Source of the DNA: Algoriphagus machipongonensis
GTDB taxonomy: Bacteria > Bacteroidota > Bacteroidia > Cytophagales > Cyclobacteriaceae
NCBI RefSeq assembly: GCF_000166275.1
Contig: NZ_CM001023.1
Location: 2,979,001-3,043,000 of the forward strand
Direction of reading: 5' to 3'
DNA length: 64,000 nt
Of the stretch, positions 1-64,000 are shown piece after piece. A program made the position numbers and the translations under genes. Position 1 is the stretch's first letter; each line of letters opens with the position of its first letter. The notes beneath the pieces are model-generated. The model worked only from the letters and a program-made list of their open reading frames with translations, was not told where the DNA came from and did no database searches.

Positions 1-153
1 ACCTGTATATTTAGCTGTAACTGTTACCGAAGGTGGAACTATTTCTGGGAATTGGGTAATGGGCAATGAGATCAGTGAAAGCCCTCCCATAAAGACTATA
101 ATTACCGAAATGACCGTGGATAAAATCGGTCGTTTGATAAATAATTCAAACAT
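1..153 (-). CDS. RND efflux pump inner-membrane subunit, N-terminal fragment (AcrB/MexB type)
   Basis: Only the first 51 codons lie in the window; the gene runs off the left edge. The translation starts MFELFIKRPILSTVIS, then a hydrophobic segment, then LPITQFPEIVPPSV. This is the classic beginning of AcrB/MexB-type proton-driven multidrug exporters: a cytosolic amphipathic stretch, the first membrane helix, and the 'P-x-QFPEI-PP-V' entrance to the porter domain. It starts 34 bases after the stop of the adaptor gene on the same strand, so adaptor and pump are very likely one operon. The family exports drugs, detergents or lipids from the inner membrane or periplasm through a TolC-type channel. 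Substrate cannot be told from this fragment. Confidence 0.93.
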   Translation of the reverse strand, partial: MFELFIKRPILSTVISVIIVFMGGLSLISLPITQFPEIVPPSVTVTAKYTG

Positions 154-187
154 GATTTTTTACTTGAAAGAAAATTGAAGGAATGAT

Positions 188-1366
188 TTAGAGGGAATGG
201 TAAAGGGTATCATACGCCTCTTGTTCAGGCACATTGACAGGGGTTATGACACTTCCGTCTTTCACTTGCTGAATACCTTCATAGATTATCTTATCACCAG
301 GCTCAAAACCTTCAGCCACATAAAAAAGACCATACCTTCTAATCGGTTTAAAGCTTCTTACTTTCACAGTATTTTCCTTATCCAGGATATAAACATAATT
401 GTATTCCTGTATCTCAAAACTTGATTTTTGGGGAATCAAATAAACTTGTTCCATTTCATTCGTCATCATGACTTTTCCACTAGCACCATGCTTGATCAAA
501 CCCTCTGGGTTGGGAAACCTAACCCGAAAAGCAATTGAGCCTGTTCCGGTTTCAAAATCTGCCTCCATGGTTTCCAGCTTTCCCTTGTAGGGATAAACAT
601 TTCCGTCTGAAAGGACTAATGAAATCTCTTTTTCTAAAAGCTCCTCTTCTCCATTTTCTTGCTTCTCTCTCATGTATCTCAAATACTCATTTTCATTCAC
701 CTTGTAATAGGCGAAGATTTCAGAAATATCAGTTATATGAGTCATTAGTGATCCTGGAGAAACCAAGCTTCCCGTTTTGAAAGGTATTCTATCTACAATT
801 CCATCAAATGGAGCCCTGATAACGCTATAAGAAAGTCCAGTCTCAGCATTTTTTACCATTGACTCTGCCTGCAGAATACCAGACTCAGCCATTTCTAGTT
901 TAGCCTTTGCCAATTCCAACTCAGAATCTGTTATGATTTTTTTATCAACTAAAATCTGAAGTCTTTCCACCTCTAGCCTAGCAGCCTGTGCCTGAGCTCT
1001 TTCCTGCATCAAAAGCGCTTTACTGCTATTCACAATTTCTCCTAATTCAGAAGAATTTAACTTAAAGAGCGCTTGTCCTTTCTTTACCTCCTCACCTTCA
1101 TCCACATAAATCTCCTCGACAAAACCTTCCACCTTCGCTCTTACTTCAACAAATTGGACGGCCTGAATATCACAAACATAAGTCTGCGGAACATCAATTG
1201 TCTGGGCCTTAAGCTCCATTACTGGAATACTTAATGGTTTGTCTTTTTTGCGACGACGACCTTCACCGTCACCACAAGAAACCATCGTCATTAAAATTAA
1301 TGCCGAGACCAAAGTCTTAGCATAAGATGAAAACAGAAATTTCCTTTTAGTAAAAAGAATAATCAT
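188..1366 (-). CDS. RND efflux periplasmic adaptor (membrane fusion protein), lipoprotein
   Basis: About 392 residues. The chosen ATG gives a lipoprotein signal peptide with a basic start (TKRK), a hydrophobic core and lipobox MVSC (Cys31); a GTG 60 bases upstream would add an unlikely leader. After a basic, disordered linker comes the first half of the barrel-sandwich (lipoyl-like) domain around VEVRAKVEGFVEEIYVDEGE, then a helical hairpin rich in Ala/Glu/Leu, the second half of the sandwich (VIRAPFDGIVDRI), a beta-barrel and a membrane-proximal domain. This is the AcrA/MexA architecture and length. It bridges the RND pump encoded 34 bases downstream and an outer-membrane channel. No TolC gene is adjacent inside the window. 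Regulation is not visible. Confidence 0.9.
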   Translation of the reverse strand: MIILFTKRKFLFSSYAKTLVSALILMTMVSCGDGEGRRRKKDKPLSIPVMELKAQTIDVPQTYVCDIQAVQFVEVRAKVEGFVEEIYVDEGEEVKKGQALFKLNSSELGEIVNSSKALLMQERAQAQAARLEVERLQILVDKKIITDSELELAKAKLEMAESGILQAESMVKNAETGLSYSVIRAPFDGIVDRIPFKTGSLVSPGSLMTHITDISEIFAYYKVNENEYLRYMREKQENGEEELLEKEISLVLSDGNVYPYKGKLETMEADFETGTGSIAFRVRFPNPEGLIKHGASGKVMMTNEMEQVYLIPQKSSFEIQEYNYVYILDKENTVKVRSFKPIRRYGLFYVAEGFEPGDKIIYEGIQQVKDGSVITPVNVPEQEAYDTLYHSL

Positions 1367-1889
1367 GGGTAGTAATTCAGCTAGTTTTCTCAATCCACCA
1401 ATACCCTTGCATTGATGGTAATTCACCCTTTAAAATCAACTTCATTTCAAAGCACACTCTTTTATTAAACGGGTAGAGCTAAATTATATTATTTATAAAA
1501 AAAAGGGAAATCCATTACACGATTGGTTAACAACACTGCATTTAATTATCATTAAAATATTTAAACCTTCTTTTTTAACAGGAATTTCCATTAGACATTT
1601 TGCCTATAATTCTCAATTTGAGACATTAATAATAATCATCTGTTTTTCAATATTTTATAAAATATAATTTTGAATAAACACAGAGGGTATTATAGACTAG
1701 AAAGTAAAACCTTTCTTAAACATTTTTTTTAAGTGACAAATAAAAATCTGACTTAAAAATCTATCCTATAAAAACCATGAATCTGTAACAAAAAAAACAG
1801 CCCCATATCTTATTTAAAAAATTTCTTCCCAAGAAAAAATAGTCAAAAATTAAAATATTAAATCTTGCATTTCCTGCGAGGTTAAAAAG
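1367..1889. other. Intergenic AT-rich stretch without a recognised gene
   Basis: About 520 bases between the RND adaptor start and the terminator of the GIN lipoprotein gene. It is very AT-rich and has no convincing reading frame or tRNA. It must hold the promoter of the RND operon, but no good match to the Bacteroidota TTTG / TAnnTTTG pattern was found on the minus strand. Confidence 0.5.
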
Positions 1890-1916
1890 CAAAAAGCCCC
1901 GATTTTCATCGGGGCT
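1890..1916 (-). terminator. Rho-independent terminator of the GIN lipoprotein gene
   Basis: Perfect 9-bp stem (AGCCCCGAT / ATCGGGGCT, 1895-1903 and 1908-1916) with a TTTC loop. On the minus strand it is followed by a run of T, so it ends transcription of the gene that stops at 1943. Confidence 0.88.
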
Positions 1917-1942
1917 TATGGGTGATTGTGAACAACTTTTCA

Positions 1943-2890
1943 CTAATTCCTTATTTCAATCCTGCCGCTTGATACGGCGCCAGACACGGTATAAGGGGAA
2001 CCATTATCTATTTTCAATTTTCCACCAGAGGAACTGTTTCCTACTTTTAGATTACCACTATTTGCAGTCAGATCATAGTTGAACTCACTCAAGTCAGAGA
2101 AAGTTTGAATATTGATCGAACCGGAATTAGCATGAAACTCCGAGCTTCCACTCAATCCTGAGTTGACTGCCTTGATTTTCCCAGAGGATACTTTTAAGAA
2201 CCCTAACTGCTCCACTCCTATCAAATTAATGTTTCCTGAATTTAGAGTTGCCTCCAATAATCCTTCAACATCATTCACTTGTAAGTTTCCTGAAGAACCA
2301 TCCATAGTTACGTTCCCCTGAACTTTTCCTAAAGAAACATTTCCGGAATTGACACTTACTGTTAGCTCGCCTATCAGATAATTTGCCTCAATCTTCCCAG
2401 AACTTGCTTTCAATTGAATGCTATTGGCTTCAATATTTTGAGCTACTAAATTCCCTGACCCAGCACTTATTCTAAAATCATCAGCAAGGACATTAGAAAC
2501 TGTTCCTTTACCGGAACCGATTGCTATATCCAATTCCATTTCTTCTGGGCCATTCAGATATATTCTTCCTTTATCTCTTCCGCTTCCGAATAGCTTTTTC
2601 TGATCAAGCTCAATGATCAACTTTCCTTGCTCCTCACGATACTTGATTTCATATCTTCCTTTTTTTGAAGATTCCAATAAAGCATCCATTTGAACAGTGG
2701 TCATTTCAGGGTCTCCTAGGTATACTACATCCAAGAATCCTGATTCTATTTCAACTTCATTTATTCCAGTAAATTCTTCGTTTATTGTCTGAACTACTTC
2801 TAATTCTTGATAACATGAGCTCAAAAGCACAATCAAAGAAAATATGGATAAATTTATTTTTATGTTATTAAAGTTCCTTTTGAATTTCAT
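1943..2890 (-). CDS. Head GIN domain lipoprotein (DUF2807, putative autotransporter-adhesin-like)
   Basis: 315 residues. The N-terminus has a lipoprotein signal ending in LSSC (Cys26). The remainder is a regular series of short strands built on repeats such as SGSGNL, ASSGKIEA, NSGNVSLG, GSSGNLQV, NSGNINL, SSGKIKAV and NSGSINI. Recurrent SG[NK][ILV] turns predict a right-handed beta-helix. The N-terminal third carries the GIN-type segment (GINEVEIESGFLDVVYLGD). The DUF2807 family is common in Bacteroidota; its role is not settled, with surface or periplasmic scaffolding suggested. It stands alone with its own terminator. Function is therefore only inferred from fold and location. Confidence 0.85.
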   Translation of the reverse strand: MKFKRNFNNIKINLSIFSLIVLLSSCYQELEVVQTINEEFTGINEVEIESGFLDVVYLGDPEMTTVQMDALLESSKKGRYEIKYREEQGKLIIELDQKKLFGSGRDKGRIYLNGPEEMELDIAIGSGKGTVSNVLADDFRISAGSGNLVAQNIEANSIQLKASSGKIEANYLIGELTVSVNSGNVSLGKVQGNVTMDGSSGNLQVNDVEGLLEATLNSGNINLIGVEQLGFLKVSSGKIKAVNSGLSGSSEFHANSGSINIQTFSDLSEFNYDLTANSGNLKVGNSSSGGKLKIDNGSPYTVSGAVSSGRIEIRN

Positions 2891-2948
2891 AATGTGTAGA
2901 TTTTATAATATTGTTTCGTTTTCAAATTATTAATCCACTGCATGCATA

Positions 2949-2956
2949 CAAATGTA
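2949..2956 (-). promoter_or_regulatory. Possible -7 element for the GIN lipoprotein gene
   Basis: Read on the minus strand this is TACATTTG, matching the Bacteroidota -7 consensus TAnnTTTG, about 58 bases before the start codon. No clear TTTG -33 element is seen at the right distance, so this is a weak call. Confidence 0.35.
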
Positions 2957-3192
2957 CGACCTTTTTTCAGTGGAGGTTTTTACTATTTAGATTTCTTGAC
3001 ATAAGTCAAATCGGTATTAGTAATATTCTGTTTAAGTTCTTGGTGGAGAATTATTTTTTTGCCTTCCACAAACAGCCCTATCTCTGAGTAAACCTGTGTT
3101 TATAGCCATTTTGATTGGATTTTTGTATTAGTTTCACATCTTTGATTCTAAGACAACCCAAGTCTCTTTTCCCCCTATTAAAATTTGTAAAA

Positions 3193-3510
3193 ATGATAGC
3201 AAAGACTCCAAAACCTCCATATTATGCGGTGATTTTCACAAGCTTACGTTCTGACCAGGCAGAGAATTATTTAGAAACCGCCCTGGAAATGGAGCGATTG
3301 GCGGCCCTTCAAAAAGGATATTTAGGTCATGAGACTGCTCGGGAGGACACTGGTATTACTGTAAGTTATTGGCAGGATCTGGAGTCAATCAAAAACTGGA
3401 AAAACCAAAGTGATCATTTGATCGCACAAAAAATGGGTAGAGAAGCTTGGTACACTGCTTATAAAACAAGAATATGTCTCGTAGAAAGAGATTATGGTTT
3501 CGAACTTTAG
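3193..3510 (+). CDS. Antibiotic biosynthesis monooxygenase (ABM) domain protein
   Basis: 105 residues starting at ATG 3193; a TTG 78 bases upstream would add a non-conserved leader. The protein reads as a single dimeric alpha/beta-barrel ABM domain: strand YYAVIFTSLRS, helix around YLETALEMERLAALQKGYLG, strand ITVSYWQDLESIKNWK, then the C-terminal helix and strand. This matches the small cytosolic ABM/DUF3291-like proteins found widely in bacteria, often heme- or quinone-related or of unknown substrate. The neighbouring lipoprotein gene follows 29 bases later and an alpha/beta hydrolase after that, so the three may be co-transcribed. Specific reaction unknown. Confidence 0.75.
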   Translation: MIAKTPKPPYYAVIFTSLRSDQAENYLETALEMERLAALQKGYLGHETAREDTGITVSYWQDLESIKNWKNQSDHLIAQKMGREAWYTAYKTRICLVERDYGFEL

Positions 3511-3539
3511 TTCTATTTTTGAATAATAATCAACAAAAG

Positions 3540-4148
3540 ATGAAACAACGTATTTCTCAACTTAAAAAAGGGGTTGCCAGTACACTGATCTTGTCATCCT
3601 TATACATGTCTATATTGATTCTGGGTGCTTGCGTTGATGCTATGGATGATCCATATCCATTTGGAAAATGTCCTGATGCAAGAGATGCCAGAGTAATAGA
3701 TTTGAATGTTTATTACGCACCTTATGAAGATTCAAGGTATGCTATAGAAACTGATACAGTTTCTTTCTCCGATTTTGAAATCAATTTGGAATTGATCCCA
3801 GAAGTAATTTCAGAAAGTAGCATATTAGGAAGTCTTCCTGGGACCGCCTATGCCTTATCATGTATAGCGACTTATAACTTTAAAAATATTTCCAATATCA
3901 GCATTACGCTCTTAGAGCCTTTTGGGGGTTTAGAGGCAGGAGCTGATATTTCTGACAATATCATTGTTAAAAATAATATAAGTCTAAAATCTCTCGAGGA
4001 TTTTGATAATACATTTAATCACTTCAGAGGGGTTATAAATCTTCTTCCTACCAATTACGATCAATTAAAAACAAGAACAATTATAACATTGAAAAATGGA
4101 TCTGAAATTGTTGCTGACTCTAGCTCACCTTACTTAAAAGTAAACTAA
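3540..4148 (+). CDS. Predicted lipoprotein of unknown function
   Basis: 202 residues starting at ATG 3540. The N-terminus is a lipoprotein signal (basic MKQRISQLKK, hydrophobic core, lipobox LGAC with Cys31). The mature part has few features: an early CPDARDARVIDLNVYY segment, then a mostly beta-stranded body with SCIATYNFKNISNISITLLEP in the middle. It resembles DUF5034-type Bacteroidota lipoproteins in overall look, but I do not recognise it firmly. It lies 29 bases after the ABM gene and 5 bases before the hydrolase gene, suggesting an operon. No function can be assigned. Confidence 0.7.
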   Translation: MKQRISQLKKGVASTLILSSLYMSILILGACVDAMDDPYPFGKCPDARDARVIDLNVYYAPYEDSRYAIETDTVSFSDFEINLELIPEVISESSILGSLPGTAYALSCIATYNFKNISNISITLLEPFGGLEAGADISDNIIVKNNISLKSLEDFDNTFNHFRGVINLLPTNYDQLKTRTIITLKNGSEIVADSSSPYLKVN

Positions 4149-4153
4149 CCAAT

Positions 4154-5221
4154 ATGTTACGTAAAATATTCCTTGGGATTTTCGCTGCAGCCATCGTTAT
4201 GGCCATACTCTATATGGTAGGTCCCAAGTTGGATAAGGAGCAATTAGTTATCCAATACCCTGAAATCCCAACTAGGATGTCAGAACTTGAAACTTACGTA
4301 AACCAAAGAGAAGACAGCGTAAATGGCTTAAAACCAGGAAATGAAGCATATATCGTCTGGGCAGATAGTTCAAACAAGAGAAAAACTCCTTATTCAATCG
4401 TCTATATTCATGGATTCGGAGCTAGCCCCATGGAAGGTGATCCGGTTCATAGATTCCTTGCCGAGCATTTTGGCGCTAATCTATATGTCACAAGACTACC
4501 CGAACATGGAATAAAAAGGCCGAACGCCTTCGAATACCTAACTCCACAAGTTTTAGCAAATGCCGCTGGTGAAGCTTATCAAATTGGCAAAGCTCTAGGA
4601 GATTCAGTCGTGGTGGTTGGAACTTCTATGGGAGGAGCTTTAACATTACTACTAGCAAGTCAACAACCTGATATTAAGTCCGTTGTTGTTTATTCTCCGG
4701 CAATCAGAGATCAGGGAAATAAACTGGAATCCTTATTTGTCCCTTGGGGTAAAAAAATTATGGAATGGTTTCTCACCGACAATAAAGTAATGCATACTCA
4801 AAGAGAAGGAGAAAAAGCAAAATATTGGTCAGAAGAATATCATATGCACGCCCATGAAAGCTTAGCGGTTTTGTTGTATGGAATGATGAATGAAAAAACT
4901 TTCAAAAAAATAAATCAGCCATTATTTCTAGGCTACTATTACAAAGATGAAAAGGAACAGGATCCTGTGGTAAGCGTAGCAGAAATGCTGAAAATGTACG
5001 ATCAAATCAGTACACCCGATGCTATGAAAAGAAAGGTTGCTTTCCCAGAATCAGGAGATCATGTCATTGCTAGTTCTATTACCTCAAATGATTGGGAAGG
5101 TGTATTATTTAGTACGATAGACTTCCTCGAAAATGTGGCAAATATTCCATCTAAAGAGGAATATAGCCAAAAAGTAAAGGAATTGAATGAGTTAAATGAG
5201 GCTATTCCTACTATGAATTAG
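4154..5221 (+). CDS. Membrane-anchored alpha/beta hydrolase
   Basis: 355 residues. A single N-terminal membrane helix (residues 4-22) is followed by an alpha/beta hydrolase fold: oxyanion-hole segment YIHGFGASP (85-92), nucleophile elbow GTSMGG with Ser158, a likely acidic residue near Asp270, and GDHV with catalytic His303. The order and spacing are those of serine hydrolases of the carboxylesterase/monoacylglycerol-lipase type. The helix probably anchors the enzyme to the inner membrane facing the periplasm. It starts 5 bases after the preceding lipoprotein gene and converges on the next gene with 25 bases between stops; no clear hairpin terminator is seen there. Substrate unknown. Confidence 0.82.
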   Translation: MLRKIFLGIFAAAIVMAILYMVGPKLDKEQLVIQYPEIPTRMSELETYVNQREDSVNGLKPGNEAYIVWADSSNKRKTPYSIVYIHGFGASPMEGDPVHRFLAEHFGANLYVTRLPEHGIKRPNAFEYLTPQVLANAAGEAYQIGKALGDSVVVVGTSMGGALTLLLASQQPDIKSVVVYSPAIRDQGNKLESLFVPWGKKIMEWFLTDNKVMHTQREGEKAKYWSEEYHMHAHESLAVLLYGMMNEKTFKKINQPLFLGYYYKDEKEQDPVVSVAEMLKMYDQISTPDAMKRKVAFPESGDHVIASSITSNDWEGVLFSTIDFLENVANIPSKEEYSQKVKELNELNEAIPTMN

Positions 5222-5246
5222 TTAATAAAACCTTACGTTTTTTTCT

Positions 5247-7154
5247 CTAATTACTTTCAAAGGAATAACGGAACGGGGCAGTCGGTAGCCCTAAGGCATT
5301 CACTAAATTGACTTCAGGGTTATCCGCCCAGGCATATCGGATTTCAACAGGATTTGTTACATCAAGGTTTAAAACCACTTCATTGACACCAGAAATTTCC
5401 CCTGAGACTTCTTGAAATCTACCGGATGATGTCTCTACAATAAAGCCTTTGACTGAATTGTCTCCATCTGAGATTTCCAATCCACCAGCTACATCTTCAA
5501 AAGTCACAACAATTTTACCTTCCTGAATACTTGCACTTTTAAAGACAGGTCCATTAGCCACAATATCCTCGTTATAGGCAATTTTTTTAGCTTGTAGCCA
5601 AAGTCTTTCACCTACATCTTTTTTGTTTTTGGGATGAATGTCTCCTGCTTCTCCAATATCAATAATTACTGCCATACCCGTATTTGGCAAACTCAACGTT
5701 TTTGATTGAGCTTCTCTTAAATAGGCCCAATCACTCTCAGGCTGAGGGGATTTACGCTCCATGAAATTTGCTAACTGAACAAATAGGAAAGGAATATCAC
5801 CAAGTCCCCACTTTGACCTCCAATTAGTAATCATTGCTGAAAAAAGCTCTTCATACTCATCTGCTCTCCCTGCATTGCTTTCTCCTTGATACCATATTAC
5901 TCCTTTGATGGGATAAGAAACAAGCGGGTTAATCATAGAATTATACATCATTCCAGGCTTCCAATTTACTTTTTCTACCTTTGGAAGCTGAGGTTCAACA
6001 ATATTTGTTGAATATGCCCAATTGCCTTCTAGAGATATTTTATTGCTGCCTTGAAGAATATACATTTCTCCTGATTCTCCTACTCGAGGCTGATTGTTCC
6101 ACGTATTTATTGCTCTTATCGTCAAAACATTCGTTCCTTCATTCAACCATGAAGCTGGAATATCAATCTCTGGAACCGGAACTCCCCAATCTTTGTAATG
6201 TAAAAGATTTCCATTGAGATAGATGTAAGCCATTTGATCAATGTTTGACAGGTGAAGAACTGCTTCCTGTGCTGTGGCTAGTTTAAATCCCTTCCGTATC
6301 CAAGCAATATCCTGCATGGGATTTGATTTGGGGAGGTTAATGGTCCCCCAACCCGAATCATCATAATCAATCGATGCAACTTGCAAAGCTTGCAAAGAGT
6401 CTGGTCCTGTGACTAATTTATTTCTCAGGTCACTATTCTTCTCATTTTCCAATACTTTTTTCTCCCACTCTTCAGCTTGGTCAATTATCTCCTTTGCTTC
6501 AGCACTATAACTTGCATCCATGGAAGCTAAAACTGATGCATCTGTCCAACCTTCAGCAGGTGTTCCTCCCCAATTGGATTCAATGATTCCCACCGGCACA
6601 TCCTTTTCCAAATGATTCCTTTTAGCAAAAAACCAGGCTACTGCAGAAAAATCCGGTAAGTTTTCTTTATTGGCTACTTTCCATTCTCCTCCCTGAAGAT
6701 CCTCTTGAGGCATTGCACTATAACTGTGGGGAACTTTAAAAAATCTAATTTCTGGATTTCCACCTTCCGAAAATTCCTTTTCTGCTCCTATAACATCGGA
6801 TTTCAAAGCCCATTCCATGTTGGATTGACCTCCAGCCAGCCAAACATCTCCAATGTAAACATCTTCAATTTCTTGATTATTGACTTGAAGGACAAAAGGG
6901 CCTCCTGCCTTTGCCTCAGGTAGCTTAAGACTCCAAGTGCTGTCAATTGCTACCTCGGTACTCCCCATAAGCCCAGCAATAGAAACCCTTACTTTTTTAT
7001 TAGGAATTCCTTTTCCCCAAACATGAACTTTTTGATTCCGTTGGAGGACCATGCCATTTTCAAAAATTATAGGTAGCGTAACTTCTGAATCAAATTTATC
7101 TGTATTACATGCAAATAAGCTACAGCAAAAAAGGATGATGAGATATCGTTTCAT
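5247..7154 (-). CDS. Sialate O-acetylesterase-like carbohydrate esterase (SASA domain), lipoprotein
   Basis: 635 residues. Signal peptide with lipobox LFAC (Cys16). An N-terminal beta domain (FENGMVLQRNQKVHVWGKG) precedes the esterase core: block WLAGGQSNMEW with nucleophile Ser111, block GVIWYQGESNAGR, and the C-terminal GDIHP with the catalytic Asp/His pair near residue 513. A beta-sandwich (galactose-binding-like) domain is inserted at about 240-380. This is the architecture of SIAE-type enzymes, which in Bacteroidota deacetylate sialic acid or, frequently, acetylated xylan and other glycans. The nearby xylose operon makes a role in xylan deacetylation possible but unproved. Located on the cell surface or periplasmic side as a lipoprotein. 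Confidence 0.88.
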   Translation of the reverse strand: MKRYLIILFCCSLFACNTDKFDSEVTLPIIFENGMVLQRNQKVHVWGKGIPNKKVRVSIAGLMGSTEVAIDSTWSLKLPEAKAGGPFVLQVNNQEIEDVYIGDVWLAGGQSNMEWALKSDVIGAEKEFSEGGNPEIRFFKVPHSYSAMPQEDLQGGEWKVANKENLPDFSAVAWFFAKRNHLEKDVPVGIIESNWGGTPAEGWTDASVLASMDASYSAEAKEIIDQAEEWEKKVLENEKNSDLRNKLVTGPDSLQALQVASIDYDDSGWGTINLPKSNPMQDIAWIRKGFKLATAQEAVLHLSNIDQMAYIYLNGNLLHYKDWGVPVPEIDIPASWLNEGTNVLTIRAINTWNNQPRVGESGEMYILQGSNKISLEGNWAYSTNIVEPQLPKVEKVNWKPGMMYNSMINPLVSYPIKGVIWYQGESNAGRADEYEELFSAMITNWRSKWGLGDIPFLFVQLANFMERKSPQPESDWAYLREAQSKTLSLPNTGMAVIIDIGEAGDIHPKNKKDVGERLWLQAKKIAYNEDIVANGPVFKSASIQEGKIVVTFEDVAGGLEISDGDNSVKGFIVETSSGRFQEVSGEISGVNEVVLNLDVTNPVEIRYAWADNPEVNLVNALGLPTAPFRYSFESN

Positions 7155-7238
7155 GGGATTTTGGGATTGACAATAGAAAAATGCTTAAAAAAAACGAAAG
7201 ACCATATTCTATCAAGAGATTTATAATGCTTTCATTAA

Positions 7239-7736
7239 TTAATTTACTTGATTTTCAATTGCTTCAATACCATTTACCAAATAAGCAAATGCCGCATTCC
7301 AATTGATTGCAATTTCATTGGAAGCATAACTCTTAGTATCATCTACATAAGACATGTCAGGTACCTTGCTTGGATATTCTAAATTATCTTGCTGCCCTGG
7401 GTTGGGACCTCCAACCAGAAATCCAGGGATAGGAGGCAATTCAGGCCTATATGCTACCAGTCAATGATGAGGGTGTAAAGGGGTATTTGCCCCAAAGCCG
7501 GTAACATAAGAATAACCAGTTGCATTTCTTCCCAATAAATAATCAAGAATCCCTTTTGATACATCCAAATAAGCTTTGTTATGACTTATTAAGAAGGCTT
7601 TTATCAAAAGTATCCCCTGATTTGAAGCCACAGCATTACTTCCCCAAACAAAATCTCTTGGTGAACTCCCCATGGTTATTTGGAAGGCACTTGACTTTTG
7701 GTTTTGATAATAGCCATTTGCAGCTTCTTCTAATAC
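7239..7736 (-). pseudogene. Decayed C-terminal fragment of a glycoside hydrolase family 9 endoglucanase
   Basis: One continuous frame of about 165 codons reads like the end of a GH9 catalytic domain: GYYQNQKSSAFQIT, DFVWGSNAVASNQG, LLGRNATGYSYVTGFG, HPHH, then PIPGFLVGGPNPGQQD, SYASNEIAINWNAA and YLVNGIEAIE. A TGA at 7461-7463 interrupts it exactly where GH9 enzymes have HPHHR, so a CGA to TGA change is the simple explanation. Upstream the frame hits another stop at 7737-7739. The first two thirds of the enzyme are absent: the xylA terminator begins only about 30 bases further on. The order therefore fits a deletion that removed most of a secreted cellulase/xyloglucanase followed by a nonsense mutation. 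Not expected to make an active enzyme. Confidence 0.88.
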
Positions 7737-7761
7737 TCAAGATTTTGAGTATATGAAAACC

Positions 7762-7792
7762 AAAAAACCCGATGGAGAATATCCACCGGGTT
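7762..7792 (-). terminator. Rho-independent terminator of the xylose operon
   Basis: Arms 7766-7776 and 7782-7792 (AACCCGATGGA / TCCACCGGGTT) form an 11-bp stem. The single A/C mismatch on the + strand becomes a G-U pair in minus-strand RNA, which together with the T run after the stem shows that it serves the minus-strand xylA gene. Confidence 0.88.
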
Positions 7793-7819
7793 GATTCAGC
7801 TGATTAAAGCTTTATTGTT

Positions 7820-9133
7820 TTAGATAAATCTATTCAAAAGATTTTCGAAGTATTCTTGCTTACCACTGGTCATGGCTGGCTCACCATTTTCAGCTGCATA
7901 ATTTCTTAAGTCTTCCAAAGTAAGGGCTCCATTTTCGAAGTCCTTTCCTTTTCCACTATCATAACTTGCATACCTAGCTTTTCTTCTTTCTAGGTAATCA
8001 GATTTCTCCAACATATCCTGAGCAATCAACATACTTCTTGCAAAAGCATCCATACTACCGATATGCGCCAAGAATAAATCATCTTGATCTGTTGAGTTTC
8101 TTCTGATTTTTGCGTCAAAGTTTACTCCTCCACCTTGAAGTCCTCCAGAAGTCAACATAACAAGCATGGACTCTGTCAATTCTTGTAGATTAATGGCAAA
8201 CTGATCCGTATCCCAACCATTTTGGTAATCGCCTCTATTGGCATCAATACTTCCTAGCATTCCTGCGTCAGCAGCAACTTGAAGTTCGTGCTGGAAAGTA
8301 TGTCCTGCAAGAGTAGCATGGTTTACTTCAATATTGATTTTGAAATCCTTATCAAGACCATATTGTCTTAGGAAGCCAATTACAGTAGCAGAATCATAAT
8401 CGTACTGGTGTTTAGTTGGTTCCATTGGCTTAGGCTCAATAAAGAAAGTTCCTTTGAAACCATTCTTTCTAGCATAGTCTTTTGCCATTGTAAGGAACTT
8501 AGCCAAATGCTCAGTCTCACGCTTCATATCTGTATTCAGCAAAGACATATATCCTTCACGTCCACCCCAGAACACATAATTTTCACCATCAAGGGCGATA
8601 GTTGCATCAAGGGCGTTTTTCACCTGCGTTCCAGCATAAGCCAAAACATCGAAGTCCGGGTTGGTAGAAGCACCGTTCATATATCTAGGATTACTAAATA
8701 CATTCGCAGTTCCCCAAAGCAATTTCACACCGGTTTCTGCCTGCTTTTGCTTGGCATATTCCGTGATAATCTGCATTCTTTTTTCGTACTCGGCGACAGT
8801 AGGACCTTCGTCGATTAGATCCACATCATGAAAGCAGTAATATGGGGCACCAATCTTAGTGATAAATTCAAAAGCTGCGTCCATCTTGTCCTTGGCTCTT
8901 TGAATTGGGTCAGGGTTGGCATCCCAAGGGTGAACAATAGTTCCGGGTCCGAATGGGTCATTGCCTGTTCCACAGAATGAATGCCAATAAGCGATAGAGA
9001 ACTTAAAGTGCTCTTTCATGGTCTTACCGGCAATCACACGGTTTTCATCATAATAGCGAAACGCCATTGGGTTATCACTATCCTTACCTTCAAAAGGAAT
9101 TTTCTCAATTGAAGGAAAAAACAATTTTGACAT
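7820..9133 (-). CDS. xylA: Xylose isomerase
   Basis: 437 residues, the usual length for the class II enzyme of Bacteroidota. It converts D-xylose to D-xylulose in the cytosol using two divalent metal ions on a TIM barrel. Visible signatures are [11 protein letters not shown] with the catalytic His102 and Asp105, [25 protein letters not shown] (metal-binding Glu and substrate Lys), [10 protein letters not shown] and the metal-binding DANRGD motif. It is last in the operon symporter-xylB-xylA, 29 bases after xylB, and followed by a strong terminator. The operon supplies xylulose 5-phosphate to the pentose phosphate pathway. No XylR-like regulator is present in the window. Confidence 0.98.
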
Positions 9134-9162
9134 GTTAATATAATTTAGGTTACTACAATAGG

Positions 9163-10665
9163 TTATACTTTAAACTTCTGGATTTTTTCCAACTGGCTTT
9201 TCCAATGGGAATAAACCTCTTCATACTGCTCGAAAAAGTTTTCATTTGGCTCCACAGTCTCTAACAACTCCAATCCTTCAAAAGCCTCACTTTCACTCTT
9301 ATACAAGCCTATACCAATTCCTGCCCCTCTTGCTGCTCCCTGAGCTCCGTCAGTATCATACAGCTCCAATACTACTTTATTCATGTGAACAAAGGTTTTT
9401 CTAAATATGGGGCTCAAAAACATATTGGCTTTACCAGCTTTTACTGTTTTCAAGTCCATTCCCATATCCTGCATGATTCTGAAACCAAAAGTCAGGGCGG
9501 ATACAATCCCTTCCTGAGCGGCTCTAATCATATGTTTTTTATCATGCTTTAGTAAATCCAAGCCCATCATATGAGCTCCAACTTGTTTATTCTGCATGAT
9601 TCTTTCGGCTCCATTACCAAAAGGTATGAAGGATAATCCATCTGCTCCAATTGGAGCTGAACTACCCAAGTTATTCATTTCATCATACCCAATTTTCGCG
9701 GCACCCATTAATTTTTTTATCCAGCTATTGAGGATTCCTGTGCCATTGATACAAAGTAGAACTCCATAAGAAGGATTTTCTACGGTATGATTAACATGAA
9801 CAAAAGTATTTACTCTCGAAAGTGGATCATACAAAGGAGTATCACAAACCCCATATACTGTACCTGAAGTACCTGCTGTGGTAGCTAACTCACCTGGCTT
9901 CAATACCTCCAAAGAAAAGGCATTATTGGGTTGGTCTCCTGCTCGGTAAGAGACAGGAACACCTGTTTCAATACCTGTTGCCTCTGAAGCTTCCTTGGTA
10001 ACTGTCCCCTGTAAGGAATACGAAGGTAATGCTTTTGGCAACCATTCCTTAGAAATTTGGTAGGTATCTAATACTTTTTGACTTACACCGTTTTCTTTGA
10101 AATCCCAAAAAATCCCTTCGGATAGACCTGTTTCTGATGTTAATATTTCTCCTGTTAGCTTCATGGCGATATAATCACCGGGAAGCATAATTTTATGGAT
10201 TTTAGCAGCTAACTCTGGCTCATTTTCAATCACCCACCTTAGCTTTGAAGCAGTAAAGTTCCCAGGAGAATTTAATAAATGAGGTAGGCAGTAATCCTCT
10301 CCCATTTCTTTAAAAGCTTTTTCTCCAATCCCTACAGCTCTACTATCACACCAAATAATCGATGGTCTTAAGACATTTTGGTCCTTATCAACCAAAACCA
10401 ATCCATGCATTTGGTAAGCAATCCCTATTCCTTTAAGCTCACCTGCTTTCACAGATGATTTTGAAAGCACATACTTACTAGCCTGTTTAATATATTTCCA
10501 CCAGGTTTCTGGGTTTTGTTCAGCCCAACCAGCTTCTGGTGCTTGAATCTCCATTTCTTCCTCTGGAAAAGCTTTGCTACAAATAGCTTTTCCCGAATCT
10601 GCGTCTAAAAGGGACGCCTTTATTGAAGAACTTCCTATATCAAGCCCTAACAGTAATTGTCTCAT
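9163..10665 (-). CDS. xylB: Xylulokinase
   Basis: 500 residues of the FGGY carbohydrate kinase family. It phosphorylates D-xylulose to D-xylulose 5-phosphate with ATP. The N-terminus [17 protein letters not shown] is the first phosphate-binding loop of the actin-like ATPase fold; [27 protein letters not shown] and [11 protein letters not shown] (catalytic Asp) are typical of xylulokinases, and [12 protein letters not shown] is the second-domain phosphate loop. It sits 17 bases after the symporter gene and 29 bases before xylA, so all three are co-transcribed. Length and motifs are complete; nothing unusual seen. Confidence 0.97.
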
Positions 10666-10682
10666 GAATTAGTTAATTGAAT

Positions 10683-12326
10683 TTACCAGAAAACGATATA
10701 TAATGCAGCTGTAATACCTGCAATCAAAACAGCACCAATTTTAAAGGTAGTACTGGTTTTGAATAGCTCTTTATTGATTTCGATGCTATTTGGATGATCT
10801 TTCCCTTTACCTTCTACTAAACTGATGATAATCATCAGTGCAGCTAAAATTAAGAATACCACACCCATTCTATCAATGAATGGTAAATTTGGTAAGCCTA
10901 CTTTCAACACAAATGACAAAGGAATACTCAATGCCGCAGCTGTTAAAGCAGCGTTTGAGGTAGTTTTTTTCCAGAAAACTCCGAAGAAGAAAATCGCAAA
11001 AACTCCTGGGCTAATAAAGCCTGTATATTCCTGGATAAATTGGAATGCCTGATCCAATTGACCTAAAGCAGGCGCAACTATCGCGGCAACTAGGAAAGCT
11101 ACAAAAGCGGTAATTCTACCTACTTTCACTTGTTTAGCCTCAGATGCTCCTTTACTGAAATACTTTTGGTAAATATCCATCGTAAAGATGGTAGAAGTAC
11201 TATTTGCCATAGATGCCAAAGAAGAAACAATCGCTGCTGTCAATGCTGCAAAAGCAAGACCTTTCAAACCAACGGGTAATAACTGAAGCAGCGTAGGATA
11301 CGCTCTATCAGATTTTACCAAGTTGGTAGCTGGATCTTTCATGGACTCTATGAAACTCACATCAATTCCATTTTCAACAATAACGAATGCTGCAATTCCA
11401 GGAATCACAACAATCAAAGGCATTAATAACTTAAGGAAACCTGCGAAAATCATCCCTTTTTGGGCTTCATCCAGATTTTTAGCCGCCAAGGCTCTTTGGG
11501 TAATATATTGATTGAATCCCCAATAGCTCAAGTTGGTGATCCACATACCTCCTACTAACACAGAGATGCCAGGTAAATCAAGGTATGCATCTCTCACTCC
11601 TCCAGCTCCATCAGGAATCATCATTTCACCCTGTGACAATATCATAGAAAAATGACCTGGAACTTCTCTTCTCAATAAACTAAGTCCTTCCCAAGCATCA
11701 CCAGAACCAACCATTTGAAGGGCGATGTAAGTCGTAGCAAGTCCACCCGCTACAAGGAAAACTACTTGAACCACGTCAGTCCATGCAACGGCTTTTAGCC
11801 CGCCATAAATAGAATAAATCATGGCAAAAGTTGCCAAACCTAGAATCCCATAAATCATGGGTACATTTAGGATAGTATTTAAACTTAAAGCTCCTAAGTA
11901 TAAAACAGATGTAAGGTTTACAAATACATACAACAAAAGCCAGAATACCGCCATGGTGGTTCTTACTCGGGTATCATAACGATCTAATAAGAATCCCGGC
12001 ATGGTATAAATTCCTTTCTTGATATAGACAGGCAAAAAGAAAATCGCAACTACCAAAAGTGTCACGGCTGCCATCCATTCGTAGGTCGAAATTGCTAATC
12101 CTAACGCAAATCCGGAACCAGACATGCCGATAAATTGCTCAGCAGAAATATTGGAAGCAATTAAAGAGGCTCCAACTGCCCACCAGGGAAGTGCTTTGGA
12201 TGCAAGAAAGTAATCAGAAGAGTTTTTTACGTGCCCTTTCTTTTCTCTGGATACAAAAATGCCCATACCGACGATGAGCAAACAATATCCAATGAAAACT
12301 ATCAGATCTAACGGTTCTAAAAGCAT
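10683..12326 (-). CDS. Sodium:solute symporter, probable Na+/xylose transporter
   Basis: 547 residues with about 14 predicted membrane helices, a member of the SSS family related to Na+/glucose and Na+/galactose transporters. Diagnostic segments are SSDYFLASKALPWWAVGASLIASNISAEQ at the first helices, GGLKAVAWTDVVQ, and SSLASMANSTSTIFTMDIYQ near the Na+ site. It is the first gene of a three-gene unit with xylB (17 bases downstream) and xylA, which strongly suggests that xylose is the substrate. It acts in the inner membrane. No clear promoter motif was found in the 119 bases upstream; a short AT-rich inverted repeat there is too weak to call an operator. Confidence 0.92.
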   Translation of the reverse strand: MLLEPLDLIVFIGYCLLIVGMGIFVSREKKGHVKNSSDYFLASKALPWWAVGASLIASNISAEQFIGMSGSGFALGLAISTYEWMAAVTLLVVAIFFLPVYIKKGIYTMPGFLLDRYDTRVRTTMAVFWLLLYVFVNLTSVLYLGALSLNTILNVPMIYGILGLATFAMIYSIYGGLKAVAWTDVVQVVFLVAGGLATTYIALQMVGSGDAWEGLSLLRREVPGHFSMILSQGEMMIPDGAGGVRDAYLDLPGISVLVGGMWITNLSYWGFNQYITQRALAAKNLDEAQKGMIFAGFLKLLMPLIVVIPGIAAFVIVENGIDVSFIESMKDPATNLVKSDRAYPTLLQLLPVGLKGLAFAALTAAIVSSLASMANSTSTIFTMDIYQKYFSKGASEAKQVKVGRITAFVAFLVAAIVAPALGQLDQAFQFIQEYTGFISPGVFAIFFFGVFWKKTTSNAALTAAALSIPLSFVLKVGLPNLPFIDRMGVVFLILAALMIIISLVEGKGKDHPNSIEINKELFKTSTTFKIGAVLIAGITAALYIVFW

Positions 12327-12445
12327 AATACAGTAGGTTGGGGTTTGGGCTTAAGGTTTAAATTATCTGTCAAAAATTTAAGACAAGGCGATAAATATAA
12401 GACTTTCATTGAAAGGACTAAAAATAATTTATCCTGATTATTTTT

Positions 12446-13258
12446 TCAGTCGAAAAGACCTTCTAAAAACGAGAGGGGTTTTGTCGAATATTCAATTAGC
12501 CCAATCTTACCTAAATAGCTTATTCCCATAGCATTACTCACCCAAACTGTATCTGCTTTTGCTAAATGTTCCGGCAAAAATGATCCTTCATGTAATTCTA
12601 GTCCTTTTGCTGTCAAAGCTTCAATAATCACTCCTCTACCTACCCCTGCTAAACAAGAACAGCGTAATGAGGGGGTAAAAATTTCTGATCCTATCTTCCA
12701 AAAAATATTAGCTGAACCAGCCTCAGAAATAAACCCTCTTTGATCAAGCAATATGACTTCATCCATCTTTTTTTCCTCCCGCTCCTTGTTTGCCAATACA
12801 TAAGGAAGCGAATTCAATGTCTTCAGTTGACTCCAAGGATTAGGAAAAAGGCAAATCTCATTTGTGATAAATGCTAGTTTTTTTATTTCTGGCGCTTTTG
12901 AAAATTCTTTAATAAATAGAATTTGATGAACTTCAGAAGATTGAGGTGTATACGTACCCGATTTTGCACGGAATACATTCCATCTAATCCTGAGAGATTT
13001 TTTTCCAAATGTGGATTCTAAAAATTTCTCCAAGCCATCTATATCCACTTTATCTTCGCTGAGACCAAGTAACTCCAAGCCTTTTTTTAACCTAGCTTCA
13101 TGTTTTTCAGAAAATCGAATTTCACCATTTTTAAAAACCATAGACTCAAATAGTCCATCTCCAAAATTCATTCCTCGGTTAGAAATGGGAAAGGAATCCG
13201 CTGAATCCCATTTCATCAATTTATCATCAAAGACGTAGTTTGTCTCAAAATCGCTCAT
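12446..13258 (-). CDS. PLP-dependent aminotransferase class IV (aminodeoxychorismate lyase / branched-chain aminotransferase-like)
   Basis: 270 residues from the ATG at 13258; a TTG four codons earlier is less likely. Fold-type IV PLP enzyme: N-terminal SNRGMNFGDGLFESM, the presumed PLP lysine in LKTLNSLPYVLANKER, and EAGSANIFW near residue 185. The lysine motif KTLN-x-L is closer to 4-amino-4-deoxychorismate lyase (PabC, folate synthesis) than to IlvE, and the length also fits PabC. No pabA or pabB lies nearby in the window, so the assignment stays at family level. It is divergent from sdaAB with about 165 bases between starts. Confidence 0.82.
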   Translation of the reverse strand: MSDFETNYVFDDKLMKWDSADSFPISNRGMNFGDGLFESMVFKNGEIRFSEKHEARLKKGLELLGLSEDKVDIDGLEKFLESTFGKKSLRIRWNVFRAKSGTYTPQSSEVHQILFIKEFSKAPEIKKLAFITNEICLFPNPWSQLKTLNSLPYVLANKEREEKKMDEVILLDQRGFISEAGSANIFWKIGSEIFTPSLRCSCLAGVGRGVIIEALTAKGLELHEGSFLPEHLAKADTVWVSNAMGISYLGKIGLIEYSTKPLSFLEGLFD

Positions 13259-13422
13259 TATTATGTTCAATTTCGGTCAGTTCGAAAAAATGTCAATTTA
13301 TTAAACAGTTAAAAGTAGCAAAGAAATCATCCTTGCTATTGAAAATTGAGGGATAAATTACATTTTTGAGTAGAATAACGATCTATTCAATTCATTAGCA
13401 TTAATATTGGGTAAAATTTTAT

Positions 13423-14100
13423 ATGGCAAATAAAAGTAGCGTTTTTGATATGATCGGACCTGTCATGATTGGACCTTCTTCTTCACATACTGCAGGTGTT
13501 GTTAGAATTGCTAGAGCTGCCATCAGAGTTCTTGGAAAGAAACCGCAGAAGGCGGTTATTACCTTTTATAATTCATTTGCCAGGACCTATGAGGGCCATG
13601 GTAGTGATCGAGCGATAATTGGAGGTTTGATGGATTTCAAAACCGATGATCCAAAAATCAAAAATGCTTTACAAATTGCGGAGGAAATTGGATTTGAATA
13701 TCAATTTAAGTCCATTGGAAATTCTTCTATTCACCACCCTAACACGATCAAACTTATCTTAAGTTATGAGGACAGACAAGTGGAAGTAATCGGTGAAAGT
13801 TTAGGAGGAGGAATCATTAATATTGCAGAAGTTGATGGTTTTGTAGCAAATTTTTCTGCCAAAAATCATACGTTAATTATCAAAGCTGAGGATGTTTCTG
13901 GTGCTATTGCATTTATTTCTAGTGTAATTGCGCAGGAAAAAACGAATATTGCAACCATGTCAGTATCTAGGAAAGGCAAAAATGATCGTGCCTGCCATGT
14001 TATTGAAATGGATTCCGGCATTCAGGAAATCACACTTCAATACCTTAAATCTCTCCCTTGGATTAAGGAATTAATTTATATTCCAGATATCGACTTATAA
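13423..14100 (+). CDS. sdaAB: L-serine ammonia-lyase, iron-sulfur-dependent, beta subunit
   Basis: 225 residues. The N-terminal part begins FDMIGPVMIGPSSSHTAGVVRIA, the signature of the beta chain of Fe-S L-serine dehydratase, followed by YEGHGSDRAIIGGLMD. The C-terminal third is an ACT domain (LIIKAEDVSGAIAFISS). The complete enzyme deaminates L-serine to pyruvate and needs an alpha chain that carries the cluster-binding cysteines. No alpha gene (sdaAA) is adjacent, so it must lie elsewhere or the subunit acts with an unlinked partner. The TolC gene begins 14 bases after its stop, suggesting co-transcription of unrelated functions. Confidence 0.92.
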   Translation: MANKSSVFDMIGPVMIGPSSSHTAGVVRIARAAIRVLGKKPQKAVITFYNSFARTYEGHGSDRAIIGGLMDFKTDDPKIKNALQIAEEIGFEYQFKSIGNSSIHHPNTIKLILSYEDRQVEVIGESLGGGIINIAEVDGFVANFSAKNHTLIIKAEDVSGAIAFISSVIAQEKTNIATMSVSRKGKNDRACHVIEMDSGIQEITLQYLKSLPWIKELIYIPDIDL

Positions 14101-14114
14101 TTATTTATCAACAC

Positions 14115-15452
14115 ATGAAAAAGAGCTTTTTTAGCTTCCTATTTATTTTAGGATTAGGATTTACTGCTTTTGCGCAAGAGATAACGATTCCAGAAGGACC
14201 TATTGACCTGGAAACGGCTGTTGCCATCGCATTGGAAAATAATCTTAATTTAGAAAGAAGCGAACTTAACCAACTAGCCAACGAAGCGACCCTCTTGCAA
14301 AATAAAGGGGCTCGGTATCCATCTCTTTCTGCAGGTGGTTCTACTAACTTCAACTGGGGTAGATCTATTAACCCTGCAACCAACTTATTTGAAACTCAAC
14401 GAATTGGTAACATCAATTTAAATGCGTCTTCAAATGTGACTTTATTTAACGCAGGAAGGATCACCAATAATATCAATCAAACGAAAGTAACTCTAGAGCA
14501 GGGTCTTTATAATATTGAAGCTACGAAGAATACCATCATTTTGAATGTGATAAACAATTACATCAATGTGGTTTTCAATCAAGAGCAGGTAAAAATAGCT
14601 GAAAGTCAGTTGAACGTGACCAATGACCAGCTAGAAAGAACCATTAAACTTGTTGAAGCGGGTTCTCTCCCCTATTCAGACCAATTAGATTTACAATCTC
14701 AATTAGCAACTAACAATGTTGACTTGATTAATGCCAAAGCAACTTTAAATACTTCTTTGCTTACGCTTGCTCAGGCGCTTCAAATCCCATTTACAGAGGA
14801 TTTCCAAATACAGAAACCAGATCTAGATGTAGATGATACCTTTATGGTCACAGAATCTTCTGCATCTATTTATGATGTAGCTTTGGAAACCATGCCAGAA
14901 ATCAAGGCAGCAAGCCTTGGAGTCTCTATTGCTGATTATGGGATCAAGTTGGCAAAAGCAGGGTACTATCCAACTTTGGCAATCGGAGCCAACTTAGGTA
15001 CCAACTATGTAGATATTTATGATGAGAAATTTGCAGATCAAATTGATTTCAACTTTTCTCAATCAGCAGGTCTTCAATTGAGTATTCCACTTTTCTCCAG
15101 AATGAATAACAAAGCAGCCGTGCAGCGAGCAAATGTTCAAAAACGACTTGCTGAAGTAACTGAGTTGGAAACAAAAAATCAGTTGAGACAAGATATTGAG
15201 ACAGCCTATACCAATGCTTTAGCATCAGAACAATCTTACCAAGCTTCCTTGACTAGAGTTGAGAACTTGAAAGAATCTTTTAGAATTGCGCAGCAAAGGT
15301 TTGAGCTTGGAGCTATTAATTCAGTAGACTTTCAAGTAGCTCAAAACAACTTGTTTTCGGCACAATCTCAACTTATCTACGACAAATACACATATATTTT
15401 CAGAGTAAAAGTGCTTGATTTTTACCTGGGTAATCCAATTAACTTAAACTAA
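14115..15452 (+). CDS. TolC family outer membrane efflux protein
   Basis: 445 residues with a Sec signal peptide ending in AFA before QEI. The body shows the two repeated halves of the TolC fold: long heptad-rich helices (AVAIALENNLNLERSELNQLA, and the second half starting near DVALETMPEIKAASLG) interrupted by short beta strands that form the outer-membrane barrel. Segments such as SANLTLFNAGR-like VTLFNAGRITN and QLSIPLFSRMNNKA are typical. It forms the outer channel for the MacA-like adaptor encoded 3 bases downstream. No pump gene follows inside this operon. Confidence 0.92.
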   Translation: MKKSFFSFLFILGLGFTAFAQEITIPEGPIDLETAVAIALENNLNLERSELNQLANEATLLQNKGARYPSLSAGGSTNFNWGRSINPATNLFETQRIGNINLNASSNVTLFNAGRITNNINQTKVTLEQGLYNIEATKNTIILNVINNYINVVFNQEQVKIAESQLNVTNDQLERTIKLVEAGSLPYSDQLDLQSQLATNNVDLINAKATLNTSLLTLAQALQIPFTEDFQIQKPDLDVDDTFMVTESSASIYDVALETMPEIKAASLGVSIADYGIKLAKAGYYPTLAIGANLGTNYVDIYDEKFADQIDFNFSQSAGLQLSIPLFSRMNNKAAVQRANVQKRLAEVTELETKNQLRQDIETAYTNALASEQSYQASLTRVENLKESFRIAQQRFELGAINSVDFQVAQNNLFSAQSQLIYDKYTYIFRVKVLDFYLGNPINLN

Positions 15453-15455
15453 ATC

Positions 15456-16751
15456 ATGGCTAAACAGAAGTCTAACAAGCTCTTGTATTACCTACTAGGT
15501 GCAGTAGGTGTAATTATTGTTTTTGCTATTATCGGCCGTGCAGCTGGCTGGGTAGGTGGAGCAAAAGAAACTGAAGTTGAATTTGCCAAGGCAAAAAGAG
15601 CGCAGATAATAGAAAAAGTAAGTGCTTCCGGAGAAATCCAACCTGAGGTAGAGGTTAAACTATCCCCTGATGTTGCAGGTGAGATCATCGAATTGAATGT
15701 GATTGAAGGTGACTCAGTTGCAGAAGGAAAACTTTTGGTAAAAATCAGACCTGATAACTTTATTTCAGCACTTGATAGAGCAAAAGCAAACTTAAACCAG
15801 CAGATGGCAAACTTGGCTCAAGCCAAAGCTAGTCTACAAAGATCTGAAGCACAGTTTACTCAAGCTGAACTCAATTATAACAGACAGAAGGGATTATATG
15901 AGCAGAAAGCAATCTCGGATGCTGATTTTGAAACAGCCCAAGCAAATTATATCACGGCTCAAAAAGATCTTGAAGCTGCAAAGCAGAATGTTATCGCATC
16001 TGAATTTGTTGTAAAAAGTTCTCAGGCAACCGTAAATGAATCAGCTGAAAACTTGAGGTTAACGAATGTTTACTCTCCCGTAGACGGTATTGTTTCTAAC
16101 CTTCTTGTAGAGAAAGGTGAACGTGTGGTAGGTACTCAGCAAATGGCAGGTACAGAGATGTTGACCATTGCAGATTTATCTAAAATGGAAGTTAGAGTAG
16201 ATGTGAATGAAAATGACATAATCCGCCTAAGTATGGGTGATACCACTATCATAGATGTGGACTCTTACTCTTCTACTGGCAAGAAATTCAAAGGTGTAGT
16301 AACAAGTATTGCAAATACTGCAAACACCAAAGCTTCTGCTGATGCAGTAACAGAATTTAAAGTGAAAATCAGAATCCTGAATAGTTCCTATCAAGATTTA
16401 GTGGATGAAGGAACAAAATATCCTTTCCGACCAGGAATGACAGCTTCGGTTGAAATTCTTACTACCACCTTAAACAATGCCTTGACAGTACCCCTTTCTT
16501 CTGTAACCACTAGAGATAATCAAATGGATACCTTAGCTGGCGGAAGTACTCAACCAAAAGAGTTGGTATTTGTAAGTGAAAATGGTGTTGCAAAAATTAA
16601 GGAAATTAAAACCGGAATTTCAGATTTTGAAAACATTCAGGTTTTAGAAGGAATCACAGAAGGAGAAGAAATCATCTCCGGACCTTACTTCATCGTCAGC
16701 AAGCAATTGAGCGAAGGTGATTTGGTGAAGAAAATGGGAAATGAGAATTAA
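15456..16751 (+). CDS. HlyD/MacA-type efflux periplasmic adaptor
   Basis: 431 residues. One N-terminal membrane helix (about 8-30) anchors it in the inner membrane. Then come the barrel-sandwich half VSASGEIQPEVEVKLSPDVAGEI, a long coiled-coil hairpin (residues about 105-200, rich in Ala/Gln/Leu), the second half VYSPVDGIVSNLLVEKGE, a beta-barrel and a membrane-proximal domain. This is the MacA layout used with MacB ABC exporters and, in Bacteroidota, also with other ABC permeases. It follows the TolC gene by 3 bases. A strong terminator follows directly, so the partner MacB-like permease and ATPase are not in this transcript. Confidence 0.92.
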   Translation: MAKQKSNKLLYYLLGAVGVIIVFAIIGRAAGWVGGAKETEVEFAKAKRAQIIEKVSASGEIQPEVEVKLSPDVAGEIIELNVIEGDSVAEGKLLVKIRPDNFISALDRAKANLNQQMANLAQAKASLQRSEAQFTQAELNYNRQKGLYEQKAISDADFETAQANYITAQKDLEAAKQNVIASEFVVKSSQATVNESAENLRLTNVYSPVDGIVSNLLVEKGERVVGTQQMAGTEMLTIADLSKMEVRVDVNENDIIRLSMGDTTIIDVDSYSSTGKKFKGVVTSIANTANTKASADAVTEFKVKIRILNSSYQDLVDEGTKYPFRPGMTASVEILTTTLNNALTVPLSSVTTRDNQMDTLAGGSTQPKELVFVSENGVAKIKEIKTGISDFENIQVLEGITEGEEIISGPYFIVSKQLSEGDLVKKMGNEN

Positions 16752-16774
16752 TCTATTTCACAAATTGCAATAAC

Positions 16775-16806
16775 AAAAAAAGCTCCTTTTGAGGAGCTTT
16801 TTTTGT
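16775..16806. terminator. Bidirectional rho-independent terminator
   Basis: Stem AAAAGCTCC / GGAGCTTTT with A-run before and T-run after, placed between the convergent MacA-like gene (+) and maf (-). It can end transcription from both sides. Confidence 0.92.
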
Positions 16807-16824
16807 ATCTGCCATCCTGTTTGT

Positions 16825-17415
16825 TCAGGACCATTTTTTCAATTCACGATAAATTAAGTGAAGCGGGAATCCCATGACATTAAAGTAGGATCCTTCCATT
16901 TTGGTCACTCCGATAAAGCCAATCCATTCTTGAATCCCATATGCACCAGCTTTATCAAAAGGTTGATACACATTGATATAATGCCAAATCTCTTCTTCTT
17001 CCAAAAAATTAAAAGTCACATGAGTTTCATCTTCTAATGTGAATTGCCTTGTATGATCTTTGAAAGTGACAGCGGTCATCACCGTATGGGTAGAGCCAGA
17101 AAGACTTTTAAGCATATCAAAGGCCTCATCTTTATTATTGGGCTTACCTAACACATGATTATTTTCAATTACCACAGTATCTGAAGTAATCAGAATCTCA
17201 TTCTCCGCTAATTCATCAGGATATGCATCCGCCTTCTTTTTACTAAGATAAGCTGCCACATACTCTGGCTTCATATCAGAGGGGATCTTCTCATCTACCG
17301 GATTTACTTTCACTTCAAATTCTACTTCCAAACCCCTTAGCAACTCTTGTCTCCTGGGAGAATTAGAGGCTAAAATTATTTTCTTGTTACTTAAATTATT
17401 TAAGAAAGACTCCAT
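16825..17415 (-). CDS. maf: Maf family nucleoside triphosphate pyrophosphatase
   Basis: 196 residues from ATG 17415. The start KKIILASNSPRRQELLRGL contains the SxRR substrate motif, and ITSDTVVIENNHVLGKP contains the DTVV metal-binding motif of Maf/YhdE-like enzymes. GAYGIQEWIGFIG and GSYFNVMGFPL are conserved C-terminal blocks. The family hydrolyses modified or canonical NTPs (dTTP, UTP, m7GTP) to the monophosphate and pyrophosphate in the cytosol. The first 20 bases overlap the end of the DUF1015 gene, showing translational coupling within the accC-DUF1015-maf operon. Complete length; shared terminator with the opposite gene. Confidence 0.95.
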   Translation of the reverse strand: MESFLNNLSNKKIILASNSPRRQELLRGLEVEFEVKVNPVDEKIPSDMKPEYVAAYLSKKKADAYPDELAENEILITSDTVVIENNHVLGKPNNKDEAFDMLKSLSGSTHTVMTAVTFKDHTRQFTLEDETHVTFNFLEEEEIWHYINVYQPFDKAGAYGIQEWIGFIGVTKMEGSYFNVMGFPLHLIYRELKKWS

Positions 17416-18694
17416 AGTCAAATTCAAACTCTTTTTGATTGATACTGGCGAATAATAAACCACCCAAGGCTTTGGGATAAAAGTAGGTAGACTTTTGAGG
17501 CATCACATACCCAGATTTACATACTTCCATAACCTGGTTTAATTCCAGCTCCCGTGTAATGACGGCAAAGCTAGCCTTTCCTTGCTGTACTTCATGTATA
17601 CATCTGGAAAAATTTCTCTCATATTTGATCATATCAGAACTCCTTTGCTGTTCCAAATTCATTCCCAATATTTGATCAAAAACCACCTCATGTAAAACTG
17701 CCAAATCTAGCTTTTTGATAAGCTCTGGATAATTAGAAGAATAGGCATTGATTTTATCTGATTTCAACTCCATTAAAAAACTTTCTTCTCCTATTACCAA
17801 TCCATAAGACCATGGTTTGTGAAATGCATAAGCACCCAGCTCTTCCTGGTCATGAAATTTCTTCAGTTCAAACCAACCCCCCAGTTTTTCGAGAAAATCA
17901 GTTTTATTCAAATTTAAATCCCTGAACAAACGGTGGGTTGGAAGGATTTTTAAATGATTCCCAACAGTATTGGTCAAATACATTAAATGGTAATCGGAAC
18001 CTTTCCAATTTTGGCCAGGCAACTGCTCTTTATTTTCATTCTTATAGGCAATTGCTCCTTCTAGTCGATGATGGCCATCGGCTAAAATCACAGGTTTATC
18101 TTTTAGTACCGAGATAAACTTTTTTATTTTATTTGGCTCATCTATTAATGCAAGCACCTCTCTTACCCCTTGGTAATCTTCAATCTCATAAATCGGATTT
18201 TGCATGGCTTCATCCATAAATGCTTCCAATTGATTATCTAAATCTTCATAGAGACCATGCGTGGGGCTTGCTTGTATTTCTGTTGCTTTTAATAAATCAA
18301 TACGATCATTGACCGCAGAAACGATCGTGTTTTCATGTCTAAGGATTTTTCCTTCCTCCCAATCATATGCTTTGATATGGGCCATAAATCCCTTTCTGCA
18401 TCTTTCTTGATGCTCTCCTTGTAACCTAAAATACTGGTAATAAACATATATCCCAGGCTTTTGATCTTGACATAAAATGCCTTTTGTCTTCCATTGGGAT
18501 AAAGTTTTTTTTGCATTAGTTGCCGGATTAGGTCCTTTGGGAACAGCCAGATGAATACTATTCAGCGGATTTTTATATAATAATTCCCTTTGCTTTTCAG
18601 AAACGACATCAAATAAGGGAGCTGTCAAAAGCTCCATTTCTTTAGCGTATTTATCCTGGTATCTCCAAGCTTTGATTGGTAAGATTTCTGCCAT
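17396..18694 (-). CDS. DUF1015 domain-containing protein
   Basis: 432 residues from ATG 18694. The best conserved segment is VILADGHHRLEGAIAYKNE in the middle, together with the N-terminal KAWRYQDKY and the central block of the DUF1015 family. The ADGHHR motif resembles the nucleotide- or metal-handling motif of ParB/sulfiredoxin-like proteins, and DUF1015 has been grouped with phosphoserine- or kinase-like functions only by prediction. It lies 2 bases after accC and overlaps maf by 20 bases. The function is not established and the operon gives no decisive clue. Confidence 0.88.
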   Translation of the reverse strand: MAEILPIKAWRYQDKYAKEMELLTAPLFDVVSEKQRELLYKNPLNSIHLAVPKGPNPATNAKKTLSQWKTKGILCQDQKPGIYVYYQYFRLQGEHQERCRKGFMAHIKAYDWEEGKILRHENTIVSAVNDRIDLLKATEIQASPTHGLYEDLDNQLEAFMDEAMQNPIYEIEDYQGVREVLALIDEPNKIKKFISVLKDKPVILADGHHRLEGAIAYKNENKEQLPGQNWKGSDYHLMYLTNTVGNHLKILPTHRLFRDLNLNKTDFLEKLGGWFELKKFHDQEELGAYAFHKPWSYGLVIGEESFLMELKSDKINAYSSNYPELIKKLDLAVLHEVVFDQILGMNLEQQRSSDMIKYERNFSRCIHEVQQGKASFAVITRELELNQVMEVCKSGYVMPQKSTYFYPKALGGLLFASINQKEFEFDYGVFLK

Positions 18695-18696
18695 GA

Positions 18697-20190
18697 TCAA
18701 TCCAACCTTTTTCTCCAGGCAGATTCCTTCACCGTTTGACTTTCCCCCACTTTCAAGCTACTCTGAGCATGGGTAAAAAATTCTACTGCCAAGGCAACCA
18801 TCATTTCCTTTTCTTCATCCGAAAAACTGGGATCCAATACTTCTGGAGTAAAATATTGTTGCACGAATTTGGTGTCAAAATTCCCAGAACGAAAAGCTTC
18901 ATGCTCCAATGCGAATTTGCAAAATCCTAAAGTGGTCTCAATTCCAGTGATTTGGTAATCATCAATGGCTCGGATCATTCTATTGATAGCATCCTCTCGC
19001 GTTTCCGCATGAGTGATGAGCTTTGAAATCATCGGATCATAATAAATTGGGATTTTCATTCCCTCTTCAAACCCATCATCTACACGGATTCCCGGACCTT
19101 GTGGTCTGCTATAGGTCTCCAAGGTGCCGATATCTGGCAAGAAATTATTTTTAGGATCCTCAGCGTAAACTCTTACCTCGATGGAATGTCCATTTATTTT
19201 CAAATCTTCTTGCGAAAAGGAAATCGGATTGCCTTCAGCTATTAAAATCTGCTCTTTCACTAGGTCTTTTCCAGTGATCATCTCTGTCACAGGATGCTCC
19301 ACTTGGAGACGGGTATTCATTTCCAAAAAGTAAAAGTTCAACTTTTCGTCCACAATAAACTCTACCGTACCGGCTCCATAATAATTACAAGCTTTCGCAA
19401 CCCCTACTGCTGCCTCTCCCATAGCCTTTCTCATCTCGGCTGTAACGACTGAGGATGGTGCCTCCTCAATAACTTTTTGATGCCTTCTTTGAATGGAACA
19501 TTCCCTCTCAAATAGGTAGACAATATTACCTTGCTGGTCTCCTAATATTTGAATTTCTATATGTCTTGGAGAAGTAATGTATTTTTCAATAAATACTGCC
19601 CCATCACCAAAAGCGGAAACTGCCTCACTAATGGCACGCTCCATTTGTTCTTCAAATTCCTTTTCATTCTCGACTATTCTCATCCCCTTTCCTCCTCCTC
19701 CAGCACTAGCTTTGATTAAGATTGGGTATCCTATTTCTTTGGCAATCTTTTTGGCTTCTGGAATGTCTGATATGGCTTCTTCTGTACCTGGAACTAAAGG
19801 AATATCGTACTTTGATACGGCTTGTTTTGCTGCCAATTTACTCCCCATTACTTCGATTGCCTCTGGGGAAGGCCCAACAAAAATCAACCCTGAATCAGTA
19901 ACTTTTTTAGCAAAAGCAGCATTTTCAGATAAAAATCCATACCCAGGATGTATGGCATCAACATTTAATTGCTTACAAACTTTAATAATTTTTTCTCCTA
20001 GCAAATAGGATTCTGAAGAAGCCGCTGGACCTAGACAAATTGCCTCATCGGCAAATTTCACATGAGGTGATAGTCTATCTGCTTCACTATACACTGCAAC
20101 GGTCTCAATGCCCATTTCACGAGCTGTCCTCATGATTCTCAGGCTAATTTCACCACGGTTTGCAATTAAAAGTTTTTTAATCTTGGCCAT
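18697..20190 (-). CDS. accC: Acetyl/acyl-CoA carboxylase, biotin carboxylase subunit
   Basis: 497 residues from ATG 20190 (a TTG three codons earlier is less likely). It carboxylates biotin on a carrier protein with ATP and bicarbonate. Visible are the N-terminal KKLLIANRGEISLRIMRTARE, the ATP-grasp glycine loop IKASAGGGGKGMRIV, ERECSIQRRHQKVIEEAPS, EFIVDEKLNFYFLEMNTRLQVEHPVTE and the C-terminal domain. It is about 45 residues longer than E. coli AccC, as in acyl-CoA (propionyl-type) carboxylases that lack the fused biotin domain. Neither a biotin carrier (accB) nor carboxyltransferase genes are adjacent, so whether it serves acetyl-CoA or propionyl-CoA carboxylase is open. First gene of the accC-DUF1015-maf operon. 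Confidence 0.92.
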   Translation of the reverse strand: MAKIKKLLIANRGEISLRIMRTAREMGIETVAVYSEADRLSPHVKFADEAICLGPAASSESYLLGEKIIKVCKQLNVDAIHPGYGFLSENAAFAKKVTDSGLIFVGPSPEAIEVMGSKLAAKQAVSKYDIPLVPGTEEAISDIPEAKKIAKEIGYPILIKASAGGGGKGMRIVENEKEFEEQMERAISEAVSAFGDGAVFIEKYITSPRHIEIQILGDQQGNIVYLFERECSIQRRHQKVIEEAPSSVVTAEMRKAMGEAAVGVAKACNYYGAGTVEFIVDEKLNFYFLEMNTRLQVEHPVTEMITGKDLVKEQILIAEGNPISFSQEDLKINGHSIEVRVYAEDPKNNFLPDIGTLETYSRPQGPGIRVDDGFEEGMKIPIYYDPMISKLITHAETREDAINRMIRAIDDYQITGIETTLGFCKFALEHEAFRSGNFDTKFVQQYFTPEVLDPSFSDEEKEMMVALAVEFFTHAQSSLKVGESQTVKESAWRKRLD

Positions 20191-20284
20191 ACTTTCCAAT
20201 TTTTCAGATTGATATTTGGGTTCACAGCTAATAAAGGAAAATTATCCGAGTATTGGCAGGAATATGCTTAAACGAAATTCGTTT

Positions 20285-20316
20285 TTTGTTAAGACGGTAT
20301 TAAAGTTTTATTTTTG
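20285..20316 (+). promoter_or_regulatory. Bacteroidota-type promoter of the SPT-like gene
   Basis: A TTTG at 20285-20288 and TATTTTTG at 20309-20316 match the -33 TTTG and -7 TAnnTTTG elements with a 20-base spacer. Transcription would start about 60 bases before the TTG start codon. Confidence 0.65.
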
Positions 20317-20382
20317 ACGGATTTTTGAAGAAAAAATCACAATAGCTTAATCGATAGAGAACACACCTAAAATAAAATCGCT

Positions 20383-21633
20383 TTGGATCTATTTGCAAAA
20401 TTAAAAACGAATATGGGCCCTTTGGGCAAACATTCACAGTTTTCGGATGGGTACTATATGTTTCCTAAGCTTGAGGGAGAAATTGCTCCACGCATGAAGT
20501 TTCAGGGAAAAGAGGTACTTACTTGGAGTCTGAACAATTATTTAGGTCTTGCCAACCACCCGGAGGTAAGAAAAACTGATGCCGAAGCGGCAGCAAAGTG
20601 GGGAGCGGCCTACCCTATGGGAGCGAGAATGATGTCAGGACAAACTAGCCTGCATGAGAAGTTGGAAAGTGAGCTTGCGAAATTTGTAGGAAAAGAGAAG
20701 TCATACCTTCTTAACTACGGCTACCAAGGAATCATGTCTGTAATAGACGCTCTTTTGGACAGAAAAGATGTTGTAGTATATGATTCTGAGTGTCACGCTT
20801 GTATTATCGATGCTTTGAGAATGCATATGGGTAAAAGATATGTTTTTCCTCATAATGACATTGAAAACTGTGAAAAACAACTAGAAAGAGCTACAAAATT
20901 AGCACAAGAAACTGGTGGCGGTATCTTGGTTATTACCGAAGGTGTATTCGGAATGACTGGAGACCAAGGGAAGCTGGATGAAATCTGTGCACTTAAGGAA
21001 AAGTTTGAATTTAGATTGTTGGTAGATGATGCTCATGGCTTTGGTACGCTCGGTAAAACTGGTGCTGGAACCCATGAAGAGCAAGGAGTCATCAATGAGG
21101 TGGACCTTTATTTCTCCACTTTCGCAAAATCTATGGCATCGATTGGAGCTTTCATTGCTGGTGATGAAAAAGTAATCCATTACTTGAGATTCAACATGAG
21201 ATCTCAGATTTTCGCAAAATCTCTTCCTATGATTCTTGTTGAAGGTGCTTTAAAAAGACTTGAGCTTCTTCAAACCCAACCTGAATTGAAAGATAATTTA
21301 TGGAAAGTGGTCAACGCGCTTCGTGACGGTCTACATAGAGAAGGATTTAGCACTGGTCAGTCTAATTCACCAGTGACTCCTGTAGTCTTAAACGGAACTG
21401 TCGGAGAAGCTGCTGCTCTTTCTCATGACCTTAGAGAAAACTTTGGAATCTTCTGTTCTGTAGTGATTTACCCTGTTGTACCTAAAGGAATGATTATCCT
21501 TAGATTGATTCCTACAGCAGTTCATAGTTTAGAAGATGTAGAGGAAACCATCAATGCTTTTGCTACTGTTAAGGAAAAGTTGTCAGGTGGGATTTACAAA
21601 AATTCTGAGCTTGCAATTTCTTTCGGAGAATAA
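20383..21633 (+). CDS. Serine palmitoyltransferase / alpha-oxoamine synthase family enzyme
   Basis: 416 residues, PLP fold type I. The N-terminus MDLFAKLKTNMGPLG is conserved in the Bacteroidota family, and an in-frame TAA lies at 20368-20370, so the gene almost certainly starts at the TTG at 20383. Motifs: WSLNNYLGLANHPEVR, DSECHACIIDAL with the cofactor-stacking His138, VDDAHGFG with Asp215 and His218, and FSTFAKSMASIGAF with PLP-binding Lys249. Such enzymes join an acyl-CoA or acyl-ACP to serine (sphingolipids), or to cysteate (sulfonolipids made by many Cytophagales). Which amino acid is used cannot be told from the motifs alone. A Bacteroidota promoter precedes it, and the Hc1-like gene follows after 103 bases. 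Confidence 0.9.
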   Translation: MDLFAKLKTNMGPLGKHSQFSDGYYMFPKLEGEIAPRMKFQGKEVLTWSLNNYLGLANHPEVRKTDAEAAAKWGAAYPMGARMMSGQTSLHEKLESELAKFVGKEKSYLLNYGYQGIMSVIDALLDRKDVVVYDSECHACIIDALRMHMGKRYVFPHNDIENCEKQLERATKLAQETGGGILVITEGVFGMTGDQGKLDEICALKEKFEFRLLVDDAHGFGTLGKTGAGTHEEQGVINEVDLYFSTFAKSMASIGAFIAGDEKVIHYLRFNMRSQIFAKSLPMILVEGALKRLELLQTQPELKDNLWKVVNALRDGLHREGFSTGQSNSPVTPVVLNGTVGEAAALSHDLRENFGIFCSVVIYPVVPKGMIILRLIPTAVHSLEDVEETINAFATVKEKLSGGIYKNSELAISFGE

Positions 21634-21736
21634 AAAAAATCTCAAAAAAAACGCCCTCCTGATTGAATTAGCAAGTATTTAGGCTATATTGAAACAATAT
21701 AAACTTATCATCAACCTATAAAAAATCACTTTTACT

Positions 21737-21913
21737 ATGAGCAGATTTAGTGAAGTTAAAGATCTTGTATCTGGCTTAGAGGCAGATTTCGAAAAATTCT
21801 ACGAAAAAGAAAACCAAGCTGCTGGCACCAGAGTTAGAAAAGGAATGCAAGATTTAAAAAATCTAGCACAGGACATTCGAAAAGAAGTCCAAGACATGAA
21901 AAACGCTGGATAA
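21737..21913 (+). CDS. Histone H1-like protein Hc1 (small DNA-binding protein)
   Basis: A 58-residue protein starting MSRFSEVKDLV and continuing with DFEKFYEKENQAAGTRVRKG and LAQDIRKEVQDMKN. This is the short Hc1-like (PF07432-type) protein found across Bacteroidota, with the conserved AAGTRVRKGMQDLK core. It is predicted to be mainly alpha-helical. The family takes its name from the chlamydial nucleoid protein Hc1, and a DNA-binding role in chromosome structure is assumed. It has its own space, 103 bases after the SPT-like gene, and is followed immediately by a strong terminator. I am confident that it is a real gene because the full conserved core is present and in frame. Confidence 0.92.
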   Translation: MSRFSEVKDLVSGLEADFEKFYEKENQAAGTRVRKGMQDLKNLAQDIRKEVQDMKNAG

Positions 21914-21923
21914 GGCAAGAAAT

Positions 21924-21957
21924 AAAAAAGGGTGATCAAATGATCACCCTTTTTTAT
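21924..21957 (+). terminator. Rho-independent terminator after the Hc1-like gene
   Basis: Stem AAGGGTGATCA / TGATCACCCTT with an A-rich lead and a T-run after it. It lies between the Hc1-like gene (+) and the convergent M1 peptidase gene (-) and probably works in both directions. Confidence 0.9.
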
Positions 21958-21979
21958 TTGATTTTAATTTAAGTGGAGA

Positions 21980-23818
21980 TCAAAACTCCACTTTATTGTT
22001 ACCCTGCTGGACATCCGCTAATCGCTTACTTGGATCTATCTCCACAGACTTTATTTCACTTTTCTTTCTATTGATTCTAATTGTCTTTGTGATATTAGTC
22101 CAAGGCCAATCTTCAGTGATAATCCTTGTAGGTGCATCTGCTTCAGGAGCTTTTTCACCTCTCATAATCGCCAAAGGAAGGTAAATCATTTCTTGAGTCC
22201 CATCCTTATAAGTAACAACCACATCCAAAGGCATAGGCATCAAACCTATTCTCTCTAAAACAATATCTGTTTCATCTCCTTGAGGATTTACATCTTTAAT
22301 CCCGTAATCAATGGTTTTGGTAGTATAAACAAAGTATTCTTTATACCAATCTAACTCTAAACCACTTTCCTTTTCCATTACGCGAATAACATCATTGGCA
22401 TTGGGATGTCTAAACTTCCAAGTGTTCCAGTAGCGAAGCAATCCTCTATCTCTTGCTTCAGCTCCAATGATATAGCCCATTTGCTCCATAAATACGGCTC
22501 CTTTGCTATAAGCTGCAGAACTGTAGGCAGAATTAGTATGATAATGATCTGAGTGTGTACTCATTGGCTCCTCTTTTCCGGATTTCACCAATCGGTAATA
22601 TCCAGCATATGAACCTCTTAATGGAGCTTCAGCCTCCTTATAAATACTTGACATTGTCAATGCAGATGCATAAGAAGTAAAGCCTTCATCCATCCAAGGG
22701 TACAGTGCCTCATTTGTTCCTATTACGCCTTGATACCAGCTATGAGCTAACTCATGAGCCATCACTCCTACCAAACCTCTCAAGCTTCTTCCTCCAGTAA
22801 CCAAAGTAGACATTGGGTATTCCATTCCTCCGTCTCCTCCCTGGATAACCGAAAATTGCTTGTAAGGATATTGACCAAAATGCTCGGACATAAATTTGAT
22901 CGCCGCAGGAGTATATTCTTTCAGCTTTTCCCAGTTCTCGGTGGTTTCCTCTGAAGGAATGAACAAGTGGTGAACAGTGATTCCATTATCCATTTCCACT
23001 TTTTCATGTCTGTATTTCGGATCCGCAGCCCACATAAAATCGTGAACCTTTGGAGCTTTAAAATGCCAAGTCAGAGTCTCACCCGAAGCCTGTGGAACTT
23101 TAACTCCCTCATCTTCATATCCATGACCGATTTCATTGGCATTTTGTAGGTATCCAGTACCTCCTAAAGTATAAGTCTTGTCAATTGTGATTTTCACATC
23201 AAAATCTCCCCAAATACCATAAAATTCACGACCAATGTATGGATTAGAATGCCATCCCTGCTCGTCATAGTTAGCCATCTTTGGATACCACTGCGACATA
23301 GAATATCTAACTCCTTCTGCGCTGTCTCTTCCAGATCGTCTAATCTGAATTGGAACTTGTCCCATGAAAGACATTTTGAATTCCACTTCAGAGTTTGGTA
23401 AAATAGGTTCTGGAAGAGTTACTTCCAAAATCGTCTCTACTTCCTCAAAATCAACTTTTTTGCCATTCATAGTCAATTCGTTGACATGGAGGTAACCTAT
23501 TTCATTTGGCTTCAACTCATTGATTCTTGAGCCAACTCGACGATCTGGATCAGAAATAGACCTAGATCTTTCATCCATCATACTTCCTGGCTGAAATGCA
23601 TTGAAATACAAATGGTAGAAAACTTTGTAAAGTGTGTCGGGTGAATTATTAATATACTTCAGTACTTGGGTTCCAGAGTACTGATTGGAAGCTACATTCA
23701 TTTCTACTTCCATTTTGTAATCAACAGCTTGCTGAAATCTGCCTGTTTGGCCAAATGCGGTGCTGGTCATCACAAAAAGAAAAAGCCCCAAAACAGGCTT
23801 ATTCAAGATGTTAAGCAT
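21980..23818 (-). CDS. M1 family zinc metallopeptidase (aminopeptidase N-like), secreted
   Basis: 612 residues with a Sec signal peptide ending in AFG before Q24. An N-terminal beta saddle domain carries many aromatic residues. The catalytic domain has a GGMEYP motif at 330-335 (the GAMEN equivalent), the zinc motif HELAH (355-359) and the third ligand Glu378 in MDEGFT, exactly 19 residues after the second His. The C-terminal part is short: this is the two-domain form common in Bacteroidota, not the four-domain enzyme. It would trim N-terminal amino acids from peptides in the periplasm or outside the cell. Transcribed alone, converging on the Hc1-like gene. Confidence 0.93.
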   Translation of the reverse strand: MLNILNKPVLGLFLFVMTSTAFGQTGRFQQAVDYKMEVEMNVASNQYSGTQVLKYINNSPDTLYKVFYHLYFNAFQPGSMMDERSRSISDPDRRVGSRINELKPNEIGYLHVNELTMNGKKVDFEEVETILEVTLPEPILPNSEVEFKMSFMGQVPIQIRRSGRDSAEGVRYSMSQWYPKMANYDEQGWHSNPYIGREFYGIWGDFDVKITIDKTYTLGGTGYLQNANEIGHGYEDEGVKVPQASGETLTWHFKAPKVHDFMWAADPKYRHEKVEMDNGITVHHLFIPSEETTENWEKLKEYTPAAIKFMSEHFGQYPYKQFSVIQGGDGGMEYPMSTLVTGGRSLRGLVGVMAHELAHSWYQGVIGTNEALYPWMDEGFTSYASALTMSSIYKEAEAPLRGSYAGYYRLVKSGKEEPMSTHSDHYHTNSAYSSAAYSKGAVFMEQMGYIIGAEARDRGLLRYWNTWKFRHPNANDVIRVMEKESGLELDWYKEYFVYTTKTIDYGIKDVNPQGDETDIVLERIGLMPMPLDVVVTYKDGTQEMIYLPLAIMRGEKAPEADAPTRIITEDWPWTNITKTIRINRKKSEIKSVEIDPSKRLADVQQGNNKVEF

Positions 23819-23996
23819 AAGATTTTAATTTTTACTGCAAATAAAATCAAATTGCGTACCAGCCCCAAACCACCGGTAAAATATTGGGCTAATGTTTTTC
23901 CTAATTCAGATCGGACTAAACCGATACTATAATTATTAATGAATGTTATTAGGCTTTTTGCTTTATTTAATAAGATTATAAACCAAACCTTAAAAC

Positions 23997-26900
23997 ATGA
24001 GAAACATTTACATTTTAACTATGGCCATCTTGCTGAGCTTTTCTGTAAGCGCACAAGAGGTGGACATGGATTTATTTGAGTCAATGAAAGCCAGAAGTAT
24101 TGGCCCAGCCGCGATGAGTGGAAGGATTACTTCTATTGACGCTATAGATGACAATCCCTCTGTAATCTATGCGGGCGCTGCATCAGGTGGCTTATGGAAA
24201 AGCACTTCTGGGGGCATTACCTGGAAACCGATTTTTGACGGTGAGAAAGTACATTCTATCGGATCAATCTCCATTTATCAGAAAAACCCCAATATCATTT
24301 GGGTAGGTACCGGTGAAGGAAACCCAAGAAATTCCCTAAGCCTAGGGGGCGGAGTTTACCGTTCCATGGATGCTGGTGAAACCTGGGAATTGATGGGATT
24401 GGAAAAAACAAAAGCCATTCACAGGATTATTGTTCACCCTGATGATCCTAATACTGTTTATGTAGGAGCTATTGGTTCTCCTTGGGGAGAGCAAGAAGAA
24501 AGAGGTCTTTATAGAACCACAGATGGTGGTAAAACATGGGATAAAATCCTTTATGTAGACACCAAAACAGGTGTTGGTGAAATGATTATGGATCCAAATA
24601 ATCCTAATAAGATTTTTGTCAATATGTGGCAACACAGAAGGTATCCATATTTCTTTGAATCAGGCGGGCCTTCTTCTGGTCTCTATGTCACGCTAGATGG
24701 AGGAGATAATTGGAAAAAACTTGATGAAACTAATGGATTACCCAAAGGTGATTTAGGTAGAATGGGTTTAGCAATTTCGGCTGCAAATAGCAGCAAGATT
24801 TACGCTCTTATAGAATCTTCTAAAAATGGGCTTTATGCTTCTGAAGATGGTGGCGAGAATTTTAAATTGATCAATACAGACGGATCTATTGGAGACAGGC
24901 CTTTCTATTATTTTGATATTCATGCTGACCCAAAAAATGAAAACAGGTTATACACGCTTTATTCCAGAGTAGGAATTACAGAAGATGGGGGGAAATCATT
25001 TACTCAGTTACTTCCTTACCAAGGAGTACATCCTGACCATCACGCTTGGTACATCAACCCAAACAATCCAAAAATACTTATGGATGGGAATGATGGAGGA
25101 CTTAACATTTCTCGCGATGGAGGTAAAACTTGGTTTTTTGCAGACAACCTTCCAGTAGGCCAATTTTACCATGTCAACGTGGACAATGAATTACCTTATA
25201 ACATTTATGGGGGAATGCAGGATAACGGTTCTTGGACAGGTCCAGCTTACGTTTGGAGAAGAGATGGAATAAGAAACAGTTATTGGCAAGAAGTTTCCTT
25301 TGGAGACGGCTTTGATGTGGTTCCCCACCCTGCCAACTCAAGATATGGCTACACCATGTCCCAAGCAGGAAACGTTTCAAGATTTGATAAAGAAACGGGG
25401 CACAATAAGACAGTTAGACCTACTCATCCTGATAAAGATGTATTCTTACGTTTCAACTGGAATGCAGCCATAGCACAGGACCCACATGATGAAAACACGG
25501 TTTACTACGGTTCGCAGTTTGTTCATAAATCAACTGATAGTGGAGAAACTTGGGAAGTTATCTCTCCTGATCTTACTACCAATGACAGCACCAAACAAAG
25601 ACAACAAGAAACCGGTGGATTGACCTATGATATTACCGGAGCAGAAAATCATACAACTATTCTTGCAATTGCCCCTAGCCCTGTTGATCCTAATGTTATT
25701 TGGGTAGGAACAGATGATGGAAATGTGCAGGTTACAAAAGATGGTGGTGCGACCTGGACCAATGTAGTCAGCAAATTAGATGGACTTCCAAAAGCATCCT
25801 GGATTCCTCAAATTCAAGCATCCACTTACGATGCAGATGAAGCTTGGATTGTAGCTAATAACTATAGAAACAATGATTTCGAAGCTTATGCATTCCATAC
25901 TTCTAATGGTGGTGAAAGCTTCACCAGAATTGCTGATGACAGCAAGGTATCTGGGTATACGCTATCGATAAAGCAGGATCCAGTGGAACCCAATCTTGTT
26001 TTCTTGGGAACAGAATTAGGATTATATGTAAGTTTCGATAAAGCTAAAACATGGAATAAGTGGGAGCATGGATACCCTGAGGCAGTTTCTACTTATGATA
26101 TGACCATTCAGGAAAGGGAAGCCGATTTGGTAATAGGTACTTTTGGTAGAGCTTTCTACGTTTTGGATGATATTAGACCATTAAGAATATTTGCCGCAGA
26201 AAACGGGGAATCACCTGAAGCCAAAATTACTGCTGTTCCTTCTCCAGATGCATATCAGGCAGAAATTCAACAGCCTTTAGGAGAAAGATTCCCCGCAGAT
26301 GGAATCTTCGCAGGTGAGAACAGAGAAAATGGGGGTAGACTCAGCTTCATTATCAATGACGATAAAGAAGAAAAATTAGATACAGTGACCGTCTCTATTT
26401 TCAATGAATCAGGTGAGCAAATAAGAACATTAAAAACAGTTCCTAAAAAAGGTGTTAATCGCATTGTTTGGAATCTAGACAGAAAGGCCTCAGTAGAAAA
26501 TCCTGGTAGATTTAGAGGCCGAGGCGGTAACAGATCTGGTTTTTATGAGCCTTCGGGTGGAGACGCTCTACCTGGTAAATACAAAGTTGTTTTCGCTTAC
26601 GGTGAAGAAAAATCAGAATCAAGTATAATTGTTTATTCTGACCCTAGAATCAATGTAAGCATGGCAGATTTGAAAGCAAAAGATGATTTCCTTAAAAAAA
26701 TGGAAGTCCTTTCTAGTGAAGTCTCAGAATCGTCTAACAGATTAAATGAAGCCCAAAAGGTGATTGACAAAGTATTGACTTTGACAAAAGACGTAGATAC
26801 TGAGGAAGCCAAGGAGCTTGCTAAAGCAGCCAAAGACATCAAGAAAAAATTGGATACTACAAGAGAAGCATATAGTGGCCCAACCCGAGAGGGACAGGGA

Positions 26901-27131
26901 ATCATTAGAAACCTCTACCCAACTACGATGACGATGGTATCAGCTCCAGGACGCTATGTAAGGTCTTCTTACGCTGCTCCAGGAGAAACAGAGGAAAGAC
27001 TGTACCAACAAGGTGTGGAAGCTGCGGCTGAAGCTAAAACCATTGTAGACGAGTTTATGAATGGCGACTGGAAAGCATTCGAGGAAAAAGTAAAAAGCAC
27101 CGAAATTGACTTGTTCGAAAACATAAAATGA
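23997..27131 (+). CDS. Secreted BNR/VPS10-like repeat protein ('glycosyl hydrolase' family)
   Basis: 1044 residues with a Sec signal peptide cleaved after SVSA. The N-terminal two thirds hold at least nine BNR-type turns of the form S/T-x-DGG-x-TW/SF, for example SMDAGETW, TTDGGKTW, TLDGGDNW, SEDGGENF, TEDGGKSF, SRDGGKTW, STDSGETW, TKDGGATW and TSNGGESF, predicting one or two large beta-propellers as in sortilin/VPS10 proteins. The C-terminal third has a FlgD-like beta domain (RIVWNLDRKA) and a helical region. Databases usually call it 'glycosyl hydrolase', but no catalytic residues are identified and a peptide-binding role is just as likely. Large, common in Cytophagales. Strong terminator follows. 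Confidence 0.88.
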   Translation: MRNIYILTMAILLSFSVSAQEVDMDLFESMKARSIGPAAMSGRITSIDAIDDNPSVIYAGAASGGLWKSTSGGITWKPIFDGEKVHSIGSISIYQKNPNIIWVGTGEGNPRNSLSLGGGVYRSMDAGETWELMGLEKTKAIHRIIVHPDDPNTVYVGAIGSPWGEQEERGLYRTTDGGKTWDKILYVDTKTGVGEMIMDPNNPNKIFVNMWQHRRYPYFFESGGPSSGLYVTLDGGDNWKKLDETNGLPKGDLGRMGLAISAANSSKIYALIESSKNGLYASEDGGENFKLINTDGSIGDRPFYYFDIHADPKNENRLYTLYSRVGITEDGGKSFTQLLPYQGVHPDHHAWYINPNNPKILMDGNDGGLNISRDGGKTWFFADNLPVGQFYHVNVDNELPYNIYGGMQDNGSWTGPAYVWRRDGIRNSYWQEVSFGDGFDVVPHPANSRYGYTMSQAGNVSRFDKETGHNKTVRPTHPDKDVFLRFNWNAAIAQDPHDENTVYYGSQFVHKSTDSGETWEVISPDLTTNDSTKQRQQETGGLTYDITGAENHTTILAIAPSPVDPNVIWVGTDDGNVQVTKDGGATWTNVVSKLDGLPKASWIPQIQASTYDADEAWIVANNYRNNDFEAYAFHTSNGGESFTRIADDSKVSGYTLSIKQDPVEPNLVFLGTELGLYVSFDKAKTWNKWEHGYPEAVSTYDMTIQEREADLVIGTFGRAFYVLDDIRPLRIFAAENGESPEAKITAVPSPDAYQAEIQQPLGERFPADGIFAGENRENGGRLSFIINDDKEEKLDTVTVSIFNESGEQIRTLKTVPKKGVNRIVWNLDRKASVENPGRFRGRGGNRSGFYEPSGGDALPGKYKVVFAYGEEKSESSIIVYSDPRINVSMADLKAKDDFLKKMEVLSSEVSESSNRLNEAQKVIDKVLTLTKDVDTEEAKELAKAAKDIKKKLDTTREAYSGPTREGQGIIRNLYPTTMTMVSAPGRYVRSSYAAPGETEERLYQQGVEAAAEAKTIVDEFMNGDWKAFEEKVKSTEIDLFENIK

Positions 27132-27154
27132 TCTGGTTAAAAGTGCATTAATTA

Positions 27155-27188
27155 GAAAGCCAACCTTGGAAGGTTGGCTTTCTTTTTT
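27155..27188 (+). terminator. Rho-independent terminator of the BNR protein gene
   Basis: Perfect 13-bp stem (GAAAGCCAACCTT / AAGGTTGGCTTTC) with a GG loop, followed by a T-rich run. It lies between the + strand BNR gene and the convergent hypothetical gene. Confidence 0.93.
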
Positions 27189-27241
27189 ACGAACATCCTA
27201 TAACAGAATGAATCAAATTTAGAATTACTCACATCCTTGGT

Positions 27242-28084
27242 TTAGTTAGGAACTCGATAAGTCATATTTGCAGAAATTTCTCCCGAGGCCTCAGCTACTT
27301 CTCCAGCTGTCCCAATCAAAATAATCCCTCTAAAACCCCAGTCGCTATTCTTTTTCCCCAAGGCTTCATCTAGCATATATTCTAATAATGCCAGAACATC
27401 AAAATAAACTTTCACGCCTACACCTACGCCATCATCCCCTTCCAAATCAAAAGAAAACATCGCTCCTTTTAAAGCTTTGGGACCATGTGTCCAAATTCCT
27501 AAAAACACACCAACTTCTGCACCTTCTTCTGCACCAAAAGAAATACCAGTTTGAGAGGAGATTCTGACATCATCATCACCAGAAAATTTATAGCCTAAAC
27601 TTACAATTTGGCTTTCTCCAATGATGCCACTGACTTCCTCAGTTATCCCAACACTTACCGAATCAAATTCATCAATCACATCTTTGATCAATTTACCAAT
27701 TGGTTTTAAATAGGTGTCTTTGAGATATTTGTAATCATCCGAACTTTGGCTTTCTGCTTCATCAATCAAAGTATGTAAGGAAGACTTAATTTTATCAAGA
27801 TCATTTCCCAACGTTGTTAAATCGCTTTTCACAGTAGATGCAATGGCCTCAATTTTCAGGGCATCCTTATTACTATCGAAATAAGACTTTGCCTTGGAAA
27901 ACAAATCTGCTTCAGATTTTTCTGCTTCAGCAAGAATCTTTTTAACTTCTTCTTCAAAGGATTCCCAATCTTTTTCTAGATCCTTAAGGACTGATTTCAT
28001 GTCCTTTTTTAATTCATCCTCGACACTTTCAAAATCTTTCTTTACAGTGTCAGCTACATTTTTTAAATCATCTAAAAAACTCAT
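27242..28084 (-). CDS. Unrecognised protein: amphipathic helical N-half and glycine-rich beta C-half
   Basis: 280 residues, no signal peptide, no family recognised. Residues 1-65 are extremely rich in Lys, Glu and Asp with hydrophobic residues spaced as in amphipathic helices (DDLKNVADTVKKDFESVEDE, DWESFEEEVKKILAEAEK). A further helical part reaches about 145. From about 150 the character changes to short strands with many Gly and small residues (SLGYKFSGDDDVRISSQTG, GAEEGAEVGVFLGIW, FSFDLEGDDGVGVGVKVYFD, GFRGIILIGTAGEVAEASGE), resembling a small beta-barrel or lipid-binding domain. It is a single-gene unit whose leader holds an inverted repeat. Possible roles such as lipid or membrane association are speculation. 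Confidence 0.72.
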   Translation of the reverse strand: MSFLDDLKNVADTVKKDFESVEDELKKDMKSVLKDLEKDWESFEEEVKKILAEAEKSEADLFSKAKSYFDSNKDALKIEAIASTVKSDLTTLGNDLDKIKSSLHTLIDEAESQSSDDYKYLKDTYLKPIGKLIKDVIDEFDSVSVGITEEVSGIIGESQIVSLGYKFSGDDDVRISSQTGISFGAEEGAEVGVFLGIWTHGPKALKGAMFSFDLEGDDGVGVGVKVYFDVLALLEYMLDEALGKKNSDWGFRGIILIGTAGEVAEASGEISANMTYRVPN

Positions 28085-28091
28085 AATAAAA

Positions 28092-28135
28092 ATTGTTTAG
28101 GTTAATAAAAATTTATCAACCTAAGTTAAAACAAT
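28092..28135 (-). other. Inverted repeat just upstream of the unrecognised gene
   Basis: TTAGGTT (28097-28103) and AACCTAA (28118-28124) are flanked by ATTGTTT and AAACAAT, giving a nested imperfect dyad 8 bases before the start codon at 28084. It could be an operator or a leader hairpin; AT-rich sequence makes chance possible. Confidence 0.3.
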
Positions 28136-28267
28136 ATTTCAACTATTTGATTTTCAGTTCTTTAAACTAATTTTTAATTAAAACATTAGAATAAAAATTG
28201 ACTTAAAAATGAAACTATACCTAGATAAAAAATAATTAAAACTACCTAATTACTAATTAATAGAAAT

Positions 28268-28298
28268 AAAAAAAAGTCTGATAATTTATACCAGACTT
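28268..28298 (-). terminator. Rho-independent terminator of the polysaccharide operon
   Basis: Stem AAGTCTG (28274-28280) / CAGACTT (28292-28298); on the minus strand it is followed by eight or more T. It ends the GT4-epimerase-rfbB unit. Confidence 0.85.
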
Positions 28299-28317
28299 CA
28301 CATATTCTTAAGGCTAG

Positions 28318-29373
28318 TTACCTGCTTCCATATAAATCAGAGTAATAATCCTGATAAGCTCCAGAAGTTACATGATCTAACCATTCTTGATTATTCAAAT
28401 ACCAATCAATGGTAAGCTCAATCCCTTCTTCAAATTGAAGACTTGGCTCCCAGCCTAACTCATCTTTAATTTTACTGGCATCGATAGCATATCTCATATC
28501 ATGCCCTGCTCGATCTGTCACAAAGGTGATCAACTTCTCAGAAGTACCTTTTTCTCTCCCCAGCTTTTCATCCATCTTTTGGCACAATAACCGCACGATA
28601 TCAATGTTCTTCCATTCATTAAAGCCTCCAATATTATAAGTGTCTCCTGCTTTTCCTGAATGAAAGACCGTATCAATTGCTCTGGCATGATCTTTCACAA
28701 ATAACCAATCCCTAATATTTTCTCCTTTCCCATATACAGGAAGTGCTTTATTGTTTTTGATATTGTGAATACATAATGGAATCAATTTCTCAGGAAAGTG
28801 ATTGGGACCGTAATTATTCGAGCAATTTGAGATCACAGTTCGCATTTTATATGTATTGGCATAAGCCCTTACAAAATGATCCGAGGAAGCTTTTGATGCT
28901 GAGTATGGAGACTGAGGATCATAAGATGTAGACTCCAAAAAGAAACCTCCATCTTCTAGAGAGCCATAAACCTCATCAGTAGAGACATGATAAAATAAAT
29001 GCTTATCTAGTTCTTTACCCCAGGCTTTTTTAGCTGAGTTTAGCAAATTTACGGTTCCAAAAACATTCGTTTTTACAAAAGCTAAAGGATCCGAAATAGA
29101 TCGATCTACATGTGATTCCGCTGCCAAATGTATCACATCTGTGATTCCATAATTAGAAAAAATCTCATCTAGAGTTTCGGCATCTTGAATGTCTGCCTTT
29201 AAGAAATGATAATTGCTAGCTCCTTCAATCTCTTTAAGATTCTCCAGATTACCGGCATAGGTAAGCGCATCCAGATTAAAAATCTGATAATCTGGATATT
29301 TTTCCACAAAAAGTTTCACCACATGGCTACCGATAAACCCGGCTCCACCTGTGATCAATATTGATTTTTTCAT
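28318..29373 (-). CDS. rfbB: dTDP-glucose 4,6-dehydratase
   Basis: 351 residues from ATG 29373, 10 bases after the stop of the preceding epimerase gene. Extended SDR fold: NAD-binding ILITGGAGFIGSHVVKLF, HLAAESHVDRSI, active-site STDEVYGSL (Thr-Asp-Glu triad) and YSASKASSDHFVRAY (Tyr-x-x-x-Lys). NCSNNYGPNHFPEKLIP is diagnostic for RfbB/RmlB. It forms dTDP-4-keto-6-deoxyglucose, the precursor of rhamnose and other 6-deoxysugars in surface polysaccharides. Last gene of a three-gene operon; the other rml genes (rfbA, rfbC, rfbD) are not in the window. Confidence 0.96.
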   Translation of the reverse strand: MKKSILITGGAGFIGSHVVKLFVEKYPDYQIFNLDALTYAGNLENLKEIEGASNYHFLKADIQDAETLDEIFSNYGITDVIHLAAESHVDRSISDPLAFVKTNVFGTVNLLNSAKKAWGKELDKHLFYHVSTDEVYGSLEDGGFFLESTSYDPQSPYSASKASSDHFVRAYANTYKMRTVISNCSNNYGPNHFPEKLIPLCIHNIKNNKALPVYGKGENIRDWLFVKDHARAIDTVFHSGKAGDTYNIGGFNEWKNIDIVRLLCQKMDEKLGREKGTSEKLITFVTDRAGHDMRYAIDASKIKDELGWEPSLQFEEGIELTIDWYLNNQEWLDHVTSGAYQDYYSDLYGSR

Positions 29374-29383
29374 GTCTAACGGA

Positions 29384-30436
29384 TTACTTTTTATAGTATT
29401 CTTGATACCATTCTGTAAAGGCTCGTACACCATCTTCTACGGAAGTTTCTGGCTTATAACCTGTATCTCTAATCAAATCGGATACTTCAGCATGGGAAGC
29501 TGGAACGTCTCCTGGTTGTAGAGGCAGTAGATTCATTTTCGCTTTTTTACCCAAACCCTTTTCTATTGCATGGATGTAATCCATCAATAATACTGGGGCA
29601 GAATTTCCAATATTATATACTTTATATGGAGCTACTCCACTTCCTGGATCAGGATTTTGTGGGTCAAAATCAGCATTTGGTTGTGCAGGTCTATCTGCTA
29701 CGCGGATCACACCTTCTACAATATCATCTATATAAGTAAAGTCCCTTTTCATGTTTCCATAATTAAAAACCTGAATGGGCTCATCTTTCATAATTGCCTC
29801 AGTAAATAAAAACAAGGCCATATCAGGCCTACCCCAAGGACCATAAGCAGTGAAAAATCTGAGTCCTGTTGTGGGGATTTCAAACAAATGGCTATAGGTA
29901 TGAGCCATTAATTCATTCGATTTCTTTGAAGCAGCATACAAGCTGATGGGATGATCAACCGAATCAGAAGTGGAAAATGGCATTTTCTCATTTGATCCAT
30001 AAACCGAACTTGAGGATGCATAAACTAAATGTTTGACAGGATAGAAACGACAAGCCTCTAAAATGTTCAAGAAAGCAATAATATTACTCTGAATATATGC
30101 TTCTGGATGAGTAAGGGAATGTCTTACTCCCGCTTGAGCCGCTAGATGAATTACTACGTCAAACTTCTCGGTTTTAAACAACTCCAGTAATTCATCCTTT
30201 TCTGTCAAATCCTCCTTTACAAAGCGGTAGGAAGGATAAGATTGGGATTGAACCAATTTATTTAAACCTATATCTTCCCTGGCGATTCCCATAGTAGCCA
30301 GCCTAGCATATTTTAAGTCTATGTCGTAATAATCATTGATTACATCAAGTCCTACTACTTCATCTCCCCTTTCCAACAAAGATTTTGCAACGTGAAAACC
30401 AATAAATCCAGCTGTTCCGGTAACCAGAAATTTCAT
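29384..30436 (-). CDS. NAD-dependent epimerase, UDP-glucuronate 4-epimerase type
   Basis: 350 residues. Starts [30 protein letters not shown] and then has [13 protein letters not shown], which is characteristic of UDP-glucuronate/UDP-galacturonate 4-epimerases. Other blocks are [21 protein letters not shown], the active site [13 protein letters not shown] and [15 protein letters not shown]. It would interconvert UDP-glucuronate and UDP-galacturonate for extracellular or capsular polysaccharide. It follows the glycosyltransferase gene by 39 bases and precedes rfbB by 10, in one operon under the promoter upstream of the glycosyltransferase. Confidence 0.92.
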
Positions 30437-30475
30437 ATGATATGGTATAAAATGTAATGAAGTCCTAAATATAAA

Positions 30476-31642
30476 TTATTCTGCTGGACTGACCTCCTTT
30501 AAAAGCGTTTGGTATCTTTCAAAAATTTGCTGATGAACGAAAGTTCTATTGTAGTTTTTGGTGACTTCCTCAAATAGTGCCAAAGCCATTTGCGCCATCT
30601 TATCCCGTTTAACATAAGCAAACTCCATGGCTTCCTTTAAAACTGCAGCGTCTTTTACAGGGAAAATCAATCCTGTTTTTTGTTGAGTTATCAAATCCAC
30701 ATTCCCAATAATATCCGAACAAATGACAGGCAATTGCATGGCTCCTGCTTCTAATAACACATTAGGAAAACCTTCTCTATGCGATGGGTGTACTAGAACA
30801 TCTGCCAAAGCCATGTAATGAGCCACATGATCTGACCAATCAATTTGAACAATCCTAGGGTGATCATTGATTGTCTGTATCGTCTCTGGTGAAAGAGGGT
30901 TTAATTCCTGCTCAAAGCTACCTAGCAAAACAAGCTTTGACTTGTTGACTATTTTAGAGTTTGTAAATGCGGATACTAATTCATCAATTCCTTTGTCTTT
31001 GACCAATCTACCCACAGACAAAATCACAAAATCGTCTTCTCCAGGTAAAATCCTCATAGTCGCAGCCACAAGGTGATTCTCCTTAAGAGAGTTCCTATTA
31101 AACTTGGATAAATCTACCCCATTTGAGGAACCGTTACCGATGATGTGTAATTTATCCTCGGAACTTAGGTTCTCCTCTATCACAAACTTTTTAAGACCAT
31201 TGGAATTCGGCCAAACTTCTGTTGCATATTGGTAGGTATATCTTTCCACTTTTTCTAAAAGACCTTTTTTCCCTCCTTCAGCGGCCATGTAAGGAATTCC
31301 TGCAAGCGTATGAATTCTAACCTTTACTCCGGCAAGTTTTGCCGCAATCATCCCTAAAATTCCTGCTTTTGGGGTATGTGTATGTACAATATCAGGTTCC
31401 TCTTTTTTGAATAGCTGATACAATTGCCAAAGACACTTAAGGTCTTGAATCGGAGTAATTTGCCTTGTAAAATGGATAGCTTCATGCTTTACGCCTTCTG
31501 CTTTAATTATTTGGGGGATTTCTCTCCCCTCTGCACTCACCATCATGACTTCCATACCCTTTTCTTTCATAAACTTCATTTGCCCAGCCAGCAATAGTTT
31601 AAGTGAAATAGGGACTGTGGTGATTCTTATTATTTTAGGCAT
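30476..31642 (-). CDS. Glycosyltransferase family 4 (GT-B)
   Basis: 388 residues. N-terminal domain MPKIIRITTVPISLKLLL, PDIVHTHTPKAGILGMIAA and VRIHTLAGIPYMAAEGGKKG; the C-terminal nucleotide-sugar domain contains ILSVGRLVKDKGIDELVSA and the retaining-GT4 motif HPSHREGFPNVLLEAGAM with the E-x7-E pair. Such enzymes add a sugar to a lipid-linked surface polysaccharide at the inner membrane. First gene of the operon with the UDP-glucuronate epimerase and rfbB. A good Bacteroidota promoter lies 20-55 bases upstream. The acceptor and sugar cannot be told. Confidence 0.93.
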   Translation of the reverse strand: MPKIIRITTVPISLKLLLAGQMKFMKEKGMEVMMVSAEGREIPQIIKAEGVKHEAIHFTRQITPIQDLKCLWQLYQLFKKEEPDIVHTHTPKAGILGMIAAKLAGVKVRIHTLAGIPYMAAEGGKKGLLEKVERYTYQYATEVWPNSNGLKKFVIEENLSSEDKLHIIGNGSSNGVDLSKFNRNSLKENHLVAATMRILPGEDDFVILSVGRLVKDKGIDELVSAFTNSKIVNKSKLVLLGSFEQELNPLSPETIQTINDHPRIVQIDWSDHVAHYMALADVLVHPSHREGFPNVLLEAGAMQLPVICSDIIGNVDLITQQKTGLIFPVKDAAVLKEAMEFAYVKRDKMAQMALALFEEVTKNYNRTFVHQQIFERYQTLLKEVSPAE

Positions 31643-31662
31643 GAAAAAGATTTGGATTGGCG

Positions 31663-31697
31663 CAAAGGTAAGATTTTAAAGCTTTTTATGCCCCAAA
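31663..31697 (-). promoter_or_regulatory. Bacteroidota-type promoter of the polysaccharide operon
   Basis: On the minus strand TTTG (31694-31697), a 23-base spacer, then TACCTTTG (31663-31670), matching -33 TTTG and -7 TAnnTTTG. It lies about 20 bases before the ATG at 31642. Confidence 0.65.
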
Positions 31698-31731
31698 AAC
31701 TGCAAATGGTATTCCAAAGAATCTGAATTTC

Positions 31732-31932
31732 TCAATCCTTTTCCTCCAATTCAAAAATTTCCTCTAAACTGACATTAAAAACTCTGGAAATTTTTAGTGC
31801 CAACACCGTGGACGGCACATACTTCCCCGCCTCGATACTATTGATCGTTTGCCTTGACACATTGACCTTTTCAGCTAAATCTTGTTGCGTTAGGTTATTT
31901 TTGGCACGTTCTACTTTAATCGTGTTTTTCAT
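31732..31932 (-). CDS. XRE family helix-turn-helix transcriptional regulator
   Basis: 66 residues, a minimal Cro/CI-type HTH domain: KVERAKNNLTQQDLAEKVNVSRQTINSIEAGKYVPSTVLALKISR, with the recognition helix SRQTINSIE. There is no sensor or dimerisation domain beyond the five helices, as in short regulators paired with small membrane proteins. It lies 105 bases after the four-helix membrane protein gene on the same strand. The promoter of that gene sits inside a perfect 10-bp inverted repeat, a plausible binding site for this protein and hence autoregulation (inference). Confidence 0.93.
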   Translation of the reverse strand: MKNTIKVERAKNNLTQQDLAEKVNVSRQTINSIEAGKYVPSTVLALKISRVFNVSLEEIFELEEKD

Positions 31933-32037
31933 GCGATATAAAGTGAATTTCTATACTCTTGAAAATTGACCCATTGAAACCTTTGGATCATACTGTCAAC
32001 ATGGGATAGCATTTTAAACATCATCGTTTCTTTTATA

Positions 32038-32454
32038 TCAATCTTTTGAGGACATATATTTCTGGTATTGGAATGCAGCATAGATGTATGCATTTAATAA
32101 AAATAAGACCAAATAGGCGGTGAACATCTCACTTGTGATTCGATCAAAGCGGATATAGTTTATAATCATAATTGCTCCTAATCCCCAGATTACCCAATAG
32201 GTTCCTGTTTGGAATGCCTGAAGTCTAAAACTTTTGATCATTTCATCCTCTTCCTTTTCTTTCGAGAGGTTCAAAATCCCAAATCCAATAGCCCAAAAGC
32301 CATAAATTATTTGAGACGAATCATCAGGTGAAATACCCACTTTGAGAAACGCCATTCCTATTACTAAAAGAACAGGAAGTGGAAATATAAAGTACGCCAC
32401 TTTCTTCCAGCCTGACGGCAACAATGGTACATGTAAAATTGATTTCTTTTCCAT
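32038..32454 (-). CDS. Four-helix membrane protein paired with an XRE regulator
   Basis: 138 residues from ATG 32454. The promoter -7 box overlaps the alternative GTG start 21 bases upstream, which rules that start out. Four hydrophobic helices are visible: YFIFPLPVLLVIGMAFL, YGFWAIGFGILNL, TGTYWVIWGLGAIMIINYI and AYLVLFLLNAYIYAAF, with a charged loop (SKEKEEDEMIKS) after the second. I do not recognise a named family. Similar small membrane proteins often sit beside short XRE regulators and may influence their activity. Its promoter is strong and flanked by an inverted repeat. Confidence 0.78.
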   Translation of the reverse strand: MEKKSILHVPLLPSGWKKVAYFIFPLPVLLVIGMAFLKVGISPDDSSQIIYGFWAIGFGILNLSKEKEEDEMIKSFRLQAFQTGTYWVIWGLGAIMIINYIRFDRITSEMFTAYLVLFLLNAYIYAAFQYQKYMSSKD

Positions 32455-32504
32455 AAGTAAAGTTATTTTTACCAAATGTAAAACAAACTTTACTTTTTAT
32501 CAAA
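32455..32504 (-). promoter_or_regulatory. Promoter embedded in a perfect 10-bp inverted repeat (putative XRE operator)
   Basis: Minus-strand -33 TTTG (32501-32504), 20-base spacer, -7 TACATTTG (32473-32480). Around the -7 box lie AAGTAAAGTT (32455-32464) and AACTTTACTT (32486-32495), exact inverse complements whose centres are 31 bp apart, close to three helical turns. The ATG follows immediately at 32454. Binding at both arms would cover the promoter. Confidence 0.7.
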
Positions 32505-32635
32505 TTTGTTTTCCAATTTATGTTTCAGATAGAGTTAGGAATGGGGATTTTTTGATTGAAAATTCTATGTTTCAGTAAAAAACAAGGCTTTTATTTACCT
32601 TTAAGCATTCTTTACACTCATTTATTTGTAACTAC

Positions 32636-33439
32636 ATGCTATCCACTCAAAAAATTGCAATTATAGGCTGTGGTAATCTAGGCTCCTCTATCGCCAATGG
32701 GCTTTTAGAAAAAGAGAGCTTTGATGCTAAAAACTTGACGCTAACTAAAAGGAATACAATCAGTTTATCTGATTTCGAGGCAAGGGGCGCTCATGTTCAT
32801 AGCGATAATGTCATGGCCGCAAAATATGCTGACATCATACTTTTAGGAGTAAAACCATATAATGTAGCTCCCCTATTGAAGGAAATCAAACCAGTTCTGG
32901 ATCCAAAGAAACAGGTGATCATCTCACTTGCCACTGGGATAAGTTTGGCTGAAATGTATGAGGTATTGGATTCCAAAACTGTGACATTTAGAGCGATGCC
33001 AAACATAGCAGCAGACATTCAGGAATCGATTACCTGCGTTTGTCAGCAAGGAGCAAGCTTAAAGCAAATCGAAATCATCAAGCAACTCTTCGATTCAATT
33101 GGGATTACTATTGATATTGATGAAAAGCTCATGGAAGCAGCAACAGTACTCGGAGCTTGTGGAATTGCCTATGTACTCAGGTTTATGCGAGCCATGATTC
33201 AAGGAGGTATTCAGATTGGTTTCGATTCTAAGACGGCTAGTAGAATTGTTAACCAAACTGTCAAAGGTGCCGCAGAGTTGATGATTCAGCAAAACACGCA
33301 TCCAGAAGAGGCCATCGATAAAGTGACAACTCCAAAAGGATGTACGATCGTAGGACTAAATGAAATGGAACATCAAGGATTTAGTTCTGCTATGGTTAGA
33401 GGTGTGATTGCCAGTTTTGAAAAAATTGAAAAAAAATAA
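32636..33439 (+). CDS. proC: Pyrroline-5-carboxylate reductase
   Basis: 267 residues. Rossmann start IAIIGCGNLGSSIANGLLEK, then ADIILLGVKPYNVAPLL, and the C-terminal dimerisation domain with VLGACGIAYVLRFMRAMIQGGIQIGF and TTPKGCTIVGLNEMEHQGF, which are signature blocks of ProC. The enzyme reduces 1-pyrroline-5-carboxylate to L-proline with NAD(P)H in the cytosol. It is complete, stands alone, and is divergent from the XRE pair. Other proline genes (proA, proB) are not in the window. Confidence 0.95.
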   Translation: MLSTQKIAIIGCGNLGSSIANGLLEKESFDAKNLTLTKRNTISLSDFEARGAHVHSDNVMAAKYADIILLGVKPYNVAPLLKEIKPVLDPKKQVIISLATGISLAEMYEVLDSKTVTFRAMPNIAADIQESITCVCQQGASLKQIEIIKQLFDSIGITIDIDEKLMEAATVLGACGIAYVLRFMRAMIQGGIQIGFDSKTASRIVNQTVKGAAELMIQQNTHPEEAIDKVTTPKGCTIVGLNEMEHQGFSSAMVRGVIASFEKIEKK

Positions 33440-33528
33440 GGTGTTTTCTGAAGGAAATTAAATTATCAAGGAATAGTTAAGTATTATCCATTTAAAGTCA
33501 TATTTGTTCAAAAAAGAATAATTTATTT

Positions 33529-33562
33529 TTTGTTTTTCTTTTGAATGTTTTTACTAGTTTTG
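33529..33562 (+). promoter_or_regulatory. Promoter of a putative small RNA or micropeptide gene
   Basis: TTTG (33529-33532), a 22-base spacer and TAGTTTTG (33555-33562) match the Bacteroidota -33/-7 elements. It points away from proC into a region with no conventional gene that ends in a strong terminator. Confidence 0.55.
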
Positions 33563-33568
33563 TCTTGG

Positions 33569-33709
33569 GTGATAAACAACTTTTGCTATTCCTTTTTAAA
33601 TGACACGATTTTTCAAGGAAGGACTGTTTGGTAATTTTTCCCTCCTTCCTTTATTTCCTAACATTAAATGAAAAAGCCTTTTGACATGCATGTCAAAAGG
33701 CTTTTTCTT
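33569..33709 (+). ncRNA. Putative small RNA (about 140 nt), possibly encoding a 23-residue peptide
   Basis: Downstream of the promoter at 33529-33562 the predicted transcript has a 9-bp hairpin (AAGGAAGGA 33615-33623 / TCCTTCCTT 33643-33651, 19-nt loop) and ends at the perfect palindrome 33671-33706. The only open frame is 33600-33671, reading MTRFFKEGLFGNF followed by SLLPLFPNIK, 23 residues, hydrophobic with three basic residues. Its stop codon touches the terminator stem. Either an sRNA or a very short peptide gene is possible; there is no family match I know. Confidence 0.42.
33671..33706. terminator. Bidirectional terminator, perfect 36-bp palindrome
   Basis: AAAAAGCCTTTTGACATG is followed directly by its exact reverse complement, giving an A-run, an 18-bp stem and a T-run on both strands. 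It lies before the stop of the TlpA-like gene (-) and after the putative small RNA (+). Confidence 0.93.
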
Positions 33710-33726
33710 TATGGTCTTATCTGTCT

Positions 33727-34836
33727 TTACTCGAAAATCTCTTTCAACTTACTTTCTAGACTTGGTCCTCTCAAATCTTTACCAATGATTTTTCCTTCTG
33801 GATCTATTAAATAGGTTGCTGGGATCGCGTTGATCTGATAGGTTGTAGCAGCTTCAGAATTAAAATACTTTAAATCTGATACTTGCGTCCAAGTCAGTTG
33901 ATCTTCAAAAATCGCATCAATCCAGGCTTCTCTCGTTCTGTCAAGAGAAACACCAAATACTTCAAAACCTTGGTCTTTGTACTCATTGTATAACCGAACC
34001 ACATTAGGGTTTTCTTCACGACAAGGCTTACACCATCCCGCCCAGAAATCAATCATCACGTACTTTCCTCTGAAGTCTGATAGTTTAACAGTTTGTCCTT
34101 CCGGGTTTGGCAACTCTATCTCAGGTGCTACTTGCCCCATGGACAATGGTCTCATCTCATCTAGCTGCTGCTTTAATTGGATGATCATTTTTGTTTCAGG
34201 GTATTTTTGGTCTAACTCAGCTACCAGACTATCAATAAACTGAAACTCATTTTTTGAGTTCAAAAGTCCCACTGCAGCCAGGGAAGCAAAACTATCCCCC
34301 ATACTATTAATGGCCTCTTTTACTTTCTTTGCTTGATTATCTTCTAAAAGCAATGCGTCTGATTGGATTTTCTTGATTTGATCAGAATCATTATTACTCA
34401 TTGCCTCATAATACGCCTCATTAAGCGCATTGACATCTTCTTGATAGCTGGTAATCAACACATCAATTTTCTGCATTTCCTGGCTATCCTTGGAACCTTC
34501 CAAAACCAAACTTTCTGGATCAGAAAAATCATAGTTGATATTTACGTCATCGTTTAACAACGCCAGTCTTACAGAACGTTGCCCAAATAAATTCAACTCA
34601 TAAAAGGTCGGTACATCGATCTCCAAAGAATAATCAAAATTACCATTTGCATCCAACTGAACTGTATCCACAACCACGGGTCTGCTTTCAGTAAATTTCG
34701 ACAAAACCACATGCCCTTCTGGGGCATTTTCTATTTTCCCGGAAACACTGACTTTTCCATCATTTTCAGATTCTCCACTACAAGAAAGTAATGCGAGGAA
34801 TGTGAAAAGAACTAGACTATTTAATGTATATCTCAT
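33727..34836 (-). CDS. TlpA-like thiol:disulfide oxidoreductase lipoprotein (DUF4369 + thioredoxin fold)
   Basis: 369 residues. Lipoprotein signal with lipobox LLSC (Cys19). Residues about 28-125 look like the DUF4369 beta domain (VSVSGKIENAPEGHVVLSK). A helical linker leads to the thioredoxin domain beginning MGQVAPEIELPNPEGQTVKLSD, with active-site WCKPC (Cys269, Cys272) and the cis-proline loop AIPATYLID. Such proteins are membrane-bound periplasmic reductants in Bacteroidota, involved in disulfide or cytochrome maturation or redox stress. It starts 3 bases after gatB, so it is probably transcribed with alaS and gatB. Confidence 0.92.
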   Translation of the reverse strand: MRYTLNSLVLFTFLALLSCSGESENDGKVSVSGKIENAPEGHVVLSKFTESRPVVVDTVQLDANGNFDYSLEIDVPTFYELNLFGQRSVRLALLNDDVNINYDFSDPESLVLEGSKDSQEMQKIDVLITSYQEDVNALNEAYYEAMSNNDSDQIKKIQSDALLLEDNQAKKVKEAINSMGDSFASLAAVGLLNSKNEFQFIDSLVAELDQKYPETKMIIQLKQQLDEMRPLSMGQVAPEIELPNPEGQTVKLSDFRGKYVMIDFWAGWCKPCREENPNVVRLYNEYKDQGFEVFGVSLDRTREAWIDAIFEDQLTWTQVSDLKYFNSEAATTYQINAIPATYLIDPEGKIIGKDLRGPSLESKLKEIFE

Positions 34837-34839
34837 GTT

Positions 34840-36303
34840 TTATTTAGCTTCTAATAATTCTGTCAATAGCTTGGAGGCAACTTTGGGATCAGCTTTTCCT
34901 TGGGATTTTTTCATCACCTGCCCCATAAACATCCCAATAAGGCCTTTCTTACCCGACCTATATTCCGCTACCTTTCCTTTATTCTCTTCTAAAACTGCTT
35001 CTATGATCGGTTTGATAGATGATTCATTGCTTTCCTGAATCAAATTCAATCGCTGTGCAATTTCTAATGGGCTCTCCTTCGATGATTTAATCATTTCCGG
35101 ATACACTTTTTGAGAAGCAATCGTATAGCTAACTTTTCCTTCATCAATAAGTTTGATTAACTCAGCTAAAGATTCCGAGCGAACAGGAAAATCCTTGATG
35201 GATAGATTCAGTTCATTGAGACTGGACTTAATTGGCCCCATCACCCAATTGGAAGCCGCTTTGAAGTTCTGAGTTTTACCGCATAGCTCTGAAAACCAAA
35301 TCGCGGTTTCTTTTGATTCAGTAAGGAAGCTCGCATCGTAGTCGGGCAAGCCATACTCCTCCACAAATTTCTTATGAAAATCTCTTGGCAGCATGGGCAT
35401 GGAATCAGTGATTGAATTCAACCATTCATCCGAAATAACCACAGGACTCAAATCAGGCTCTGGAAAATAACGATAATCGTTTAAATCTTCCTTTGTACGC
35501 ATACTTGCCGTAAGCCCAGTGCCTGCATCAAAAGTTCTGGTTTCGGAAATGATTTCTTTCCCTTCTTCCAATAAGCCTATGATACGGTTATGCTCATGCT
35601 CAATCGCCCGAAACACATTTCGGAAAGAGTTCATGTTTTTCACCTCAACTTTTTTGCCTAGTTCCTTGGCACCTTTCAGCATCACAGAAATATTGGCATC
35701 ACAGCGAAGAGATCCTTCTTCCATATTGGCATCGCAAATGTCGAGGTACTTCACGAGTTTTTTTACTTCAACAAGAAAAGCATAAGCCTCTTCGGGACTA
35801 TGCATGTCTGGTTCAGTAACAATCTCGATTAATGGAGTTCCCGCACGATTGAAGTCTACCAAAGTGTCGCTTTCTCCAGCGAGGTGGATTGACTTACCGG
35901 CATCCTCTTCTAAATGTACCCGGTTAAGGATTACTTCCTTTTTGGTTCCATCAGCTAACTGGATTGGAACTGTTCCTCCTACGCAAATAGGACCTTTATC
36001 CTGAGTTAATTGAAAGCCCTTTGGAAGGTCTGGGTAAAAGTAATTTTTTCGGGCAAAAACATTATGTCTCGTGATTTCAGAATTACAAGCCAATCCCATC
36101 TTCATAGCAAACTCAATCACCTTTTTATTCACCTTTGGTAAGGTGCCGGGATGACCTAGTGTAATCACCGAGATTTGGGTATTTGGCGCTCCTCCGTACT
36201 CTGTTGAGTCAGATGCATAAATCTTGCTTTCTGTCATCAACTGAGCATGCACCTCTAGCCCAATAACCAACTGATATTTATTCTTTATTTCCTCGCTAAT
36301 CAT
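34840..36303 (-). CDS. gatB: Asp-tRNA(Asn)/Glu-tRNA(Gln) amidotransferase subunit B
   Basis: 487 residues, full length. Signature blocks are YQLVIGLEVHAQLMTESKIY, LGHPGTLPKVNK, YFYPDLPKGFQLTQ, GRAGTPLIEIVTEPD in the form NRAGTPLIEIVTEPD, MEEGSLRCDANIS and the C-terminal YqeY-like helical domain ending with QVMKKSQGKADP. GatB activates mischarged Glu-tRNA(Gln) or Asp-tRNA(Asn) by phosphorylation before amide transfer with GatA and GatC. Those partners are not in the window. It follows alaS by 21 bases and precedes the TlpA-like gene by 3 bases. Confidence 0.97.
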   Translation of the reverse strand: MISEEIKNKYQLVIGLEVHAQLMTESKIYASDSTEYGGAPNTQISVITLGHPGTLPKVNKKVIEFAMKMGLACNSEITRHNVFARKNYFYPDLPKGFQLTQDKGPICVGGTVPIQLADGTKKEVILNRVHLEEDAGKSIHLAGESDTLVDFNRAGTPLIEIVTEPDMHSPEEAYAFLVEVKKLVKYLDICDANMEEGSLRCDANISVMLKGAKELGKKVEVKNMNSFRNVFRAIEHEHNRIIGLLEEGKEIISETRTFDAGTGLTASMRTKEDLNDYRYFPEPDLSPVVISDEWLNSITDSMPMLPRDFHKKFVEEYGLPDYDASFLTESKETAIWFSELCGKTQNFKAASNWVMGPIKSSLNELNLSIKDFPVRSESLAELIKLIDEGKVSYTIASQKVYPEMIKSSKESPLEIAQRLNLIQESNESSIKPIIEAVLEENKGKVAEYRSGKKGLIGMFMGQVMKKSQGKADPKVASKLLTELLEAK

Positions 36304-36324
36304 TACAGCGTAAATTCTATTTAC

Positions 36325-38949
36325 TTAAAGGTACAACTCTCTTGCTTTGCTTACTACATTTTCTAGTCCAGCAAGGTTTTTACCACCAGCAGTGGCAAAA
36401 AACGGTTGTCCACCTCCCCCACCTTGAATTTCTTTCGCTAGATCACGAACGATCTGACCAGCATTCAGGTTTTTACTTTTCACCAATTCCTCGTCAATAA
36501 TCACAGCAATCTGTGGCTTACCATCAATATTAGCGGCAAGGATGATAAATGGGTTTTCTACCTCATTCTTCAACTCATAACCAAGCTTTTTCAAGGAATC
36601 AGCATTGGGTAAATCCACCTTGGCGATTAAAGTATTTATGCCTTCACCAGCAACAAATTCCTTTAACAACTCTCCTTTTACAGCTCCAGCTTTTTCTTGA
36701 TAAAGAAGTTCAATCTCTTTTTTCAAGTCGTTTTTCTCTTGAATCAAAGCTTCAATAGACTTCTTAAGGTCTTTTGGATGCTTCAACAACTCTTGAATCT
36801 CTTTCACCAAATTTTCTTGACCTCTCAGGTAATCCTCTGCAGCCTTGGCAGTGATCGCTTCGATTCTCCTTACTCCTGAAGCACTTGACCCCTCAGAAGT
36901 GATTTTGAAAAGTCCAATTTGACTGGTATAAGGAACGTGTGTACCTCCACATAATTCTACAGAGAAATCTGGGTCGAATGTGATGACGCGTACAAAGTCT
37001 CCGTATTTCTCACCAAAAAGAGCCGTGGCCCCCATGCTTTTCGCTTCTTCAATAGGCACATTTCTTTTCTCCACTAGAGGAATATTTTCGCGGATTTTCG
37101 TATTTACGATTTCCTCCACTTTTGTAATCTCCTCCTCAGTTAACTTCCCAAAATGTGAAAAATCAAAACGAAGTAAATCTGGAGACACCAAAGATCCTCT
37201 TTGCTGAATATGATCTCCTAAGACTTCCTTCAATGCTGACTGAAGTAAATGAGTTGCCGTATGATTATTCATACTCAAAGCTCGTCCTTTGCGATCAACC
37301 TCTGCCGAAAACTTTACCTCAGGATTTGATGGTAATTTATCAACCAGATGGATGATCAGGTCATTCTCCTTTTTGGTATCAATAACCCTGATTTTTTCAT
37401 TGTCAGAAATCAACCAACCTTTATCTCCTACCTGACCTCCACTTTCTGCATAGAATGGTGTTTTGTCTAAAACTACTTGGTATTTCTCTCCCTTTTTCTC
37501 TTTGACTACACGGTACTTAATAATGTTAGAGAATGACTCGAGAAAATCATATCCAATAAACTCTACTCCCTCATCTTCATGAACCAAAACCCAATCTCCA
37601 GTTTCTGATTCTGAAGCAGCTCTAGAGCGAGTCTTCTGTTTTTCCATTTCTGCCAAAAATCCTTTCTCATCAAGTGAAAGGCCATTTTCTCTGGCAATTA
37701 AGGAAGTTAGATCCAATGGGAAACCAAACGTATCATAAAGCTCAAATGCCGTCTTACCAGGTATTACAGTATCGTTTTTCTCTTGAAGCTCAGCTTTAAT
37801 CTGGTCAAGGATTTTTAAACCGTTTTCTAAAGTTCTAAGGAAAGAAGCCTCTTCCTCATAGATTACCTTAGAAATAAACTCTTGCTGCTGCCTTACTTCT
37901 GGAAAAACATCTCCAAAATGCTCTGCTATCAAGCTGGTTAATTCATATAAAAATGGCTCTTGGAAGCCAAAGAAAGTATAGCCGTATCGAACAGCTCTTC
38001 GAAGAATTCTCCTAATTACATAGCCTGCCTTATTATTTGATGGCAACTGACCATCTGCGATGGTAAAAGATATAGCGCGAATATGATCTACAATTACACG
38101 AAAAGCGATATCTGTTTGCTCATCATTGCCATATACTTTCCCAGACTTCTTAGCAATTGCGTTTAAGAAAGGGGCAAATAAATCAGTATCGTAATTAGAG
38201 GATTTCTGCTGAATAGCGCGGACTAATCGTTCAAAGCCCATTCCGGTATCCACATGCTTGGCTGGCAATTCTTTCAAACTTCCATCAGACAATCTATTGT
38301 ACTGCATAAAAACCAAGTTCCAAATTTCGATCACTTGCTCGTGGTCGTTATTCACAAGGTCTTTTCCGGGAATTTCTGCTAGCTCGGCTTCAGGTCTTAA
38401 GTCAATATGAATTTCAGAACAAGGTCCACAAGGCCCAGTGTCTCCCATTTCCCAAAAGTTATCCTTTTTAGACCCCATGATAATTCGGTCTTCTGGAACT
38501 ATCTTTTTCCAAAAATTATAGGCTTCCGTATCCAAAGAAAGACCATCTCCCTGATCGCCTTCAAATACCGAGACATACAACCTTTCTTTTGGAAGTTTGA
38601 AAACAACTGTCAGTAGTTCCCAGGCCCATTCGATGGCTTCTTTTTTGAAGTAATCTCCAAAAGACCAGTTACCCAACATCTCAAACATGGTATGGTGGTA
38701 AGTATCAACTCCCACTTCTTCTAAGTCATTATGCTTTCCACTGACTCTAAGACATTTTTGTGAATTGGCAACTCTAGCGAATTTGGGGGTTTCATTTCCC
38801 AAAAAGGCGTCTTTAAATTGGTTCATTCCCGCATTTGTAAACATCAAAGTCGGGTCATTCTTTACCACGATCGGTGACGAGGGGACGTATTGGTGTTGCT
38901 TGGATTGGAAAAACTCAATAAAGGTGCTCCGTATTTTCTTTGCTTCCAT
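36325..38949 (-). CDS. alaS: Alanyl-tRNA synthetase
   Basis: 874 residues, the normal bacterial length. It charges tRNA(Ala) with alanine in the cytosol. Class II motifs are visible at the N-terminus (FIEFFQSKQHQYVPSSP, TNAGMNQFKDAFLG, GDTGPCGPCSEIH). The editing domain has the zinc motifs NNHTATHLLQSAL and CGGTHVPYTSQIG, and the C-terminal DHHA1 domain ends in GGGGGQPFFATAGG. First gene of the alaS-gatB-TlpA-like unit. A CAAAATTA (39011-39018) on the + strand reads as a possible -7 element on the minus strand, without a clear -33 partner. Confidence 0.98.
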   Translation of the reverse strand: MEAKKIRSTFIEFFQSKQHQYVPSSPIVVKNDPTLMFTNAGMNQFKDAFLGNETPKFARVANSQKCLRVSGKHNDLEEVGVDTYHHTMFEMLGNWSFGDYFKKEAIEWAWELLTVVFKLPKERLYVSVFEGDQGDGLSLDTEAYNFWKKIVPEDRIIMGSKKDNFWEMGDTGPCGPCSEIHIDLRPEAELAEIPGKDLVNNDHEQVIEIWNLVFMQYNRLSDGSLKELPAKHVDTGMGFERLVRAIQQKSSNYDTDLFAPFLNAIAKKSGKVYGNDEQTDIAFRVIVDHIRAISFTIADGQLPSNNKAGYVIRRILRRAVRYGYTFFGFQEPFLYELTSLIAEHFGDVFPEVRQQQEFISKVIYEEEASFLRTLENGLKILDQIKAELQEKNDTVIPGKTAFELYDTFGFPLDLTSLIARENGLSLDEKGFLAEMEKQKTRSRAASESETGDWVLVHEDEGVEFIGYDFLESFSNIIKYRVVKEKKGEKYQVVLDKTPFYAESGGQVGDKGWLISDNEKIRVIDTKKENDLIIHLVDKLPSNPEVKFSAEVDRKGRALSMNNHTATHLLQSALKEVLGDHIQQRGSLVSPDLLRFDFSHFGKLTEEEITKVEEIVNTKIRENIPLVEKRNVPIEEAKSMGATALFGEKYGDFVRVITFDPDFSVELCGGTHVPYTSQIGLFKITSEGSSASGVRRIEAITAKAAEDYLRGQENLVKEIQELLKHPKDLKKSIEALIQEKNDLKKEIELLYQEKAGAVKGELLKEFVAGEGINTLIAKVDLPNADSLKKLGYELKNEVENPFIILAANIDGKPQIAVIIDEELVKSKNLNAGQIVRDLAKEIQGGGGGQPFFATAGGKNLAGLENVVSKARELYL

Positions 38950-39276
38950 GAATGGTTATGAGGCAATTAGTATCTTGATTTTAGCAAAACTCTGCCAAAT
39001 TATTGGGTGACAAAATTAATAGATTTGACGGTGTTACCTGCATAGGATCAAAATTTCTTGCTTTCTAATCGCCAGTCTTTAAAAGCTAACCCATATTCTT
39101 TTTCGATTTCCTGAGATTTTTCAGAAATCAAAGCATTCTTCATTAACTTTTTAAGTACCATTTCAACTAATATATTTTCAATTCTCGCTCTTCAGACTTA
39201 CTTTCATAAATCTTTTATTCAAAAAAATCATAAACAGTTTTTAAATAAAACAACCCGAAATTTCCCCAATTCTTCT
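38950..39276. other. Intergenic region with a possible relic of a short coding frame
   Basis: 327 bases between the divergent alaS and D-TA genes. On the minus strand, 39048-39161 reads as a 37-codon frame MVLKKLMKNALISEKSQEIE and KEYGLAFKDWRLESKKF, with plausible coding character but no known family; the frame is open a little further upstream without a start. It may be a relic or chance. Promoters for both flanking genes must lie here. Confidence 0.35.
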
Positions 39277-40383
39277 ATGAGCTATTTAGATAAAATCACT
39301 TCACCTACCTTACTCCTTGATGAAAAAATATGTCGAGCTAATATTAAAAAGATGGCAGACAAAGCCGCTCGTCATCAAATGAAATTAGTTCCGCACTTTA
39401 AAACTGCACAATCAAGAGAAATTGGTTCTTGGGCTAAGGATTATGGTGTGAAAGAAATCACAGTTTCTTCCATTAAAATGGCTGAGTACTTAAGCAGGGA
39501 TTCTTGGGAGAACATTCACATTGCTTTTCCTTTCAATCCACTGGAAACAGGAAAACTGGATGAAATCGCAGAAAATCAACCAATCTCCGTTCAAATCATT
39601 AACACCCAGACTGCCCAAATACTTTCCGATCAATTAAAAAACCCGGTAGGCTTTTTCATAGAAATCGATGCTGGCTATGGAAGAACAGGCGTGGAAGTAA
39701 CAGACTTTGGATTGATCGAAGCCATCTTATTAATTGCAAAAAAATCAGATAAGCTCAATTTCAAAGGGTTCTATTTACATCCTGGACATACCTATTATAT
39801 GTCAGATATTCCTGCCATCTATGAGGAGTCAAGGAATGCTTTGAGCATGTTAAAACATAAATACAGCACTGAGTACCCTGAATTAGTAACCCGTGTTGGT
39901 GACACTCCGGGCTGTGCAGTGATGGAAGATTTTGGGGATATCGATGAAATGGGACCGGGTAATTTCGTGTTTTATGATTTAATGCAAGCCGAACTAGGTG
40001 GTTGCTATAAAACGGATATTGCTGTTTGCCTTGCTGTCCCCGTAGTTGATATCAAAAAGGAAAGAAATGAAATTTTGGTGCACGGCGGAGGAGTTCATCT
40101 AGCCAAAGACGTCCTTATTGACGAGGATGGAAACAAGAATTTTGGAGAAGTCGTATTCCTGAATGAAGAAGGCTGGGTAATTCCAGAGGAAAGATCTCAT
40201 TTAAAAAGTATTTCTCAAGAACATGGATTAGTCAAAGCTTCTGATGAATTATTGGCAAAGGTAAAGGTTGGCGATCTATTGGGTATCCTACCCGTTCACT
40301 CATGCATGACTGCAGATGCAATGAGAGAATATATGACCTTGGACGGTAATTTTGTGGACCATGCTGAGGGGATTAGCCAATAA
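39277..40383 (+). CDS. D-threonine aldolase-like PLP enzyme (D-TA / alanine racemase N-terminal fold)
   Basis: 368 residues. The start SPTLLLDEKICRANIKKMADKA and LVPHFKTAQSREIG, with the PLP lysine in HFKT, show the fold-type III barrel of alanine racemase relatives. GFFIEIDAGYGRTGV and YLHPGHTYY lie on the barrel. The C-terminal beta domain has LPVHSCMTADAM, which matches the metal-binding His/Asp motif of D-threonine aldolase and D-serine dehydratase-like enzymes. It would cleave D-beta-hydroxy-amino acids to glycine and an aldehyde, or dehydrate D-serine; which one is not clear. First gene of a + strand string with small gaps. Confidence 0.85.
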   Translation: MSYLDKITSPTLLLDEKICRANIKKMADKAARHQMKLVPHFKTAQSREIGSWAKDYGVKEITVSSIKMAEYLSRDSWENIHIAFPFNPLETGKLDEIAENQPISVQIINTQTAQILSDQLKNPVGFFIEIDAGYGRTGVEVTDFGLIEAILLIAKKSDKLNFKGFYLHPGHTYYMSDIPAIYEESRNALSMLKHKYSTEYPELVTRVGDTPGCAVMEDFGDIDEMGPGNFVFYDLMQAELGGCYKTDIAVCLAVPVVDIKKERNEILVHGGGVHLAKDVLIDEDGNKNFGEVVFLNEEGWVIPEERSHLKSISQEHGLVKASDELLAKVKVGDLLGILPVHSCMTADAMREYMTLDGNFVDHAEGISQ

Positions 40384-40407
40384 TTTTATTTAAAAAACAA
40401 TAGTACT

Positions 40408-40899
40408 ATGTACAAACAGCTCCTGATAACCCGTTATTTCCCGCAATCAATCAACACTGTTTATGAGGCATTTACTTCTGCCGAGAGCTTACAAAAATGG
40501 TGGGGGCCTGCTGGTTTTGAAATGGAAACCAAAAAATTTGAATTTCATCCTTCAGGAATTTTTCATTTTGTCCTAAGAAGCGATGCTTTTGATATGTGGG
40601 CAAAATGGATCTTTCAAACTATTGATGAACCTCATAAACTAAGTGTCATCAATAGCTTCTCAAATGAATCAGGAGAGACTGTCAAGGCTCCCGAAATCCC
40701 ATTTGGCGAGGAATGGCCACTGGAAATGATTTTAGATTTAGAGTTTTTTGAAGAAGACGGTAAAACTAGAATAGATTTGGTCTCTTTTCCTCATAATGCT
40801 TCGGATGCCTCAAAAGCCGTTTTTTCAAAAAGTATTGATCAAATGGAAGAAGGTTTCAAAGGAACTTTTGACCAGTTAGAGGTGTACTTAAATAAGTAA
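40408..40899 (+). CDS. SRPBCC (AHSA1-type START) domain protein
   Basis: 163 residues. Typical AHSA1/CalC pattern: ITRYFPQSINTVYEAFTSAESLQKWWGPAGF at the start, a central FHFVLRSDAFDMWAKWIF and a C-terminal long helix after SKAVFSKSIDQMEEGFKGTFDQL. The fold is a helix-grip hydrophobic cavity that binds lipids or other small hydrophobic ligands. The specific ligand is unknown. It follows the D-TA gene by 24 bases and precedes the SpoIIAA-like gene by 19 bases, suggesting co-transcription. Confidence 0.9.
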   Translation: MYKQLLITRYFPQSINTVYEAFTSAESLQKWWGPAGFEMETKKFEFHPSGIFHFVLRSDAFDMWAKWIFQTIDEPHKLSVINSFSNESGETVKAPEIPFGEEWPLEMILDLEFFEEDGKTRIDLVSFPHNASDASKAVFSKSIDQMEEGFKGTFDQLEVYLNK

Positions 40900-40918
40900 T
40901 CACTTAACTGCTAAAGCC

Positions 40919-41308
40919 ATGGTAGAGCAATTGAAAACTTATCCAAAAGGTGTGTTAGCCATTGAAATTATTGATGGATTCACAGAAACTGATGAAAAAA
41001 TCCTTCAAAAATTATTTGAAAGTAAAAAAGAACAAGGGTTTGATCCAATCAACATATTGATCAAACTTGATGAGCTTAAAATTTCCAAATCCTCTATCAA
41101 AACCTTCTTTGAGGACATTATTTATACTTTGAGAAATTATAAGCTTATGGGACACATTGCCATTGTAGCTCATTCCAAAATTCTCAAAGCATTGGTTCCA
41201 ATTGATAATTTATTCTTTGAAAGAGCATCGAAAGGAAGAGAAGAACGCTATTTCGATATTTCTAAACTCGATGATGCCTTTGAATTTGTGACGAAAAATG
41301 CGAATTAA
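40919..41308 (+). CDS. SpoIIAA/STAS-like (SEC14-type) domain protein
   Basis: 129 residues. It reads as one alpha/beta domain of the SpoIIAA-like (PF11964) family: strand GVLAIEIIDGFTETDE, helix EKILQKLFESKKEQG, strand INILIKLDELKI, helix SSIKTFFEDIIYTL, strand MGHIAIVAHSKI and a final helix DDAFEFVTKN. Members are small soluble proteins of unknown role. It sits 19 bases after the SRPBCC gene and 16 bases before the AlkB gene. No catalytic motif is visible. Confidence 0.72.
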   Translation: MVEQLKTYPKGVLAIEIIDGFTETDEKILQKLFESKKEQGFDPINILIKLDELKISKSSIKTFFEDIIYTLRNYKLMGHIAIVAHSKILKALVPIDNLFFERASKGREERYFDISKLDDAFEFVTKNAN

Positions 41309-41324
41309 TAATTTTTAACTTAAA

Positions 41325-41906
41325 ATGGATTTAGGCTTGTCCTGTGAGGCATCATACTCCCCTGAATTTATTACTCAAGGAGAAGCTAATTCTCTTTTTG
41401 ACCATCTGACAGAAACACTTGACTTCACTAACCACACCTTTAAATTAGGTACAGGAGAAGTCGTTTCAGTAAATTTTGGAAAGCATATGTTTATGGACCA
41501 GAGTTTATTTGATGAAGACAAACTTCCTGCTCAGGTATGGGGAAAAACCTCTGTTTGGTCTGATCAAGTTCGGCTGATAAAAGAAAAAGTAGAATTATTT
41601 ACCGGACATCAATTTCAAGTATGTGTATGTATTTACTATCCAGATGGTACCTCAGGTGTGGGTTTTCACTCTGATTTTGTCGCATTTGGAGACACCAATT
41701 ATATCCCTTCTTTAAGTCTTGGTGAAGAACGAGAGTTTGTGCTTAGAAATAAACTGAATGGCAAAGAAACAAGTATAGAATTAGCAAATGGAAGCTTAGT
41801 AACGATGGGAAATAAATGTCAAGAATTGTATGAGCATGCCCTTCCCGAGAATCCAAAATATAAAAATGCTAGAATCAATCTGACTTTTAGAAAATACGGT
41901 AATTGA
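41325..41906 (+). CDS. AlkB-type 2-oxoglutarate/Fe(II)-dependent dioxygenase
   Basis: 193 residues. The iron ligands are His115 and Asp117 in GFHSDF and His171 in LYEHAL; Arg183 in NARINLTFRK binds 2-oxoglutarate. CIYYPDGTSGVGFHSD and LSLGEEREFVLRN are typical of AlkB-like enzymes, which oxidatively remove methyl groups from DNA, RNA or other substrates. It looks closer to the eukaryotic-type AlkB-homologue group than to E. coli AlkB (PDG in place of PGA). It is in the same string as the SpoIIAA-like gene, 16 bases upstream. Substrate not determined. Confidence 0.88.
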   Translation: MDLGLSCEASYSPEFITQGEANSLFDHLTETLDFTNHTFKLGTGEVVSVNFGKHMFMDQSLFDEDKLPAQVWGKTSVWSDQVRLIKEKVELFTGHQFQVCVCIYYPDGTSGVGFHSDFVAFGDTNYIPSLSLGEEREFVLRNKLNGKETSIELANGSLVTMGNKCQELYEHALPENPKYKNARINLTFRKYGN

Positions 41907-41975
41907 AAAGATAGAAAGGAAGATTTAAATTCAATTTAGATATCTTTGGATTTAATCCTAACGCTTCATTTGTCA

Positions 41976-42596
41976 ATGCCATTCTTACAAAAATCCTCTT
42001 GGCTACTCTTTGCTTTCTTAAGCATTGCTATAGGTATTTACCCAATTCTCTATTTTGTTTTCGGCAGACAGTTTGGTGTTTTAAATGCCCATGACCCAGA
42101 ACAATTAACCAACCTTTTCTGGAATATTGCTTTTTACACACACATTACTTTGGGAGGACTGGCATTAGCCGTTGGATGGGTTCAATTCAATCAAAAATTA
42201 AGAGATCGAAATAGAAAACTCCATAAGCGGATTGGGATGATTTATGTCACCGCTGTGTTCTTTTCAGGTTTAGCTGGCGTGTATGTGGCGATATATACTT
42301 TAGGAGGAATCATCGCAAGTATGGGCTTTGCTTTATTGGGCATAACTTGGCTGATAACGACTTTAATGGGCTGGAAAACAGCCAAAGCCAAGGATTTTGT
42401 AAGCCATGAAAACTGGATGATTTATAGTTATGCTGCCTGTTTTGCTGCTGTAACCTTAAGGATTTATTTACCTTTTTTAGAAAATATTATGGGAGGATTT
42501 ATTCCAGCGTATCAAATTGTCGCTTGGTTATGTTGGGTACCCAATATGGCAGTGGCTTTTTGGCTCGTGAGGAAAAACCAGCCTTCATCCCAATAG
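41976..42596 (+). CDS. DUF2306 membrane protein
   Basis: 206 residues from ATG 41976 (a TTG ten codons upstream is less likely). Four to six membrane helices: WLLFAFLSIAIGIYPILYFVFG at the N-terminus, then AFYTHITLGGLALAVGWVQF with the conserved His, KRIGMIYVTAVFFSG, then VSHENWMIYSYAACFAAVTLRIYLP. The spaced histidines (HITLGG, KLHKRIG, SHENWM) are the hallmark of DUF2306 and the related cytochrome-b561-like DUF420 proteins. Role unknown. Gap of 69 bases after AlkB, 60 before corA. Confidence 0.85.
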   Translation: MPFLQKSSWLLFAFLSIAIGIYPILYFVFGRQFGVLNAHDPEQLTNLFWNIAFYTHITLGGLALAVGWVQFNQKLRDRNRKLHKRIGMIYVTAVFFSGLAGVYVAIYTLGGIIASMGFALLGITWLITTLMGWKTAKAKDFVSHENWMIYSYAACFAAVTLRIYLPFLENIMGGFIPAYQIVAWLCWVPNMAVAFWLVRKNQPSSQ

Positions 42597-42612
42597 AAAA
42601 CTTACGATAGCA

Positions 42613-42650
42613 AAAGTATTGAAGCGAAAGAAGCATTTTTTTAATACTTT
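42613..42650 (+). other. Inverted repeat in front of corA
   Basis: AAAGTATT (42613-42620) and AATACTTT (42643-42650) are exact inverse complements with centres 30 bp apart, just before the corA start at 42657. Possible operator or chance in AT-rich DNA. Confidence 0.28.
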
Positions 42651-42656
42651 AATACC

Positions 42657-43610
42657 ATGATCGAAATACTACTTAAAAACAAACAGTCTTTTAAAGCCAA
42701 AAGCGTCGATGAATTGACTGTTTCTGAGTTGGACTTTCAGGTCATGCAGTTTCTAGATTATAGTCCTAGTGAATTGAATTGGCTTGAGGAAAATTATCAA
42801 TTAGATTTCACGATCCTGAAACATTATGAGGACATTGAAATCAGTTCCCATTTTCTGGAAAATGAAAATCAGGCGGCATTTCACTTCTCCATTCCCTATT
42901 TCACCAATGACAAAAAAATGATAGAGGAGCCTCTATTTATCATTATTTCAGGAGCTGGGCTTTTCCTCTTCTCAAGCTCCAACCTTGACCGCTATATAAA
43001 CGAGACCTACCCAAGTAAAATCAACTCTTTAAGAAGACTCTCGAATCTGAAAGGCATTTTCAAATTTCAGTTTGAATTCATCTCCGATCATTTCGCTGAT
43101 ATCACCGAGTATTTGAGCAGAAAAATAAAAGCTCTTGCCAACGAAATCTTAATTGAAAAGGAGTTTACGAGTAATGTGATGGATGTGATTACTCAATATA
43201 ATTTCAACAACCTTTTGATCAAGGAGGCAATGATTGAAACCAGAAGAGTCTTAAGGCTTTACTTGAAAAGTGACTGGGAGGAAAAAGAGGAACTAAAAGA
43301 GGATATTAAAAATGAATTAAACGATTTAGCTGCTATTTCTGATTACATCCAATTCAATTTTGATAGGCTAGACGACTTAAAGGAAAATGTTTCCAACAAG
43401 ATTGATTTAGAACAAAATCATATTTTCAAAATGCTTACGGTGGTTACCGTTTGTATCTCCTTACCTACTTTCATAGCAGGTGTTTACGGGATGAATTTTG
43501 TCAACATGCCTGAGTTGAAAACCGAATTTGGATACCCTATAGTCTTGATCGCGATGATTTGCTCAGCCATTTTACCATTTCTTTATTTCAAAAAGAAAAA
43601 ATGGTTGTAA
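42657..43610 (+). CDS. corA: CorA family magnesium/divalent cation transporter
   Basis: 317 residues. A large N-terminal cytosolic funnel domain is followed by a long helix (about 200-260) and two C-terminal membrane helices. The selectivity motif is present as YGMNF, with Gly-Met-Asn at 278-280, between helix TVVTVCISLPTFIAGV and helix PIVLIAMICSAILPFLYF, and a basic tail KKKKW. CorA pentamers admit Mg2+ or other divalent ions across the inner membrane. Last + strand gene before the convergent secreted protein gene. Confidence 0.95.
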   Translation: MIEILLKNKQSFKAKSVDELTVSELDFQVMQFLDYSPSELNWLEENYQLDFTILKHYEDIEISSHFLENENQAAFHFSIPYFTNDKKMIEEPLFIIISGAGLFLFSSSNLDRYINETYPSKINSLRRLSNLKGIFKFQFEFISDHFADITEYLSRKIKALANEILIEKEFTSNVMDVITQYNFNNLLIKEAMIETRRVLRLYLKSDWEEKEELKEDIKNELNDLAAISDYIQFNFDRLDDLKENVSNKIDLEQNHIFKMLTVVTVCISLPTFIAGVYGMNFVNMPELKTEFGYPIVLIAMICSAILPFLYFKKKKWL

Positions 43611-43647
43611 TCCCTTTTTCGTTTAAATATCCATGTAAGTTTTTAGA

Positions 43648-43681
43648 CACAAAAAAAGCCCCAATCCGAAGTTCAGGGCCC
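43648..43681 (-). terminator. Probable terminator of the small secreted protein gene
   Basis: On the minus strand GCCCTGAA ... TTGGGGC followed by seven T; the stem of about 7 bp includes two G-U pairs. Weaker than other terminators in the window but positioned correctly. Confidence 0.6.
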
Positions 43682-43701
43682 TACAATAAGTTGGTTTAGG
43701 T

Positions 43702-44289
43702 TTAGAAGAACAAAGTCTTCACTCTTCCTTTAACGTCTGTTACTTCCATATAGATATCATCAGTATCTACACCTTTGAAGGTAAAGTTTTTAGTAAACCC
43801 TTCTTCTTGATTAATCTGCTCTTCGTAGATCATTTTTCCAGATTCAGAATTAAATACTTTTACTTCAACTCCAGGCTCAAGTAAACCGACTACAGCCAAT
43901 CTAACTGATTGATTATCCAAAACGCTGCCATAAGCCATCAAAGGAAGATCATCTGATGCAATTGGTGCTTTTTCAGTTTCCACTGTATAAGTTACTTCCT
44001 CATCATCAGAAACAATTTTCACTAAATACTCTCCAGTAGGAAGGTTTTCCAAGTCATAAGGAACCATCAAATTTTCATTTTTGACAATTACTTTTCTGCT
44101 GCTAAGACTTTTTCCGTCTTTAGAAAGAATAGAAATTTTTGCAGATCCCAACCCCTCTTTTAGAGTTACGTTGACTTTTTGATATTTAGAATTAACTGTA
44201 GAAAGTTCTTTTAAATCTTCGCTTGCGTTTGCTGCGATTGCGCTAAAAGATAAGGCGCCTGCTAATGCTAATGTGAATAAGGATTTCAT
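43702..44289 (-). CDS. Secreted protein of unknown function with beta-rich domains
   Basis: 195 residues with a clear Sec signal peptide (hydrophobic LFTLALAGALSFSAIAANA, cleavage before SED). The mature part looks like two similar beta-sandwich modules: VNVTLKEGLGSAKISILSKDGKSL with NLPTGEYLVKIVSDDE, then VRLAVVGLLEPGVEVKVFNSESGK with VDTDDIYMEVTDVKGR. This resembles DUF3244 or T9SS sorting-domain-like folds (short strands and an LPTGEYLV turn), but the last residues (KTLFF) are not a standard type A tail. Single-gene unit. Abundant Lys/Glu/Val suggests an envelope protein. Function unknown. Confidence 0.78.
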   Translation of the reverse strand: MKSLFTLALAGALSFSAIAANASEDLKELSTVNSKYQKVNVTLKEGLGSAKISILSKDGKSLSSRKVIVKNENLMVPYDLENLPTGEYLVKIVSDDEEVTYTVETEKAPIASDDLPLMAYGSVLDNQSVRLAVVGLLEPGVEVKVFNSESGKMIYEEQINQEEGFTKNFTFKGVDTDDIYMEVTDVKGRVKTLFF

Positions 44290-44858
44290 AATATTCGTTG
44301 GTTTAATGTTGTGCTTATCCTTATTGCGAAGCTCGTACCAGAATCAGAATTCCATAGAATTGAATCAAAACAAAAATTCGATATCGTTAACTTTTTGATA
44401 ATTTTTTAAAATTAAATTCTGAAAAAATGACGATTAATTAATCAAACCTGTATAAAAAATGGGCATATCCTTGTTCGAGTGTAATGAAACCGAACAGTTT
44501 AAGCTGGTTTTATCTATTCCTAAGGTTACATAAACTTGCTTTTGTTAAGGAAAATTAATTTCAATAAAATCTTAATTCCCGGAATGCATTGGCCTTTGCC
44601 AAAAATTAACTGTTCGCTTCTGTACAGTTTTCGTTCGATAGCATCCAAATAACAGAAATTTAGACCCTATATATTTTCTAGCTTCCATGTATTCTTGACA
44701 ATACAATTCTGAAAATCGGAAAAAATAGAATTGATGACTCTTGGGAACTAACCCCAAAAAATAAAATTTAATTCATTCATACTTTTTTAAAAATTAATAG
44801 ATAAATTCGTAATTGTCATTTTGACACAATAGAAACTTATTCCCAAAAAACTTATCGA
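44290..44858. other. Intergenic AT-rich region with no recognised gene
   Basis: 569 bases between divergent genes. Short frames present are not convincing. Promoters for the secreted protein (-) and the first esterase (+) are expected here, but no clean TTTG / TAnnTTTG pair was found. Confidence 0.5.
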
Positions 44859-46055
44859 ATGAAACTTAAACTTATACCTGCTATGCTTATCCTAATGCTT
44901 TTTGGATTTCATGCATCGGCACAAGAGGCATTATTTAATGCTCAACAAATAATATCACCAGAAATACACGAGAATAGCACTGTCACTTTCAGAATGTATG
45001 CACCAAACGCAAGTTCTGTAGAAGTCACAGGAGATTTCCTTCCAACTGAAAAAATAGAAACTCCAATGGGAGAAATGGATGGACCCGGAAAAGCGAAACT
45101 AAGCAAGGATGATAAAGGAATCTGGTCTCTAACTACAGAAAGTTTGAGCCCGGAACTTTATAGCTATTCATTTATTATAGATGGACTAAGAGCTACCGAT
45201 CCCAATAATCCATTTTTAATTAGAGATGTTGCTTCTGTCACCAATGTCTTTTTAGTCGGTGAAGGCCAAGCAGCTCTTTATCGAGTAAATGATATACCTC
45301 ATGGTACTGTTGCCAGAAGATGGTATGATTCTCCAGGCTTGGACATGGACCGTAGAATTACGATCTACACTCCTCCAGGATATGAAAAATCAAATGAAAA
45401 ATTCCCTGTTCTTTATTTATTACATGGTGCTGGAGGAGACGAAGAAGCTTGGATAGCTTTGGGAAGAACGGCTCAGATCATGGATAATATGATTGCACAA
45501 GGAAAAGTAAAACCAATGATTGTGGTCATGCCAAATGGCAATGTAATCCAAGACGCTGCTCCAGGTGAAGGAAATGATGGCATGTACAAACCTCAATTTA
45601 TGGTTCCAAAGACGATGGATGGAACCTATGAAGCAAACTTTATGGATATCATAAAATTTGTAGAGAGCAACTATCAGGTGAAAGCAGATAAAGCTCACAG
45701 AGCGATCGCAGGATTATCAATGGGTGGATTTCATACGCTACATATTTCGAGATATTATCCTAATACTTTTGATTACATGGGTCTATTTTCAGCAGCGATT
45801 ATGCCGAGAGAAGACGCAACAGGAAAAGTCTACTCCGATTTTGATGAAACCCTACAAAACCAAATGGACAACGGATACAAACTGTATTGGATTGCCATCG
45901 GTAAAACTGACTTTCTCTATGATGCTAACAAAGAGTTCAGAGCGAAACTTGATGGAATGGGTATGCCCTATGAATATGTCGAATCAGAAGGTGGACATAT
46001 TTGGAGAAACTGGAGAGTCTATTTGACACAGTTTGCACCACTACTATTCAAATAA
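44859..46055 (+). CDS. Secreted CE1-type esterase with N-terminal E-set domain
   Basis: 398 residues. Signal peptide ending in ASA before QEA. Residues about 30-135 form an early-set beta-sandwich like CBM48/esterase N-terminal domains (TVTFRMYAPNASSVEVTGDF, YSYSFIIDG). The CE1 alpha/beta hydrolase domain follows: [24 protein letters not shown], nucleophile Ser287 in AGLSMGG, and the catalytic His near 382 in GGHIWRNWR. Such enzymes remove feruloyl or acetyl groups from xylan and related polysaccharides. Its closest relative in the window is the third esterase, so the pair arose by duplication. A perfect terminator follows, so it is transcribed alone. Confidence 0.92.
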   Translation: MKLKLIPAMLILMLFGFHASAQEALFNAQQIISPEIHENSTVTFRMYAPNASSVEVTGDFLPTEKIETPMGEMDGPGKAKLSKDDKGIWSLTTESLSPELYSYSFIIDGLRATDPNNPFLIRDVASVTNVFLVGEGQAALYRVNDIPHGTVARRWYDSPGLDMDRRITIYTPPGYEKSNEKFPVLYLLHGAGGDEEAWIALGRTAQIMDNMIAQGKVKPMIVVMPNGNVIQDAAPGEGNDGMYKPQFMVPKTMDGTYEANFMDIIKFVESNYQVKADKAHRAIAGLSMGGFHTLHISRYYPNTFDYMGLFSAAIMPREDATGKVYSDFDETLQNQMDNGYKLYWIAIGKTDFLYDANKEFRAKLDGMGMPYEYVESEGGHIWRNWRVYLTQFAPLLFK

Positions 46056-46058
46056 TAC

Positions 46059-46099
46059 AAATGGCCTATGGAACAATTATTCCATAGGCCATTTTTTTT
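46059..46099 (+). terminator. Strong rho-independent terminator after the first esterase
   Basis: Perfect 15-bp stem, AAATGGCCTATGGAA / TTCCATAGGCCATTT, with a 6-base loop and a T-run. It separates the first esterase gene from the other two. Confidence 0.94.
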
Positions 46100-46101
46100 A
46101 A

Positions 46102-48176
<2,075 letters not shown>

Positions 48177-48225
48177 GCTTTTTCGATAATATTATTCTCA
48201 ATAACTTAAATTATCAATCAGTAAG

Positions 48226-48271
48226 AAGTCGAAGTCCAAAGTTTAAAAACTTCTGGATTTCGACTTTTTTT
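48226..48271 (+). terminator. Terminator after the esterase pair
   Basis: Stem of 12 bp (AAGTCGAAGTCC / GGATTTCGACTT) containing one G-U pair in the + strand RNA, followed by T7. This supports + strand use after the third esterase. The rest of the 354-base gap up to 48530 shows no gene. Confidence 0.88.
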
Positions 48272-48530
48272 ATTGTGAATCCAATCAGGTTTTGAATTAA
48301 AAACTCCTCCTTTTTCATAAGTAATGATAGACACTGCACCAGATTTCATTAAGATCTATAAAAAATAAACCGGCTAGTCATAACAAGTTTGATTTGAATG
48401 TGTTGACCTTGAAATGAATGCCTAAAACTGTATTAGATTTCATTTTGTATTTTAATAGAAACAATGCGATTAAATTTATAAAGTCACGATGCTTAAGGCA
48501 TCCTGAAAATCTAAAAGAAACCCAACTCAT

Positions 48531-49412
48531 ATGAAAAAATTAACCTTTCTTACTTTGGCTTTTCTCCTCTGCCATCAACTTTCTTTTGCCCAGTCAGGAA
48601 TGGAAAATGTGACTATCACTTCTGAACAATTAGCACCCAATATTTATGTACTTTTTGGTTCAGGCGGAAATATAGGTTTGGCAGTAGGCGAAGAATATGC
48701 TTACATGATTGATGATCAATTCGGTCAGCTTTCAGAAAAAATATTAACTACTGTTAGAGAAATTACTGATAAACCCCTCAAATATGTTGTCAATACACAT
48801 TGGCACGGTGATCATGTCGGCGGCAATGAAAACATGGCCAATGCGGGAGCCACTATCGTAGCGAATGATGCGGTAAGAAGAAGAATGAGCCAACCCAAGC
48901 CTGGAGAAGCAACCCCTACTACAGCATACAAAGCTCTACCTGAAATTACTTTTTCAGATGAAATGACTATTCATTTAGACCCCAACAACACCATGATGAT
49001 CTTTCATATGGAAAATGCACATACAGATGGAGATTCTTTCATTTATTTTCCTGAAAGTAATGTGATCCACTTAGCTGATAATTTTCCGAATGGTGGATAT
49101 CCTTTTATAGACATCAACTCAAATGGTGATATAGAAGGTTTGATTACCAACCTCAATAGAGCTTTATTTTTAGTAAACGATCAAACCAAAATTATTCCTG
49201 GTCATGGAAAAATAGCGGACAGGGAAACACTAAAAGCTTATAGAGATATGGTAGACACCGTACGGGAGCGTGTTAAAAGCGCCAAATCCCAAGGTAAAAG
49301 TCTAGATGAAATTCAGAAAATGGGACTATCTAAGGAATGGGATGAGGATTTTGGTAAAGGTTTTATCAATCCAGAAAGATTTATCGAATCTGTATTTAAA
49401 ACAGTAGATTAA
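48531..49412 (+). CDS. Secreted metallo-beta-lactamase fold hydrolase
   Basis: 293 residues with Sec signal peptide (cleavage after SFA). Zinc site HxHxDH is present as THWHGDH with His90, His92, Asp94 and His95; the later ligands are the His in ENAHTDGD and the His in PGHGK. Such a complete site marks an active MBL-fold hydrolase of the 'beta-lactamase/cyclase-like' type common in Cytophagales. The substrate is unknown and it need not be an antibiotic resistance enzyme. It has its own terminator; the upstream 350 bases are AT-rich without gene. Confidence 0.9.
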   Translation: MKKLTFLTLAFLLCHQLSFAQSGMENVTITSEQLAPNIYVLFGSGGNIGLAVGEEYAYMIDDQFGQLSEKILTTVREITDKPLKYVVNTHWHGDHVGGNENMANAGATIVANDAVRRRMSQPKPGEATPTTAYKALPEITFSDEMTIHLDPNNTMMIFHMENAHTDGDSFIYFPESNVIHLADNFPNGGYPFIDINSNGDIEGLITNLNRALFLVNDQTKIIPGHGKIADRETLKAYRDMVDTVRERVKSAKSQGKSLDEIQKMGLSKEWDEDFGKGFINPERFIESVFKTVD

Positions 49413-49428
49413 TCCCATTTTTAAAATT

Positions 49429-49460
49429 AAAAAGCGAGGTTTAAAGCCTCGCTTTTTTTG
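49429..49460 (+). terminator. Rho-independent terminator after the MBL-fold gene
   Basis: AAAGCGAGG (49431-49439) / CCTCGCTTT (49447-49455), 7-base loop, T7 tail. Confidence 0.93.
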
Positions 49461-49662
49461 CCATTTCCTCACGATCCAGAAAGGACCCTCAATTTCTAAG
49501 TGGGATTTTAGATTTTCCTTCAGGTGTTAAATCACTTTAATCATTTGATATCTTGGTATTTAAAAAGAGCTAAAAATGGCTTTAATTTAAATTAACCTTG
49601 TAAAATCAATAACTAATGTTAACTTATATCGTATAAAAAGTGAATCTCTTTAAAATACTACT

Positions 49663-50004
49663 ATGAAACTATTTTATATCACTGGTGTAATTTTTACTCT
49701 CCCTATCTTCAGCGGCTTTTCACAAGAGTTCAATAAAAAATTTCATTTGGGAAAACCAATGAATGAGTATAATATAAAGAATATCAACCCTTTTCAGGAT
49801 CAAAGTCCTTACGCACAATTTAAATCATTTCAGGAGCTAAATAAAGGCGTCATTCCTCTGGATCGGGAAATCAAATTTTTTAAAGCCCCTGTTCTTAAAC
49901 CTAGAGAAATGCCCATAGCAAGACTAGAATCTAATGATCCTATGCCAATAAAACATTTTGATTCTGCTATGGAATATACCTTACTGATTAAACCTTCAAA
50001 ATAA
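49663..50004 (+). CDS. Small secreted protein of unknown function
   Basis: 113 residues. Signal peptide (hydrophobic core FYITGVIFTLPIFSGF, cleavage near FSQ). The mature part of about 92 residues is basic and Pro-rich (VIPLDREIKFFKAPVLKPREMPIA) with no cysteine and no known motif. Flanking bases show no terminator directly after it. I do not recognise the family; it could be a lineage-specific envelope protein. Confidence rests on the signal peptide and clean start. Confidence 0.65.
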   Translation: MKLFYITGVIFTLPIFSGFSQEFNKKFHLGKPMNEYNIKNINPFQDQSPYAQFKSFQELNKGVIPLDREIKFFKAPVLKPREMPIARLESNDPMPIKHFDSAMEYTLLIKPSK

Positions 50005-50180
50005 GGCAGGTACTAATTTCCTTTTTTGATCATCCGTAAAGTAGATCCTACTTTACTTGAATGATTTCATTTCATTTATAATTAAGGCTAAACCATTTTT
50101 TCAATTCTTGGTTATTTCCCTGATGAATATCAGACAAATTCATTCTGATTTTGTATTTTAATGTCAAACCAGAATAACCT

Positions 50181-50654
50181 ATGGAAGAAGCCAACCGAAT
50201 TAAAAGCCTCTTTGCCAAACAATTCGATGGTAAGCCTTGGTTAGGAGTCAATTTCACCGAAAAATTGCAGGAAGTGACACCCGAAATGGCTGCTTATAAA
50301 ATCACTCCGGATACAAATTCCATTTGGGAGATACTAAACCATATCATTGGCTGGAGAGAAGTGGTTCTACAAGGATTCCCACAGAATGGATATATCACCC
50401 CAAGTCATAATTACCTGCACCCCGTAGAAAATACAAGTTATTTAGAATGGGAACATACGCTGGTTAGACTTAAAGATTCTCAGCAAGATTGGACAGAGTT
50501 TTTTGAAACATTGGATGAATCGATTTTTGATCAGCCTTTTGGTGATAAACCCTATACCTATTACGAATTGATGTTGGGAATTTTACACCATGACATTTAT
50601 CACTTAGGTCAGATATCATTATTAATCAAGCTAATACCAAAAAGGCTTAAATAA
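50181..50654 (+). CDS. DinB family protein (DinB-like metal-binding four-helix bundle)
   Basis: 157 residues. The three histidine ligands of the DinB/YfiT fold are visible: His54 in ILNHIIGWRE, His137 in LHHDIYH and His141. LGQISLLIK closes the last helix. Members bind Ni or Zn and serve as thiol transferases or are of unknown role; the name comes from a Bacillus damage-inducible gene. Single gene between AT-rich gaps. No paired gene suggests a partner. Confidence 0.9.
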   Translation: MEEANRIKSLFAKQFDGKPWLGVNFTEKLQEVTPEMAAYKITPDTNSIWEILNHIIGWREVVLQGFPQNGYITPSHNYLHPVENTSYLEWEHTLVRLKDSQQDWTEFFETLDESIFDQPFGDKPYTYYELMLGILHHDIYHLGQISLLIKLIPKRLK

Positions 50655-50722
50655 TTTTATTTTCACTTAGCTTAAAAACCTTCCTCCCATCATTTATTAA
50701 ATTTTTCAAAAAAACAGTTCCT

Positions 50723-50730
50723 TACTTTTG
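50723..50730 (+). promoter_or_regulatory. -7 element of the FAD oxidoreductase gene
   Basis: TACTTTTG matches TAnnTTTG, 17 bases before the ATG at 50748. The -33 region is T-rich without a clear TTTG. Confidence 0.45.
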
Positions 50731-50747
50731 TTTTTAAACCGGATAGT

Positions 50748-52682
50748 ATGGCGAAGAATAAAATTAGCGAGAAACAACTAGGCTTAAATACCAAAATCAG
50801 CAGACGAGACTTTGTAAACTCCACTTTGATGGGAGTTGGAGGATCTTTGTTGAGTGCCGCAGCACCAATTTCTTTGCTACCCGGATGTGGACCAAAAGCA
50901 GCACCAGCAATAGAAAAAGATGCATGGACTGGATTTGGTGCCGTAGGTGATTATGCCAATTCTTCTGGTAACACAAAAGCTGTCATGGAAGCAGCACATA
51001 AAATCCGAGATGGCTTTTACCAAGAAAAACAGTTGGAAACAAATTCATCAGAAGAGCTTTTTGATGTCATCATTGTGGGTGGTGGAATGAGTGGATTGGG
51101 AGCAGCTCATCATTTCAAAAAGAACGCTGACTCCTCTCAAAAATGCCTTTTGTTAGAGAACCATCCCATTTACGGAGGTGAAGCCAAAAGAAACGAATTT
51201 CTAGTAAATGGGCAATTGCTGATGGGACCTCAGGGTTCCAATGACTTTGGAGTCCCTGCCAAAGGATCAGGAAATTTGACTGACCAACTTTTTGAGGAAT
51301 TGAAAATCCCAAGAACGTTTGAATTCCAAGATTGGTCATCAGACCTTACTCCTCTGAATTTCGGTTTGGATAACTATGCCCATATGACCGGAGTAGCTGA
51401 ATCCAAAGTGGATATCGGTTACTTTTTCAAAAATGGGGAGGGTATCGAAAAGCCCACTTGGTTCAATAACATTTGGCGAGATGACTTAGCAAATGCTCCC
51501 TATTCTGAAAACCTGAAACAAGAATTACTTAAATGGCGGTATTTCACTCCTGAAAATAAAGGATTGGAGTTTAGCAAGATGCTAGACAGCATGACTTATA
51601 AAGAATACCTAGAAAATGAATTGAAGTTTTCTTCCAGAGTCACCGAGTACATTGATCCTGTGATCGGATTGATTAATGGCGCAGGATCTGATGCGATTTC
51701 TGCTTTTGCAGCCTCTCAAATTGGCATGCCTGCTACAGGAAGGTCAAGAGGAAAGGATGCCTCACTCCCACTTTCATTTCCTGGTGGCAACACTACCTTT
51801 TCAAGATTCATGGTCAAAGATCTCATTCCAGGTTCGATTGGAGGCAAACATACTTTTGAAGATATCACCAATCAAAAAGTAAACTTCTCCTCTCTTGATC
51901 AAGAAGGAAACCCAATAAAGTTAAGGATGAACGCGACTGTGATTTCGGTTCAGCATGAAGGAGATCCAGAAACTGCAGAAAGGGTAAAAGTGATCTATGA
52001 AAAAGGAGGTAAACTCTTTGAAGTGAAAGCAAAATCAGTCATCATGGCTTCCGGTGGTTGGGTAAATAAACATATCATCAAAGATTTAACACCAGAAATC
52101 CAACAAGCATATTCGGAATTCACCTATGCACCAGCCCTTATTGCCAATGTCGCCTTAACCAACTGGCGATTTATGTACAAGTTGGGAATTACGGCTGCAC
52201 AATGGTTTGGGGATGGCTTTGGCTTTTCTTGTAATATCCGTAAGACCATGAATATCGGTTCTTATGCCCCACCTTTACACCCAGACAAACCAGCTGTTTT
52301 AACATTTTATTTTGGAGCCCATACTCCCGGTTTACCTCTAGCTCAGCAAAATATTCAAGCGAGAATGAAAGTGTTTGGTACTTCCTTCTTTGACTATGAA
52401 AAGCAATTGAGAACTCAACTATTAGAACAATTTGGAGCCTCTGGGTTTGACCCAGAAAAAGACATTGCAGGAATTACTTTGAACAGGTGGGGACATGCCA
52501 GAATTACCCAAGGGCCTGGATTCTATTTTGGTAAAGACGGAAAAGAATCTCCCAGAGAGGCTGTTCAGAAAGGTTATGGGAGAATTATTTTTGGACATTC
52601 TGAATTGAATGGGCATCAAAACTGGATTGGTGGAGTAACCCAAGGTTACGAAGCCTCAGAAAAAGCATTGGCTTTGACATAA
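50748..52682 (+). CDS. Tat-exported FAD/NAD(P)-dependent oxidoreductase (flavin amine oxidoreductase-like)
   Basis: 644 residues. Twin-arginine signal at ISRRDFVNS (Arg19-Arg20), then a hydrophobic stretch and LLPGC, so it may be a Tat lipoprotein (Cys47). The FAD-binding Rossmann motif is VGGGMSGLGAAHHF at about 110-123, followed by YGGEAKRNEF and GPQGSNDFGVP. A second dinucleotide segment with SVIMASGGWVNKH closes the flavin fold. It resembles the spermidine-dehydrogenase-like/NAD(P)-binding proteins of Bacteroidota, but a precise substrate is not evident. It folds in the cytosol with FAD and acts in the periplasm. Single gene with a shared terminator. Confidence 0.82.
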   Translation: MAKNKISEKQLGLNTKISRRDFVNSTLMGVGGSLLSAAAPISLLPGCGPKAAPAIEKDAWTGFGAVGDYANSSGNTKAVMEAAHKIRDGFYQEKQLETNSSEELFDVIIVGGGMSGLGAAHHFKKNADSSQKCLLLENHPIYGGEAKRNEFLVNGQLLMGPQGSNDFGVPAKGSGNLTDQLFEELKIPRTFEFQDWSSDLTPLNFGLDNYAHMTGVAESKVDIGYFFKNGEGIEKPTWFNNIWRDDLANAPYSENLKQELLKWRYFTPENKGLEFSKMLDSMTYKEYLENELKFSSRVTEYIDPVIGLINGAGSDAISAFAASQIGMPATGRSRGKDASLPLSFPGGNTTFSRFMVKDLIPGSIGGKHTFEDITNQKVNFSSLDQEGNPIKLRMNATVISVQHEGDPETAERVKVIYEKGGKLFEVKAKSVIMASGGWVNKHIIKDLTPEIQQAYSEFTYAPALIANVALTNWRFMYKLGITAAQWFGDGFGFSCNIRKTMNIGSYAPPLHPDKPAVLTFYFGAHTPGLPLAQQNIQARMKVFGTSFFDYEKQLRTQLLEQFGASGFDPEKDIAGITLNRWGHARITQGPGFYFGKDGKESPREAVQKGYGRIIFGHSELNGHQNWIGGVTQGYEASEKALALT

Positions 52683-52683
52683 A

Positions 52684-52717
52684 AAAAGCACCTGCAGAAA
52701 TATCCACAGGTGCTTTT
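52684..52717. terminator. Bidirectional terminator between convergent genes
   Basis: AAAAGCACCTG (52684-52694) / CAGGTGCTTTT (52707-52717). A-run on one side gives T7 on the minus strand; the + strand T-run is shorter. Serves mainly the peptidase gene below. Confidence 0.88.
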
Positions 52718-52736
52718 AAGCTCAATTATAATTTTT

Positions 52737-54812
52737 TTATCTAACCTTCTCCTTGTAATCAGTCACCAGGTGTTCGATGAAAAACTCCATCATTCTATCC
52801 CTGTTCAAAGCCGTATGACCTCCATCAGGAGCTATTTGAACTTCAATACTCTTTCCAGCATTTTGGAAAGCTTTGATTAGCTGAAGTGTATTGGATGGGT
52901 GTACATTATTATCTGCTGTCCCATAAAAAAGCAATAATTCACCTTCAAGCTGATCAGCCATTTCCATTAAGCTAAATCTATTGTAGCCTTCCAAATTGGT
53001 CTCCAAAGTACCCATGAAACGCTCTGTATAGATATTATCATAATTTCTCCAATCTGTCACAGAAGAGTTTGCTACAGCTGCATGAATCAACTCTGGAAAT
53101 CTCAATAGCATGGTAGCAGCGGTTGTTCCTCCATAAGAAGTCCCATAAACGCCTACTCTATCTTTGTCAAAGTAAGGTCTGTCATGTAAAGCTTTAATTC
53201 CTTCAGCAAAGTCATCCATTTCAACCAATCCAAGATTTCCATACAATTGGTCAAGTAGTTTTTTACCTCGACCACGTACGTTTCTACCGTCGATGTTTAA
53301 CACCAAGAAACCATATTCCGTCAATGGATCTGGATAAGCGAAATTTTCTCTAAATGCATTTGTTGCTGGCCCTCCGTAATTACTTAAAATCACTGGATAT
53401 TTCTTAGATGGATCAAAATCTGAAGGGAAATGAATCATTCCATGCAATTCAGTTACCCCATCTGCAGAGGTAAATGTGTATACTTCAACCTTTTTTAAGC
53501 CTAACTCCTCAAACTTACTCATATCACTTTCAGCAAGTTCAGCTACAACTTTACCCTTCGAATTCACCAAATTGGTAAAAGGAGCAACATCATGTTTTTG
53601 AGCAACATCCACAAAATATTTTCCATCAGGAGAAATAGCAACCGAATGGTTGAAGGCTGGATCTGTCAATTGAGTATCCTTAGTTCCATCTATTTCCACA
53701 CGGTGTAATTGCATGAGCATGTGATTTTCACCGGATCTAGCCATGTAATACAATAATCCTTCTTCTTCGTCTACTCGGACGATATTTGAGACCTCAAAAG
53801 GATGAGAAGTAATAGCATTTACCAAGGTCCCATCAAAATTGTATAGGTAATAATTATTAAATCCTGATCTTTCAGATGCCCAGATAAAATGCTCTCCATC
53901 TTCCAACACTTCCATTTCTGGAGAGTTTACCACAAAACTAGGAAGCCATTCTTCATGAATAATTGTTCTACTTTTACCTGTCTCTGGGTTAGCAGCTCTT
54001 AGTTCCAAGGTATTCTGTAATCTATTGGTACTGTGATACAATAACTCCTTGCCATCAGGAGTCCAAGAAACCCCATAAATATAGGTTCCTAAATCTCCAT
54101 CGTTAAAGGCCTTGCCATCGCGAATATCCAACTCGGTAATTTCTTTGGTTTCTAAATCATAAACCATCAAATCAACAGGAAGATTAGGTTCTCCCACTTT
54201 TGGGTAAGCTTCCACTTCCAAAGAGTCATAAAGTGAGAGTTGATCCAAAAGCACATAATACTTTTTGACATCCTTCTCTACAAATCTGTAAAACGCCACT
54301 TTTTTGCTATCTGGAGACCACCACATTGCTGTGATTTGTCCAAGTTCCTCTCCATAAACCCAAGTTGCAATACCATATTTTACTTGGTTTTCTTCATTCC
54401 CGTCGGTTGTAATTGGCACCACATTACTTCCATCAGGATTGCTGATATACATATTGCGGTCTTGAGTGAAGGCTTTTAGTTTACCATCTGGGGACTCAGC
54501 AGAAGCAAATTGTCTACCTCTCGCTGGGCGGTTATATCTTCTTCTTTCTGGTCTAGATGCCTCACCTATCTCTTCTGTGGTTTTCTTTTTGACATCATAC
54601 CTATAAATTTTGCCACTTTGAACGTACTCAAAACTATCTCCATCTTCGCTCCAATTGGCAGAAATTGCTCCGGATTTCACAGAGGAATAGATCTGTGGAG
54701 CCATATTTCTATACTGTTCATAACCAGGCATCGCTTTCAGCTTATCCTGTGCTTGTGTCATCGTAAAAGTAGCTAATGAGGCAGCTACCATAAGAATGAA
54801 CTTATACTTCAT
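52737..54812 (-). CDS. Dipeptidyl peptidase IV-type S9 serine peptidase, secreted
   Basis: 691 residues with Sec signal peptide (cleavage near TQA). The N-terminal part is a DPP-IV beta-propeller with W-SPDS-KVAFYR and SWTPDGKELLYHS turns. The C-terminal prolyl-oligopeptidase catalytic domain contains nucleophile Ser559 in YGTSYGG, Asp634 in GTADNNVHP and His666 in GGHTALN. The propeller region contains YGEELG, close to the DPP-IV Glu-Glu motif that binds the substrate N-terminus. It would release Xaa-Pro dipeptides from peptides outside the cell. Single gene, minus strand. Confidence 0.94.
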   Translation of the reverse strand: MKYKFILMVAASLATFTMTQAQDKLKAMPGYEQYRNMAPQIYSSVKSGAISANWSEDGDSFEYVQSGKIYRYDVKKKTTEEIGEASRPERRRYNRPARGRQFASAESPDGKLKAFTQDRNMYISNPDGSNVVPITTDGNEENQVKYGIATWVYGEELGQITAMWWSPDSKKVAFYRFVEKDVKKYYVLLDQLSLYDSLEVEAYPKVGEPNLPVDLMVYDLETKEITELDIRDGKAFNDGDLGTYIYGVSWTPDGKELLYHSTNRLQNTLELRAANPETGKSRTIIHEEWLPSFVVNSPEMEVLEDGEHFIWASERSGFNNYYLYNFDGTLVNAITSHPFEVSNIVRVDEEEGLLYYMARSGENHMLMQLHRVEIDGTKDTQLTDPAFNHSVAISPDGKYFVDVAQKHDVAPFTNLVNSKGKVVAELAESDMSKFEELGLKKVEVYTFTSADGVTELHGMIHFPSDFDPSKKYPVILSNYGGPATNAFRENFAYPDPLTEYGFLVLNIDGRNVRGRGKKLLDQLYGNLGLVEMDDFAEGIKALHDRPYFDKDRVGVYGTSYGGTTAATMLLRFPELIHAAVANSSVTDWRNYDNIYTERFMGTLETNLEGYNRFSLMEMADQLEGELLLFYGTADNNVHPSNTLQLIKAFQNAGKSIEVQIAPDGGHTALNRDRMMEFFIEHLVTDYKEKVR

Positions 54813-55068
54813 AATAATTTGGGTTAAATAATATCCAGCTGCGATAATACTATTTTTTAGCTTAAAAATGGAGGTTTTATTGACCTGTGGAGCTATGGGT
54901 AAGTTTAAATCAGATTTAGCTTATCCTGTGGTCTGTGAGCTTTGAACCGATCCTTGACCCCAAATGACTCCAATTGTATTCAAGGTTTTAATTGAGGGTA
55001 TTCATATTTTTTTATACCATTTTAAGTTCCTAATCTTGGCACACTAAAACACCTCACTTTGTCTTAGA

Positions 55069-56304
55069 ATGCCCCAGCCAATTTCCCAAAGCAATAGAAT
55101 TGAGTTACTAGATATTTTTCGTGGTTTTGCAGTTTTCGGAATCTTTGTAGTCAATATAGAAATCATGAATTGTGCCTTCCCTAATCAGGAAGTGTTTAGC
55201 CAGCAATGGGAATCAGGTTGGAGCACATTTATATTTCGGGTGATGCAGCTGTTCTTTTATAGCAAGTTCTTTCCCGTTTTTTCCTTTTTGTTTGGACTTG
55301 GCATCAGTATGCAGGCTATCAAAATGAAGGAAAGTGGCACTGCTTCCATCACATTTTTTATAAGAAGAATGTTCTTTCTTTTTCTCCTTGGCCTAGTTCA
55401 TATCATTTTCCTCTGGAACGGAGATGTGATTCATCTTTATGCGATTCTTGGACTATTTATTCTAATCATTTTACCCTTATCGAAACGCATGCTATTAGTT
55501 CTAGTAGCATTAGTTTTACTTTTCCCATTTTACGATCAGATTGCAAGTTTCCTTTTCGAAAAAATTCAATTTTCTCCCGAATACTTTTTAGCTAATTACT
55601 CTTCCAATGAGATTACAGAAATCCTAAGAAATGGTCCCTATCTCAAGTCTATTGAATTTAGGATTGATGAATACTTTGCAAATATCCCACTGTTATTCTT
55701 TTACCTGGCACCGATAGCTTTTGCTATGTTTTTGCTAGGCGTTTTTTTTGGAAAGAACCAATATCATAAGGATTTAAAGTCCCTTGTTAAATTGATTAAG
55801 AAACCAGTGATTATCACAATGGTTATCAGTAATTTATACAGAGTTATTTTTATCTTTCTTTTACCAGATTGGGGGATCTATAGAAACGAATTTCTTAGAC
55901 CTGTATTTTTTAAGTTGATGTATTTATCAGACCTAGCTTTTGGTCTGTTTTACTTATGGTTAATTGCTTATATATGGCATTATACGCCATGGAAAAAATG
56001 GCTTGAACCTTTGAAATATCCAGGGAGGATGGCATTAACTAATTACATTTTCCAAAGTGTTTTTGGCTTGATTATTTTTTCCTCACTTGGCTTCGGATTA
56101 TATGAAAAGCTTAGCCCAATGGCCAGTTTTATCATTGCAATTATTGTCTTTTTGATTCAAGTGATTTATAGTAAAATTTGGCTTTCCTATTTTATTTATG
56201 GCCCTTTGGAATGGGCATGGAGATGTTTTACCTATTTAAAAATCTTTCCAATTAGGTTAACCAAACAGCAACTCTCTAAGGATCAGAAACACGAATCAAA
56301 ATGA
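55069..56304 (+). CDS. DUF418 membrane protein
   Basis: 411 residues with about ten hydrophobic helices. The N-terminus SNRIELLDIFRGFAVFGIFVVNI matches the DUF418 opening (the R-x-x-x-LD-x-LRG motif, here with FRG), and PLKYPGRMALTNYIFQSVFG and EWAWRCFTYLK are the conserved C-terminal blocks. The family is predicted to be a membrane transporter or acyltransferase-like protein and has no assigned role. Single gene; the 180 bases after it hold a weak hairpin without a T-run and then the GH88 operon. Confidence 0.9.
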   Translation: MPQPISQSNRIELLDIFRGFAVFGIFVVNIEIMNCAFPNQEVFSQQWESGWSTFIFRVMQLFFYSKFFPVFSFLFGLGISMQAIKMKESGTASITFFIRRMFFLFLLGLVHIIFLWNGDVIHLYAILGLFILIILPLSKRMLLVLVALVLLFPFYDQIASFLFEKIQFSPEYFLANYSSNEITEILRNGPYLKSIEFRIDEYFANIPLLFFYLAPIAFAMFLLGVFFGKNQYHKDLKSLVKLIKKPVIITMVISNLYRVIFIFLLPDWGIYRNEFLRPVFFKLMYLSDLAFGLFYLWLIAYIWHYTPWKKWLEPLKYPGRMALTNYIFQSVFGLIIFSSLGFGLYEKLSPMASFIIAIIVFLIQVIYSKIWLSYFIYGPLEWAWRCFTYLKIFPIRLTKQQLSKDQKHESK

Positions 56305-56426
56305 TTTCCTAATCAGGAATCATAAATTTACTATTGGCAGCAAACGATTTCGTTAATTCTTGCGGTGATTCACTCAATTGCCCTATTGATCAGGCTAGCT
56401 ATTAAAAGTATAATTGCTATTTTAAG

Positions 56427-56455
56427 CCAAATTTGGTCATTGATTTTGGCCATTG
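56427..56455 (+). promoter_or_regulatory. Possible operator ahead of the GH88 operon
   Basis: A CCAAATTTGG palindrome (56427-56436) overlaps a direct repeat TTTGGTCATTG (56432-56442) and TTTGGCCATTG (56445-56455), 34 bases before the first start codon. The repeated motif suggests a regulator site, but no promoter box is clear. Confidence 0.33.
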
Positions 56456-56488
56456 TTCTTTTTACCAAATAACTTCAAACCCATTAAC

Positions 56489-56701
56489 ATGAAATTCAAA
56501 CTTTGGAACCTATTGGTTCTGTTGGTCGTCATTTTGACCGCAGTAACTTATTTATTTCTATTCCAAGAAAACCAAGAAGACCCCAAAATTGGAGCAGTAC
56601 CCTACATTTTTTGGACAGGATTTATCGTCACAGTGGTCATTGTATTTGCCACATTCTTAGGTTCAAAGTTTTTTCCATTTGAAGACCCCAAAAAATCATG
56701 A
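56489..56701 (+). CDS. Small two-helix membrane protein, symporter partner
   Basis: 70 residues from ATG 56489. Two membrane helices: NLLVLLVVILTAVTYLFLF and AVPYIFWTGFIVTVVIVFATFLG. The stop overlaps the start of the symporter gene as ATGA, so the two are translationally coupled. This layout recalls small subunits next to sodium:solute symporters such as the DUF997 protein of PanF-type systems, but I cannot claim the family. First gene of the GH88 operon. Confidence 0.72.
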   Translation: MKFKLWNLLVLLVVILTAVTYLFLFQENQEDPKIGAVPYIFWTGFIVTVVIVFATFLGSKFFPFEDPKKS

Positions 56702-58095
56702 TAGGATGGCTATTATTCTTCTTTGGGATCTTTCTGGCAATGCTGGGATACGCATCTTATCGATCTTATAGAAAAGACAGAACTTCAGACGACTTTATCT
56801 TTGCAGGCTCCAATATTGGGACCATTTTAGGTTTTCTAACCTTCTCTGCAGCACTTTTCAGTGCATTTACCTTTATGGGAATGCCGGATTTCTTCCGAAC
56901 TCATGGAGTTGGAGCCTGGATCTTCCTTGCCCTTTCCGATGCCTTAATGGTATTCTTCCTGATTTGGTTTGGTTATGCACTACGAAAAAGAGCGAGTATT
57001 CAGGGGTACAAAGGTGTGGCAGGCTTAGTGAAAGTTTGCTATGGAAATTCATTCGCTGGCTATTTGGTATTTACCAGTGCCTTTCTTTTTCTTATTCCTT
57101 ACGTAGCAATTCAGATTCGGGGAATTTCCATCTTCTTAGATGCCGCTTTCCCGGGGATGCTCCCCTATTGGTCATGGTCAGCTTTGCTGGTTTTTATCAT
57201 GCTGATCTATTCTGAGATCGGTGGATTGAAAGCCATTGTTTATAGTGATGCTATTCAAGGCGTGATTATGCTCGCAGTCATTTGGATCATCGGTTTAACC
57301 TGCCTAAAAATGGCAGGAGGATTGGAAGATGGTATCGCAAAAGTGGCAGAAGCTAATCAGGATTTACTTTCACTGCCGGGTCCAAAAGGACTTTTTAGTA
57401 GTCCATTCTTAATTGCATCTGCGATTGCTATTATTTTAATTCCGGTATCGCAACCTCAATTTACCACTCGATTGGTAGTCATGAAAAGCTTAAAGTCAGT
57501 CCATAGAATGGCTTATGCCGTTGGGATCTTCGCTATTCTAGTGATTTTACCCACTGCTTTTATTGGCCTATATGGAGCGATCCAATACCCTGATGCAAGC
57601 ACTGCTGATTTCTTGAGTCAGGCCTTACTCAATGATCAGGCAGTACCTGTGGCTGCTTTAGCAGTGGTTGGGTTATTTGCAGCCTGTTTATCTACTACTA
57701 ACGCTCAAATCTTTGCTCTAGGAACAGAGTTGAGAAGTCTTCTTGGTGGAAGTGATAAATCAAACATGCGGGTTACCAAAATCTCAATAATGGTATTTTC
57801 AATGATCGTTTTGGTTTTCTCTACTTACATGAGTGATCAATTGGTTTTGTTGGCGCGAGTTAGTTTTGCAGGAACTTCGATGATTGCCCCTGTAGTACTT
57901 GGAGCAGTTATTTTCTCAAAACCACCAAAAAGCCTAATCCCATTATCTGCCATCGCATTGGTCACATTCATCTTATCTATCGTGGGGGTCATCCCTGATA
58001 AGATCAGTGGTCTTCCACTGGATTTCATCATGTATATCATACTTTTTGTTTGTACAGCAGTCATCATGCTTACACACCCAAAATCAAATAAATAA
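56698..58095 (+). CDS. Sodium:solute symporter family transporter of the GH88 operon
   Basis: 465 residues with about 13 membrane helices. SSS family signature: DDFIFAGSNIGTILGFLTFSAALFSAFTFMG, then YSEIGGLKAIVYSDAIQG (the GGLKA-YSD loop) and AVVGLFAACLSTTNAQIFALGTEL at the Na+ site. It is not closely alike to the xylose symporter upstream. It overlaps the small membrane protein gene (ATGA) and precedes GH88 by 3 bases, so it probably takes up the saccharide that GH88 cleaves. Inner membrane. Confidence 0.92.
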   Translation: MIGWLLFFFGIFLAMLGYASYRSYRKDRTSDDFIFAGSNIGTILGFLTFSAALFSAFTFMGMPDFFRTHGVGAWIFLALSDALMVFFLIWFGYALRKRASIQGYKGVAGLVKVCYGNSFAGYLVFTSAFLFLIPYVAIQIRGISIFLDAAFPGMLPYWSWSALLVFIMLIYSEIGGLKAIVYSDAIQGVIMLAVIWIIGLTCLKMAGGLEDGIAKVAEANQDLLSLPGPKGLFSSPFLIASAIAIILIPVSQPQFTTRLVVMKSLKSVHRMAYAVGIFAILVILPTAFIGLYGAIQYPDASTADFLSQALLNDQAVPVAALAVVGLFAACLSTTNAQIFALGTELRSLLGGSDKSNMRVTKISIMVFSMIVLVFSTYMSDQLVLLARVSFAGTSMIAPVVLGAVIFSKPPKSLIPLSAIALVTFILSIVGVIPDKISGLPLDFIMYIILFVCTAVIMLTHPKSNK

Positions 58096-58098
58096 TTT

Positions 58099-59481
58099 AT
58101 GAAGCTTGATTCTAACATCACTATTGAAGAGCTAAAAACCCCATTAGAACGTTTCTGGGCTCTTTCGGGAGAAAAAATAGAAGAAATTGAAAAATCCTTT
58201 GATCCGGCAAATGGAGCTCCGGTATTCACTGAAAAAGGAAAGTACGTCACCCGAGGTTGGACAGAGTGGACACAAGGCTTCCAATATGGTTCTGCTTTAC
58301 TACAATTTGATACCACTGGAGATGAAAAATTTCTAAAAATAGGTAGAGAAAACACCTTAAATAAAATGGCTCCACATCTGACTCACACGGGTGTTCACGA
58401 TCATGGATTCAATAATGTAAGCACTTATGGCAACTTACTCAGGCTGATGAAAGAGGGTAAGATTGAAAACAATGAGTGGGAAAAGAATTTCTATGAATTG
58501 GCTTTAAAAGCGAGTGGAGCTGTTCAAGCCATGCGCTGGACCAACATTCAGGGCGGAGGCTATATTTACTCTTTCAACGGTCCTCATTCCTTATTCGTAG
58601 ACACCATTCGTTCCTGTCGAGCCCTAGTTGTTTCACATGCTTTAGGACATGTTTTACAGGGAGAAAATGACAAGCGAATTTCCTTAATTCAGCGTGCTAT
58701 ACAACATATTTTAAGCACAGTCAGGTATTCTATTTATTATGGAAAAGGTAGAGACACTTATGATATTTCCGGTAGAACAGCCCATGAAATCATCTTCAAC
58801 ACGAATGATGGAAATTATCGGTGCCCAAATTCACAACAAGGGTATACAGGTTTTAGCACTTGGACTCGAGGACTTGCTTGGGCCATATGTGGCTTAGGGG
58901 AAACTCTGGAAATATTGGATCAAATTGATGAAAGCGATTATGCGATTTTGGTTTCCAAAAAAGCATTGATCGAAGAGCTAATTACTGCAGCAAAAGCAAC
59001 GGCAGAGTTTTATATTGCCAATACCCCTACCGATGGAATCCCTTACTGGGATACAGGTGCACCCGGTTTGGTGAATATGGGAGATTATCTAAATCGGGAA
59101 TCAGACCCTTTTAATGCTTTTGAACCTGTAGATAGCTCTGCAGCCTGTATTGCAGCGCAAGGCCTTTTGAGAATCAGTAATTTCCTAAAGGATAAAGAAC
59201 CAGAAAATGCTGAGAAATATAATAAAGCAGGGATACTAGTTGCAAAGTCGCTATTCTCTGAACCCTATATTTCTACCGATAAAACACATCAGGGATTGAT
59301 TCTTCATAGTATTTACCATCAACCTAATGGGTGGGACTACCGACCGGAATCAACGAAAGCTCCCTACGGAGAATCTTCCATGTGGGGAGATTACCATGCC
59401 AGAGAACTGGCACTATTACTTCAAAGATCCTTGAACAAGGAATCTTATTATAGCTTTTTCAATTGTATCAAAACCCTATGA
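58099..59481 (+). CDS. Glycoside hydrolase family 88, unsaturated glucuronyl hydrolase
   Basis: 460 residues, no signal peptide, so cytosolic. (alpha/alpha)6-barrel enzyme. Catalytic aspartates are Asp101 in [12 protein letters not shown] and Asp168 in [14 protein letters not shown], 67 apart as in known GH88 enzymes (about 61). [11 protein letters not shown] and [11 protein letters not shown] are further family blocks, and [10 protein letters not shown] closes the barrel. GH88 hydrates the 4,5 double bond of unsaturated uronic acids left by polysaccharide lyases, releasing the sugar and 5-keto-4-deoxyuronate. Sits 3 bases after the symporter and overlaps the OYE gene start by 4 bases. Confidence 0.93.
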
Positions 59482-60923
59482 GCAGCGGAAAATATAAACC
59501 AGAATATCCGAGAGTAGCTAAATTAAAAACTGCGGAAGACCTGAGGGCATATTTAAAAGAAGAAAATATCCCCATGGATTTTGATGAGTCTCTTGATTCA
59601 GGAAAAGATTCAGCTTTTGCCAAGTCTTACAAGACTCGAGTAGGAAACGAAATTGGAAATTCATTCTGTATCCTTCCCATGGAAGGTTGGGACGGAACAA
59701 CCGATGGAAAACCTTCCGATTTAACCAAAAGGAGATGGAAGAACTTTGCCATCAGTGGAGCCAAATTACTATGGGGTTGTGAAGCTGTAGCTGTTCGACA
59801 TGAAGGTAGAGCAAATCCTAACCAATTGCTGATGAATGAGGCCAACCTATCGGAATTTGAAGGGCTTTATCAGATGGTGGAAAAAGAACACCGTGAAGCT
59901 TTTGGCAATACCAACGATTTATTAACAGGCCTTCAGTTGACGCATTCGGGTAGGTTTTGTAAACCCAACAGCAAGACAAAAATGGAGCCTAAGATCCTTT
60001 ATTCTCACCCTGTGTTGAATAAGAAATTTGGACTGGCAGAAGACTACCCTATCATGAGCGATTCAGAGATATCTGAACTGATTGATGATTATGTGATTGC
60101 TTCAGTACGAGCTCAAAAGGCGGGATTCAAGTTTGTAGACATCAAGCATTGCCACGGATATTTAGGACATGAATTCCTAAGTGCCTACGATAGAGAAGGT
60201 AAATTCGGGAAATCCATTGAAAACAGAACTCGGTTTCTTAGAGAAATAGTGGCCGGAATTCGTTCTGAAGCCCCTGGCTTAGAGATAGGTGTCAGGATGA
60301 GTATTTTTGATTGGTCTCCATTTCAAGAAGGGCCAGATGGAAAAGGCATCCCATCCATGGAGGGGAATTATAAATATGCCTTTGGAGGTGATTCTTCTGG
60401 AACTCATGAAAATATGGAAGAGTCCTTTGAGTTTCTTGAGGAGCTTAAAAGTTTGGATATAGAATTACTGTGTACCACTGCAGGAAGCCCCTATTATAAC
60501 CCTCACATTCAACGACCCGCTCTATTCCCACCATCTGATGGTTATAACCCTCCAGAAGAACCACTTCATGGGGTAGCAAGGCAAATTCAGGCAACAGCAA
60601 AGATTAAAAAAGCTTTCCCCGAGTTTTATGTGGTTGGATCCGCCTACTCCTACCTTCAGGAGTGGCTACCAAATGTAGGCCAACATGTCCTGAAAAGTGG
60701 TATGGCTGACTCGATCGGATTGGGAAGGATGGTATTGAGTTATCCAGATCTACCTGCAGATGTTTTGGCTGGCAATGGAATGAAAAGACCAAAGATTTGT
60801 AGAACGTTTTCAGATTGCACCACCGCACCTAGAAATGGAATCATATCGGGATGCTATCCCTTAGATCCTTTTTACAAGAAAATGGAAGAACACGATCAAT
60901 TAAAAGCAGCTAAAAACAAATAA
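59478..60923 (+). CDS. NADH:flavin oxidoreductase of the Old Yellow Enzyme family
   Basis: 481 residues from ATG 59478, overlapping the GH88 stop as ATGA. FMN-binding TIM barrel: [59 protein letters not shown] and the C-terminal phosphate-binding region VGSAYSYLQ...[11 protein letters not shown]. It lacks the additional C-terminal domain of 2,4-dienoyl-CoA reductases. OYEs reduce activated C=C bonds, so it may reduce an unsaturated or enolic intermediate of the GH88 pathway; that role is inference. Between GH88 and the SDR gene, clearly part of the operon. Confidence 0.9.
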
Positions 60924-60930
60924 TAAATAC

Positions 60931-61701
60931 ATGAAACCAGTAGCATTAATCACAGGAGGATCGAGAGGAATCGGCTTTGGCATAGCCAAAAAACTGGCAG
61001 AAATAGGTTATAATTTAGGAATCAATGGAGTTCGGCCTGAAGAGAATGCCAAAGATCATATAGATGAATTGAAAGCTATCGGAGCAGAGGTTATCTACCT
61101 TCAGGGAAATATTGCTGAGAAAACTGACCGAGATTCAATCATTCAAGGTTTGAAAGATCAATTTGGAAAAATAGATGTATTGGTCAACAATGCCGGAGTG
61201 GCTCCAAGAGTTCGATGTGATGTGTTGGAAGTGACAGAAGATGATTACGATCACCTGATGGACATCAACGAAAAAGGGACATTTTTCATTACCCAAGCCA
61301 TCGCCCAATGGATGTTGGATTTAAAGGCAGCGAATCCCGCGGCTCAGATTTCCATTATCAATATTACCTCAGTTTCGGCAGAATTAGCTTCTCCAAAAAG
61401 AGCAGCCTATTGCATGTCAAAGGCCAGTTTGTCTATGCTATCAAAAACAATGGCGGTAAGATTGGCTCCACATGGAATTCCAGTATATGAAATCCGCCCT
61501 GGCTTCATCGATACAGATATGATAGAAAAAGTCCGGGAAACTTATTTGAATTTAGTTCAAGAAGGAGCTACTCTAGAGCCTCGAATAGGCAAGCCAGAGG
61601 ATATTGGGAAAGTGGTAGCCAGCTTAGTCAGTGGTGAGCTCCCCTACAGTACGGGGCAAGTGATCAATGTTGATGGAGGTTTAACCATTGGAAGAATGTA
61701 A
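60931..61701 (+). CDS. Short-chain dehydrogenase/reductase (3-oxoacyl-ACP reductase-like)
   Basis: 256 residues, NAD(P)-binding Rossmann fold: ALITGGSRGIGFGIAKKL (TGxxxGxG), VLVNNAGVA, and the catalytic YCMSK within KRAAYCMSKASLSML, with Ser in ITSVSAELA. The C-terminal INVDGGLTIGRM is typical of classical SDRs. It comes 7 bases after the OYE gene and is the last gene of the GH88 operon. It would oxidise or reduce a hydroxy/keto group of the sugar-acid intermediate, similar in role to KduD in pectin pathways (inference). Confidence 0.92.
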   Translation: MKPVALITGGSRGIGFGIAKKLAEIGYNLGINGVRPEENAKDHIDELKAIGAEVIYLQGNIAEKTDRDSIIQGLKDQFGKIDVLVNNAGVAPRVRCDVLEVTEDDYDHLMDINEKGTFFITQAIAQWMLDLKAANPAAQISIINITSVSAELASPKRAAYCMSKASLSMLSKTMAVRLAPHGIPVYEIRPGFIDTDMIEKVRETYLNLVQEGATLEPRIGKPEDIGKVVASLVSGELPYSTGQVINVDGGLTIGRM

Positions 61702-61722
61702 AAGGGATTTAGTCCCTTTTTT
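61700..61722. terminator. Terminator overlapping both stop codons of convergent genes
   Basis: AAAAGGGA / TCCCTTTT with loop TTTAG. The SDR stop codon (61699-61701) and the stop of the minus gene (61709-61711) lie within or beside the stem. The gene ends are only 7 bp apart. The T-run works on the + strand; on the minus strand the run is also present. Confidence 0.85.
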
Positions 61723-64000
61723 CATTTAAATCAATTCGGAAAAGCTTGGTAAACGGATAACCCTGATCAGTCATTCCTTCGATCAACAAATCGTATTCTT
61801 GAATTCCATCAACTGGCGCAAAAGAGAAAGTAAACAATCCTTTATCGGTTTTTGCTTTTGGATTCCAGAAGACTGTAGGCTTTTGAGCCGAACCCTGTGA
61901 TTCTAAAACTTTTTGGAAGTCCAATTCTTTAGAAAACCCGCGAACCTTAAACTGCTGAAAACCAGTTGAATTAAACTGACTTTCCGACTGATCATCAAAT
62001 CTCCCACCTTTTTTGGTATTAAACATGATTACTCCAGCAAATCCTGCCAAACCAAAAATATGGGTATTAGTGGTGTAAATTGAAATTGATTCGACTTCGT
62101 TAGTCATATATCTATTTACAACCTCCTGAGCACTTTCTCCTGCCAAATAGAAATACCGTTGTCCATCAATGATCAACAATGGCTCCCCAACATTGAGACC
62201 ATAATTGTAATTGCCAAGCTTTCCATTCCCAAATTGCATCCCTATTACAGACCACAAAGGTTGGCCAGCCCAATTGTCTAAATCTTCAGAAGTCACTTTC
62301 CTATCAGGCTCCCCATACCCGTAATTATTGTCCTCCAAACGCACTAAAACTTTATCCTCTTTTACAAATTCCTCCAATTCAATATAAGATCCTGAAAAAT
62401 CATAGCGAGTCAATTGACCAGTGGATTTTTTAGTTTGGTACTCATATTTCGGGAATGAACCCCTAAATGTCGGAACCGAATTGTCAATTAAACTAACCGC
62501 TCCATATGGTCTGTTTTTTTCATCCATCGCAGCAATCGAAATTGTTACAGAATCTGTAAAATTTAAACCTGTGGCTCGGAAATATCCTGAAGAATCGGTC
62601 TCCACAATTCCATAATCTTCCAAATCTCCCTGCACAATCGTAATAGGATTGATATAAGGAAACCGCTTTTTAGTACGTTCAAAACTGCCCTGAATCGTAA
62701 TGCCATATTCGATTGGAAATTCTTCTATTAATTCAAAATCTGATTTTGCTTTGTCATCCAACCATTCCAATCCTGACTCTAAGGATTTCCTTTGGCTAAA
62801 AAACCCTACCAACGTGGGGTCGGTAATTGAAATCGTAAAATCAGTTTCAACATATTCGTCTGTTTGATCCAAGAAACTTAATTCGATTTCTACCACTTTC
62901 CTCCCTGAATCCAATTTTTGATTATGACTTAAATTGATGGTCAAATCATCAAAAAACTCTTGCTCATTTAATTCTTGACTGACCAAAACCTGATCCTTTT
63001 CCAAAATCGGCAAAGGAACCAAGGTCATATCCCGATCAGGAAAATTTCGCATCCAATTTGTGTAAGACCGGATGATATAATCAGCTGGCTTCAAAGTATC
63101 TGATAAAACAAAGCCACCGGAAACTGCTCCTTCAGAAATGTAATAGGACTCTCTCTGGACAATTTCATACGAAGGGTTTAAAACCTCCATATAGAGCACT
63201 CTACTCAAAGAATCCTGCATCAACGTATTGTGATAAAGCATTTTAGCATGAAACCAAATAGGTTCTCCAGGGTAGTAATAAGATTTATTGGTGGTAATCC
63301 ATGGCTTTTCTCGAAGGTTGTTGAATTTGGCTAATTCAGATTCTACACTATCCACTTCCGCTAAATTGGACTCGAAATTTTCTGCAGGCTTAAAATCATA
63401 GGGCAAAAACCTTCCTAGCCTCTGTCTTCCCATGTAGCCCGAAAGTTCCACTTGGGTGGGGTCAATAACGATTCCATTTCTGTCTACATCAAAGTAGCCT
63501 CTGGGTGCTGTGATCCAACTGATAGGATGGTAATAATCCGAATAGTATTCGTTTCTCCAGGATTTCTTCTGATAATGAATCTCGTAGTCGTCAGGAAATA
63601 TCACTCTGAAATTTCCGTTTCGTAGAGGAATCCTCCGAATGGAATCCTGGGAGACAAAATCTACTGACTTCCCTAGTTCTTCCTGTAATACATTTGTCCT
63701 CAGTTCATTAAAAAAATGCTGATTTTTCCTATAGATAATAAAGCCTTCTTTCTCCACCTCTCTCACCAAAAGGGATCTGAAAAAGTGTCTTGAAGAACCC
63801 AAATAAGAACTTTCCTTTAAATCATCCTTTGACTTTTGAATCAGGGAATCCTTAGAGTTGATTTCTTTAAAATAAGCCAGTCCATAATAAAGTGACTTGC
63901 CTTTATAAAATCTATAATCCTGTAAATAATACTCGATTTCAAACCCCAAAGCTTTATTTTCAACAATCAGAGGTTGATCGGCTGTGGCATGTATGTAATT
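61709..64000 (-). CDS. Large surface protein with plug and MG2-like domains (carboxypeptidase-regulatory-like), 5' end outside the window
   Basis: 764 codons are visible; the frame stays open up to the right edge (NYIHATADQPLIVENKALG), so the start lies beyond the window. The N-terminal visible part looks like the end of a CarboxypepD_reg-like domain. NKSYYYPGEPIWFHAKMLYHN at about 234 is an MG2 (macroglobulin-like) start, followed by beta domains, and VESISIYTTNTHIFGLAGFAGVIMFNTKKG resembles a TonB plug. Such proteins are common at the Bacteroidota outer membrane and lack a barrel; role unknown. Converges on the SDR gene with a shared hairpin. Confidence 0.85.
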   Translation of the reverse strand, partial: NYIHATADQPLIVENKALGFEIEYYLQDYRFYKGKSLYYGLAYFKEINSKDSLIQKSKDDLKESSYLGSSRHFFRSLLVREVEKEGFIIYRKNQHFFNELRTNVLQEELGKSVDFVSQDSIRRIPLRNGNFRVIFPDDYEIHYQKKSWRNEYYSDYYHPISWITAPRGYFDVDRNGIVIDPTQVELSGYMGRQRLGRFLPYDFKPAENFESNLAEVDSVESELAKFNNLREKPWITTNKSYYYPGEPIWFHAKMLYHNTLMQDSLSRVLYMEVLNPSYEIVQRESYYISEGAVSGGFVLSDTLKPADYIIRSYTNWMRNFPDRDMTLVPLPILEKDQVLVSQELNEQEFFDDLTINLSHNQKLDSGRKVVEIELSFLDQTDEYVETDFTISITDPTLVGFFSQRKSLESGLEWLDDKAKSDFELIEEFPIEYGITIQGSFERTKKRFPYINPITIVQGDLEDYGIVETDSSGYFRATGLNFTDSVTISIAAMDEKNRPYGAVSLIDNSVPTFRGSFPKYEYQTKKSTGQLTRYDFSGSYIELEEFVKEDKVLVRLEDNNYGYGEPDRKVTSEDLDNWAGQPLWSVIGMQFGNGKLGNYNYGLNVGEPLLIIDGQRYFYLAGESAQEVVNRYMTNEVESISIYTTNTHIFGLAGFAGVIMFNTKKGGRFDDQSESQFNSTGFQQFKVRGFSKELDFQKVLESQGSAQKPTVFWNPKAKTDKGLFTFSFAPVDGIQEYDLLIEGMTDQGYPFTKLFRIDLNEKRD

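Follow-up and report, generated by a model that had tools for sequence, protein, structure and literature searches.

In the accessible part of PMC12838403, the breakdown of the acid released by unsaturated glucuronyl hydrolases (UGL) is described as a reaction of KduI or DhuI followed by one of KduD or DhuD. The pathway of the ulvan oligosaccharide dehydratase P29_PDnc, which makes a GH105 substrate, is a recent addition to uronide breakdown (PMC8511951, in the portion available). The window, a stretch of 64,000 nucleotides from Algoriphagus machipongonensis, contains five genes (A to E, Table 1) that combine a symporter and a GH88-like protein with an Old Yellow Enzyme (OYE)-fold flavoprotein and a short-chain dehydrogenase/reductase (SDR). 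No gene of this set is identified as a P29_PDnc-like enzyme, and the two systems are set apart by description. The physiological roles of OYEs are called unresolved in the literature, as far as its accessible portions go. A sequence-only reading of this DNA had proposed that A-B-C-D-E is a tight operon, with ATGA overlaps or gaps of 7 bases or less, and this is confirmed: the five genes form a real operon.

Table 1. Features of the operon (positions in the window)
Feature	Position	Strand	Description
A	56489..56701	+	70-aa membrane-type protein paired with symporter; alternative TTG start at 56453
B	56698..58095	+	SSF sodium:solute symporter; PF00474 57.1 bits (cut-off 22.8)
C	58099..59481	+	Divergent GH88-like protein, putative unsaturated glucuronyl hydrolase type
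D	59478..60923	+	OYE-fold flavoprotein, KxCHxYL replacing HxxH/NxY; ATG at 59478, TTG at 59463 also in frame
E	60931..61701	+	Short-chain dehydrogenase/reductase, PRK12745 type; NF009386 323.7 bits (cut-off 250)
Terminator-like stem-loop	61700..61720	+	Overlaps end of E; pattern match only

The symporter B passes the Pfam threshold for the SSF family, and its best NCBIfam model is PanF (80 bits, under the cut-off of 328). An A-like ORF lies beside B in 14 of the 30 fetched same-family C loci (14 with A, 15 with B). E passes the NCBIfam model for PRK12745, NF009386, and fails that for KduD, TIGR01832 (136.2 bits against a cut-off of 338.85).

C scores 25.8 bits against PF07470, just under the Pfam GH88 cut-off of 26.6, and is thus termed GH88-like. 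Its predicted fold is the (α/α)6 fold of GH88, and its closest known hydrolases are the GH88 structures 1vd5, 3wiw and 2zzr, the first of which it exceeds in length by 83 residues. In a structure alignment of 27 rows (the window and 26 chosen from 63 listed C sequences or trimmed forms), nine mapped residues of C, D101 and D168 among them, are kept throughout, matching UGL W42, H87, D88, D149, H193, Q211, W219, R221 and W225 as counted along the UGL reference chain. In UGL they include the catalytic Asp pair and R221, a carboxylate contact. C is a putative unsaturated-uronide hydrolase that looks made to cut sugar acids. It belongs to a clade of its own, with 55-76% identity within 31 genomes of the family as opposed to at most 39% local identity to other GH88 matches. 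In a sample of 296 genomes of the phylum, 26 carry this clade (27 matches, of which 20 places were fetched; five D-type places and those in G340 and G364 were left out).

The linkage of GH88, OYE and SDR noted earlier proved to be a conserved cassette. Among 98 same-family genomes, D is present in 12 of the 31 that contain C (matched at 55% identity or more) compared with none of the 67 others (p=1.7e-7; the D set includes one 60-residue contig-end fragment, in G032, without which p=7.6e-7). A neighbourhood search found C-D-E contiguous, meaning neighbours in the mechanical gene call at no fixed distance, in 42 of the 49 Bacteroidota loci within the best-matching 80 out of at least 575 relatives of D; all D neighbourhood counts use these 80, which favours close relatives, and record titles served to divide them into 49 Bacteroidota and 31 other loci. 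The C fragment of L071 was missed by clustering, and L086 starts at D. Among the matches listed, the closest relatives of the operon are in Algoriphagus. E is absent from five of the 30 fetched C loci, one of these at a contig edge. Three Chloroflexota loci (L127, L131 and L135) carry an ordinary-type GH88 (27-29% to C) together with E and D in a different order. That unrelated genes came to lie here by chance or passive hitch-hiking is scarcely credible given the co-occurrence, the contiguity, the exclusive use of the D slot (see below) and the GH88-E-D linkage in Chloroflexota.

D also occurs in other settings. Within the same best 80 of at least 575 relatives, a GH88 gene lies in the stretch in only 4 of the 31 non-Bacteroidota D loci, and D is therefore not dedicated to GH88 products. 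A DHDPS-like protein is encoded directly upstream of D in nine loci without GH88, and a GH88-free D cluster of Subdoligranulum carries an IlvD/EDD dehydratase. These contexts point to a 2-oxo-3-deoxy sugar acid as the probable compound. On a tree of D, the GH88 label needs at least seven changes on well-supported branches, for which gains or losses are alike possible.

The standard uronate enzymes, thought from the sequence to be absent, are indeed missing from the operon but not from the genome. Pfam and NCBIfam profiles detected no KduI among the five genes; however, KduI is encoded at about 4.164 Mb, adjoining a gluconate-5-dehydrogenase/KduD-like SDR, and tagaturonate reductase, KDG-kinase-like and Eda-like genes also lie outside the operon. 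Since KduI, the KduD-like SDR and the KDG-kinase-like and Eda-like enzymes are present, the product of C could use the genome's standard enzymes. The locus would then be an ordinary UGL operon, whose acid is passed to KduI/KduD and the KDG enzymes, leaving to D and E the other released sugar or an unrelated by-product, a division of labour that would also suit the joint occurrence of D and E relatives without GH88 in Subdoligranulum. We regard this as fairly unlikely, because KduI over the cut-off is missing in 19 of the 31 C genomes and 7 of the 12 D genomes, whereas it is present in 23 of the 23 genomes with an ordinary GH88 (those with a weaker match, six of which also have C). In this same-family sample, with the KduI profile as the sole marker, KduI occurs in 12 of the 31 C genomes compared with 26 of the 67 without C, which is the background rate, and in 6 of the 25 C genomes that have no ordinary GH88. 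C-type GH88 is thus statistically uncoupled from KduI. One genome of the window's genus (G082, 100% complete) contains C-D-E and gives no KduI match. As the cassette is not due to chance and C is uncoupled from KduI, a non-standard uronide route, as first suggested, is a fair reading, weakened by the KduI and related genes elsewhere in the genome and by an OYE that is not obligatory. Profiles for three lyase families gave few matches in the whole genome (PF00544, 0; PF05426, 0; PF07940, 1), so that these families point to no clear source of an unsaturated uronide, a point against the proposed route.

D passes the threshold of the OYE family (PF00724, 76.9 bits against 27) and has at least 575 relatives in a scan of genome contigs. 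Q153, R273, G416, R417 and Y228 are present in all rows of an alignment of the window with 38 fetched loci (39/39); we take the Gln, Arg and Gly-Arg to belong to the FMN site and the Tyr to occupy the donor position. The His-x-x-His/Asn pair of OYEs is incomplete, as its first position is Lys223 in all 39 rows, where each of 19 ordinary OYEs taken from genomes of the same family has His. The COG1902 flavoenzymes (3kru, YqjM 1z41, 2-naphthoyl-CoA reductase 6qkr and FadH 1ps9) similarly have HxxH/NxY, in contrast to the KxCHxYL of D, which also has some 45 additional N-terminal residues. The four-Cys Fe-S motif that presumably marks the FadH/enoate-reductase type is not found in D, which has three Cys (Cx5Cx11C) in every one of the 80 best-matching loci (out of at least 575 relatives); the Subdoligranulum relative has four Cys at this motif. 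Judged by these features, D is OYE-like, of a distinct family, and not a canonical OYE. Because the first His is missing, ordinary ene-reduction by D is not assured. The proposed C=C reduction of an aryl or methylated uronide gained no direct support, given this Lys and contexts that would point to a 2-oxo-3-deoxy acid. That the target of D is the aglycone, or a methyl or aryl substituent of the uronide, is very unlikely, whether D is taken as a reductase or as a flavoenzyme resembling a demethylase, even though its OYE-fold relatives include amine dehydrogenases and, in L131, the gene that immediately follows D resembles a methyltetrahydrofolate:corrinoid methyltransferase; such a gene is found in 1 of 80 loci among annotated neighbours, most neighbours not being annotated.

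The pairing of OYE with GH88 is conserved beside C but optional: 15 of the 31 C genomes lack D and have, between C and E, a GFO/IDH/MocA oxidoreductase and a TIM-barrel isomerase (in two of these 15 loci, L036 and L047, other short ORFs lie between this pair and C). The two arrangements are mutually exclusive (12 genomes with D and 15 with the pair among 31, none with both, p=1.6e-5), four genomes have neither, and related operons show a further variant of GFO with a cupin. The recurrence near C or D in relatives of GFO/IDH/MocA, TIM-barrel, DUF1080 (PF06439), DUF6807 and cytochrome-type genes would suit 3-keto-glycoside chemistry, in which an enolone would arise by C3 oxidation of the GFO/IDH/MocA type followed by elimination, with C hydrating another kind of enol ether and D reducing the enolone or replacing that step. 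An enolone is a typical OYE substrate, and one neighbour matches the glycoside 3-dehydrogenase model BT_2158_fam, at 173.9 bits, far under the cut-off of 750. This chemistry is nevertheless distinctly unlikely here: there is no GFO/IDH/MocA gene among the window's five, the counterpart of UGL R221 is retained in C, and the GFO proteins that replace D reach at most 71 bits against sugar-dehydrogenase models, far below the cut-offs. Five GFO neighbours of other loci (including L082, L042, L134 and L189) were all under the cut-offs of an NCBIfam scan.

As the best overall explanation we favour, at roughly even confidence, an operon for the cytosolic breakdown of a uronide that is small, anionic and 4,5-unsaturated. 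Gene order, families, predicted folds, conserved residues, the exchange in the D slot and the uncoupling from KduI are shown by the data, whereas the substrate, the step order and the reaction of D are inferred. A and B would import the uronide, and C would hydrate its C4=C5 enol ether in the manner of GH88, giving a sugar and a 5-keto-4-deoxyuronate-type acid which, numbered from the carboxylate, is a 2-oxo-3-deoxy acid. This acid would bypass the isomerase KduI and the reductase KduD and be handled by E, which as a carbonyl reductase shares its SDR superfamily with KduD, joined by a second redox enzyme: D here, or GFO/IDH/MocA with either the TIM-barrel isomerase or the cupin in relatives. 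The chance that such a route is how D and E process what GH88 releases may be put at about one in two. D may bind the carboxylate or the 2-oxo group through Lys223 and His226 above the FMN, and might reduce a C=C bond conjugated to the 2-oxo acid in its enol or 3-ene form; a true C=C reduction by D is less likely than not.

Since the C clade is uncoupled from KduI in the family sample, a downstream route not yet described is to be expected, and, if C marks uronide use, 19 of the 31 C genomes would go unnoticed in predictions that rely on KduI only. The D family is a sequence-defined, OYE-like family with a strong metabolic context, and the cassette is best known from water-living, Algoriphagus-type bacteria. 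Proteobacterial plasmids carry GFO/IDH/MocA, DHDPS-family and TIM-barrel clusters (solved relatives 3oqb, 3ju2 and 4dnh) with orthologues of the D-replacing genes at 57% and 50% identity. GFO and TIM lie near the DHDPS-family protein in four of the six opened regions and TIM alone in a fifth, a point in favour of a 2-oxo-3-deoxy acid as substrate; unlike the C loci, the six have no annotated GH88; the accessible part of PMC12542648 does not describe the function of these clusters. Tentatively, the cassette may represent a third route for the UGL acid, independent of KduI/DhuI, in which a 2-oxo-3-deoxy sugar acid is converted by the Lys-site (KxCHxYL) OYE-fold family together with an SDR of the PRK12745 type. 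D would then be an enzyme of OYE type whose physiological role, in sugar-acid catabolism, is defined and which can be swapped with GFO/IDH/MocA and an isomerase. The operon has in common with the UGL and KduI/KduD (or DhuI/DhuD) route, as the available part of PMC12838403 presents it, a GH88-type hydrolase, an SDR and the expected product class, 5-keto-4-deoxyuronate (DHU); it differs from that route in having, in place of a KduI/DhuI-type isomerase, the PRK12745-type E together with D or, in relatives, with the GFO and TIM-barrel pair.

The operon encodes a membrane-type protein (A), an SSF symporter (B), a GH88-like protein (C), a flavoprotein of Old Yellow Enzyme (OYE) fold (D) and a PRK12745-type SDR (E), the folds being predicted. 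The tight packing noted in the sequence-only reading is borne out by the gene junctions (see table), and a pattern match places a terminator-like stem 3' of E. Among the matches listed, the named sequences most similar to D come from Algoriphagus (89% in A. pacificus), where the order A-B-C-D-E is the same.

Coordinates and junctions of the features discussed
Feature	Position	Strand	Description
Window	G000:C1:2979001-3043000		within 4.79-Mb one-contig genome
Operon A-E	window 56489-61701		five same-strand genes
A/B junction			ATGA overlap
B/C junction			3-base gap
C/D junction			ATGA overlap
D/E junction			7-base gap
ORF	window 61709-63949	-	746 aa; converges on E; no Pfam match at an E-value of 1e-5
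FAD-dependent oxidoreductase	window 50748-52682		644 aa; N-terminus resembles twin-arginine signal; below cut-off for all 25 NCBIfam models shown
Possible second sugar cluster	window 5247-12326	-	SASA-type esterase, FGGY kinase, another SSF symporter
Two domains, Chloroflexota contig	L131:9756-11042		methyltetrahydrofolate:corrinoid methyltransferase-like, then glyoxalase; directly after D
n8 family	L112:8951-9991; L141:3017-4072; seven other loci		directly upstream of D
Uronate genes, own genome	L175:7712-11904 (~4.164-4.168 Mb)	one	KduI, gluconate-5-dehydrogenase/KduD-like SDR, LacI-type regulator, tagaturonate reductase
		opposite	galacturonidase-like gene, below NCBIfam cut-offs

The association of C, D and E is not due to chance, the alternative that the sequence-only reading had set against its proposed uronide pathway. 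Orthologues of C (55-76% identity) occur in 31 of 98 same-family genomes and those of D in 12, every one of which has C (p=1.7e-7, or 7.6e-7 without one D orthologue that is a 60-residue contig-end fragment). A phylum sample of 296 genomes contains C in 26 and D (>60%) in five, all five adjoining C by coordinates; three more genomes hold a 42-45% relative of D, two of them with C on another contig. The neighbourhood search that had been proposed for Bacteroidota covered the best 80 of at least 575 D relatives, and at the 49 Bacteroidota loci C lies immediately upstream of D in 46, E immediately downstream in 44, and both flank it in 42. Among the 31 other loci a C-type or GH88 gene is found in the stretch in four and an E-type gene in four, and these loci, mostly without GH88, count against a GH88-only role for D. 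Three Chloroflexota loci (L127, L131, L135) have the order GH88-E-D with a GH88 of ordinary type, 27-29% identical to C. In the D tree they fall outside the Bacteroidota clade (support 97/100). The Pirellulaceae locus L125, which carries a C-type gene, is likewise outside it; this outside linkage reflects either separate gains or losses elsewhere.

The position of D between C and E is taken in 15 of the 31 C genomes by an AP_endonuc_2 TIM barrel (f5) and a GFO/IDH/MocA protein (f4); D is present in 12, both alternatives in none (p=1.6e-5) and neither in four (G012, G049, G071, G093). E is present in 25 of 30 fetched same-family C loci. A further 20 C loci, from 27 phylum-sample places with the five D-type places and G340 and G364 left out, contain E in 14, GFO in 10, a TIM barrel in four and a cupin, adjoining GFO, in five; six have none of E, GFO and TIM. 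Because of this exchange and these counts, the core is taken to be C and E together with D, GFO and TIM, or GFO and cupin. The transporter near C or D differs between loci (SSF, DASS, MFS), a mixture that suits a small anion.

The OYE His-x-x-His/Asn motif is replaced in D by Lys-His-Cys-His, in 39/39 aligned rows and, by motif scan, at all of the best 80 loci, while the first His is kept by 19/19 ordinary OYEs from same-family genomes, one from the window's own genome. The Lys is also retained in three remoter relatives (DIKQCHTYL, 42-45% identity) and in that of Subdoligranulum (DIKSCHRYL, 34%). In the alignment D keeps the FMN-site residues and the Tyr position, and has three Cys (Cx5Cx11C) at the region holding four in the Subdoligranulum relative. 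Judged by its sequence, D is a distinct family with an OYE fold, in which a Lys at the His position would be well suited to binding a carboxylate or a 2-oxo acid. A second subgroup of D (L206-L208, 42-45% identity) has a 736-758-aa protein nearby, with a TIM barrel at L206 and L208, the two loci scanned for it, and a GFO/IDH/MocA gene at L206.

Outside C loci, D directly follows n8 at nine Planctomycetota, Chloroflexota or unassigned loci. This DHDPS-like family has a conserved GAKHSS motif, no Pfam match (one member scanned) and a remote relationship to a rhizobial DHDPS-family protein (PDB 4dnh, E-value 3e-4, 24% identity, hhalign probability 95%). In the gut Firmicute Subdoligranulum variabile (L205, OY725857) the D relative has an IlvD/EDD dehydratase, a TIM barrel and a Zn alcohol dehydrogenase as neighbours, along with an SDR of PRK12745 type; the stretch carries no annotated features, and the cluster holding these relatives of D and E is sugar-acid-like. 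Close relatives of f4 and f5 occur in Proteobacteria (57% and 50% identity), with 3oqb and 3ju2 as solved structures, and the two lie at most 2.8 kb apart in 13/13 plasmid records common to the best 25 of 65 and of 127, several being near-identical strains. The TIM gene is near a DHDPS-family protein in five of six annotated proteobacterial regions opened, with GFO in four, an enolase/mandelate-racemase gene in three and a tripartite tricarboxylate transporter in two; the sixth (L216, Pseudomonas silvicola) is without this pattern. Four such plasmid clusters (L212, L214, L215, L217) combine GFO/IDH/MocA, DHDPS-family and TIM-barrel genes, whose structural relatives (3oqb, 3ju2 and, for the DHDPS-like part, 4dnh) are without named function.

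The expected GH88 product is a 2-oxo-3-deoxy sugar acid, and the families around D, f4 and f5 elsewhere produce or consume acids of this kind; D and E are placed after C for this reason. An unsaturated uronide would be imported and hydrated by C, and the released 2-oxo-3-deoxy acid would pass to E and D, the latter conceivably reducing a C=C bond conjugated to the 2-oxo acid.

Among the publications listed none combines GH88-type with OYE-type terms, and among those available none combines flavin oxidoreductase with polysaccharide utilization and uronic acid, each a weak test of absence from print. The rhizobial loci are termed uncharacterised or putative in the available part of PMC12542648, the sole match found in a similarly weak test. 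According to the accessible portion of PMC12838403, GH88-type products are broken down by KduI or DhuI and then KduD or DhuD, with dhuD-dhuI clusters reported in Bacillota and Actinomycetota only; a term search of its main text, as available, gave no 'flavin', 'Gfo' or 'old yellow'. KduI (NF002091 over cut-off) is present in 38 of the 98 same-family genomes, including 23/23 with ordinary GH88 (p=1.1e-12). C is uncoupled from it: KduI occurs in 12/31 C genomes against 26/67 without C (p=1), in 5/12 D genomes, in 5/15 GFO and TIM genomes, and in 6/25 C genomes lacking ordinary GH88 against 32/73 (p=0.098). The standard enzymes, read from the sequence alone as missing, are indeed absent from the operon but not from the genome, where KduI adjoins a KduD-like SDR, with an Eda-like gene (over the Pfam cut-off) and a KDG-kinase-like gene (below NCBIfam cut-offs) located elsewhere, and the standard route is therefore still available there.
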